Source of the DNA: a virus
DNA: 37,038 nucleotides
Direction: 5' to 3' (one strand)
IMG/VR virus record: IMGVR_UViG_3300017726_000022
Coordinates: 1 to 37,038 of that record
The position numbers and the translations under genes are program-made. Shown piece after piece: positions 1 through 37,038 of this stretch. The notes below the pieces were generated by a model that was given only the letters and a program-made list of their open reading frames with translations, ran no database searches and was not told the DNA's origin. Numbering within the stretch: position 1 is the first letter of the stretch; each line of letters starts with the position of its first letter.

Positions 1-1
1 A

Positions 2-3000
2 ATAAAACGCGTGTTGCGTAAGATTAGTGGGCTTGGTTTAACTACAAAACTAGTTGTTGCTCCTACGGAAACAGGTACAAGCGGTTCTTATGATCCTGTT
101 ACAAACACCATAACGCTCGACCCCGGGACAGGGTTGAAGGAGCACACTTTTTTGCACGAGACGGTACACGCTGCCATATCACAGATTTTGAATGACAGGA
201 ACAATCCGCTTACCAAACAGTTTTTTGATTTCTATACTGAAATTCATACGAATATTGATGGATTCTATGGGGGCCAAGACTTACAAGAGTTTGCCGCCGA
301 GCTTGTTGGTAATCCAGAGTTTCAAGCTTACCTAAAACAAATCAAAGCACCGAAAAGCCAAAGCATGTGGCAGAACATTATGGACGCCATTGCTAGATTC
401 TTTGGGTTTCGTAAAGGTGAGACTGCTTATAATAAAGGTTTAGATTTTATAGACCAGATACTAGATGTATCACAGGATGTAGAGCCTACGCTAGTTGATA
501 AGCTGTTCCTAGGCACTCCTAAGATGAGTGTGGATGCTATGAGCGAACTAGCTACTAGCGGCGCAGATTTTATTGGTAAGAAAAGAAATAGATTATTCAG
601 CGCCATTAGGAGTATTTTTGATTCAGAAGGCGGTCAGCCTATAGCTAGAAATGCCATGCGCGTTCTGCGTCTGCAAGATTTTGTAAAGATGGTCGGGGAT
701 AAAATACCTCAAATAGAGTTATTGCAAAAAGCCATACTAAGACGACGCGGTGCAGAAGACAGAAGGGTAAAAGGCGTACTAGAAAATTACAGAGAGTACG
801 AAAGATTAGTAAAAGAACTTCCAGAGCAAGCAAACGAAATGGGCGAGCTTGCCATAGATTTTGCTTTTGAGGAGTTTGACGCAGTTGGTGTTGATCCGGA
901 ATTCGACGCAAACAAACTCAACCCCGAACGTAAAGCAAGATTTAACGCGCTTATGACTAAGTTTAATCGCCTAGATAAACGTGTGCGTGACATGTACGCA
1001 TCAATACGTAAACAGTACAGAGACTCCTACGAAGAGTATAGGAAGTTTGTACTAGACAATGCAGAGAATGAGGCAACCAGAAAAGATTTAGAGAAAGAGT
1101 TCGAGAAAAACAAGCCGCTTATAGGGTATGTACCCGCGCAAAGGTTTGGCAATTTTTACTTAGAATACGACACACCTAGCGGTGAAAGATATGTAGATGC
1201 TTTTGTAAATGCTGATGAGCGCACTGCATTTATTGAAGAGAATAGAAACAGAATAAGCAATGTCAGACCGTTTAATAAAATACAGGAAGCAACCAGCGGA
1301 GACTTTCCACCTTCTTCTTTTGTAGCAAAACTCATGGCGGGCATGCCTACCAAGGGTTTAAAAGACCAAGTACAAGATGCCTATCTCTCTTTCTACCCAG
1401 AGCAATCTATAATGCAGCGGTTTAGGAAGAGAAAGAAAACTCCCGGTGCGTCAACAGATTTAGTGCAAGTATATGGCGACACTATGATTAGGTGGACTCG
1501 TAAATTAAGCACTTTAGAAACACTGCCAGATATTGACAGACTACTACAAGAAATAGCTAGCGTGCCTTCTACTGGGCTAGAAAACGCTGTACGTAGAGAA
1601 ATAGTAGAAACAAGGGGCGCTTTTATTCGTAACCCCAACTACAACACACTAACCTCTTTCTTTGCTACAGGTGCTTACAACCTTTTCCTAACGGGTAATA
1701 TCTCTGCGGCTATAGTTAACTTAAGTGCTGTACCTCTACTAGCTTTGCCATTGTTGAGCGGCCCTTTTGGTTTCGCTAAAGCTAACTCCGCTGTGTTGAA
1801 GGCTATGAAAACAGCTATGGCACGGGGTGAAGATGGTTGGATAACTGATCCTCGCTACGTAAAACTAGCGCAGGAGTTAGACAACTACTCGCAGCGTACT
1901 CACACAGTGCAGCGAGAGATACTAGACGGAGCCAAACAAAGCACTCAGGACTTTGACTCTACTTCCGCAAAGCTAATGAACCTTGCTAGCGTGCCTTTCA
2001 CCGAAGCAGAAATGTACAGCAGGTCAGTATCGGCTATAGCTGCTTACGAATTAGCAATGCAGAAACGTCCGCCCGGTAAGCAATATAAGAACATGACGCA
2101 AGAGCAAGCTGCGTTGAAGTATGCTCTTGACACTGTGATGAACGTCAACACTTCAGGCATGGCAGCCGAAGGGCCAAGCATAATGCAAAACTCGCTTGGG
2201 CGTGTGATGGGTACGTTCAAAACATTCATTTGGAATAGTGCCACTGTAACTGCTCTGGCTATGCAACAAGCTGGTATGTTTAAGCCATTAGGTGTGGAGG
2301 CTGATTCCGATGCAGAGATACGTGCAATGGCGCGTAGGCAAGTAATAGGCATCTACGGCATGAGTGCAGGATTGGCGGGTATAAACGGACTACCGTTCTT
2401 TGGCGCTGCGGCTACATTTGCGAACATAATAAACGCGGTCATTGGTGATGAAGACGAACCGTTTAATGCTAAAGAAGAAATGCGGTTGTTCACTAACGAG
2501 TTTATATTCAAAGGCCCACTTAACTACCTGACTAACCTAGAAATATCTAACCGAGTTGGTCTTGCCAACGGTATGTTGTTTAGAGAAGACCCTTATAGTA
2601 TAGAGCAGAACGGTTATGTTATGACCGCATTGATGCAAGCTATGGGGCCGGTGGGTAGTTATGCCCTAGGTATAGAAAGAAATGCAGGGAAATTCTTAGA
2701 GGCAGGGGAGTATGGGCGTTTCTTTGAGGCCATATCACCTAGCGCGTTACGTAATATTTTGAAGACAGGCAGGTTTATAGAGGAGGGCGCTAGAACCGTA
2801 GATGGCTCTCCTATTGATACAGACATCAATGCCTATAACTTACTACTGCAAAGTATAGGTTTTACTCCTGCTGACTTATCTAGTTTGTACGAAAACAGAG
2901 CCGCTGCTCTAAACTACGAATCGAAGGTGCAAGCAAGAAAACAAAAGATACTGAAGAAATATTTTGTGGGTATAACCAGTGGAGACACTAAGGTTACTAA

Positions 3001-3175
3001 TACAGCCATAAAAGAATTTGCAGATTTTGCTCAACTGTATCCTGAACTCGTAGGACCAGACACACTGGAGCGTTCTTTCCGCTCACGGCAATCTTACGTA
3101 GATAAGATGGTAGCGGGGTTGAAGTTTAACGCGAAACTAGACAACCCCTTCGTCCGTGAGTTTGCCGTGGTCTAA
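2..3175 (+). CDS. Large polyvalent/internal virion protein with metallopeptidase motif (5'-partial)
   Basis: The frame is open to the left edge, so the true start may lie outside; the first usable codon is GTG at 11 (1054 residues from there). A zincin-type HETVH motif is at residues 49-53, followed near residue 90 by an EFAAE segment that could supply the third zinc ligand. A PLxRFG-like segment (PLIGYVPAQRFG) lies at about residues 370-382, a hallmark of giant phage polyvalent proteins. Hydrophobic stretches at about 545-600 and 775-810 could insert into membranes. By family knowledge such proteins are packaged in the capsid and ejected with the DNA. Protease activity is inferred from the motif only. 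It converges on the minus-strand gene block, sharing 4 bp at the stop codons. Confidence is high for a virion-type giant protein and moderate for the protease. Confidence 0.8.
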   Translation: MKRVLRKISGLGLTTKLVVAPTETGTSGSYDPVTNTITLDPGTGLKEHTFLHETVHAAISQILNDRNNPLTKQFFDFYTEIHTNIDGFYGGQDLQEFAAELVGNPEFQAYLKQIKAPKSQSMWQNIMDAIARFFGFRKGETAYNKGLDFIDQILDVSQDVEPTLVDKLFLGTPKMSVDAMSELATSGADFIGKKRNRLFSAIRSIFDSEGGQPIARNAMRVLRLQDFVKMVGDKIPQIELLQKAILRRRGAEDRRVKGVLENYREYERLVKELPEQANEMGELAIDFAFEEFDAVGVDPEFDANKLNPERKARFNALMTKFNRLDKRVRDMYASIRKQYRDSYEEYRKFVLDNAENEATRKDLEKEFEKNKPLIGYVPAQRFGNFYLEYDTPSGERYVDAFVNADERTAFIEENRNRISNVRPFNKIQEATSGDFPPSSFVAKLMAGMPTKGLKDQVQDAYLSFYPEQSIMQRFRKRKKTPGASTDLVQVYGDTMIRWTRKLSTLETLPDIDRLLQEIASVPSTGLENAVRREIVETRGAFIRNPNYNTLTSFFATGAYNLFLTGNISAAIVNLSAVPLLALPLLSGPFGFAKANSAVLKAMKTAMARGEDGWITDPRYVKLAQELDNYSQRTHTVQREILDGAKQSTQDFDSTSAKLMNLASVPFTEAEMYSRSVSAIAAYELAMQKRPPGKQYKNMTQEQAALKYALDTVMNVNTSGMAAEGPSIMQNSLGRVMGTFKTFIWNSATVTALAMQQAGMFKPLGVEADSDAEIRAMARRQVIGIYGMSAGLAGINGLPFFGAAATFANIINAVIGDEDEPFNAKEEMRLFTNEFIFKGPLNYLTNLEISNRVGLANGMLFREDPYSIEQNGYVMTALMQAMGPVGSYALGIERNAGKFLEAGEYGRFFEAISPSALRNILKTGRFIEEGARTVDGSPIDTDINAYNLLLQSIGFTPADLSSLYENRAAALNYESKVQARKQKILKKYFVGITSGDTKVTNTAIKEFADFAQLYPELVGPDTLERSFRSRQSYVDKMVAGLKFNAKLDNPFVREFAVV

Positions 3176-3366
3176 ACCCTCCATATACGGATGCCCCGCA
3201 CTCCGTCTTCTATAGTTACTTTAGTAGCTACTTTATATTTGAGCCGTTTAGTCTCAGCCAGTAAAACTTGCTTGGCTGAGACAGGCTTAAGGCAGGGTAT
3301 AAAGAACGACCAGCCGCGTTTAAACTTCTTCCAGTTGATCTGGTAATCCACCTTCTCTATCTGCAT
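3172..3366 (-). CDS. Small hypothetical protein ending the replication operon
   Basis: A 64-residue basic protein, not recognised. Its start overlaps the 3' end of the primase-helicase gene by 47 bp and its TAG stop overlaps the TAA of the convergent virion gene. A perfect 10-bp inverted repeat lies inside it (3251-3260 with 3273-3282). Being last in a long operon and ending at a convergent stop, it could be real or could be a reading frame kept open by chance. The long overlap with the primase gene lowers confidence. Confidence 0.45.
   Translation of the reverse strand: MQIEKVDYQINWKKFKRGWSFFIPCLKPVSAKQVLLAETKRLKYKVATKVTIEDGVRGIRIWRV
3251..3282. repeat. Perfect 10-bp inverted repeat (stem-loop) at convergent gene ends
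   Basis: GTCTCAGCCA (3251-3260) and TGGCTGAGAC (3273-3282) are exact reverse complements separated by 12 nt. The element sits about 75 bp from the point where the plus-strand virion gene and minus-strand replication operon meet. There is no U tract on either side, so it is not a standard intrinsic terminator. It could still stall polymerase or protect a 3' end. Confidence 0.6.
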
Positions 3367-6145
3367 TTTCTTTAGCTTTTTCTACCAATTTAGACATATC
3401 AAAAAACTCAGGGTGAGACGCATCGAACATAGCGCACCGTTGAGCAGGTGACGATATAGCCATGCCTTTAGACATGCGCTTATTCACAGTATCCAAGTAC
3501 ATCCCACGCTTCTTAAGGTCTTCAATAAATGAGTTGTAGTCTGTGCTGTCCTTGTTCAATTCGTTGCGTATGTCTTTAACCGGGATAAAAAGCCGCTGGG
3601 TGTCACCCTCGTGCCGCATAACAAGCCTACCGTACTTAGGTTCTAGTCTAGGTGCTTTAGGTTTTGAAGTGCGCTGGTCTACGCCATCGTCAACGTCAAG
3701 CAGATTATTGAGGTTGTTGTTTATAAACGAACCAAGTATAGACACATAACTGTCCACCGGAGCTACAGTATCTTTCCTCAGTTGAATTATGGTCCGAGAT
3801 GCTTTCCTGTAGATGCGCCCCATGTCAAACTTTATTAACCCTAGTTTGCACGCAATTATTCCTGCGGCTATATTAGCAGCTATAAGGGCAGACCAATTTC
3901 TTTCACGTGAAGTAAGACGCATTTCTTTGTCTATCTTAGCCTGTATTTTAAGTACGTCTTTCTTTACACCTTCTGGATTAGCAAGCACGTGTTGCATGAA
4001 AGGTACAATGGCGTGACCAAAATTAGCGTTTAGCTGGTGGTCAAACATCTCTTTGCCGTACGTTGTAGAGATAGTCTCTTGGTCAACGTAGTCTACATAG
4101 AACTCCATGATTCGCATAAGCTCACCATCAGGTAGGCTTTTGTCTGCAAATAGCTTTTGGTAAAAAGAAGAGTTAGACGAGGAGAGCGTCATGTTACGCC
4201 ATGTAGTGTCGTTCTTACGGTTAGCGTTAGCTGTAGCGGTGCCTTTATCTTTACCTTTGCCTTGTGATACTTCGTAGGCAAAATCACTAAGGGAGCCAGA
4301 CTCCATATTACTAAGCTCATCCATAGTGTTTACTACGTTGTTTAGTATGCCCAGCTTGTTGACACGTGCTACGGCTGTGTCTTTAGGGTTACCCAAGAGC
4401 TGTTCAGGATCGCCACATATACTGTTTGCCATCCGCAGTATGGTTGTCTTACCCGTACCTGCGTTCTTATGTACTAAGTTTATGATTGCACCTTTCTGTC
4501 CGGTTAGTTGCAACAGAGGAGAACCAAAGCCAGAGAGTGCGGCAAACGCTTGTATCTCCATACCCTCCTTGTTATACAAGTTAAATACTTCTTGCCACTT
4601 TTCTAAGGTGCCTCTTGGTTCAAAGTAGGGTACATAAGCTTTAGTTACAGAAGACGCAGGGGAGTGATACACCCCATCCACAGTAATCTCTCGTTCTCCG
4701 ACAATAAACTTCGTATCGTTATCAGCCCATCCAAATTGTAATCTCATTATTTCTGCCTTTTCTTTTGTCTGTAGTATCTGAATAGTTCTAGTAACGTATT
4801 CAATCAAAGCCGCCGAGTTGCTGGCGCCTGCTACTACTCCATTATGTGCAAGAGTCTTAAGTAACAGTCTACGTTCTAAACATTCATTAGGTATCTTGAA
4901 CTCACGCACACCATCGTGCGGAGAATGAAAAACAAACACGGACACAAACCCTTCTTGGTCGTCCCACATTTGCTTCTTTAAATAGAAGTCGTGCTCGTAT
5001 ACAAGCACTGCGTCTTCTTCCTTCATTAAATACACGCCCCCATTTTTACCTCTAAAATAAGGTTCAAACTTATTTATAGGGCTGCTGGAGGCTTTCTTTA
5101 TAACTTTACCTAAGCTATACGGGCCTTTTACTTCTTTGCTTTTCTTGTGTGGGCAGTGCTTACAACCACCGGGGTTGTTCTTTTCAAACTCCTCACAAGA
5201 GTGTGGTCCCTTGATACCCGCGATCTTTCTTTCAACTGCGCCAAAATCGTAGTCAGGATGGCCGTGGGACACGGTGTGTATAGCTTTGCTACCGTCTACG
5301 CAAAACTTAGCGACAGACAGTGCGTTAAACCAACGAGGTTCCGACAGAGTTTTGCGGTTTAGCAGACTATCCTTGAGCTGTAGGCACGGGTCTTGCCGTC
5401 CTATTATTTTAGAAAACTTGTAGTCTTTGTTTTCATCAAGGAGCTTTTGCAGCGGGTCCAATATAGGTTGGCTGCTTTTCTTCTTAACCGTAACAACTTC
5501 ATCGGGGTCTACTCCAAGCAGCTCACGTATAGCGTTAGGTGCGTACCTTGCGGTTACAGGGTTTACTACCTTTACTAGCTTAGGAGTATCCTTCTTTTGG
5601 TTGTAGGTGCCCGGCACTCGCAGTATACGCGCAGCGTCGAACACGTTCGGATCAGCATAAAATTTCTGAGTAATACATACTTGCTCTAGTCTCTTGGCAA
5701 TAGGTAGCCATTTCTCGGTGGGTATTTCTTCTGTGAACCCCCAATACACATGCAAGCCATAACCTGAATTTACAATTACTGGTTCAGGCAGATCGACTGT
5801 ATTGCAAAACTCTTTAAGAGCTTCTAGTCCTTCTTTCTGGCTGGCGTAACCTTTCGGTAATCCTGTAGAGGGTTCTATCTCTTCTGCTTTGTCTCCACCG
5901 CAGTCTATATCAAGCCAAATAGCTCCAAGAGACTCTACATTTTCTACCTTCCGGCTACCTTTTTCTTTTAGCTTACCCAGAGCAAAGTAGACATCCATAG
6001 CTTGCTCGGAAAACCCGTCAGCTATTTCGTATGCTACTTCTAAACTATCGGTAAACTTTGGCATAAGCCTACCGTCTTTCATGCCGACCACATTGTATAT
6101 GCCGCCTTTAGGGACGACGTAATCTATGAGATCGAATGTTTGCAT
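3320..6145 (-). CDS. Bifunctional primase-helicase (AEP-type primase plus AAA/DUF927-like helicase)
   Basis: A 941-residue protein predicted to prime and unwind DNA at the phage fork. The N-terminal half resembles an archaeo-eukaryotic-type primase: WLDID at 77-81 gives the catalytic acidic pair (D79, D81), SGYGLHVYW at 127-135 gives the conserved His, and a FDAARILRVPGTYNQK segment follows at 169-184. A Cys/His cluster at 317-333 (C317, C328, C331, H333) could bind zinc. The C-terminal half has Walker A (GTGKT, 563-567) and a Walker B-like VVNTMDE (604-610), as in DUF927/SF3-like phage helicases. The gene starts at the TAATG overlap with the upstream HTH gene. The primase and ATPase assignments are strong; the exact helicase family is inferred. 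Confidence 0.88.
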   Translation of the reverse strand: MQTFDLIDYVVPKGGIYNVVGMKDGRLMPKFTDSLEVAYEIADGFSEQAMDVYFALGKLKEKGSRKVENVESLGAIWLDIDCGGDKAEEIEPSTGLPKGYASQKEGLEALKEFCNTVDLPEPVIVNSGYGLHVYWGFTEEIPTEKWLPIAKRLEQVCITQKFYADPNVFDAARILRVPGTYNQKKDTPKLVKVVNPVTARYAPNAIRELLGVDPDEVVTVKKKSSQPILDPLQKLLDENKDYKFSKIIGRQDPCLQLKDSLLNRKTLSEPRWFNALSVAKFCVDGSKAIHTVSHGHPDYDFGAVERKIAGIKGPHSCEEFEKNNPGGCKHCPHKKSKEVKGPYSLGKVIKKASSSPINKFEPYFRGKNGGVYLMKEEDAVLVYEHDFYLKKQMWDDQEGFVSVFVFHSPHDGVREFKIPNECLERRLLLKTLAHNGVVAGASNSAALIEYVTRTIQILQTKEKAEIMRLQFGWADNDTKFIVGEREITVDGVYHSPASSVTKAYVPYFEPRGTLEKWQEVFNLYNKEGMEIQAFAALSGFGSPLLQLTGQKGAIINLVHKNAGTGKTTILRMANSICGDPEQLLGNPKDTAVARVNKLGILNNVVNTMDELSNMESGSLSDFAYEVSQGKGKDKGTATANANRKNDTTWRNMTLSSSNSSFYQKLFADKSLPDGELMRIMEFYVDYVDQETISTTYGKEMFDHQLNANFGHAIVPFMQHVLANPEGVKKDVLKIQAKIDKEMRLTSRERNWSALIAANIAAGIIACKLGLIKFDMGRIYRKASRTIIQLRKDTVAPVDSYVSILGSFINNNLNNLLDVDDGVDQRTSKPKAPRLEPKYGRLVMRHEGDTQRLFIPVKDIRNELNKDSTDYNSFIEDLKKRGMYLDTVNKRMSKGMAISSPAQRCAMFDASHPEFFDMSKLVEKAKENADREGGLPDQLEEV

Positions 6146-6375
6146 TATCTAAACTCAGCTATTATCGCTTCTATTAGTTCTAGCAGTTCTTGTTTAGGCT
6201 CATGGACGCCCGTGAACCAGTTATAGACAGTCTGTCTGGTAACCCCTAGCTGAGAGGCTACCTCGGCAACAGGTACATTAGCGTCAATGCACGTGCGGCC
6301 AAGGCGGACCCCCAGCAGGGATTGGTCAGCTTCTTGATTCAGACTATCGAGATGTGTCGAGTAGCCGTAGCTCAT
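6145..6375 (-). CDS. Small helix-turn-helix DNA-binding protein
   Basis: A 76-residue protein with a Cro/XRE-like HTH: VAEVASQLGVTRQTVYNWFTG spans roughly residues 37-57, with the recognition helix around TRQTVYNWF. It is joined to both neighbours by TAATG overlaps, between the SSB-like gene and the primase-helicase gene, so it is made together with the replication proteins. It is a candidate regulator of the operator-like or palindromic sites farther along the minus-strand region, but nothing in the sequence ties it to a particular site. Confidence 0.75.
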   Translation of the reverse strand: MSYGYSTHLDSLNQEADQSLLGVRLGRTCIDANVPVAEVASQLGVTRQTVYNWFTGVHEPKQELLELIEAIIAEFR

Positions 6376-7652
6376 TAGTCGTCATCGCCCCATGAAGAAA
6401 TAATGTCTTCTATATCATCGTCATCGTCGTCAGAAATGTCGTTCTTCTTTTTACGCTTGACAGGTTCTTTGACTTCTTCGTCGTCGAACGGATCAGCTTC
6501 GGGTTTAGCCTTTGGGGTGTCCTCTGCTTCAAACCCACCATCTGAGTCATCTGACGCAAAGGGGCTACCAGACTCTTCGTCTGCGCTGAAACCATCCTCT
6601 TCATCAAACGGGGATGCTGGCTTGTAAGGCACGTACTTCTTAACCTGCACGCCTCGTAGTCTTAGGGCTACGCCACCGCCGTTTATTTTGTAAGGGAATA
6701 ACTCAACGGCTACGTTTACTGTACTACCAGTAGTGAGCATAAAATCACTGTCCAGCTTCTTGTTCTTTGAATCAAACTGGTCTGGGATTGAAGTAGGGTT
6801 GCCGTTGTATGCAGCTTTAAGACTGGCCTTACCGACGTAAGTTCCGTCATCTTGCTCCTTAAAACGCATCTCTAGCTTCTTAGGCCAAGAGTCTTCACGC
6901 GCAGCTTTGTACGCTTCGTTCATCAGGCTGTACAGTTCTTTAGCTTGCGCTTTGCTCATGCCAAAGTTTAGATCGTAAGACGCCCCATCTTCTGTCGCAT
7001 CGCACGGAACACTTCTGTTCTGCTTGTCGCTCCAGTGGTAAGGCTGGTTGATACGAGGGTAGAGTGCAGTTACGCCTCTAATTATTTGTGACTTACTAGC
7101 CATATATTGCTCCTTAAAAGGGTTTGATTGATCAGCTTTCTCAAGCTGCTTTATATCTGCAAGTTCTTCCTCTGCTAGAGGTCGAACCGGTTTGAAATAC
7201 ATCTTGTAAAAATCACGGTGTTCTACAAAATATATTTCGGTTAGCACATTACCGACGTGCTCTCGGTTGCGTTCAAGATGTTCTATGTACTTATATAGAT
7301 TCATCCTGTTGTCGTCTCTGGAAAACAAACTTAATGCACTAAGTCTGATTTCGTAAAGAGAGTTCTGTCCTAAGAAAGCTACCTTAATATTAGTAAAGAA
7401 CTTACAAGGTGCTCCTCCTGAGTTTCGTCCAGTTTTTATGCTCTGGGTGCAATCAAGACAGCGACTAGCTTGTTTGTTAGACACCGCTTCGTCTGGAAAG
7501 TCACAGTCGAAAGACCAACAAGTAAGCTTGTTATCTTCGTAGTAATTTCTTGATAGCGTTCCGCTGTCTGCTATTACAACTTCTACAGAGCGCAGCGGCT
7601 CGTAGGTATCCGGGTGCACAAAGCACCCGTCCTGTACTTGAAGTCTATTCAC
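6375..7652 (-). CDS. Single-stranded DNA-binding protein with N-terminal Cys domain and acidic tail
   Basis: A 425-residue protein. The N-terminal part has clustered cysteines (C45, C50, C65, C68, C83) in a CWSFDC ... CLDC ... GGAPCKFF pattern, probably a zinc-binding module. The central part (about 190-340) contains a VALRLRGVQVKKY strand like that in T7 gp2.5/DUF2815-type OB-fold ssDNA-binding proteins. Residues after about 345 are highly acidic and end in a run of Asp, as in SSB tails that recruit replication partners. Its place among primase, helicase and polymerase genes fits. It is longer than usual phage SSBs because of the Cys module. Function is inferred from pattern and context. Confidence 0.68.
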   Translation of the reverse strand: MNRLQVQDGCFVHPDTYEPLRSVEVVIADSGTLSRNYYEDNKLTCWSFDCDFPDEAVSNKQASRCLDCTQSIKTGRNSGGAPCKFFTNIKVAFLGQNSLYEIRLSALSLFSRDDNRMNLYKYIEHLERNREHVGNVLTEIYFVEHRDFYKMYFKPVRPLAEEELADIKQLEKADQSNPFKEQYMASKSQIIRGVTALYPRINQPYHWSDKQNRSVPCDATEDGASYDLNFGMSKAQAKELYSLMNEAYKAAREDSWPKKLEMRFKEQDDGTYVGKASLKAAYNGNPTSIPDQFDSKNKKLDSDFMLTTGSTVNVAVELFPYKINGGGVALRLRGVQVKKYVPYKPASPFDEEDGFSADEESGSPFASDDSDGGFEAEDTPKAKPEADPFDDEEVKEPVKRKKKNDISDDDDDDIEDIISSWGDDD

Positions 7653-8035
7653 TTCTTGCGTGGTTTAAGTACAGAGATAGTGTACTTACGGTTTGTCTGT
7701 AGACCCGGAGGTGCTACATCAGGGTTAGCTTCTAGGAACTCTTTCATGTTAGAGGTATGCACGCGCTTCTCAAGTAGATGAAACGCGCTATTCTCTTTTA
7801 TGAATTCGTGCATCTTATCCCAGTCGCTCGGCCAGTAACTAGTACGCACACGACGTGAAATAGTACCGGCTGGTGTTCTCAAGCTATCAATGTTTTGTTC
7901 TTCGCACAGAGTCAGCATCTCTTGAGTTACTTTCTCTTGTTGTGCTTTTATTTTCTTTATCTCTTCTTCTTTCTCTTGTATAGCTTCACGCATCTTGATG
8001 TAGATGGTGGCTAGTTTGTCAGGTGTGTCTTTCAT
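7649..8035 (-). CDS. Coiled-coil phage protein of the replication/recombination module
   Basis: A 128-residue protein. Residues about 15-50 are rich in Glu/Lys/Gln and predicted to form a coiled coil. The rest, including a YWPSDWDKMHEFIKEN segment and a PPGLQTNRKYTISVLKP end, resembles an uncharacterised family common in podoviruses, often next to SSB or recombination genes. The start codon has a strong GGAGGAG ribosome-binding site that is partnered with an upstream anti-SD stretch (8038-8061). A promoter candidate lies at 8063-8090. It overlaps the SSB gene by 4 bp. The molecular role is unknown. Confidence 0.7.
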   Translation of the reverse strand: MKDTPDKLATIYIKMREAIQEKEEEIKKIKAQQEKVTQEMLTLCEEQNIDSLRTPAGTISRRVRTSYWPSDWDKMHEFIKENSAFHLLEKRVHTSNMKEFLEANPDVAPPGLQTNRKYTISVLKPRKK

Positions 8036-8037
8036 CG

Positions 8038-8061
8038 CTCCTCCTTTTTGGTGGGGAGGAG
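8038..8061 (-). promoter_or_regulatory. Hairpin able to sequester the Shine-Dalgarno of the coiled-coil gene
   Basis: On the minus strand CTCCTCC (8061-8055) can pair with GGAGGAG (8044-8038), which is the ribosome-binding site 2 nt from the ATG at 8035. The stem is 7 bp and the loop 10 nt. Together with the adjacent promoter candidate this looks like a short 5' leader whose folding would hide the ribosome-binding site. Confidence 0.55.
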
Positions 8062-8062
8062 T

Positions 8063-8090
8063 AGTGTACTCTTACGCTTTACAGTGTCAA
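8063..8090 (-). promoter_or_regulatory. Sigma70-type promoter candidate before the coiled-coil/SSB/primase genes
   Basis: The minus strand reads TTGACA (8090-8085), 16 nt, then TACACT (8068-8063). The -35 hexamer is a perfect match and the -10 is a fair one. It overlaps the last codons of the helicase gene and would start transcription inside the 52-bp gap before the coiled-coil gene, giving the replication genes an internal start point. Confidence 0.55.
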
Positions 8091-9640
8091 GTATTTATTT
8101 CTTGTTTATATAAGTCGATTATCTTGTGGTGGTGATCAACTTTAGACCGCAACATGTTGTATAGGCGTGTCTCTACTTCACTGCCGCGTATGTGGATTAT
8201 CGTCATCGGGTTGTGTTGTCCCGGTCTGTCGATGCGTGCGTTGGCTTGTAAGTATGTCTCTACGCTAGTAACAGGAGCGTACCAAATAATTGTGTTAGCC
8301 GCAGTTAAGGTCAATCCATGTGACGCTGCCTGTGGCTGGATGATAAGCACCTGTATTTTGTTTGTTTCTTGGAAGTCTTTAATTATTCTACTGCGTTTAT
8401 TTACAGAGACTTTACCTGAAATAATTTCACACGCTACGCTGTTCTTGGTAAGAAATTCTTTTAGTAGTTCTATGGTGTGAGTAAACGGTACAAACACCAG
8501 CACTTTGTTAGAAGACTCATCAATAGCTTCTTTAATTACTTTCAACCGACTGCTTACGTCAAACTCTATAACTTCCTTATCGTCGGAGTACACAGCCCCA
8601 CCAGAGATTTGCAGCAGCTTGTTTAAGTTAGTGGCTGCATTGACGGAAGTAACTTGCTCTCCATCCGCTTCCATAATCATGCGGTCTTTCAACAGCTTGT
8701 AATAAGACGCTTGTTGTTTCGTTAGTGGTGCGTCTCTGTCTACGTAAGTAACAGCAGGGAGGTCAAGACACTGATCTTTCTCAAACCTAATCGCGGGTTG
8801 TAATACTTCATGCACCGTCTTATCCGCATCGGGCTTGGGTCGCCACGTATACTGTGAGACTTTGTGCATCACTTTGTCTCTAAACTGCCCAAAGTATTTA
8901 GGTGCGCCCTTCGGGTTAATTAGCTTGGCTAAACCAAACGCATCAACGGGGGACTGTGCTGCGGGGGTACCAGTAAGCATCCAAAGCCACGGCACGTTTG
9001 CAGTTATGTCGCGTAAAGTTTTCCAGCGGTTTGTTTGTGCGTTCTTGTAGGCGTTGGCTTCGTCAACAACTATCATGTCAAAGCCCCCTTTCATAATCTC
9101 GTCTTTGACCACAGCCACACCATCAAAGTTTATGATGACAAACTCAGAGCCAGCGTTGAGTATTTTCTTGCGCTGCGCCGAAGTCCCGTGCGCTACGGAG
9201 CAAGTACGGTGCATGGCAAACTTAAACAAGTCTTCCTGCCATGCTGATTTCATAATAGACAGAGGGCAGATAACCAACACACGGTTTATCAGACCCTGTT
9301 GCATCAGGTAGTCAACCGCCCATATCACAGATGCAGTCTTTCCGGTGCCTTGCTCGTTAAAACAAAAACCTTTCTTGTGCAGTGTTAGGAAAGACGCTGT
9401 TTCTTTCTGGTGGTCGAACGGTTCATACCTACCGGTGTACTCATAGTCCCGTGCCATAGGAGAAGGTACTTCCTTTACCTTCAATCCGGCCAATACTTGA
9501 GACTCGTGTAGCCCCCACGGTATAGCTATCTTATATACGCCCTTCTCTTCCGTGAGCACCTTGTAGTTTTTTACTCTCTCCGTAATAAGGTGGGGGCGCT
9601 TTGTCTTGAGCACGATGGCTCTATCGTTGACTATTTTCAC
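8087..9640 (-). CDS. SNF2-like superfamily 2 DNA helicase/translocase
   Basis: A 517-residue SF2 ATPase. Motif I (Walker A) NEQGTGKT is at about 95-102, motif II VVDEAN at 191-196, motif III LTGTP at 222-226 and motif VI QANARIDRPGQ at about 465-475; the arginine-rich IDRPGQ ending is typical of SNF2/RapA-like enzymes. Many phages carry such a helicase for replication, recombination or clearing proteins from DNA. It overlaps the upstream 392-residue gene by an ATGA. The fold is certain; the specific cellular role is not. Confidence 0.88.
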   Translation of the reverse strand: MKIVNDRAIVLKTKRPHLITERVKNYKVLTEEKGVYKIAIPWGLHESQVLAGLKVKEVPSPMARDYEYTGRYEPFDHQKETASFLTLHKKGFCFNEQGTGKTASVIWAVDYLMQQGLINRVLVICPLSIMKSAWQEDLFKFAMHRTCSVAHGTSAQRKKILNAGSEFVIINFDGVAVVKDEIMKGGFDMIVVDEANAYKNAQTNRWKTLRDITANVPWLWMLTGTPAAQSPVDAFGLAKLINPKGAPKYFGQFRDKVMHKVSQYTWRPKPDADKTVHEVLQPAIRFEKDQCLDLPAVTYVDRDAPLTKQQASYYKLLKDRMIMEADGEQVTSVNAATNLNKLLQISGGAVYSDDKEVIEFDVSSRLKVIKEAIDESSNKVLVFVPFTHTIELLKEFLTKNSVACEIISGKVSVNKRSRIIKDFQETNKIQVLIIQPQAASHGLTLTAANTIIWYAPVTSVETYLQANARIDRPGQHNPMTIIHIRGSEVETRLYNMLRSKVDHHHKIIDLYKQEINT

Positions 9641-10815
9641 TTAGATGTCGCTCTCTTTTCGTATATGTTAGGCTGTTCTTTATCGAGGTAGGGGACTATC
9701 TCGCGGGCTAAGCCTCCCATATCCATTGAGCTTTTTACCATAGGATCGTTGTCTTCCATTTCTATTGAAGCAACGTCAAATTTACGCATATCAGTAATGT
9801 TATTAAACTTGGGGGCTTTTACGTTGCATTGGTAACCGTTCCAAATAAATTTGCGTTCCCCTCGTATATGCTCTCTTACTACAACCTTGCCTTTCGGAGT
9901 AAAGCGCGTGTGCTCTTCTACGAAATGTATTATTTTTCTTCTGTTTCCATTAAACGTAGTAACGTATTCCCTGTCTTTGAAGTAGTGTTTTGTATCTTTT
10001 GTATCTATACAAAAATTCATACGTAAATCATTCTTTGTTGCTTGCACTGTCCACATCTTGTCACGATTATTCCAAAAGTTAAAACACGCGCAAAAAATAC
10101 CTACGTGGGCCGTTTCTTTGTCAGTGTCTTTAATTAACATACAGTCTTTGTCAAATACATTAGGGTGTTGCCAAGTTTTTCGGATAAAAGATGTTTTTCT
10201 CCCATTCTTGTGGGGTACTACTACTTCTTTATTTGTGACCCAACGCAGAGTTTTTACTTCCCCTTTTGGATTTACTGCTACATAAAAATATAACCAGTGA
10301 TTTTTATCGTCTTCGTCTTTAGTTGTTTTACCATTAAGGGGTATGCTCAGCCCTATTTTGTAAACAACATTTTTTGTAGGTTCTACGTAGAAAGGAGAAC
10401 TTTCGTATTTCACAGCGTAGAAAAAATTAGGGAATACTTTGTCGTCGTCAATGGGAAAAAACATATTTGTAGCAACAAACATTATCCCCGGAAATTTTTC
10501 TGGCACTTCTACTTGGTTCTTTAAGAGGTCTTCTGGAAGCATTGGAGCAGGAGCTACAAAGACGCCAAGTTTTTTAAGAGCGTTAGTGTTTGTTTTGTTA
10601 TCCCATGACCCCTTACCTGTAGCACGGGACATTTCTTTAAAGTTTTTGTCTAAGTTGCTAAGAGTTTGTTTTATTGTTTTACCTCGGCCCTTTGTATATT
10701 TTTTACGTCGTCTTGTGGGACGGGTTGCTTTTAATTCAGGCTTGTTGAAGTAATTGAAAACTTTTTGTAAATAATACTTTACTTTGTCTTTTATCGCTTT
10801 CGTCATAGCTTGCAT
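9637..10815 (-). CDS. Large uncharacterised protein (AT-rich gene)
   Basis: A 392-residue protein I do not recognise. The first about 80 residues are strongly basic (RPTRRRKKYTKGRGK), suggesting nucleic-acid contact. The remainder is rich in aromatic residues, with no motif I can name. The coding DNA is noticeably richer in A/T runs than its neighbours, which suggests a recent acquisition. An in-frame ATG at codon 4 is an alternative start. It lies between the SNF2-like helicase and the HNH-like basic gene, overlapping the former by ATGA. Confidence 0.7.
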   Translation of the reverse strand: MQAMTKAIKDKVKYYLQKVFNYFNKPELKATRPTRRRKKYTKGRGKTIKQTLSNLDKNFKEMSRATGKGSWDNKTNTNALKKLGVFVAPAPMLPEDLLKNQVEVPEKFPGIMFVATNMFFPIDDDKVFPNFFYAVKYESSPFYVEPTKNVVYKIGLSIPLNGKTTKDEDDKNHWLYFYVAVNPKGEVKTLRWVTNKEVVVPHKNGRKTSFIRKTWQHPNVFDKDCMLIKDTDKETAHVGIFCACFNFWNNRDKMWTVQATKNDLRMNFCIDTKDTKHYFKDREYVTTFNGNRRKIIHFVEEHTRFTPKGKVVVREHIRGERKFIWNGYQCNVKAPKFNNITDMRKFDVASIEMEDNDPMVKSSMDMGGLAREIVPYLDKEQPNIYEKRATSK

Positions 10816-10825
10816 AAATTACACC

Positions 10826-11116
10826 CTACTTTTTCTTACGTTCTCGCTTACTGGTTTCGGATACTAGATTACCCTTAGAGTCCCGTTTAAAGGAGCGGTT
10901 CTTAGATTTACTCTCTACTCTAGTACCATCAGAGTTCTTTCCGCCTTTATCCATAGCTTTCTTGTGGGCTACATCCTTGCCATCACCTTTCTTAACCTTG
11001 CCCTCTTTCTCAGCCTTGCGTCGAGCAGCGTTGCGTTTAGCACGTTTCTTCTTTTGCTCTTCAGTACCTTGGTAGTTCTCATATTCTTTCTTGTAGTTGC
11101 GTTTCTTGGTTGGCAT
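10826..11116 (-). CDS. Lysine-rich basic protein, possibly HNH-related
   Basis: A 96-residue, extremely basic protein. It contains KKGDGKDVAHKKAMDKGGKN followed by a SKSKNRSFKR segment, a layout seen in small phage proteins related to HNH endonucleases, where D-x-x-H and a later N-R-S stretch form the core. The expected second catalytic His is not obvious (AHKK), so it may be a non-catalytic DNA-binding relative. It has 2-bp spacing to the 121-residue gene upstream and 10 bp to the large unknown gene downstream. Confidence 0.6.
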   Translation of the reverse strand: MPTKKRNYKKEYENYQGTEEQKKKRAKRNAARRKAEKEGKVKKGDGKDVAHKKAMDKGGKNSDGTRVESKSKNRSFKRDSKGNLVSETSKRERKKK

Positions 11117-11118
11117 TT

Positions 11119-11484
11119 CTATCTCCTATTTTCGTAAACCATACGATCACTTAGTTTACGCCCAACATCGTCTTTAGCTTTCATCGCGTCCTTTATCATG
11201 TGCATACCCCACTCTGCGGCACACTCAGCGTGAGTAAAATACAACCACGTTACTGTATTGTACTTTTCCATGTAGGCATCTTTGTTTTCTTGGATAGCTA
11301 GTTTTACTACAGCAGGGAGAGTTGTGTACAAATGTTCTAAATCTAAAGCACCGTGCCACGATACATAGGGTGTCTCTCCCGTTACTTTGCCTTTCCTACA
11401 GTTAGGGTAAGCACAATCAACACCTCCTGCCGGTACTTCGGGTATTCCCATTAAGTCGTCTTCACTATTTTTATAACCTGACAT
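11119..11484 (-). CDS. Hypothetical protein with possible metal-binding Cys/His residues
   Basis: A 121-residue protein, not recognised. CAYPNC near residue 24 and a later HAEC near residue 87 could form a zinc site. The middle is aromatic (YNTVTWLYFTH). An ATG start with AGGAG upstream sits directly after the exonuclease gene, so they are translated together. Small Cys/His proteins in phage replication operons often bind nucleic acid, but nothing here proves that. Confidence 0.6.
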   Translation of the reverse strand: MSGYKNSEDDLMGIPEVPAGGVDCAYPNCRKGKVTGETPYVSWHGALDLEHLYTTLPAVVKLAIQENKDAYMEKYNTVTWLYFTHAECAAEWGMHMIKDAMKAKDDVGRKLSDRMVYENRR

Positions 11485-11485
11485 A

Positions 11486-12148
11486 TTATCTCCTGTTATG
11501 CTCGCAGCTAGTCACCGGACAGAATCGACACAGTGGCCCGTCTATCGGGTTCCATACACCTTCGTTACCTGCTACTTCAATACGCTCAAGCGCCTCATCG
11601 AACACACCTATGTATGATTTGTACATATCTGCGGTGTGCTCCTTCGTTACAAAGCCATCACACACAACGAATGACAATGCAGATTTAATCTTTTTAACCT
11701 CGGGGTAGTTTATAAACACAGCCCCTGCAAGTAGGTCTAGTTGCTGAGTATCCGCATAGTTCGCGGTCTTACTTGTCTTGTAGTCAACCAAATAAGCTTT
11801 CTCTCCGTTGACTATTAGTAAATCAGCTATACCTCGGTACCAGACGTTCTTGTCCCAAAAACCTAATGGGCTAAACTCATCACCGTCTTTCGCCACACCA
11901 AGCCTAATCTCGCAGTGCTTCTCGCCTTCTATTCGATTGAAGGCATCGAGCGTAGGTTTAATAAAGCTGTATTCTTTAGGTAGTGGCTTGTTGTCCCTTA
12001 TATATTTTTCAGCAGCACTATGTACTTTACTGCCATACGCAGTAGCTGCGTTGCCCCTATCCTTCACGTCCTTTTTGACGTTTAGGTGGTAGTATTTCTT
12101 GGGGCATTGCTTAAAGGTATTAACCTTGCTGTAAGACCAAGCTGTCAT
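11486..12148 (-). CDS. PD-(D/E)XK exonuclease, RecB/Cas4-like, with Fe-S-type cysteines
   Basis: A 220-residue nuclease. The family motifs are present: GSKVHSAAEKYI with H43, GIADLL with D109, YLVDYKTSK with D122 and K124, and Q136 in motif QLDLL. Cysteines at 15, 207, 210 and 215 form the split C...CxxCx4C pattern of Cas4/AddB-like iron-sulfur nucleases. The expected activity is exonuclease digestion of DNA ends for recombination or host DNA breakdown. Length is typical of phage Cas4-like proteins. No cas genes or repeats are nearby, so a role in phage recombination is more likely than CRISPR adaptation. Confidence 0.85.
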   Translation of the reverse strand: MTAWSYSKVNTFKQCPKKYYHLNVKKDVKDRGNAATAYGSKVHSAAEKYIRDNKPLPKEYSFIKPTLDAFNRIEGEKHCEIRLGVAKDGDEFSPLGFWDKNVWYRGIADLLIVNGEKAYLVDYKTSKTANYADTQQLDLLAGAVFINYPEVKKIKSALSFVVCDGFVTKEHTADMYKSYIGVFDEALERIEVAGNEGVWNPIDGPLCRFCPVTSCEHNRR

Positions 12149-12156
12149 AAGTTTCC

Positions 12157-12351
12157 TTAGTGTTTCTTTTGGTAGGTGTCTAAGTATTCGATGTACAGAC
12201 TTTCAACAGCGTCTCTCCATTCTGCTAGCATAGTCAGTTGTATCGTAGGAGGTTCTTCAAGGAAGCCCGGTGCCAGCATTACTGTTCCTTGGTGCGTATC
12301 TTCATCCCAAGTTAGCGCACCTACTTGCATTACGTACTCTTCTTTATTCAT
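12157..12351 (-). CDS. Small hypothetical protein
   Basis: A 64-residue acidic protein, not recognised, with no motif visible. It shares 1 bp with the SNase gene upstream (its ATG at 12351 overlaps the SNase stop) and lies 8 bp before the exonuclease gene, so it belongs to the same transcript. Confidence 0.55.
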   Translation of the reverse strand: MNKEEYVMQVGALTWDEDTHQGTVMLAPGFLEEPPTIQLTMLAEWRDAVESLYIEYLDTYQKKH

Positions 12352-12755
12352 TACAGTTTCCCCTCTTTTACTAATGCTAAACGGTTAGCTTCTTGTGCAG
12401 CAGCTATGTCTTTTTTATTCTGGCCGGTGTACGCGACAGCCAGCTTTTCTTTAATGAGTAGTTTATTAATGGTCGTTCGCCAAATTTTGATTTCACCCAA
12501 GTACCTTCCAAACTTTCCCTTCTCTTTTGTTCGGAGCGCATAAACTCCTCCCAGCTTGAGAGCCTTTTGGACGTAGGCTTTTGCGAGTAATCCATGTGCT
12601 TTCTCCTGTTTATCTCTAGTGCGGCACTCTGGAGTATCGATGCCGAAAAGACGGATACGCTGATTACGAACCCAACAATCAAAACCAAGATCAATATCAA
12701 CATCTACTGTATCTCCATCGACGACTCTAATTATTGTTGCTTTGTATTCGTACAT
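12351..12755 (-). CDS. Staphylococcal-nuclease-like thermonuclease
   Basis: A 134-residue SNase-fold nuclease. DGDTV (13-17) and RLFGIDTPE (35-43) supply the calcium ligands and the catalytic Arg and Glu (D15, R35, D40, T41, E43); GRYLG gives the second arginine (R84). All catalytic residues are present. No signal peptide is visible, so it should act in the cytoplasm, cutting DNA or RNA, perhaps host nucleic acid. The ATG follows the TAA of the upstream 59-codon gene with no gap. Confidence 0.85.
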   Translation of the reverse strand: MYEYKATIIRVVDGDTVDVDIDLGFDCWVRNQRIRLFGIDTPECRTRDKQEKAHGLLAKAYVQKALKLGGVYALRTKEKGKFGRYLGEIKIWRTTINKLLIKEKLAVAYTGQNKKDIAAAQEANRLALVKEGKL

Positions 12756-12935
12756 TTATTTTTCCTCTACTATTTTCTCTCTAAGAATTGCGTCTTCCCA
12801 ACTCTTGCACCACGGGCAGTACCAACCTTTTCGATATGCTTGTGGATGCCTATCGCCGTTTTGTTTTTCGACATACCCAAGCACTTCAAGCATCTTCTGG
12901 CCGCACTTGCATTGTTGGTCAAGGCTCTTGTACAT
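12756..12935 (-). CDS. Small zinc-ribbon protein
   Basis: A 59-residue gene read directly from the minus strand. It starts MYKSLDQQCKCG and has a second knuckle WYCPWCKSW, giving a CxC...CxxC zinc-ribbon pattern. The ATG at 12935 has AGGT 5-8 nt upstream and lies 2 bp after the stop of the SleB-like hydrolase gene; its TAA abuts the ATG of the SNase gene. The tight packing on both sides and the cysteine pairs support a real gene. The partner is unknown. Confidence 0.7.
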   Translation of the reverse strand: MYKSLDQQCKCGQKMLEVLGYVEKQNGDRHPQAYRKGWYCPWCKSWEDAILREKIVEEK

Positions 12936-12937
12936 CT

Positions 12938-13345
12938 TTACCTAACACCCGTGTAGAACACATGTTTGTTTATCTTAGCCGTAACTTCGCCAGTGTAAGC
13001 CCACTCTGGGTACACTTCAGTAGTATGGTAGTGAGTAGCCCCTTTTGTTCGGTCAGGTATACGGCTACTTATGTATGCGAGGTATAAAGCATCATACCAA
13101 GCACTAGTATTTCTCGGGCTGTCGGATTTACCGTCACACCAAAAACTAAACTGGCACTTGTCTCTCACTGGGTTATTGTTTAAGTAATAACCTTGCTTAA
13201 CTACATCGCACGCATTGTCTGGATAGCGCGGGTCTTCGACTCTATTGTGTATAACTTGTGCTACGGCAATCTGCCCATCGCCGGGTTCACCCCTAGCCTC
13301 AAAGTAAATTGCAGTAGCTATACATATTAACGCGGGAGTTATCAT
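12938..13345 (-). CDS. Cell wall hydrolase, SleB/CwlJ family (likely endolysin)
   Basis: A 135-residue protein of the Hydrolase_2 (SleB/CwlJ) type. ATAIYFEARGEPGDGQIAVA (11-30) contains the conserved YFEARGE with the catalytic Glu (E16) and E20; VIHNRV and a CQFSFWCDG segment are also family-typical. It cleaves peptidoglycan glycan strands. The short hydrophobic N-terminus (PALICIATAIYF) overlaps the catalytic domain, so I do not call a signal peptide. It sits in the replication block, away from the structural genes, with no obvious holin next to it. Confidence 0.8.
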   Translation of the reverse strand: MITPALICIATAIYFEARGEPGDGQIAVAQVIHNRVEDPRYPDNACDVVKQGYYLNNNPVRDKCQFSFWCDGKSDSPRNTSAWYDALYLAYISSRIPDRTKGATHYHTTEVYPEWAYTGEVTAKINKHVFYTGVR

Positions 13346-13602
13346 GGTCTTATCCTAAACGGGTCTGGCAGCACCTTATCCGGTCCTTTGTGTACCTTCG
13401 GTACTCTGAACCTGTTACGGACAGGGTTATCTACCATCGGTCTGCCTATCGGGGTCTTTAATTTAACCCCGTGATTAAAGAGTATTGTTCTTACGCTGTT
13501 AGGACTTAGCCCTAGCTGCGCAGCTATATCAACACCCTTCATACCTTTCTTTGCCATATCAATAATCGTTGGGTACAAATCCTTATGCCCTTTTTTCGCC
13601 AT
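13342..13602 (-). CDS. HTH DNA-binding protein (resolvase/Hin-like HTH)
   Basis: An 86-residue basic protein. Residues about 10-45 form an HTH: MAKKGMKGVDIAAQLGLSPNSVRTILFNHGV, with the recognition helix in SPNSVRTILFNH. The tail is rich in Arg, Pro and Lys. It overlaps the hydrolase start by an ATGA and the end of the upstream 44-codon gene by 20 bp. It could be a transcriptional regulator or a terminase-like HTH; it is too small to contain a nuclease. Confidence 0.7.
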   Translation of the reverse strand: MAKKGHKDLYPTIIDMAKKGMKGVDIAAQLGLSPNSVRTILFNHGVKLKTPIGRPMVDNPVRNRFRVPKVHKGPDKVLPDPFRIRP

Positions 13603-13717
13603 CTCCGTCTTCTTCCTCTATAAATTCTTCTACTCTTTCTAAAACGTCAGTAAGACGTTTGATTAGCAATATGACTTCTTCTACGTCTTGTTCTTCCAAC
13701 TCTATTCGTACTTTCAT
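13583..13717 (-). CDS. Very small acidic protein
   Basis: A 44-residue gene read directly from the sequence. It begins MKVRIELEEQDVEEVILLIK and is Glu-rich with hydrophobic heptad-like spacing, suggesting one amphipathic helix. A strong GAGGAG lies 5 nt before its ATG at 13717. Its 3' end overlaps the HTH gene by 20 bp. The good ribosome-binding site supports it; the function is unknown. Confidence 0.6.
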   Translation of the reverse strand: MKVRIELEEQDVEEVILLIKRLTDVLERVEEFIEEEDGDGEKRA

Positions 13718-13735
13718 AAGCTCCTCAATTCAACG

Positions 13736-13759
13736 CGTGCCCTCTCAAGGTTGGGCACG
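13736..13759. repeat. Inverted repeat in the polymerase-HTH intergenic stretch
   Basis: CGTGCCC (13736-13742) and GGGCACG (13753-13759) are exact inverted repeats with a 10-nt loop. They sit in the 210-bp stretch (13718-13927) between the polymerase stop and the small acidic gene. No U tract follows, so it is not a classic terminator; it might be a leader hairpin for the downstream genes. Apart from this stem and one weak reading frame I see nothing else in the stretch. Confidence 0.5.
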
Positions 13760-13794
13760 ACTAGCCTTAGCGCGGCTTCCTCGGCATACACACA

Positions 13795-13941
13795 TCAGAG
13801 AAAGAGAACGCCTGTCAAGATATGGTATTGGCACACCATTCTCGACCAAGGGGAGTAGTTCCAATGCTGTATGCTGCGGGTGTTTTCGGGGGAATAGTAA
13901 AACCCTGCCCACCGCCCGCTGGGGCCATCAACAAGCTCCAT
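13795..13941 (-). CDS. Possible 48-residue protein overlapping the polymerase stop
   Basis: An ATG at 13941, 14 bp inside the polymerase 3' end, opens a 48-codon frame rich in Trp/Tyr/Ser and ending ILTGVLFL. No clear Shine-Dalgarno is visible and no family is recognised. It is listed because it fills most of an otherwise empty 210-bp gap in a densely coded region; it may be chance. Confidence 0.22.
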   Translation of the reverse strand: MELVDGPSGRWAGFYYSPENTRSIQHWNYSPWSRMVCQYHILTGVLFL

Positions 13942-15772
13942 AGGAATCACCATACCCACCCTCGCAGTTGAGAGGCAGGTCTGGCGCCCATCTGGGCCTG
14001 ATCTTCATAACTTTCTCTACTAGGCGCATACCCTCTTCCACTTCGTCCTCTGGGACAATACACCCTATGGCATCGTGGACGGTCATTACGACTTTGTACT
14101 TCTGGGCTACGCGGAGCAGTTGTTCACCGATAACAATCCGTGCCAGTGCCTGACACACGTTCTCGATTACTTTCCCTCCATATATTCTAGTATCCATAAG
14201 CGCTCTACCCTTCCGGGTCTTGTACAATAACTCCGATTTACCCTCTTCGTCAGTCTCTTTTCGCAATTCTGGGTACTTTATATACAGGCCATTGGGCAGA
14301 CGGATACCGCTATTCCCCTCAACCTCAAGTATATCGGGGCGTCCGAAAGAGCCAGTCTGGTCTTTCATAATAGTATTTAGTGCCCTTCCTGCTTCCCGCC
14401 ATAACCGTGGTATCTCTGGGTATGTCTCTCTGTATACCTTTATGATGCGGTCACATTCTTCCTGTTCTAGCTCCACCCCAAAGTTTTTAAGCTGGGCCTT
14501 AAACTTAAGAGCACCCATACCGTACCCTGCACCTAGTATAGTAGTCTTACCAACGAACCTTTCTTCTTTGTTTATCTGGTCTTCAGGCTTATCGTAGATA
14601 GCGGAGGCCATTATCTTATATACATCGTCTCCTCTGTCGAACGCTTCAACTAGGTCGTCCTCCTCGGCCAGCCACGCCAGTGTCCGTGCCTCTATCTGAG
14701 ACAGGTCACAGTCCACAAACTTGTACCCAGCAGGGGCGCACATAGCCTTCTTGAGCTGCGATCCACGGGGTAGGTTCTGCATATTGATCTTGTCGTCACC
14801 TCCCCAGCGCCCTGTGTGGGCCGCGTAATAACGTAACGGGATAGGTAGTGTACCCCTACCAGCTATGTCAATGAACCTCTGGGTGCGTGTCTCCTCTATA
14901 GTAGACCTTACCCCTAGTCTAGCAGCCACAATAGCTTGAACCTCCGGGTTCTCGTGTTCTTGAAGTTTTTTAAGACCTTCATCGCTTTTAGCGAATGCGT
15001 AAGTCTCCTTGCCTGTTGTGGGGCTTATTTTGAGTGGCGGCTCAATGCCATATTCCCGCAACAGTTCGGCAAATTGTGGGTTACTTGTGAGTTGTTTCTT
15101 GTCGTGTTTGACTTTCGCCATTAGGGCTTCTTTCTTACCTACAACATCCTCAAGGTGCGCGTTGAGTACACCTAAGTCTAGGCATAGCTTCGGCTCACTA
15201 AACATGCGGATTGTCAGGTCTATCAGGGCCAGTTCAAAGTTCGGAAAATCTTTCTTTAGCACGTTGAATAACTTGAAGGTAAGTTCTACGTCCTGAATGC
15301 AGTAGCCCCCATAGGCTTTAAGCTCTTCTGTTGTGAAGTCCAGCCGCTTCTTTCCAATAGCACTGTGTACCTCGGTGCCTTTCTTACCCAGTTCGTAGTA
15401 TTCGGACAATGCAGCCAGACTCCCACCAACTTCAATGGAATGGATAGCCCGTGCCATTGCTAGCGTATCAGCAATCTTTTTAGGTCGGATGTCGAAATGC
15501 CAGTTGAGGATCGCCATGTCAAACATAGCGTTGTGTGCAAGAGCAATGGAGTTGTCCCAATCAAACTGGGATAGGAATTTTGCTATTTGCTTTTTGCTGC
15601 CGGAAAACCAAAGTGGGACCGAAGCTTGATTACTATCATCGCTCGACCAGACTTTGACAGCCACACCGATAACCTCGAAGCGAGGATCGCGGATGTACTC
15701 TTCAGTGGTGAGCTTGTTGAGGCCGTAGTCCTTAGCGTAGTACGTCTCGAAATCTATCGTCAGCATTTCCAT
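13928..15772 (-). CDS. DNA polymerase family A with 3'-5' exonuclease domain
   Basis: The 614-residue replicative polymerase. Exonuclease motifs: DFET (7-10), AHNAMFDMAI (Exo II, about 79-88) and YCIQDVELT (Exo III, about 157-165). Polymerase motif A is DLSQIEART (about 354-362), motif B contains GKTTILGAGYG with K409 and Y417, and motif C is TVHDA (about 563-567). The residue matching E. coli Pol I F762 is leucine (L413). Published surveys of marine phage PolA associate Leu at this site with slower-replicating or temperate types. The start overlaps the VRR-NUC gene by 41 bp; an ATG two codons later (15766) is an alternative. No 5'-3' exonuclease domain is present. Confidence 0.95.
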   Translation of the reverse strand: MEMLTIDFETYYAKDYGLNKLTTEEYIRDPRFEVIGVAVKVWSSDDSNQASVPLWFSGSKKQIAKFLSQFDWDNSIALAHNAMFDMAILNWHFDIRPKKIADTLAMARAIHSIEVGGSLAALSEYYELGKKGTEVHSAIGKKRLDFTTEELKAYGGYCIQDVELTFKLFNVLKKDFPNFELALIDLTIRMFSEPKLCLDLGVLNAHLEDVVGKKEALMAKVKHDKKQLTSNPQFAELLREYGIEPPLKISPTTGKETYAFAKSDEGLKKLQEHENPEVQAIVAARLGVRSTIEETRTQRFIDIAGRGTLPIPLRYYAAHTGRWGGDDKINMQNLPRGSQLKKAMCAPAGYKFVDCDLSQIEARTLAWLAEEDDLVEAFDRGDDVYKIMASAIYDKPEDQINKEERFVGKTTILGAGYGMGALKFKAQLKNFGVELEQEECDRIIKVYRETYPEIPRLWREAGRALNTIMKDQTGSFGRPDILEVEGNSGIRLPNGLYIKYPELRKETDEEGKSELLYKTRKGRALMDTRIYGGKVIENVCQALARIVIGEQLLRVAQKYKVVMTVHDAIGCIVPEDEVEEGMRLVEKVMKIRPRWAPDLPLNCEGGYGDSYGAC

Positions 15773-16058
15773 TATTTTTTAGATACTCGTCGAGTACCCC
15801 TACGTTCTCTTCGTTAATGATAAAGGTTACGCCTTCTGCTTCTCTGATAGCAGCAAGCTCTTTAAGTTGGAGCGCAGTTGCTTTGTTGTCACCAGCCTTA
15901 CATTCTATGCCGATAAATTTACCGTGGTAACAACAAACTACATCTGGCACCCCACTACGACCCATTCCGTAGCTGGCGGGAAAGAAGTAGTAAGCGCCGT
16001 GATCCTTGAGTAGTTTCACGACTTTGTTCTTAACTTTCTTTTCGGGAGTAAGCGCCAT
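15732..16058 (-). CDS. VRR-NUC domain nuclease
   Basis: A 108-residue stand-alone VRR-NUC (PD-(D/E)XK-like) protein. SGVPDVV (about 35-41) and GIECKAG (about 50-56) supply the catalytic Asp and E-x-K; a Q-rich TALQLKELAAI helix follows. Stand-alone phage VRR-NUC proteins are usually Holliday-junction-type or structure-specific nucleases. Its 3' end overlaps the polymerase start. No Shine-Dalgarno is visible, and the upstream promoter candidate would place the transcript start at about its ATG. Confidence 0.85.
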   Translation of the reverse strand: MALTPEKKVKNKVVKLLKDHGAYYFFPASYGMGRSGVPDVVCCYHGKFIGIECKAGDNKATALQLKELAAIREAEGVTFIINEENVGVLDEYLKNNGNADDRFRDVLR

Positions 16059-16064
16059 TCAGAA

Positions 16065-16093
16065 AGAATAGCGTAAAGACTTGACTTTGTAAA
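16065..16093 (-). promoter_or_regulatory. Promoter candidate for the VRR-NUC/polymerase operon
   Basis: The minus strand reads TTTACA (16093-16088), 17 nt, TATTCT (16070-16065). It lies just after the terminator at 16098-16122, where a new transcript is needed. The predicted start would fall at or within a few nt of the VRR-NUC ATG (16058), implying a nearly leaderless mRNA. Confidence 0.4.
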
Positions 16094-16097
16094 GGCA

Positions 16098-16122
16098 CAA
16101 AAAACCCCGCACTAGGCGGGGC
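16098..16122 (-). terminator. Intrinsic terminator ending the accessory operon
   Basis: On the minus strand CCCCGC, CTAG/T loop, GCGGGG is followed by TTTTTT: a GC-rich stem and U tract. It lies downstream of the 68-residue gene and directly after a copy of the 20-bp palindrome. Confidence 0.85.
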
Positions 16123-16128
16123 GTTAGC

Positions 16129-16148
16129 AACATTGAATATTCAATGTT
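16129..16148. repeat. 20-bp perfect palindrome, copy 1 (between last stop and terminator)
   Basis: AACATTGAATATTCAATGTT, identical to its own reverse complement. It lies 3 bp after the stop of the 68-residue gene and 6 bp before the terminator stem. One of eight copies between 16.1 and 24.1 kb. Confidence 0.95.
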
Positions 16149-16151
16149 AGT

Positions 16152-16358
16152 TTATTCATTCTCCTGTATGTCTTTCATAATTTCTCGCCGTAGTCTCTTG
16201 CGATCTTCGGGCGAACACTTTGTAGCTATCTTAATATCACTAAGCCTTAGTTTGTAACTCGACGGGTTCCAGTACAGCGCAGCTTCTGGGTCGGTGACAA
16301 GCATGTACTGCCACGTCACCCCGTCGATGTCTAGGTAGAAGGATTCACCTGTCATCAC
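16152..16358 (-). CDS. Small hypothetical protein
   Basis: A 68-residue protein, not recognised. The start is GTG followed at once by ATG (16355); GGAGG lies 6-9 nt upstream, so either could be used. The C-terminus is basic and helical (EDRKRLRREIMKDIQENE). It overlaps the upstream gene by 14 bp and is the last gene before the palindrome and terminator. Confidence 0.6.
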   Translation of the reverse strand: MMTGESFYLDIDGVTWQYMLVTDPEAALYWNPSSYKLRLSDIKIATKCSPEDRKRLRREIMKDIQENE

Positions 16359-16689
16359 CCTTCGCCTCCTTTAATTCAGCTTCCAATCGAGTGCGAGTCT
16401 TACGCATTACAGCGGCTAGATACTCGCCATTCTCAGTATCCACTAGGCCGTCGAGAAAAACCTCTTCGCCAAATTTCAAAGCACTGAGACGGCCTTCCAT
16501 TACTTCTATCCGCTCCCAGTTTAATAATCTTCTCAACCTTGCGGTGTACTTTTTCAGGTCTTCTTCGGTTTCAAAGAAAAGTGTTGAGTATTGATTAACA
16601 CTTTCTAAATCTACGTCACACCAGTACTCAAGATGCTCCAGAAAAGTCTCTGCATACGGTCTTAGTTCTTTTTCACTTCGTTCCATCAT
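16345..16689 (-). CDS. Hypothetical helical protein
   Basis: A 114-residue charged protein, mostly predicted helix (LKKYTARLRRLLNWERIEV, then RKTRTRLEAELKEAKGDDR). No family recognised. A good GGAG lies 5 nt before the first of two ATGs at 16689. Just upstream, inside the end of the preceding gene, is the 19-bp palindrome at 16699-16717, in the same position relative to the start as the 20-bp palindromes take elsewhere. Confidence 0.6.
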   Translation of the reverse strand: MMERSEKELRPYAETFLEHLEYWCDVDLESVNQYSTLFFETEEDLKKYTARLRRLLNWERIEVMEGRLSALKFGEEVFLDGLVDTENGEYLAAVMRKTRTRLEAELKEAKGDDR

Positions 16690-16909
16690 CGTTCTCCAAA
16701 GGTCGGAATCCGACCTTGTTATCTACGTGTTCAGTTAAGACCCTTCGTATTTCTTGAGTATAGTTAGGGTCAGCTTTGAAATGGTCTACCACGTATTGTG
16801 GTAGACGCAAACTTACTAGTGTCAGAGTAGGCTCTTTCTGCTTACCTCGTCGTCGTCTCTCAGCAGTCGAAATCAAGTTGCACCTCGTTACGAATAAAGA
16901 ATTTATCAT
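16673..16909 (-). CDS. Ribbon-helix-helix/BrnA-like DNA-binding protein
   Basis: A 78-residue protein. TLTLVSLRLPQYVVDHFKADPNYTQEIRRVLTEHV (about 28-62) has the strand-helix-helix layout of BrnA-type antitoxins and RHH repressors. No toxin partner is seen next to it. The ATG at 16909 lies 50 bp inside the upstream gene and has a poor ribosome site; a TTG at 16876 with GAGGTG 4 nt upstream would give a 67-residue form that fits the spacing better. The C-terminal codons contain the 19-bp palindrome. Confidence 0.55.
   Translation of the reverse strand: MINSLFVTRCNLISTAERRRRGKQKEPTLTLVSLRLPQYVVDHFKADPNYTQEIRRVLTEHVDNKVGFRPLENDDGTK
16699..16717. repeat. 19-bp palindrome of a second family, copy 1
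   Basis: AAGGTCGGAATCCGACCTT: 9-bp arms around a single central base. It lies in the last codons of the RHH gene (reading KVGFRPL on the minus strand) and 9 nt upstream of the next ATG. The other copy, differing only at the central base, is at 22699-22717. Confidence 0.9.
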
Positions 16910-17798
16910 CTGCCAGTTTGAAACCAGCCCCGTCTACAAATGTACCCTTGTCAGCAATCTTCAACAGACCCAATGCCATCCGCATGTCGCTAGGCATCTC
17001 GTCACGCTTGAACCGCTTTGGTGTTGTCTCGCCTTGGTGCCACTTGAAGTATTCATCTTCTTTTAGCAAAACGTAGTAGCCGTTTCTTTTATGGACTACG
17101 TCTTCGATATTTTTTACTACCTGTAACTCGTTTTGTGTGTGGTGAAAAGCATCAATAAGATCAGCCTTACCCATGTCTTTAAGAAACTTGAGTACCGTTT
17201 CATTAGCGCGTGCAACCTCTGTCTTGATGTAGTCAGTAAGCTTGCTGCGTGCAGCATCATGTTCTTTGCGCAGCTGATACGAGCTGTTGTTTACTTCGTA
17301 ACTTACGTTGGATGCCATTGCTTCCATATGCTCACGTATGGTCATGCCATAAAAGTATTGAGCGAATAAAGACTTTGCTGTACTGAGCTTCGCTGTCTTC
17401 TTCGCACTCCCGCGTTTCAATACTCGGTTGATGCGGTTGTTTGTAAATTCCAACCCATTCGCGTTGTTAGAGTACGCCTCTCCTCCACTGATACAACCAA
17501 CAGGCTCGTCACCATCAAGCACGTATATGTTGCGCATGGTCATGTACTCCTCGTTTTTCTCGTTGTATCTAGTGTGAGTTTTAACGTAGAACGAGTAGTC
17601 TGGATAACGATGCCCGAGATGCGATAGCAAAGCAGGGGCAATATCCCGATGATGCTTCTGCTTCAAGGGTCCAGTATCGTTTCGGTTGTGGTAAATATTT
17701 CTCGGCATGTTTGAAAAGTTAGACGCATCGCCATTCTTGATGTCGTCTTTGGCGTTTGCCACTGCATAGCTATCTCTACTGTATACTTCTGTAAGCAT
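16860..17798 (-). CDS. Uncharacterised protein of the MoxR-VWA cassette
   Basis: A 312-residue protein, no domain recognised. It is mostly charged and helical in its centre (about 150-240), with an aromatic N-terminal third that includes a FYVKTHTRYNEKNEEY segment and a YVLDGDEPVGCISGGE turn. It follows the 286-residue gene by 10 bp with a GGGGAAAG site before its ATG. Gene order MoxR, VWA, 286-residue and 312-residue proteins suggests the four work together; in other phages such companions may be substrates or adaptors of the ATPase (inference). Confidence 0.65.
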   Translation of the reverse strand: MLTEVYSRDSYAVANAKDDIKNGDASNFSNMPRNIYHNRNDTGPLKQKHHRDIAPALLSHLGHRYPDYSFYVKTHTRYNEKNEEYMTMRNIYVLDGDEPVGCISGGEAYSNNANGLEFTNNRINRVLKRGSAKKTAKLSTAKSLFAQYFYGMTIREHMEAMASNVSYEVNNSSYQLRKEHDAARSKLTDYIKTEVARANETVLKFLKDMGKADLIDAFHHTQNELQVVKNIEDVVHKRNGYYVLLKEDEYFKWHQGETTPKRFKRDEMPSDMRMALGLLKIADKGTFVDGAGFKLADDKFFIRNEVQLDFDC

Positions 17799-17808
17799 TC
17801 TCTTTCCC

Positions 17809-18669
17809 CTACCAATCGTATGAATTAATAATTGAGTCCACTTCTTCCTTTACTTCCTCACGGACAGTTGGGGAATCCTTGAACATCTCTTTTGTTTTAC
17901 CTGCCATAATATCCTCAAGGCGTTGACGCGCCTCTTCTATCTTGGGGTCGTTGGTCAGGTTCATGTGCTTAAGCATACGGCACAAGCCCAAGGGATTAGA
18001 TACAAAAGTCTCATGCCACCTTTTCTTATCATCCTCTTCCTCGTCCCCAGTATCCGTGCACTTCGCACTTATCGCTTGCAGCTCCTTGAGTAGCCGCTTG
18101 TCATTTTCCTTGGCGGCTTCCATTACCTTACGTTCAACTTCCTGATCGCACGTCGCCTTGAGTTCTTCCATCTCCTGCGCGGGTAGGTCGATACATAGGT
18201 GACCTGACTCTGGTACAGGGGCAACAACAAAGTTCCATGCAAACTTTTCCATCACCTCATGCACTGGTGGGTAGTCAGCTTCACTGAATATGTCACCCCG
18301 GTAGTGCTTGGCAGTCTCACGGTAACTCTCGTACTTCTGCTCAAACTTACTAATCATGTCAGCGAACATGGTCTGCTTCAGATTGTGCTGAGACTTGTAG
18401 TCTAAGAATAGGCTAGTAGGGCAAAGCCTGTACCCGCGCTCATCCCAAGGCAACGTCATGGTGTTGTGCCAGAGACGCGCTTGGGCTGCATGTTTCTGTA
18501 TGTCCTTGTGCCCAGTTGAACCGACCATCAGGTTGTCGTACATACGCATCGCCCTTGGGTCTGCGTTCTTACCAGCAGCGACCTCACTCTCTAAGTCTTT
18601 GTTGCGCTTACTTGCGCCCCACACGCTAATGTTTAGACGTACCAATACTGCACTGTTTGCTATACTCAT
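17809..18669 (-). CDS. MoxR-VWA-associated protein (possibly DUF3150-like)
   Basis: A 286-residue, highly charged helical protein. The N-terminal segment LVRLNISVWGASKRNKDLE resembles the start of DUF3150 proteins, which accompany MoxR/VWA pairs in phages and some bacteria; that comparison is from memory and tentative. Acidic stretches occur near 205-220. AAAGGAG lies upstream of the ATG at 18669, and a palindrome copy lies 15 nt before it. Probably a partner of the adjacent AAA+ ATPase and VWA protein. Confidence 0.62.
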   Translation of the reverse strand: MSIANSAVLVRLNISVWGASKRNKDLESEVAAGKNADPRAMRMYDNLMVGSTGHKDIQKHAAQARLWHNTMTLPWDERGYRLCPTSLFLDYKSQHNLKQTMFADMISKFEQKYESYRETAKHYRGDIFSEADYPPVHEVMEKFAWNFVVAPVPESGHLCIDLPAQEMEELKATCDQEVERKVMEAAKENDKRLLKELQAISAKCTDTGDEEEDDKKRWHETFVSNPLGLCRMLKHMNLTNDPKIEEARQRLEDIMAGKTKEMFKDSPTVREEVKEEVDSIINSYDW

Positions 18670-18684
18670 TCTCTTTCTCCTTTG

Positions 18685-18704
18685 AACATTGATTATTCAA
18701 TGTT
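18685..18704. repeat. 20-bp palindrome, variant copy 2 carrying a stop codon
   Basis: AACATTGATTATTCAATGTT on the plus strand; one base differs from the consensus. On the minus strand the change turns GAATAT into GAATAA and supplies the TAA stop of the VWA gene, whose last residues (NIE) are encoded by the palindrome itself. It is 15 nt upstream of the next start codon. Confidence 0.92.
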
Positions 18705-19865
18705 GATTGTTTTACCCACAGGGGCGGTTATGTTTCTGTTGTTTGCGATTGCCCAGAGCACCGGACTAGTCCAGTTACCCCACGAACCGATTTCACCATC
18801 AGTCAGTACCACCACACAGTCTGGCTTGATGCTGTTCTTACTCAAGTAGTCAGAGACGCACGTAGGGTCGGTACCTCCACCACCGTGTGCAGTGCGTAGC
18901 TCTGGTGCGTTCTTGAAAGAATCACTGGTATACGTCTCGTGGTTCTCAACCGCACCATCCCAGTCGATCATGTGTATCTTGTTAATGTTAAGGTTCTGCG
19001 CCAGCCCCACCATCTCACTGGTGACTTTGGTTAGTCGGTCACCGTACATCGAGCCGGACGTGTCCCGCGCAAACACCACCTCGTTGACGCTATTACCTTC
19101 TAGCGTAGGCATAACAATGTCTTGATGCAGATACCTGCGATTCGGTCTACGCCATGTCGAGCGTTCCTTCTTCCGGCACGTTGAATTCATAAACATTCGC
19201 AGTGCATCGCGCCAGTCCACCTTGGGCGTGATAAGTTCTTCAAGCCCCAGTGCATCACGTAGTCCACCTGCACCTGCTCGTTTACCTGCATGGATACCTT
19301 GACGGATAGCCTCGGTCACATCCTTCTTGAGTTCCTTGGCCTGTTCCTTGGTTAGTTCCTTGGCGCCATCCCAGTCGTGTTCATCGAACCCACCACCTCC
19401 ACCCCCTTCGTTATTCTCTAGCAGGTCGTTGAAGATGCGTTTGATGGTCCAGTCTCGGTACTTGATGTCATGTAAGCCAATGGGCTTCCCGTCCGCATCT
19501 TGGGGCATCTCGGTCAACAGATGATTAGGGTCGGCAAGTTCGATCTTGTCATTGTTCCAATAGTCTGCCGCCATGTTGGTTAGCATTGGGTTACGTTCCT
19601 TGAGATTTTGGTACGTCACCATGTGCATACCTGCCTTGTGCAACCACTCGTGCACCATGACATAGGCAATGCCCTTATCACCGTTGCTGATCTGATTGAA
19701 CAGGAAGTCTGGATTGAACCAACAGTCCCGGCCATCTGTAGCCGCTGTGGGTACGTCAGTAGTCAGAATAGTTTTACCGTGCATGGCAACACCACGCAGC
19801 AGCCCAAACTGCTCAGACCGCATAAGCCCGATCTTGATTGCTTTGAATTTACGTTCTACTTTCAT
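18693..19865 (-). CDS. VWA-domain protein with N-terminal metallopeptidase-like domain (DUF2201-type)
   Basis: A 390-residue protein. The N-terminal part carries HEWLHKAGMH (72-81), an HExxH zinc motif with a further His. A Gly-rich linker follows (GGGGGGF, about 160). The C-terminal VWA domain has a complete MIDAS: DTSGS (268-272), T332 in GGGTD, and TDGE (355-358). This is the domain pair of DUF2201-type proteins, which team with MoxR AAA+ ATPases to remodel or mature protein complexes. I chose ATG 19865, which has GGGAGAAAG upstream, over a TTG inside the palindrome. It follows the MoxR gene with 30 bp spacing. Confidence 0.85.
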   Translation of the reverse strand: MKVERKFKAIKIGLMRSEQFGLLRGVAMHGKTILTTDVPTAATDGRDCWFNPDFLFNQISNGDKGIAYVMVHEWLHKAGMHMVTYQNLKERNPMLTNMAADYWNNDKIELADPNHLLTEMPQDADGKPIGLHDIKYRDWTIKRIFNDLLENNEGGGGGGFDEHDWDGAKELTKEQAKELKKDVTEAIRQGIHAGKRAGAGGLRDALGLEELITPKVDWRDALRMFMNSTCRKKERSTWRRPNRRYLHQDIVMPTLEGNSVNEVVFARDTSGSMYGDRLTKVTSEMVGLAQNLNINKIHMIDWDGAVENHETYTSDSFKNAPELRTAHGGGGTDPTCVSDYLSKNSIKPDCVVVLTDGEIGSWGNWTSPVLWAIANNRNITAPVGKTINIE

Positions 19866-19876
19866 CTCTTTCTCCC

Positions 19877-19896
19877 AACATTGAATATTCAATGTT
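19877..19896. repeat. 20-bp perfect palindrome, copy 3
   Basis: AACATTGAATATTCAATGTT. Its edge shares one base with the TGA stop of the MoxR gene and it lies 11 nt upstream of the VWA ATG, with the Shine-Dalgarno in between. Confidence 0.95.
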
Positions 19897-20945
19897 CACA
19901 GTAAGTCCTCGTTATCGGCAGCCCACAGTGCAAACTCTCGGTTCGCGAAGGCGATTGCTTTCTTACGCTCGTGTCGGGCCAGTGCCACACAGAACACCAC
20001 CTGCCACTCTTCTTCCATGCGGCGCAGGTACTTGAGTATGTTGGTCAGGGTGTCCTTCTCTACATGCTCTAGTAGTCCGAACGTCATTACTGCGCGGGCA
20101 CCGGGGTCATGGGGCACAATAGCCACATCAGGTTGCTCGATCACAGCTTTGATTGGGGGTAATGATTCTTGGAACCGGATGAAAGATACAACGCTGGCCG
20201 CAAATGCCGCACCGCCTGCACCTGTTAGCGCAGCCATAAGCGCATCTTCATTGTAGTTTGCTCGGTTTTTGATGATCCCACTGGCAATTTCTAGTACACG
20301 TGGGGACACCACATTGTCCTGTGGGCTAGACGGGTGGAAGATAAACTCGTTCTTCACGCCATCGAGGTAGGATGCTAGGCAGTAGGGATACCGGTTTACC
20401 CATGCAATAAGTAGCGACTCGATGCCATTATTCACAGCCCAAGGTGTCCATACTTCATGGTCTGGTTTACGCACAATCAGCTCGATGATGCGCTGTCTGG
20501 TATGTTGGGCCAGCCCATCGCCCACGCCATCGGTGTCGAGGTTACCGGTCAGATAGATGATGCTGCCCTCGGGTATCGGTAGGTCACCAAGTCTAGGGTT
20601 AGATACTTCTAGCGCAGGGTGAAGCATGTTCTTCACTGGCTCCATGCCTTTAGTAAACTCGTCGAGACACCAGACAACGGGCTGTCCCCCGTGAATGCCG
20701 AATCGGGCATTGGGGTAATACCTCGTCACCTTGCTTTCGTGGTCGATCACAGGCATACACACATCACCTAGATCAAGGTTGGGCACGTCCACCATGCACA
20801 GTGGCAAGCCAGCGATACGTGCAATCTCTTGGGCGATGCTAGTCTTACCGACACCCGGCTCACCCCGCAGGATGAAACGCGTCTGGGGGTTGTTGACGAT
20901 AAGCTGTACAGCTTGCTGAAGTGTTACTGTTTGAATCTCATTCAT
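19896..20945 (-). CDS. MoxR-family AAA+ ATPase
   Basis: A 349-residue AAA+ protein. Walker A GEPGVGKTS (28-36), Walker B VVWCLDEF (90-97), sensor-1 LTGN (132-135) and arginines in HTRQR (148-152) are all present. MoxR ATPases act as chaperones for metal-cofactor insertion or complex assembly, typically with a VWA partner, which is the next gene. ATG 20945 is chosen; an in-frame TTG inside the palindrome would add 12 residues but lacks a ribosome site. It lies downstream of a strong promoter candidate (21022-21051), so it probably leads the cassette. Confidence 0.88.
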   Translation of the reverse strand: MNEIQTVTLQQAVQLIVNNPQTRFILRGEPGVGKTSIAQEIARIAGLPLCMVDVPNLDLGDVCMPVIDHESKVTRYYPNARFGIHGGQPVVWCLDEFTKGMEPVKNMLHPALEVSNPRLGDLPIPEGSIIYLTGNLDTDGVGDGLAQHTRQRIIELIVRKPDHEVWTPWAVNNGIESLLIAWVNRYPYCLASYLDGVKNEFIFHPSSPQDNVVSPRVLEIASGIIKNRANYNEDALMAALTGAGGAAFAASVVSFIRFQESLPPIKAVIEQPDVAIVPHDPGARAVMTFGLLEHVEKDTLTNILKYLRRMEEEWQVVFCVALARHERKKAIAFANREFALWAADNEDLL

Positions 20946-20965
20946 TGTTACGTTCTCTTTAGTTG

Positions 20966-20985
20966 AACATTGAATATTCAATGTT
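20966..20985. repeat. 20-bp perfect palindrome, copy 4
   Basis: AACATTGAATATTCAATGTT, 20 nt upstream of the MoxR start and about 37 bp downstream of the promoter -10 candidate, so it would lie in the 5' leader of the transcript. Confidence 0.95.
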
Positions 20986-21021
20986 GGTTAGTTGGTATTA
21001 CAGAAATCAAACTACGAGTAT

Positions 21022-21051
21022 ATTGTATCACAATATAACTCAGACTGTCAA
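21022..21051 (-). promoter_or_regulatory. Strong sigma70-type promoter with operator-like dyad, upstream of moxR
   Basis: The minus strand reads TTGACA (21051-21046), 18 nt, TACAAT (21027-21022). The -10 lies in a perfect dyad: TATATTGT, GAT, ACAATATA. The core of the same dyad recurs in the promoter candidate at 23029-23057, suggesting a shared repressor site. The -35 overlaps the last codons of the 62-residue gene. Confidence 0.7.
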
Positions 21052-21228
21052 GTAGCAGCCGAACACCTGTGGTGCTGCGGTCATGTGCAGATTCCTCCCA
21101 TCCATTGAAACCACTGCTACTTTATTGTTATGGACGTGCGACACGTAGTAACGCCGTCCCCTGTTATCCCTTACTACTTCTCCAGTATCCACAGGACACT
21201 TAGTCTTTGCTCGCACAAGAGTTTTCAT
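21040..21228 (-). CDS. Small basic beta-rich hypothetical protein
   Basis: A 62-residue protein, not recognised. The sequence alternates as if forming an SH3-like or KOW-like small barrel (GEVVRDNRGRRYYVSHVHNNKVAVVSMDG). ATGA overlap with the end of the 277-residue gene. Its stop lies inside the promoter candidate for moxR. Confidence 0.6.
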   Translation of the reverse strand: MKTLVRAKTKCPVDTGEVVRDNRGRRYYVSHVHNNKVAVVSMDGRNLHMTAAPQVFGCYLTV

Positions 21229-22058
21229 AGGTACGTCCCCGCTCCGGTCATATATGTTTCGTTATCATTAGTGTTCGGCTTGTCCACTTCCCGCTGCTCG
21301 AACAAATCTTCGGCGTATATATACTTGAGCATATCGTCGAGCATGTTCTTTACGTCCTCTGGTAGTATGGATAAAAACCTGTTTGTCCAATCCCCTCGCA
21401 TAGTGCAGCACCGGCGTAGCAGGAAGTCAGCAGCGTCATGCCACTCATCATTGCTACGCACCATTTGATAGAGTTCCCCCGCTGTTAGTTGGTACCGGCC
21501 TTGGTCGTACTGTTGCGGGTCCACCAGCTTTGCTAGTGCTAGCACGTACTTGGTGAATGGTTCGATCTCCTTGCGGCGCATCCCCATCGGAGCACGCTTC
21601 AGGTAGTACGCGTACATTTTGGGCGGGTCGATAAAGTCATAGCGGTATACGTCTGCATTCCACCTGAGTTTGATCGGGTTGTGATCCTCGACTAGCACAG
21701 ACTTTTTACCGCATTTGATACACGTCTGGTCACGGTGCCCGTGGATGTGCACTAAAGCCCATCCGAGTATTGCTGTGGCAAACTGGTGCGTTGAGTTTGT
21801 GGCGTAGCCGCCGTTGGTGAAGTGAATCTCCCCGTCGGGGTAATAAGTCAGCACGTTGGTGTCGTACAGCCTGCACGCTACGCTGCCATCGCGCTGCTTT
21901 ATTATCTGCATGTGCTTTCGGCGTCTGCCGTTGGGGGTGTTGATGATCGGGCGTAGCCAATCCTTGCCCCTGATAGGCTTGATTGATTCGTAGTGAGCCA
22001 GTGCTTTTTCATACGTGTTCAGCGCCGGTATCTCATAAGAGCTTCTAGGTCCATACAC
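21225..22058 (-). CDS. Uncharacterised phage protein with CxxC motif
   Basis: A 277-residue protein starting with GTG at 22058 (GAGGAG about 9 nt upstream). TCIKCGKKS near 134 is a single CxxC knuckle, preceded by HIHGHRD, which together could bind a metal. Other segments (about 20-90) look beta-rich. No known family. It is the first gene after a palindrome copy at 22073 and is coupled to the 62-residue gene by ATGA. Confidence 0.65.
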   Translation of the reverse strand: MYGPRSSYEIPALNTYEKALAHYESIKPIRGKDWLRPIINTPNGRRRKHMQIIKQRDGSVACRLYDTNVLTYYPDGEIHFTNGGYATNSTHQFATAILGWALVHIHGHRDQTCIKCGKKSVLVEDHNPIKLRWNADVYRYDFIDPPKMYAYYLKRAPMGMRRKEIEPFTKYVLALAKLVDPQQYDQGRYQLTAGELYQMVRSNDEWHDAADFLLRRCCTMRGDWTNRFLSILPEDVKNMLDDMLKYIYAEDLFEQREVDKPNTNDNETYMTGAGTYL

Positions 22059-22072
22059 TTGACGTTCTCCTC

Positions 22073-22092
22073 AACATTGAATATTCAATGTT
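22073..22092. repeat. 20-bp perfect palindrome, copy 5
   Basis: AACATTGAATATTCAATGTT. Shares one base with the TAA stop of the 79-residue gene and lies 14 nt upstream of the GTG start at 22058. Confidence 0.95.
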
Positions 22093-22331
22093 TATTTCTC
22101 GTTGGTTTGTGGTTTGTCTGGCAGCTCCTGCTGCTGTTCCTGTTGCCCCTGCTCACATACCCAGCGTCTTAGTACAGCCGGATCGTAGTCTGCTAGCAGG
22201 TCGGCTAGCGTTACTTTCTCTACCGCAGGGACGTGGGCGGTTAGCTCCCAGTCCCGTTTAGCTTGTTCGCCCCAGTCCTGCCACGCCTCAAGCGTGGGCT
22301 TCTCGTAGGGTTCCTTACTTGGCTTTTTCAT
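22092..22331 (-). CDS. Small Gln-rich hypothetical protein
   Basis: A 79-residue protein starting at ATG 22331, which has a GGAGGGG site; a longer upstream frame exists but has no ribosome site and would run through the membrane-protein gene. The N-terminal MKKPSKEPYEKPTLEAWQDWGEQAKRDWE is Lys/Trp-rich; the tail is Gln/Glu-rich (EQGQQEQQQELPDKPQ). No family recognised. It follows the membrane protein by 2 bp. Confidence 0.6.
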   Translation of the reverse strand: MKKPSKEPYEKPTLEAWQDWGEQAKRDWELTAHVPAVEKVTLADLLADYDPAVLRRWVCEQGQQEQQQELPDKPQTNEK

Positions 22332-22333
22332 TG

Positions 22334-22516
22334 TTACCCCTCCAGAATCAGCATGATTGTAACTACTGACCAAAAGAATAACGCTACACCTGCGGCAGTA
22401 GTCACAAAGCCCAGTACCTGTAGCGGACGCACCCACCACGGCCTCTCGTCTGCCCACGCGTACTGCTCATGCGGGTCGTGTATGTTTGGTGTCTTGTGGT
22501 TATTACTTTTCTTCAT
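22334..22516 (-). CDS. Small single-span membrane protein
   Basis: A 60-residue protein with a polar N-terminus (HDPHEQYAWADERPWW) and one hydrophobic segment at about 31-58 (VLGFVTTAAGVALFFWSVVT). It could be a holin-like or inner-membrane accessory protein, but it is not next to the lysis gene and has a single span. I chose ATG 22516, which forms an ATGA overlap with the preceding 55-codon gene, over a longer frame. Confidence 0.6.
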   Translation of the reverse strand: MKKSNNHKTPNIHDPHEQYAWADERPWWVRPLQVLGFVTTAAGVALFFWSVVTIMLILEG

Positions 22517-22680
22517 TGTTGTTCCTCCCTCTCCACGTCTATGATTTCGGTGTCGGCGACACCCGTCTGTTTGTAAGGGAATCCATCCCAATAAATTTCT
22601 TCTGCTTCTGCCTCGTCTTGGGCTTCAACGAAATAACAAATGGTAGATTGCTCGCTTACTGTGACAATGAACTTAGGCAT
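22513..22680 (-). CDS. Small acidic hypothetical protein
   Basis: A 55-residue gene read directly: it begins MPKFIVTVSEQSTICYFVEA and has an acidic helix (QDEAEAEEIYWDG), an alternating beta then helix layout seen in many tiny phage proteins. GGAGGAA lies upstream of the ATG at 22680 and a 19-bp palindrome lies 18 nt upstream. Ends in an ATGA overlap with the membrane-protein gene. Confidence 0.65.
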   Translation of the reverse strand: MPKFIVTVSEQSTICYFVEAQDEAEAEEIYWDGFPYKQTGVADTEIIDVEREEQQ

Positions 22681-22698
22681 CGTTTGGTTCCTCCTCTC

Positions 22699-22717
22699 AA
22701 GGTCGGATTCCGACCTT
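22699..22717. repeat. 19-bp palindrome of the second family, copy 2
   Basis: AAGGTCGGATTCCGACCTT: the same 9-bp arms as 16699-16717. It overlaps the TAA stop of the zinc-finger gene by 2 bp and lies 18 nt upstream of the next ATG. Confidence 0.9.
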
Positions 22718-22919
22718 ATGTGGTTCTCTTTGGGTTAGTGCCACGCAACGTGGCAGGGTCGGTAATTAGCTGGTAATTACCTTTGTTGTACTCTTGTGCG
22801 ACACACCATCCCATGCGTGCCTGCCCTGCCTCATGGTCACCGCATACCAAGCACGTTGTTATGCCTAGCTTGGCACGGGCAGGTGAGTATTGTTTGCCAC
22901 ACTTGATGCAATTAGCCAT
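22716..22919 (-). CDS. C4 zinc-finger protein
   Basis: A 67-residue protein with C4, C7, C23 and C26 in a CIKCGK ... CLVCGD pattern, resembling the DksA/TraR-like or small phage zinc-finger fold. Strong AGGAG upstream of ATG 22919. It is the first gene after the promoter candidate at 23029-23057, so it is probably made early. Small phage C4 proteins often modulate host RNA polymerase or bind nucleic acid; that is a suggestion only. Confidence 0.68.
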   Translation of the reverse strand: MANCIKCGKQYSPARAKLGITTCLVCGDHEAGQARMGWCVAQEYNKGNYQLITDPATLRGTNPKRTT

Positions 22920-22952
22920 ATCGTTCTCCTTCGTAATGTTACGTTTTGGTTG

Positions 22953-22972
22953 AACATTGAATATTCAATGTT
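22953..22972. repeat. 20-bp perfect palindrome, copy 6
   Basis: AACATTGAATATTCAATGTT, 33 nt upstream of the zinc-finger gene start and about 57 bp downstream of the -10 candidate, so it would lie in the 5' leader. Confidence 0.95.
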
Positions 22973-23028
22973 GGTTTGAGTCGGTTGTAATGTTACACAC
23001 AACAGGCGAATTCCCATTGTGTAAGTAT

Positions 23029-23057
23029 ATTGTATCACAATTTAATAACACTGTCAA
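23029..23057 (-). promoter_or_regulatory. Strong sigma70-type promoter upstream of the zinc-finger gene
   Basis: The minus strand reads TTGACA (23057-23052), 17 nt, TACAAT (23034-23029). The stretch ATTGTGATACAATATACT matches the moxR promoter candidate exactly; here the dyad arms are shorter (ATTGT and ACAAT). It drives the small-gene cassette 22919 to about 21040. Confidence 0.7.
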
Positions 23058-23488
23058 GTATGGTACATTCCTTTGTTACATTGTTATAAAAACAGGGTCT
23101 AATGTTATGTGGGACGTAACAATAGGTTTTTTTCTGAAGTGCCCAGAAACAGCGGGGTGTAGAGGTGTAGTTGTATGTATTGTTATATTGTTATGAGATT
23201 TAGAGAAATATATACACTTTTAGCGTTTATTTTAATCAGCCGATTCACTGCAATAAAGAGGGAAAAGAAGAGAAGAAATATACGTATGTCCTTTTTCTTG
23301 CATAACATTACACAAAAGGCTCTTTCTGTAGCTAGATCAACAGCTTAGCGCGTAACATTAAACATAACATTAGGATTAAAACGTAACAATACAATGTTAC
23401 GTCTAGTACAGCAGCTAGAGCAACTATCATCTGTACCTACTATCATAGGTACTATCACTACTGTCATAACAAAAGCTTTTCTCTAAGC

Positions 23489-23514
23489 GAAAAAAAGCCC
23501 ACCGAAGTGGGCTT
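23489..23514 (-). terminator. Intrinsic terminator with TTCG loop
   Basis: On the minus strand AAGCCCAC, TTCG, GTGGGCTT followed by TTTTT: a textbook tetraloop stem and U tract. It ends the single-gene unit 24040-23540 and follows a palindrome copy directly. Confidence 0.92.
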
Positions 23515-23520
23515 AGATTC

Positions 23521-23540
23521 AACATTGAATATTCAATGTT
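23521..23540. repeat. 20-bp perfect palindrome, copy 7 (between stop and terminator)
   Basis: AACATTGAATATTCAATGTT. Shares one base with the TAA stop of the 166-residue gene and is 6 bp before the terminator stem, the same arrangement as copy 1. Confidence 0.95.
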
Positions 23541-24040
23541 TAGATTTCGTTCATGTCGAGGCCAGCAAGCTTGCAAGCATCCTTCAGCAGATCAATCTCC
23601 GCCTGCGTTGCCTGAGATTCTGGCTCGCTAGCTTTGTTATACGCGAGGCGCAGGTAGTTTAGATACAATTCGCGTTCGGATTTCTTGGCTTTTTCTTTTG
23701 CCTTTTCATCTTCTACGCGATGCGTTGAAAGGCGCTTCAAGTAATTCCAGCGGTTATTGAATGCTATGTCATCGGCGCCCGGTACTGCTGCGATATACGC
23801 GGCTTTGCATTCATCGCGTTCGGCGCGTATAGCTTTTGCTTCATCTGGGGAAAGCTGGCTATTCGCTTTCTGGTCAAACTTACCATCGGCTCGCATTGTC
23901 CAATTGAAAGCGAACGCGTGATCCATTGCGGCGGCATATTCAGCGGCGGACTTCGCGCCCCCAGCTTCACCTTCGATGAATGATCCGCGTGCGACTGATA
24001 ACGCGATGGGCTTGGCTTTTGTATTTACTGTTTTTGGCAT
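23540..24040 (-). CDS. Uncharacterised protein in its own transcription unit
   Basis: A 166-residue protein starting at ATG 24040 with AGGAG 8 nt upstream; a TTG inside the upstream palindrome is rejected as start. The N-terminus is Lys/Ala-rich; the middle includes FAFNWTMRADGKFDQKANSQLSPDEAKAIRAERD, and residues 120-166 are charged helix (EKAKEKAKKSERELYLNYL). No family recognised. It has its own promoter candidate, a palindrome on each side and its own terminator. Promoter strength and isolation suggest early, independently controlled expression. Confidence 0.68.
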   Translation of the reverse strand: MPKTVNTKAKPIALSVARGSFIEGEAGGAKSAAEYAAAMDHAFAFNWTMRADGKFDQKANSQLSPDEAKAIRAERDECKAAYIAAVPGADDIAFNNRWNYLKRLSTHRVEDEKAKEKAKKSERELYLNYLRLAYNKASEPESQATQAEIDLLKDACKLAGLDMNEI

Positions 24041-24057
24041 GGTTCTAGCTCCTGTTG

Positions 24058-24077
24058 AACATTGAATATTCAATGTT
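24058..24077. repeat. 20-bp perfect palindrome, copy 8
   Basis: AACATTGAATATTCAATGTT, 17 nt upstream of ATG 24040 and about 40 bp downstream of the promoter -10 candidate. Confidence 0.95.
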
Positions 24078-24115
24078 GGTTTATGGTGTCGGGCGTCTCC
24101 CTCAACCTTGTGTAT

Positions 24116-24143
24116 ATAATAGCAAATTGTATTACATAGTCAA
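24116..24143 (-). promoter_or_regulatory. Promoter candidate for the 166-residue gene
   Basis: The minus strand reads TTGACT (24143-24138), 16 nt, TATTAT (24121-24116). It faces away from the packaging genes and is the outermost minus-strand promoter in the accessory region. Confidence 0.55.
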
Positions 24144-24157
24144 GCTGGGTCCAGTGA

Positions 24158-24179
24158 CCCCACCCCTCCCCCACCCCCC
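24158..24179 (-). other. G-quadruplex-type tract
   Basis: On the minus strand the order is six G, T, five G, A, four G, T, four G, i.e. four long G tracts with single-base loops, the pattern expected of very stable parallel quadruplexes. It lies between the outward minus-strand promoter and the terminase side. Confidence 0.75.
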
Positions 24180-24242
24180 GCGCACAGCATTTGGTACCAT
24201 AGCTTGTATATACATAATAATATGCACAACAGACCCCACACT

Positions 24243-24272
24243 TTGACAAACCTAAAACAACAACTCTAATAA
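24243..24272 (+). promoter_or_regulatory. Possible late promoter ahead of the terminase genes
   Basis: A perfect TTGACA (24243-24248) is followed after 18 nt by TAATAA (24267-24272) or after 16 nt by TCTAAT. It is the best plus-strand candidate in the 390-bp gap before the small terminase gene, but the -10 is weak and the transcript leader would be about 190 nt. Confidence 0.4.
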
Positions 24273-24319
24273 AATCAATAACTTACAACACATTAAATAT
24301 AGGGTGGTCGCAAGACGTA

Positions 24320-24387
24320 CCCCACCCCCTTTTTCCTGTATACGCGCACCTCGCACCCCACCCCCCTCAATATAGGAAACACCCCCC
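24320..24387 (-). other. Second series of G tracts (minus strand)
   Basis: Runs of C on the plus strand at 24320-24323, 24325-24329, 24356-24359, 24361-24366 and 24382-24387 give five G tracts of four to six on the minus strand. Longer loops make folding less certain than at 24158-24179. Nothing else gene-like is seen between 24273 and 24467. Confidence 0.5.
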
Positions 24388-24467
24388 TTTGGAGTCCCAT
24401 ACCTCCTGTTGTTATTACGTAACTATATGTTAGACTTCGCAAAACCCGGTATTTCGGATACCTGCGA

Positions 24468-25094
24468 ATGGCTGTTGTACAAGTGGAACCTACCAAGGAC
24501 CACCCGATCCCCTATGACTTGTCAGAGGAGAAACCCGCGACCCTAATCGATGAGATAGCAGTGGCGGGCAATACAGCAGAATTGCAGGTAGAAATGGGCG
24601 CACCTTTGGAAGTTTCCGAGGGAGATGCTGCCCGAGAAAAAGAATTGTTAGAGGCAGTTGCCACAGCGCAAAAGCCCGCCAACCTTACAAATCAGACCAC
24701 GGCGTTTGCTGCGGCTGCATTTCTACGTACATATGGTGCCCAGCTTGCTATGGATGCAGCACAGGCTCGGTCTGCCATTACGCACAAGCTTATGGAGATT
24801 GCCGACTGCGGCGACCCAAGGTACGAGCTGAAAGCACTTGAACTGCTCGGGAAGCACAGCGACATAGGTATATTCACCGAACGCAGTGAGATAACTATAA
24901 ACTACAAGAGTCCAGAAGAACTGGAGAAGGCGATCAAGGATAGGGTGAAGAACCTACTTAACGCTACTGTAGTAGACATAACGCCAGCAGGGGGAGCCTC
25001 CGAAGAAGAACTGGACGATATGTTAGGTGTAGTCGATCTGGATGCTGAAGATGATGACGAAGAATTAGATGACGAACGTGACATCTCCATTTGA
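24468..25094 (+). CDS. Terminase small subunit
   Basis: A 208-residue protein with a central helical DNA-binding region (AQARSAITHKLMEIADCGDPRYELKALELLGKHSDIGIFTERSEI, about 100-144), a layout typical of small terminases that recognise phage DNA for packaging. Both ends are acidic, the C-terminus ending in a run of Asp/Glu. The large subunit starts 26 bp before its end. No clear Shine-Dalgarno precedes ATG 24468; a short hairpin (24448-24462) sits there instead. The assignment rests on context and pattern. Confidence 0.75.
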   Translation: MAVVQVEPTKDHPIPYDLSEEKPATLIDEIAVAGNTAELQVEMGAPLEVSEGDAAREKELLEAVATAQKPANLTNQTTAFAAAAFLRTYGAQLAMDAAQARSAITHKLMEIADCGDPRYELKALELLGKHSDIGIFTERSEITINYKSPEELEKAIKDRVKNLLNATVVDITPAGGASEEELDDMLGVVDLDAEDDDEELDDERDISI

Positions 25095-26604
25095 CGACAT
25101 ATCTCTTCAGGATATACCGAAGGTACTGCCCTTGTTGTCGCAACCGGAGCAGGAAAGGGTACTGGCAGAACTTGAGCAGTTAGCGAAGCTCAAAAAGCAG
25201 AAGAAGGCGCAGACTAGGTTTTTAGATTTTACTAGGCAGATGTGGCCTACGTTTATTAGCGGGAAGCACCATGCGAGGATGGCTGAAGCATTTGAACGAG
25301 TGGCTCGGGGCGAGTGTAAGCGTCTTATTGTCAATATGCCTCCTCGTCACACTAAGTCTGAGTTTGCTAGTTATCTTCTGCCTGCTTGGTTTTTGGGTCA
25401 ATTTCCCCACAAGAAGGTCATTCAAACGTCGCACACCGCAGAACTTGCGGTTGGCTTCGGTAGAAAGGTAAGAAACTTAGTCGATCAGGATGCGTATCAC
25501 GAGATATTCCCTGATTTACACCTGTCCTCGGACAGTAAAGCGGCAGGTAGATGGAACACAAGCAAGGGTGGAGACTACTTTGCGATAGGTGTCGGCGGTG
25601 CGGTTACTGGTAAAGGTGCGGATTTGCTCATTATTGACGACCCGCACTCGGAACAAGAGGCAGCATTAGCCGAAACTAACCCGGATATATACGACAAGAC
25701 CTACGAGTGGTACACATCCGGGCCAAGGCAGCATCTCCAACCGGGCGGAGCCATCGTTGTGGTGATGACACGGTGGTCATTGCGTGATTTGACGGCCCGT
25801 GTACTCAAAGCCAGTGCCCAAAGGGGTGGTGATGAGTGGGAAGTGATTGAATTTCCGGCATTAATGCCGAGCGGGAACCCTCTGTGGCCTGAGTTTTGGT
25901 CAAAAAAGGAGCTTGCGGCCCTAAAAGAGGAACTTCCTAACGCAAAATGGATGGCTCAGTACCAACAAGAGCCAACATCCGAGACATCTGCCATCGTGAA
26001 GCGCGAATGGTGGAGAACTTGGGAAGAAGAACAGCCGCCACCGTGTGATTTCTTACTAATGGCGTGGGATACGGCGTTTGAGAAGACAAATCGGGCTGAC
26101 TATTCGGCCTGTACGACGTGGGGTGTGTTCTACGCGCCCGATGAGAACGGAGTTGAGCAAGCAAATATTATTCTGCTCAATGCGTTCAGGGACAGGATGG
26201 AGTTTCCTACGCTGAAACGCGTAGCAGTAGAGCAATACGAGGAATGGGAGCCGGACTCGCTCATTGTAGAGAAGAAAGCTTCCGGGGCACCGCTGATATA
26301 CGAGATGCGGGCGATGGGTATACCAGTGCAGGAGTTCACTCCTACCAAGGGTAACGACAAGATTACGAGACTGAACGCAGTTTCTGATTTGTTTGCCTCG
26401 GGTATGGTGTGGGCACCGGATAAGAGCTGGGCGGAAGAGGTTATTGATGAGGTCGCAGCATTCCCGGCAGGGGAGCATGACGACTACGTGGACTCCGTGT
26501 CATTGGCGTTGATGCGGTATAGAAAAGGCGGATTCGTAAGGTTGCCCTCAGATGAAGAAGACGAGGTGCAATACTTCAAGCAACGTAGAGGCGGGTACTA
26601 CTAA
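25069..26604 (+). CDS. Terminase large subunit
   Basis: A 511-residue DNA-packaging motor. The ATPase has a Walker A-like PPRHTKSE (91-98) and Walker B LLIIDDPH (186-193). The nuclease domain has AWDTAFEKTNRADYS (about 332-346), an EKKASG segment and GEHDDYVDS (about 469-477), supplying the RNase H-like acidic residues. Such proteins cut concatemers and drive DNA into the procapsid through the portal, encoded next. ATG 25069 is used; a GTG three codons on is an alternative. Confidence 0.95.
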   Translation: MTNVTSPFDDISLQDIPKVLPLLSQPEQERVLAELEQLAKLKKQKKAQTRFLDFTRQMWPTFISGKHHARMAEAFERVARGECKRLIVNMPPRHTKSEFASYLLPAWFLGQFPHKKVIQTSHTAELAVGFGRKVRNLVDQDAYHEIFPDLHLSSDSKAAGRWNTSKGGDYFAIGVGGAVTGKGADLLIIDDPHSEQEAALAETNPDIYDKTYEWYTSGPRQHLQPGGAIVVVMTRWSLRDLTARVLKASAQRGGDEWEVIEFPALMPSGNPLWPEFWSKKELAALKEELPNAKWMAQYQQEPTSETSAIVKREWWRTWEEEQPPPCDFLLMAWDTAFEKTNRADYSACTTWGVFYAPDENGVEQANIILLNAFRDRMEFPTLKRVAVEQYEEWEPDSLIVEKKASGAPLIYEMRAMGIPVQEFTPTKGNDKITRLNAVSDLFASGMVWAPDKSWAEEVIDEVAAFPAGEHDDYVDSVSLALMRYRKGGFVRLPSDEEDEVQYFKQRRGGYY

Positions 26605-29027
26605 TGGCTATTGAGAAAGGTTTATATCAAACCCCAGAAGGTCTGGCGGTTGAAGAAGAAGCACAAATGGAAATCGAGATTGTTAACCCTGACATGGTGA
26701 CAATGGACGATGGTAGCGTTGAGATTACTCTAGTACCTGAAACAGGTATGGAAGAAACGGCTGGTGCGCCGTTTGACGCTAACCTTGCAGAGTATTTAGA
26801 AGACGGACAGTTGACAGAGATCGCCTCAGAGCTTATAGATTATGTCGAGACCGACACATCTAGCCGTAAAGAGTGGGCAGATACCTTTGTTAAAGGGCTA
26901 GATGTGCTCGGTTTCAAATATGAAGAGCGTGTCGAGCCTTGGGAAGATGCTTGTGGTGTCTATTCCAATGTCCTAGCCGAAGCCGCTATCCGCTTCCAAG
27001 CTGAAGCGATGAGCGAAACTTTCCCCGCCGCTGGCCCTGTCAAGACCAAGGTACTTGGAGAAATAACCGAGGAGAAGGAAGACGCCGCCCTCCGAGTCAA
27101 GACGGACATGAACTACGAACTTACCGATGTCATGGTCGAATACCGTCCTGAACACGAAAGGTTACTCTACTCCCTTGGTCTTGCAGGGTCTGCGTTTAAG
27201 AAAGTCTACTTTGATCCCAACCTTGGCAGACAGGTTGCTATGTATATCCCTGCCGAGGACATGATTGTCCCTTACGGCGCGTCAAACATAGAGACAGCAG
27301 AGCGTGTTACTCACGTAATGCGTAAAACCAAGAACGATCTCGTTAAATTGCAGGTTGCTGGCTTCTATAGAGAAGTTGAACTAGGCGATCCTACCTCCTA
27401 TCACACCGATATAGAGGAGAAAAAAGCACAGGAAGGGGGGTACACCCTCAACGACGATGACCGTTACACGCTCTTAGAAGTCCATGCAGACCTCATATTA
27501 GACGATGTTGACCAAGAAGAAGGCCCGCTTCAGGTAGCAAAACCCTACATTGTTACGATAGAGCAGGGCACCAGCACTGTTTTAGCTATCCGCCGTAACT
27601 GGAACCCTGATGATCCGTTGATGCTCAAGCGTCAACATTTTGTCCACTACTCTTATGTACCGGGTTTTGGCTTCTACGGGCTTGGTTTAATTCACATTAT
27701 TGGTGGTTATGCTAGGGCTGGCACTTCTCTTATACGTCAACTAGTTGACGCAGGTACTTTGTCGAACCTACCCGGTGGCTTGAAGTCCCGTGGGCTGCGG
27801 GTTAAGGGCGATGACACACCCATTGGTCCCGGCGAGTTCCGCGATGTAGACGTGCCTTCTGGCAGTATAAAAGACAATTTAATGACGCTCCCTTACAAGG
27901 AGCCTAGTCAGACACTTCTTGCATTATTGAAGCAGATCACTGAAGAAGGCCGACGTTTAGGGGCGATCAGTGATATGAACATTTCTGACATGAGCGCCAA
28001 CGCGCCTGTCGGAACAACCCTTGCTCTGTTGGAGCGCACTCTCAAGCCGATGGCTGCGGTCCAAGCCCGTGTCCACTACTCGATGAAACAGGAGTTCAAA
28101 CTTCTGCGAGGCATCATCGCTGAGTATGCGCCTGACGAATACATGTACATGCCTGACCGTGGAGAACCCCGTGCCCGCCGCATGGACTACGACATGGTGG
28201 AAGTAATTCCTGTCAGTGATCCCAACAACAGTACGATGGCACAACGGGTTGTGCAGTATCAGACTGTGTTGCAGATGGCACAGGCTACCCCACAGATATA
28301 CGACCTGCCCCAGCTACACCGGCAAATGATCGAAGTTCTGGGTATTAAGAACGCAGATAAGCTTGTACCTACTAAAGATGATATTAAACCGTCTGACCCA
28401 GTTAGTGAAAACATGGCTGTGTTGGTAGGAAAGCCTGTCAAAGCGTTCATTTACCAAGACCACGACGCGCACATTGCTACACACCAAGCGTTCTTACAAG
28501 ACCCGCAGATTGCGGCGTTTATCGGGCAGAACCCAGCAGCGCAACAGCAGGTAGCAGCACTGCAAGCGCACATTGCCGAACACGTAGCATTTAGTTATAG
28601 ACAGCAGATGGAAGCAAAAGTTGGAGTCCCATTACCTGCACCAGATGCAGAACTTCCAGAAGAGACTGAGGTGGAGTTGGCAAGCTTACTAGCGCAGGCC
28701 GGGCAACAGCTTACACAACAGAAGCAACAAGCTGCCGCACAACAAGCTGCACAGCAGAAGGCTCAAGACCCGATTATCCAGATGCAACAGCAAGAATTGC
28801 AGCTTAAAGCTGCTGAACAACAGCGCAAAGCACAGAAAGATCAGGCAGATGCAGCACTTGACGCTGCAAAACTCCAGCTTGATAAGCAGAAAGCAGACAA
28901 CACCGCCACTATTGAGGCTGCACGTGTTGCTTCTCAGACAGATCAAGCTAATGCAAGACAAGACTTGGACGAGGCCAAAGCCATACTAGACCTCGCCAAA
29001 GCACGACAAACGCCTCCTAGGAGGTAA
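26604..29027 (+). CDS. Portal protein (P22-like/podovirus type)
   Basis: An 807-residue portal. Its region from about residue 60 to 560 follows the large podovirus portal layout (e.g. a SSRKEWADTFVKGLDVLGFKYE segment near 80-105). Residues after about 690 are Gln/Ala-rich coiled coil (QQAAAQQAAQQKAQ), resembling a portal barrel. It forms the dodecameric channel for packaging and the tail attachment site. It starts at a TAATG overlap with the terminase stop. Length is within the range of P22-type portals (about 700-800). Confidence 0.9.
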   Translation: MAIEKGLYQTPEGLAVEEEAQMEIEIVNPDMVTMDDGSVEITLVPETGMEETAGAPFDANLAEYLEDGQLTEIASELIDYVETDTSSRKEWADTFVKGLDVLGFKYEERVEPWEDACGVYSNVLAEAAIRFQAEAMSETFPAAGPVKTKVLGEITEEKEDAALRVKTDMNYELTDVMVEYRPEHERLLYSLGLAGSAFKKVYFDPNLGRQVAMYIPAEDMIVPYGASNIETAERVTHVMRKTKNDLVKLQVAGFYREVELGDPTSYHTDIEEKKAQEGGYTLNDDDRYTLLEVHADLILDDVDQEEGPLQVAKPYIVTIEQGTSTVLAIRRNWNPDDPLMLKRQHFVHYSYVPGFGFYGLGLIHIIGGYARAGTSLIRQLVDAGTLSNLPGGLKSRGLRVKGDDTPIGPGEFRDVDVPSGSIKDNLMTLPYKEPSQTLLALLKQITEEGRRLGAISDMNISDMSANAPVGTTLALLERTLKPMAAVQARVHYSMKQEFKLLRGIIAEYAPDEYMYMPDRGEPRARRMDYDMVEVIPVSDPNNSTMAQRVVQYQTVLQMAQATPQIYDLPQLHRQMIEVLGIKNADKLVPTKDDIKPSDPVSENMAVLVGKPVKAFIYQDHDAHIATHQAFLQDPQIAAFIGQNPAAQQQVAALQAHIAEHVAFSYRQQMEAKVGVPLPAPDAELPEETEVELASLLAQAGQQLTQQKQQAAAQQAAQQKAQDPIIQMQQQELQLKAAEQQRKAQKDQADAALDAAKLQLDKQKADNTATIEAARVASQTDQANARQDLDEAKAILDLAKARQTPPRR

Positions 29028-29058
29028 AAACAACCACAATCACAGGAGTTAGAACCCT

Positions 29059-29262
29059 ATGAGAAATACAACGCGTGACCCTAAAAATGTAAACAATGGG
29101 CAAGAATACTCGATTAGAGATGTACATATTGCAGCATTAAGAGCTATGTACTGCCTTTGCCATGATGCCGCAGTAGAGGAGCCTAACGAAGCTATGAAGT
29201 CCTCTCAAGCAGCGCTAAACATAGCAAACGCGCTTGCTACCTTAGACAATTTAGGGAGATAA
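29059..29262 (+). CDS. Small hypothetical protein
   Basis: A 67-residue protein with Ala-rich helices (AALNIANALATLDNLGR) and an AGGAG site upstream. It lies between portal and co-chaperonin genes, where small head-assembly factors are common. Family unknown. Confidence 0.55.
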   Translation: MRNTTRDPKNVNNGQEYSIRDVHIAALRAMYCLCHDAAVEEPNEAMKSSQAALNIANALATLDNLGR

Positions 29263-29267
29263 ATTTA

Positions 29268-29465
29268 ATGGCAAAAACCGTCTTTGACGTACTTGATGAC
29301 AAACTTGCTGAGTTACAGCAAAGCCAAGAAGAATTTCTTACTAGCGGGGGCGCAAAAGATTTCCCCTCCTATAGGGAATCGTGTGGGGCAATCCGAGGTC
29401 TAGCCGCCGCACGCAGAGAAGTACAAGACCTTTCGCGCAATCATTTGGAAGACGAAGATGACTGA
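29268..29465 (+). CDS. Small hypothetical protein
   Basis: A 65-residue charged helical protein (FDVLDDKLAELQQSQEEF; AAARREVQDLSRN). No motif recognised. GGGAG lies upstream. Its end overlaps the GroES-like gene by 8 bp. Confidence 0.55.
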   Translation: MAKTVFDVLDDKLAELQQSQEEFLTSGGAKDFPSYRESCGAIRGLAAARREVQDLSRNHLEDEDD

Positions 29466-29874
29466 AGTAGCAAAGCTTACCCCGCTGGAAGAAAAGCGGC
29501 GCAAACAGATAGAAGAGAAAGAGCAGGCAGAAGTGGTGTTGGACGCACACGTCCCTAAACCTGTGGGATACCGCGTGCTTATTGCCCTCCCTACGATAGA
29601 AGACACGTTTGAAGGTGGTATCGCTAAGGCCAGCTCAACCATTAGGGAAGAGACTATCCTGACTATGGTGGGGGTGGTGGTCGATATGGGTGACCAAGCC
29701 TATAACGACAAAGAACGGTTTCCCTCTGGCCCGTGGTGTAAAGAGGGAGACTTTGTAATGTTCCGTGCTAATACAGGCACGCGCTTTAAGGTAGGCAACG
29801 AAGAGTACCGTTTGATGAACGATGACTCTATCGAGGCTGTTATTGACGACCCGAGTAGACTGACTCGCGCATAA
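29458..29874 (+). CDS. GroES-like co-chaperonin
   Basis: A 138-residue Cpn10-fold protein. KPVGYRVLIALPTIEDTFEGGIAKAS (about 34-59) contains the first strands and the mobile loop, and GDFVMFRANTGTRFKVGNEEYRLMNDDSIEAVI (about 97-129) the barrel end. It has a 30-residue N-terminal extension compared with bacterial GroES. Phage GroES-like proteins (as T4 gp31) replace host GroES for capsid folding; the scaffold and capsid genes are just downstream. No GroEL gene is present. Confidence 0.85.
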   Translation: MTEVAKLTPLEEKRRKQIEEKEQAEVVLDAHVPKPVGYRVLIALPTIEDTFEGGIAKASSTIREETILTMVGVVVDMGDQAYNDKERFPSGPWCKEGDFVMFRANTGTRFKVGNEEYRLMNDDSIEAVIDDPSRLTRA

Positions 29875-29884
29875 GGACTAGACC

Positions 29885-30973
29885 ATGCCAATACAACAAG
29901 TTGAGTTTGAGTTCCCTGATCCTGACAAGGAGGAGAACTTACAAGAAGTGGAAGTACCCCAAGAAGAGCCTGAAGCCGCAGAAATAGAGGTTGAAGGAGT
30001 CGAAGGGCGCGAAACTATTGAAAAACCTGCCGCCAAAGAAAAAGTAATACAGGCAGGAGAAGTAGAGATTGAGGTGGTGGACGACGTACCCCCGGAAGAT
30101 CGTGGGCGTAAACCCTCAGAACCTCCTGAAGAAGTCACTAATGAAGAGCTTGAGAACTATTCGGAAAAAGTTAAGAACCGGATCAAGCACTTTAGTAAGG
30201 GCTACCACGACGAGCGTAGAGCTAAAGAAGCCGCAGAGCGCGAGCGTGAAGCCCTTGAGCAGTATGCTAGAAAATTAGTTGATGAAAATCAACAACTTAA
30301 AAGCAAAACAGACCAAAGCCATAATGCGTTAATAGAGTCTGCTAAGAAACAAGTTGCGTCTGAATTAGCTGTAGCAACACAAGCTTATAGAAAGGCTTAT
30401 GAGGCGGGAGAAACTGATGCGATTGTTGAAGCACAGCAAGCTTTAAACATAGCGCAAATTCGTGTCGATAAAGTAAATAATTTAAAACCCAAAGCTGTTA
30501 CTGATACTAACGTAGATACAGCTTTACAACCCGAACAAAATACTGTTCAATCACAACAACTTGCGCCCGAACCGCAACCACAGCAAGATAAAAAAGCATC
30601 TGCTTGGGCAGATGAAAATACTTGGTTTGGTGATGGGCCGGAAGGTAACCCCGAAATGACTTCGTTTGCTTTTGGGGTGCATACGAAATTAGTTAATGAG
30701 GGTGTAGACCCTCGATCTGATGAATACTACGAGAAGATAGATTCTCGTATGCGACAAGTATTCCCCGATCAATTCGACGATGGAATCGAAGACGAACCAG
30801 AGGTAACACCCAAGCAAAAACCTAGTAATGTGGTGGCTCCCGCAACGCGGAGCACAGCGCCTAAGAAAATTAGGCTTACGCCGTCACAGATAGCTATTGC
30901 GAAAAAACTTGGGGTTCCGTTGGAAACTTACGCCAAACAGGCTGCTGAACTAGCGAGGAAACAAAATGTCTAA
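29885..30973 (+). CDS. Scaffolding/capsid assembly protein
   Basis: A 362-residue acidic protein like the T7 gp9-type scaffolds of podoviruses. A Glu/Pro-rich N-terminus is followed by a long charged helix at about 85-150 (ERRAKEAAEREREALEQYARKLVDENQQL). The C-terminus LTPSQIAIAKKLGVPLETYAKQ is typical of marine podovirus scaffolds. It guides shell assembly and is lost before packaging. AAGGA lies upstream of the ATG. Confidence 0.78.
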   Translation: MPIQQVEFEFPDPDKEENLQEVEVPQEEPEAAEIEVEGVEGRETIEKPAAKEKVIQAGEVEIEVVDDVPPEDRGRKPSEPPEEVTNEELENYSEKVKNRIKHFSKGYHDERRAKEAAEREREALEQYARKLVDENQQLKSKTDQSHNALIESAKKQVASELAVATQAYRKAYEAGETDAIVEAQQALNIAQIRVDKVNNLKPKAVTDTNVDTALQPEQNTVQSQQLAPEPQPQQDKKASAWADENTWFGDGPEGNPEMTSFAFGVHTKLVNEGVDPRSDEYYEKIDSRMRQVFPDQFDDGIEDEPEVTPKQKPSNVVAPATRSTAPKKIRLTPSQIAIAKKLGVPLETYAKQAAELARKQNV

Positions 30974-31415
30974 ACAGAGACAAAATAGGGAATTCGAAAC
31001 TAGAGAAAAAACTATCCGTAAGCAGGCGTGGAAAAGGCCAACAGTGTTGCCTGATCCTACTCCTCAAGATGGGTATACGTTTCACTGGGTTCGTGTAAGC
31101 ACTATGGGTCAACCTGATTCGACTAATGTTTCTTCTAAATTACGTGAAGGCTGGGAGCCTGTACGTGCAGAGGATCACCCCGAAATCTTTAGCGATGCTG
31201 TTGCTGACGCACGGTTCAAAGATAACGTCATCGTAGGTGGTCTAATGTTATGTAAAGCTCCCGACGAGCTTGTCCAAGAGCGAACTGAGTATTATGACCA
31301 ATTAACGGAATCTCAGATGAACTCCGTGGACAATAACCTCATGCGCGAGAATGATCCTCGTATGCCTATATTTAATGATAGGAAATCGAAGGTTACTTTC
31401 GGCAGAGGAAACTAA
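30966..31415 (+). CDS. Structural-region hypothetical protein
   Basis: A 149-residue protein often found between scaffold and capsid genes in marine podoviruses. A segment (RVSTMGQPDSTNVSSKLREGWEPVRAEDHP) and a VIVGGLMLCKAPDELVQERTEYY helix are recognisable but have no named function. It overlaps the scaffold gene by 8 bp. Probably a head-assembly factor (inference from place). Confidence 0.62.
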   Translation: MSKQRQNREFETREKTIRKQAWKRPTVLPDPTPQDGYTFHWVRVSTMGQPDSTNVSSKLREGWEPVRAEDHPEIFSDAVADARFKDNVIVGGLMLCKAPDELVQERTEYYDQLTESQMNSVDNNLMRENDPRMPIFNDRKSKVTFGRGN

Positions 31416-31438
31416 CTTTATTTTAGGAGTGTTTTATC

Positions 31439-32026
31439 ATGGCTTATCCAACAGTCAGTGCACCCTACGGTTTTCACCCAATTAACCGTGTAGACGGTAC
31501 GCCTTATGCAGGACAGACTCGCCTTATTCCTATTGCGAGCACCTACAACACGGCTATTTTCTACGGTGATCTGGTTAAAATCGTAGCGGCAGGCACAATA
31601 GAGAAGTTTACTGGCACTACTACTGGCTCCCCTTCGGGCGTCTTTGTAGGTGTCCAGTACGTCAATTCTGAAAGCCAGTTTACACCGGCTCAGTATTACC
31701 CCGGCACTAGCGTTACTGAAGCTTATGCTATCGTAGTTGACGACCCATTGGCGGCGTTTAAAGTCGCTGTAACTGCTGCTAACAGTTCTATGTCTTCGGC
31801 GGCTCGCGCTGCTGTAGGCTCGAACATGTCTGTTTTAGCAGGTACGGGTGACACGGCTACTGGAAACTCTGGTGCGTCAGTGCTGGCAGGTTCCGAAGCT
31901 ACAACCGCAGGTCTAGTTGTGCGCGTTATTGACACAATAGACGAAACTAAAACCGCTGCTGATACTTTTGTGGAGCTGGTCGTTAAGATCAACCTGCATC
32001 AGTACAACAACACAACCGGCGTATAA
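31439..32026 (+). CDS. Head decoration/structural protein
   Basis: A 195-residue Ala/Thr/Gly-rich, beta-strand-rich protein directly before the capsid gene, typical of decoration proteins that cement HK97-type heads. TTAGGAG lies upstream. The N-terminus AYPTVSAPYGFHPINRVDG is a pattern seen in such proteins. Assignment is from composition and position. Confidence 0.72.
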   Translation: MAYPTVSAPYGFHPINRVDGTPYAGQTRLIPIASTYNTAIFYGDLVKIVAAGTIEKFTGTTTGSPSGVFVGVQYVNSESQFTPAQYYPGTSVTEAYAIVVDDPLAAFKVAVTAANSSMSSAARAAVGSNMSVLAGTGDTATGNSGASVLAGSEATTAGLVVRVIDTIDETKTAADTFVELVVKINLHQYNNTTGV

Positions 32027-32038
32027 GGAGGCTGACTA

Positions 32039-32947
32039 ATGGCTATTTCAAGAGCGCAACTCCTTAAGGAGCTACTACCGGGTCTAAACGCCCTATTTGG
32101 CCTCGAATACGCTAAGTATGGCGATGAGGCTGCTGAAATCTTCGAGACTGAATCTTCGGAACGGTCTTTCGAGGAAGAAACTAAGTTGTCTGGTTTCAGT
32201 GCTGCACCTGTTAAAGGTGAGGGTTCTGCAATCTCTTATGACAACGCGCAAGAAGCTTGGACTGCTCGTTACACACACGAGACAGTCGCTATGGGCTTTT
32301 CGCTGACTGAGGAAGCAATCGAAGATAATCTCTACGATTCTCTCTCTTCTCGCTATACAAAGGCACTTGCCCGCGCTATGGCGTACACCAAGCAAACCAA
32401 AGGCGCTGCTATTCTTAACAACGCTTTTGCTGCCGGTACTACATATGGTGATGGACAGACTCTCTGTTCTACTGCTCACCCTCTAGTATCTGGTGGTACT
32501 AACTCAAACCGTCCTGCTGTTGCGGCTGACCTTAACGAAGCTTCTCTTGAAGCGGCTGTTATCCAGATCGCTGGTTGGACTGATGAGCGTGGTCTGCTTA
32601 TCGCAGCTAAGCCTTCTAAGCTGGTTATCCCACCTGCGTTGCAATTCGTTGCTACTCGCCTGTTGGATTCCGAGCTTCGTCCGGGTACAGCGGATAACGA
32701 CATCAATGCCATGAACAACAACGGTACAGTTCCGGGTGGTTATACAGTTAACAACTACCTTACTGATACCAATGCTTGGTTCTTGATGACTGACATCCCG
32801 AATGGCCTGAAGCACTTTGTCCGCTCACCCATGGCAACTAGCATGGATGCAGACTTTGACACAGGTAACAGCCGATATAAGGCTCGTGAGCGATATAGCT
32901 TCGGCGTATCTGACCCACTGGGCGTTTTCGGTTCACCCGGCGCTTAA
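32039..32947 (+). CDS. Major capsid protein (Mu gpT-like, HK97 fold)
   Basis: A 302-residue shell protein. The beginning (AQLLKELLPGLNALFGLEY) and the ETVAMGFSLTEEAIEDNLYDSL, LLIAAKPSKLVIPPALQ and KARERYSFGVSDPLGVFGSPG segments are typical of the gpT-like major head subunit family. No protease or cleavage site is obvious. It has a strong AAGGAGG site and is followed by an intrinsic terminator, which would raise the level of capsid mRNA ahead of minor genes. Confidence 0.88.
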   Translation: MAISRAQLLKELLPGLNALFGLEYAKYGDEAAEIFETESSERSFEEETKLSGFSAAPVKGEGSAISYDNAQEAWTARYTHETVAMGFSLTEEAIEDNLYDSLSSRYTKALARAMAYTKQTKGAAILNNAFAAGTTYGDGQTLCSTAHPLVSGGTNSNRPAVAADLNEASLEAAVIQIAGWTDERGLLIAAKPSKLVIPPALQFVATRLLDSELRPGTADNDINAMNNNGTVPGGYTVNNYLTDTNAWFLMTDIPNGLKHFVRSPMATSMDADFDTGNSRYKARERYSFGVSDPLGVFGSPGA

Positions 32948-32974
32948 TAAGCAAAAGGTAATTGTGGGTGGATT

Positions 32975-33000
32975 GGGGGCTTCGGCCCCCTTTCTTTTGT
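32975..33000 (+). terminator. Intrinsic terminator after the capsid gene
   Basis: GGGGGC, TTCG, GCCCCC then TTTCTTTTG: a GC stem with a tetraloop and U-rich tail, 28 bp after the capsid stop. It should reduce transcription into the following genes. Confidence 0.9.
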
Positions 33001-33029
33001 TTGTACAAAACTAGTTTACGTGATATATA
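33001..33029 (+). promoter_or_regulatory. Weak promoter candidate after the terminator
   Basis: TTGTAC (33001-33006), 17 nt, TATATA (33024-33029). It would restart transcription for the decoration-type genes beyond the capsid terminator. The -35 is only a fair match. Confidence 0.3.
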
Positions 33030-33051
33030 CTAGAGTATACCGAGGTCATTC

Positions 33052-33096
33052 GGTGTATCTGACAGTCTCGGCTGACGACATGCAGACAGATACGCC
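33052..33096 (+). repeat. Leader hairpin before the post-capsid genes
   Basis: GGTGTATCTG (33052-33061) can pair with CAGATACGCC (33087-33096): 10 bp including one G-T pair, 25-nt loop. It would form in the 5' leader of the 33128 gene. Confidence 0.45.
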
Positions 33097-33127
33097 CCAC
33101 AAACTAACTCGCATGTGAGGAATTAAA

Positions 33128-33601
33128 ATGGGTACTACTACCTTTTCTGGCCCCGTCAAAGCGGGCACTATTTCAAATACTACCGGAACAACTCTCGGTG
33201 AAGACGTAAAGAACACGGGCCAAGTTGTTATGGCTCAGACTTTTACAACCGGCAGTCTTGCTGGCGGAGCTTCCGCTGCAAATGAGACTACTGTAGTTAT
33301 TCCAGCCAACTCTCAAATTGTTGATATCGTAATAGATTGCCCCACCGCTATGGGCAACGCTACAGCAGTGCTGAGTATTGGCGATACTGTTGGTGGCAAT
33401 GCTACGTTTATCAATGCCTTTAACATTACAGTTGCTTCCGGTGCAGGTCGAAAGTACCCGACTACTCAGGCTGGCGGCGCTCTTGCTTGGGCAGATACTG
33501 GCACTGCGGATAAGAAGCTGACTTGGACTACCACCGGAGCTACTGATGCCGGGGAAATTAGAGCGACTGTTCTGTATCAACAAAACATTAATCTCGCCTA
33601 A
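33128..33601 (+). CDS. Virion structural protein (Gly/Thr/Ala-rich)
   Basis: A 157-residue beta-rich protein of low-complexity Thr/Ala/Gly composition, with QIVDIVIDCPTAMGNATAVLSIGDTVGG near the middle and ending VLYQQNINLA. Proteins like this sit on heads or tails of marine phages. GAGG lies 7 nt upstream of the ATG. It lies behind the capsid terminator, with a related-looking protein next to it. Confidence 0.65.
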   Translation: MGTTTFSGPVKAGTISNTTGTTLGEDVKNTGQVVMAQTFTTGSLAGGASAANETTVVIPANSQIVDIVIDCPTAMGNATAVLSIGDTVGGNATFINAFNITVASGAGRKYPTTQAGGALAWADTGTADKKLTWTTTGATDAGEIRATVLYQQNINLA

Positions 33602-33635
33602 ATTGGGTTATTGACCTCTAAAGTAGGAGATTTAA

Positions 33636-34040
33636 ATGGCTGATACAGTAACGACTCAAATAATCCAAGACGGGGCACGTCAAGCGATCATTAAAGTCAA
33701 CACTGCTGTGGGTAACACAGATGTAGTTACGTCTACGATGGTGGATGTATCTGCGTTGAGTGCAGACCCCATTAGCAGGAGAGCCTGTACTGGCGTGACT
33801 TTGCTGGGACTTACTTACCTTGGTGTGGGTGTTGGGGTCAAATTAGAATGGGATGCCTCGACTAACGTCCTTCTATTTGACTTCCCGGTTAATTGGACAG
33901 AGCAGTATGACTTCTCTGACTACGGGATACCCAACAATTCTGGTTCTGGCAAAACGGGAGACATAGTAGCGACTACTGTATCTCCCAGTGCTGGTGATAC
34001 TTACTCTTTCATATTTACTGTGCAAAAGCTCTATGGCTAA
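33636..34040 (+). CDS. Virion structural protein
   Basis: A 134-residue protein with strong beta-strand character (GVTLLGLTYLGVGVGVKLEWDAS; NVLLFDFPVNWTEQYDFSDYG). No specific family, but such proteins accompany capsid genes in marine phages. TAGGAG lies upstream. The next gene starts 8 bp before its end. Confidence 0.62.
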   Translation: MADTVTTQIIQDGARQAIIKVNTAVGNTDVVTSTMVDVSALSADPISRRACTGVTLLGLTYLGVGVGVKLEWDASTNVLLFDFPVNWTEQYDFSDYGIPNNSGSGKTGDIVATTVSPSAGDTYSFIFTVQKLYG

Positions 34041-34323
34041 GAAAAAGGGAACTATGAAAGGCCACACCATTAAAGGTGGTCATAAGCGTCCAACTAAGTC
34101 TGGCGCAGGTATGACCAAGAAGGGTGTGGCTAAATATCGTAGAGACAACCCCGGCTCTAAGCTAAAGACAGCCGTTACTGGTAAAGTAAAGAAGGGCAGT
34201 AAAGCAGCAAAGCGTCGTAAGTCTTTTTGTGCGCGTTCTGCTGGGCAGATGAAACAGTTTCCAAAAGCAGCTAAAGACCCTAATTCTAGGCTGCGGCAAG
34301 CCAGAAAACGGTGGAAATGTTAA
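34033..34323 (+). CDS. Basic phage protein (possibly DUF6321-like)
   Basis: A 96-residue Lys/Arg/Gly-rich protein; ATG 34033 is chosen because it opens the conserved MAKKKGTMKGHTIKGGHKRP start. KPTKSGAGMTKKG-type, NPGSKLKTAVTG and KAAKRRKSFCARSAGQM motifs are shared with a phage family I remember as DUF6321; the name is tentative. Probably a minor virion or DNA-binding protein. PqqA-like gene follows after 18 bp. Confidence 0.62.
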   Translation: MAKKKGTMKGHTIKGGHKRPTKSGAGMTKKGVAKYRRDNPGSKLKTAVTGKVKKGSKAAKRRKSFCARSAGQMKQFPKAAKDPNSRLRQARKRWKC

Positions 34324-34341
34324 ACACGGTAGGAGGTTATT

Positions 34342-34413
34342 ATGTGGACTAAACCAACATACGAAAAGATTCGCTTAGGTTTTGAAGTCACTATGTACTT
34401 CAAGAATCGTTAA
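34342..34413 (+). CDS. pqqA: PQQ precursor peptide PqqA-like protein
   Basis: A 23-residue gene read directly. It starts MWTKP and contains GFEVTMYF, so the Glu (E15) and Tyr (Y19) that PqqE joins and later enzymes convert to the cofactor pyrroloquinoline quinone are both present in the family's E-x3-Y spacing. Length (22-24 residues) and the N-terminal MW-K-P also match gammaproteobacterial PqqA. A perfect AGGAGG lies 5 nt before ATG 34342 and the TAA overlaps the next ATG (TAATG), so it is part of the late operon. No pqqB, C, D or E gene is in the window, so it would need the host's enzymes. Chance match is very unlikely; function in the phage is inferred. Confidence 0.85.
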   Translation: MWTKPTYEKIRLGFEVTMYFKNR

Positions 34414-34712
34414 TGCCTAGCAAGTCCAAGAAGCAGCACAAGTTTATGGCAGCGGTGGCTAATAACCCAGAGTTTGCCAGCGAAGCAGGCGTCCCCCAGA
34501 GCGTAGGGCGCGAGTACATGAAGGCCGATGAAGGCCGTTTTGCAGGAGGTGGTCTGATGAAAGAAGTACCTGAAGATAAGAAAAGTTCCTTGGGCAAACT
34601 GCCTGAACCTGTACGCAACAAAATGGGGTACATGGCCGAAGGCGGTAACGTCAAAGGTATGAAGAAGTGCCCCCGTGATGGCATAGCACAACGTGGAAGA
34701 ACACGAGCATGA
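34413..34712 (+). CDS. Small phage protein (DUF3008-like start)
   Basis: A 99-residue protein. The beginning SKSKKQHKFMAAVANNPEFA resembles the DUF3008 family of small phage proteins (tentative); after it come Gly-Met-Lys stretches (FAGGGLMKEV; MAEGGNVKGMKKC). It starts at TAATG after pqqA and overlaps the next gene by ATGA. Probably packaged in or attached to the virion. Confidence 0.58.
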   Translation: MPSKSKKQHKFMAAVANNPEFASEAGVPQSVGREYMKADEGRFAGGGLMKEVPEDKKSSLGKLPEPVRNKMGYMAEGGNVKGMKKCPRDGIAQRGRTRA

Positions 34713-34897
34713 TGAAGTGTAGAGGTATGGGTAAAATGAAACCTGTAGCCCTAAAGAAAGGCGGGTCGGTCAAAGATGCGTGCTACAACAAAGTGAAGTC
34801 GCGCTATAAAGTCTTCCCATCTGCCTATGCTTCTGGTGCCATAGCTAAGTGCCGTAAGGTCGGTGCTAAGAACTGGGGAAACAGTGGCCGTTCGTAA
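34709..34897 (+). CDS. Small basic Cys-containing protein
   Basis: A 62-residue protein rich in Lys/Gly (MKPVALKKGGSVKDACYNKV) with C4, C25 and C48. It starts in ATGA overlap with the previous gene and overlaps the next by 14 bp. A cluster member of unknown role. Confidence 0.58.
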   Translation: MMKCRGMGKMKPVALKKGGSVKDACYNKVKSRYKVFPSAYASGAIAKCRKVGAKNWGNSGRS

Positions 34898-35183
34898 GAC
34901 AGAAAAAGGTGCAGCGTTAAAACGCTGGTTTAAGGAAGATTGGAAAGATGTCCGTACTGGTAAAGCGTGTGGCCGGAAAAAGGGTGAAAAGCGCGGTACA
35001 CCTTACTGTAGGCCCAGTAAAAAGGTCTCTAGTAAGACCCCTAAGACCTCTGGAGAGATGACCGCAGCAGAGAAAAAGAAGCGGATAGCCCAGAAAAAAC
35101 GGCTGGGGCAACCGGCAGGCAAGCCCAGAAGAGTAGAGTCTTTACGGAAGAAGAAAAAGAAAGTTGTTAAGAAAAAGAAATGA
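34884..35183 (+). CDS. Basic phage protein (DUF5872-like)
   Basis: A 99-residue, very basic protein. GTG 34884 is chosen: GGGGAAAC is just upstream and it gives the usual AVRKTEKGAALKRWFKEDW start; a GTG at 34863 is an alternative. GKACGRKKGEKRGTPYCRPSKKVSSKTP carries two Cys in a pattern common to a phage family I recall as DUF5872 (tentative). The end is Lys-only, suggesting DNA contact. Confidence 0.6.
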   Translation: MAVRKTEKGAALKRWFKEDWKDVRTGKACGRKKGEKRGTPYCRPSKKVSSKTPKTSGEMTAAEKKKRIAQKKRLGQPAGKPRRVESLRKKKKKVVKKKK

Positions 35184-35752
35184 TTACTTGGACTGAACGT
35201 AACGACATAGTTGAAGAAATAAAAGAGTGGTCAAAGCATACTTTAGAGGTTAGCAACCCAGAATTTAACGATTTACCCCCGTGCCCATATGCAAAAGCAG
35301 CGTGGCAAGAGAGTAAAGTAGACATAGTTTTTAAGTTTGAGGCTGAAGATTACAAAAAACTGTACATGGCGCTCCACAACTGGGACGACAGAAAAGACTT
35401 AGTAATCATAGCGGATACGGAGTTCATAGAAGACCAAGACGAGTTTCATCAGTTTGTAGATAGCATAAACGAAGCCATCGCAAACAACGTGTTTAGAGAC
35501 AAAGACATGTGGGTTATGGGTTTTCACCCAGAGGATGAAGCTAACGAGTTGTTCGACGAGGGGGAGTTTGAACCCCAAGCAGGTACTGAATACGCACTAT
35601 TGTTTGTGCAGCGGTTATCCAAGTTAGAGAAAGCCGCAGAGAAGTTAAGACCTCTTGGTTATTACGATAAGTATTTTCAAGAGTATGATGTAGCTGACAT
35701 GTACGAACTTCGTACAAACTTTTACAGGAGACTGAAAGATGGCAGGTGCTAA
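35180..35752 (+). CDS. Uncharacterised phage protein
   Basis: A 190-residue acidic protein. PPCPYAKAAWQESKVDIVF near 33-51 and MGFHPEDEANELFDEGEFEP near 113-132 are recognisable from marine phage genomes but have no known role (possibly DUF1415-related, weak). It overlaps both neighbours (ATGA and 14 bp). It is the one acidic protein in an otherwise basic cluster. Confidence 0.6.
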   Translation: MITWTERNDIVEEIKEWSKHTLEVSNPEFNDLPPCPYAKAAWQESKVDIVFKFEAEDYKKLYMALHNWDDRKDLVIIADTEFIEDQDEFHQFVDSINEAIANNVFRDKDMWVMGFHPEDEANELFDEGEFEPQAGTEYALLFVQRLSKLEKAAEKLRPLGYYDKYFQEYDVADMYELRTNFYRRLKDGRC

Positions 35753-35876
35753 AAAAGGTTTTATGAAAAAAGGTATGCGCGGTGGCGGCATGGCTAAGAA
35801 GAAAGGTCCAATGGGCTTTAAAAAAGGCGGCAAAGCCAAAAAGAAAGCAGGCATGAGACGCAAGAAGAAGAAGTAA
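35739..35876 (+). CDS. Very small Lys/Gly/Met-rich basic protein
   Basis: A 45-residue gene read directly. MAGAKKGFMKKGMRGGGMAK continues as Lys/Gly/Met repeats and ends in a run of Lys. GGAG lies 8 nt before ATG 35739, inside the end of the previous gene. It could be a DNA-condensing or core virion peptide. Confidence 0.62.
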   Translation: MAGAKKGFMKKGMRGGGMAKKKGPMGFKKGGKAKKKAGMRRKKKK

Positions 35877-35879
35877 TCT

Positions 35880-36584
35880 ATGACTACCTCGGGAACTGCC
35901 ACATTCAATATGGACTTCACGGAGATCGCTGAAGAAGCGTGGGAACGTGCTGGCCGTGAGATGCGTTCGGGATATGACCTGCGTACTGCACGTAGGTCTA
36001 TGAACCTGCTTACTATTGAGTGGCAGAACCGTGGCATTAACATGTGGACTATAGATGAAGGCACTGTCAACCTTGTGGAAGGAACGGCGACGTACGCTCT
36101 ACCGGCAGACACCATTGATTTGCTTGAGCACGTTGTACGTACTGGTAGCGGTAATGTTACTACTCAGTCTGATCTCAACATTACGCGCATAAGTGTATCT
36201 ACTTACTCTAGTATCCCTAACAAACTTTCTCAGGGACGCCCTATACAACTGTATATAGACAGAGGCCAAGCAAACCCCTCCGTCACTGTATGGCCCGTCC
36301 CAGATCAGGGCACTGCGCTTGCCCCGTACTATATTTTAAAGTATTACCGTATGCGCCGTATTGAGGATTCGGGAACGGGTGTGAACACCGCCGATGTCAA
36401 CTTTAGATTCCTACCCTGCCTAGTTGCAGGGCTTGCGTATTATATAGCGCAAAAAGACCCAGAACTGATGCCTAGAATACCTATGATACAAGCAGAGTAT
36501 GAAAGGCAGTTTGAACTAGCGGCAGGAGAAGACAGAGAAAAAGCTTCTATTAGTTTAGTACCTCGTAGCTATGGCGTGAGGTAG
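35880..36584 (+). CDS. Head-tail adaptor/tail tubular protein A-like
   Basis: A 234-residue protein with the pattern of T7 gp11/P22 gp4-like adaptor proteins: EIAEEAWERAGREMRSGYDLRTARRSMNLLTIEWQNRG (about 16-53), a TYALPADTIDLLEHVV strand (about 70-85), and a C-terminal helix FLPCLVAGLAYYIAQKDPE with a Y-E-R-Q-F-E-L ending. It joins portal and tail. It starts 3 bp after the 45-residue gene. Confidence 0.82.
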   Translation: MTTSGTATFNMDFTEIAEEAWERAGREMRSGYDLRTARRSMNLLTIEWQNRGINMWTIDEGTVNLVEGTATYALPADTIDLLEHVVRTGSGNVTTQSDLNITRISVSTYSSIPNKLSQGRPIQLYIDRGQANPSVTVWPVPDQGTALAPYYILKYYRMRRIEDSGTGVNTADVNFRFLPCLVAGLAYYIAQKDPELMPRIPMIQAEYERQFELAAGEDREKASISLVPRSYGVR

Positions 36585-36586
36585 AC

Positions 36587-37038
36587 ATGAGTCAGAGATT
36601 TGCCTCGGCTCAGAACGCAATAGCGATATGCGATATTTGCGGGTTTCAGTACAAACTTAGAGAGCTTAGACAACTAATTGTAAAAGGGAACAAGACAAAC
36701 TTAAAAGCTTGTCCCGAATGTTGGAACCCAGACCAGCCACAAAACAGGCTGGGAGAGTTTCCAGTAGATGATCCACAGGCAGTGCGCGATCCTAGATCAG
36801 ACGCTGCGGAGCTTGCAGCTAGTAGAGCACATATACAGCCTATAAACCCCTCGTTAGTTTTAGGGTCAGGACAGATAGGCCAAGTTGTAATAGTAGGGGC
36901 TATTAATGCACTTGTTGTAACAGTTGCTAACCCCGGAGTTGGAAATAGGTATTATGTTGAAGGAGCGTTACAAGCTACGATGAGTTTAAGCGAAGGTAGC
37001 ACCTACAGAATAGACCAGAGCGATAACTCAAATAGCGG
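36587..37038 (+). CDS. Virion protein with N-terminal zinc ribbon (3'-partial)
   Basis: The frame runs off the right edge after 150 codons. CDICGF (about 15-20) and CPECWNP (about 42-48) make a CxxC...CxxC zinc ribbon. The part near the edge (NRYYVEGALQATMSLSEGSTYRIDQSDNSN) matches a beta domain frequent in marine phage tail proteins with YYxxG...STYRxDQSD. GAGG lies upstream of ATG 36587. Probably a tail or fibre-related protein, inferred. Confidence 0.68.
   Translation, partial: MSQRFASAQNAIAICDICGFQYKLRELRQLIVKGNKTNLKACPECWNPDQPQNRLGEFPVDDPQAVRDPRSDAAELAASRAHIQPINPSLVLGSGQIGQVVIVGAINALVVTVANPGVGNRYYVEGALQATMSLSEGSTYRIDQSDNSNS

Follow-up and report, generated by a model that had tools for sequence, protein, structure and literature searches.

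The question raised by the stretch of DNA analysed here is why a marine phage would carry pqqA, the gene for the precursor peptide of pyrroloquinoline quinone (PQQ), without any of the enzymes that convert this peptide into the cofactor. The stretch, hereafter called the window, comprises the 37,038 nt of IMG/VR virus record IMGVR_UViG_3300017726_000022 (positions 1-37,038). An initial annotation had described a 23-codon frame that is preceded at 5 nt by AGGAGG, encodes an E-x3-Y pair and is coupled to the next gene through TAATG, and had identified the frame as pqqA; direct reading confirmed all these sequence signals (Table 1). The E-x3-Y pair consists of Glu15 and Tyr19, and the pqqA stop codon (34411-34413) overlaps the ATG of the downstream gene. 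The Glu and Tyr of known PqqA peptides are the residues that are cross-linked by PqqE and PqqD.

The identification as PqqA also held in profile searches. The window peptide scored 38.6 bits against Pfam family PF08042 (PqqA; cut-off 21.1, E=9.8e-10), with all 19 model positions covered, and 42.6 bits against the NCBIfam equivalog TIGR02107 (cut-off 20, E=3.7e-11). Since both scores exceed the curated cut-offs, the frame is a genuine pqqA gene and not a chance frame. Membership of the PqqA family is thus supported by the profile scores and by an E-x3-Y spacing that is both present and under constraint (see below); the proximity of pqqB-E, which is typical of the family and not obligatory (a methylotroph with separate pqqA copies has been described, PMC9851590), is lacking, as queries with PqqB, PqqC, PqqD, and PqqE against the window gave chance matches only. 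This agrees with the earlier statement that no other pqq gene is present. None of the PHROG profiles covers the pqqA frame of the window, a structure search returned no solved structure matching the peptide, and a promoter scan of the window yielded one weak site, which was disregarded because shuffled sequences gave a higher number.

Table 1. Coordinates of pqqA, its ribosome-binding site and the phage genes of the window that define its context.
Feature	Position	Strand	Evidence and remarks
Terminase	25069-26604		
Portal	26604-29027		
Major capsid protein	32039..32947	+	PHROG 371 (E=1.9e-21); marks the structural operon and the lineage (HTVC023P/HTVC027P-like)
Upstream neighbour, small basic DUF6321 protein	34036..34323	+	PF19846 (E=2.6e-12); left edge of the insertion point
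Shine-Dalgarno AGGAGG, 5-nt spacer to the pqqA ATG	34331..34336	+	Direct reading
pqqA, 23-aa PQQ precursor peptide MWTKPTYEKIRLGFEVTMYFKNR plus stop	34342..34413	+	PF08042 and TIGR02107, both above curated cut-offs
Downstream neighbour, 99 aa	34413..34712	+	N-terminus matches virion structural families PHROG 16759 (E=6.6e-18), 22033 and 25121; right edge of the insertion point
SU10-type head-tail adaptor	35880..36584	+	PF24175 (E=5.9e-13); bounds the block around pqqA on its downstream side

A viral auxiliary metabolic gene is expected to reside in a bona fide viral genome, to be non-essential and patchily distributed among close relatives, and to connect to a pathway of the host. The first of these expectations is met, as capsid, portal, terminase, and adaptor genes are all found in the window. 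The location of pqqA in a late structural operon, as proposed initially, was confirmed in part: the structural block is evident from the capsid gene upstream and the SU10-type adaptor gene downstream, and late expression is inferred from this arrangement. The capsid protein is 62-70% identical to those of HTVC023P, HTVC027P, DSL-LC04, and Pag-Yong1, and capsid and terminase together place the phage with HTVC023P, HTVC027P, DSL-LC04, and the 65-kb Planktothrix phages. Relatives of the DUF6321 neighbour occur in pelagiphages and other marine phages. Elsewhere in the window (18693-20981, minus strand), an AAA ATPase gene adjoins a DUF2201 metallopeptidase/VWA-like gene, forming a MoxR-VWA-like pair in a phage.

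Conservation of pqqA was evaluated among related phages. The gene is found at the identical junction in 13 related contigs, and 19 distinct sequences of the clade gave a pN/pS of 0.136 (0.066 nonsynonymous versus 0.483 synonymous changes per site), with W2, P5, Y7, E8, R11-E15, and T17-K21 invariant throughout, showing that pqqA of the window clade is under strong purifying selection. The initial annotation had proposed that absence or frameshifting in close relatives would count against its reading; frameshifted copies were not encountered, and where the gene is absent the absence is clean. In four contigs (L087, L089, L091, and L106) the DUF6321 gene and the gene for the 99-aa protein abut without pqqA. 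Moreover, contig L084, which matches the window at 99.3% identity along 1,195 bases of its upstream flank, has lost the peptide and kept the Shine-Dalgarno sequence, which reads as a recent and precise loss of pqqA; the retained ribosome site now precedes the downstream gene (4177-4192 of L084) and constitutes a deletion scar. These clean absences and the scar meet the second expectation for an auxiliary metabolic gene, which pqqA fits because its presence is patchy and yet under selection.

Lone pqqA genes are not restricted to this lineage. Viral copies were collected with degenerate DNA patterns for the PqqA core, and the resulting scan, pooled with other loci, contained 137 matches, all but one of which (136) display the Trp-x2-Pro start of PqqA. 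The pooled scans comprise at least 212 distinct viral pqqA loci that encode 108 different peptides; this number is a lower bound, as the two scans that yielded most of the methylophage-type copies were not exhaustive. Clustering of the flanking 600 bases distributed these loci over approximately 43 gene contexts (flanks of 1.5 kb over-merged contexts through common flanking genes), although contexts do not equal independent acquisitions and non-overlapping fragments may inflate their number. The subtype of the window, designated the YF type for its MYF ending, accounts for 77 viral loci in 13 contexts. A Shine-Dalgarno-like motif precedes 202 of 210 viral pqqA starts as compared with 10% of random ATGs, and both Glu and Tyr are retained in every one of 76 distinct neighbourhoods, which represent 22 distinct cores and were retrieved with a pattern in which these two codons were left unspecified. 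That both cross-linked residues are constrained speaks for maturation of the peptide. PqqB-E were not found at any of the viral pqqA loci examined, and none of the 50 viral records that were searched in full, several of which are fragments, contained PqqE above cut-off.

Some records stood out in these scans. One phage group (L338, L353, L378, and L380) encodes a longer PqqA with an altered N-terminus (MKNQAKHWTKP...) and an unchanged core. Furthermore, locus L145 (CAKLQF020000010.1), from a record named 'Acinetobacter phage MD-2021a', contains fur, ppk, and a pqqB-E operon preceded by pqqA; it looks like a bacterial chromosome contig, was rejected as a phage and served solely as the source of PqqB-E sequences. 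A second record under that name (CAKLQH020000055.1) contains a pqqA match as well.

Several of the carriers have been cultured. By tblastn, pqqA was detected in nine records of cultured Methylophilales or Methylophilaceae phages, i.e., Venkman, P19250A, MEP301, MEP401, MEP402, and four Melnitz records, as well as in one uncultured Manatee Spring phage; no fraction can be derived from these nine, as additional Methylophilales phages (MEP431-434 and others) are named in the taxonomy. The methylotrophs of this order depend on a PQQ methanol dehydrogenase. In none of the nine cultured-phage records is the gene annotated as pqqA, and five have no feature at all under the match, as judged from the annotation of Venkman, MEP402, P19250A, MEP301, and one Melnitz record and from the hit tables for the remainder. 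The four Melnitz records have a hypothetical gene over pqqA, which lies on the opposite strand in the one that was read, and in Melnitz MZ577097.1 (approximately 76140-76205; L144) pqqA is located just before a tRNA-Leu gene, with the hypothetical gene annotated on the opposite strand. The paper on MEP401 and MEP402 lists auxiliary genes without mention of pqq (PMC10580990).

A single record among the 50 viral records searched in full (G064, 72 kb; pqqA locus L185) encodes a complete PQQ methanol/ethanol dehydrogenase (608 bits). The dehydrogenase gene is followed by a formate-dehydrogenase-like gene (alpha subunit), and pqqA, ribonucleotide reductase, and phage exonuclease genes are located on the same contig, which resembles the Lake Baikal methylotroph phages described in PMC7678222. 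The occurrence of the dehydrogenase and the precursor of its cofactor in one phage speaks for supply and against sabotage. This methylophage-like contig (loci L421 and L424-L427) also contains DnaK- and GroEL-like frames.

The third expectation concerns the host pathway. A single genome scan for the core of the window-type peptide matched 20 bacterial species (loci L292-L311), 19 of which carry Proteobacteria labels and belong nearly all to the Gammaproteobacteria (Pseudohongiella, Halieaceae, and others), mostly as metagenome assemblies or uncultured organisms. The remaining one, labelled Verrucomicrobiales (L299), is likely to be a mis-binned phage contig, because its pqqA is of the phage type and shares its upstream peptide context with a viral locus (L379) and because its genome lacks a PQQ-alcohol dehydrogenase above cut-off. 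At least pqqB and pqqD are found near pqqA in 18 of the 20 loci, most of which also contain pqqE and pqqC. PQQ-alcohol dehydrogenases that pass the family cut-off are encoded in 19 of the 20 genomes, and 20-58 matches were counted in many of them; matches below the cut-off may include other beta-propeller proteins. All genomes contain a single pqqA except one with three copies (G019). Window-type peptides thus occur in Gammaproteobacteria that possess pqq operons and PQQ-dehydrogenases, while the phage's own host remains unidentified. That this host lies in or near these Gammaproteobacteria is likely, although the inference rests on the 23-aa peptide alone and is weakened by the cultured phages that are closest in capsid and terminase, which infect SAR11, cyanobacteria or unnamed hosts. 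The closest bacterial copies agree with the window gene in no more than 20 of 23 residues and 80% of bases, so that recent transfer from any of these bacteria is not indicated.

Comparison with known systems delimits what is new. The window peptide shares with cellular PqqA (PF08042, TIGR02107; for example that of the Acinetobacter pqqABCDE operon) its length, the core R-[LIF]-G-F-E-[VI]-T-M-Y, and the Glu/Tyr spacing, and passes the same cut-offs, whereas its gene lies among phage structural genes with no pqqB-E beside it. The initial annotation knew of no described role for PqqA in a phage, and this part did not hold: PqqA has been reported in the Lake Baikal methylotroph phage VP_266, for which a role in PQQ supply to methanol dehydrogenase was proposed (PMC7678222, 2020), and a sediment study listed pqqA, pqqE, and pqqD among viral genes (PMC13188868, 2026). 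VP_266 and the window phage have in common a phage-borne pqqA and a proposed supply of PQQ during infection. However, VP_266 is a T4-like phage with a methanol dehydrogenase gene and an assignment to Methylophilaceae, whereas the window phage is HTVC023P-like, had no detectable PQQ biosynthesis enzyme, and encodes a peptide whose type occurs in Gammaproteobacteria with many PQQ-alcohol dehydrogenases. The cultured Methylophilales phages (Venkman, P19250A, MEP301, MEP401/402, and Melnitz) likewise carry a lone precursor gene, but it is of another peptide subtype (such as MWTTPAATEMRFGFEVTMYVMNK) and they belong to other phage families. Hence, the idea of a phage PqqA has been published before; new here are its occurrence in this phage lineage, the host group that it points to and its spread across viruses, the last being more surprising than the window's own member. 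A parallel is offered by cyanophage psbA, where the phage also brings only the fastest-used part of a host system; the product of psbA, however, is a protein subunit, whereas that of pqqA is a peptide substrate that is consumed.

What is directly established is that the peptide is a PqqA, that it is constrained and occurs without partner genes, that such genes recur across many phage contexts, and that bacteria sharing the peptide type possess the PQQ machinery. Building on these findings, the window pqqA is likely to encode an auxiliary metabolic peptide, which would provide host PQQ synthesis with the substrate that it consumes; host, expression, processing, and benefit to the phage are inferred, and PQQ data are not available. 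In this view, PqqA would be translated from the structural-gene block under its strong ribosome site, taken up by host PqqD and PqqE, and cross-linked between Glu and Tyr, after which a host protease, PqqB, and PqqC would trim and oxidise the cross-linked peptide to PQQ. The cofactor would load host periplasmic PQQ-dependent alcohol dehydrogenases and sustain both the oxidation of carbon and the supply of electrons in the infected cell, on the assumption that the supply from host pqqA is lost in the course of infection. Each PQQ molecule uses up one PqqA peptide, and PqqB-E act repeatedly. Only pqqA is carried, we propose, because it is the sole component that is consumed stoichiometrically and needs remaking; the catalytic PqqB-E can persist from before infection, so that a phage with pqqA alone could keep PQQ flowing for as long as the host enzymes last. 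In support of such use of external or additional precursor, added PqqA was converted to PQQ by a cell-free extract (cited in PMC9851590), and raising pqqAB increased PQQ by 29% (PMC7936290). On the other hand, raising the complete pqqABCDE cluster increased it eightfold (PMC7936290), and this far larger gain from the whole cluster indicates that PqqA may not always be limiting. The supply role is also weakened by the dispensability of pqqA, which is missing from 46 of the 47 capsid relatives in a broader set whose sequence extends at least 3 kb downstream, and was cleanly deleted in L084.

The initial annotation had advanced both an auxiliary metabolic peptide that raises PQQ supply and a decoy. 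The former, in the sense of raising or maintaining PQQ, is the best-supported reading because of the many phage contexts, the cultured methylotroph phages, the co-carriage of methanol dehydrogenase, and the invariant Glu and Tyr, although PQQ output in infection is inferred. The decoy, in which the phage peptide would occupy PqqD/PqqE without being matured and thereby lower host PQQ synthesis, is less likely than supply and indeed very unlikely, without being excluded. It could account for phages encoding the substrate alone and never the enzymes, as excess substrate could titrate the chaperone PqqD; however, a decoy should lose or alter the cross-linked residues, which are kept in every neighbourhood compared, and one phage pairs pqqA with a PQQ-requiring methanol dehydrogenase.

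We consider superinfection exclusion very improbable. Here, extra PQQ that is exported or released would close the outer-membrane receptor PqqU to phages that use it, for which the block of a PqqU-targeting phage by PQQ provides a precedent (PMC12124388). Use of PqqU by the window phage or its competitors is not supported by any evidence, and the occurrence of pqqA in very different types of methylophages is more readily explained by host metabolism in common than by a common receptor. The altered N-termini of some viral copies might suggest another function, for example as a small regulator or as precursor for a different radical-SAM modification, but there is little to favour this, as the core is conserved, the window peptide still fits the PqqA profile, and PqqE, the only modifying enzyme looked for, was not found in 50 viral records. 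Finally, a functionless passenger or spurious frame would be compatible with the absence of pqqA from many relatives and the loss scar in L084; this possibility is all but ruled out by the profile matches and the approximately 43 contexts, and is already contradicted by the purifying selection evident from pN/pS and by the prevalence of Shine-Dalgarno motifs.

With supply of the PQQ precursor as the preferred reading, the presence of the same lone gene in hundreds of phage sequences suggests that phages commonly top up the raw material for PQQ in infection. A bolder interpretation, towards which we lean by a narrow margin, is that precursor-only PqqA is a common and overlooked gene acquired by many phage lineages of PQQ-dependent hosts, including methylotrophs and alcohol-oxidising marine Gammaproteobacteria, and that phages may control the PQQ economy of the host through supply of the consumed peptide alone, such that a 70-base gene would tune the whole periplasmic oxidation system. 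Viral pqqA has probably been overlooked because gene callers skip genes of 23 codons. As several carriers are cultured together with their hosts, the role of a phage-supplied PQQ precursor is directly testable. If the proposal is correct, this very short auxiliary metabolic gene would give phages an influence on the oxidation of methanol and alcohols, by which carbon is turned over in surface waters.
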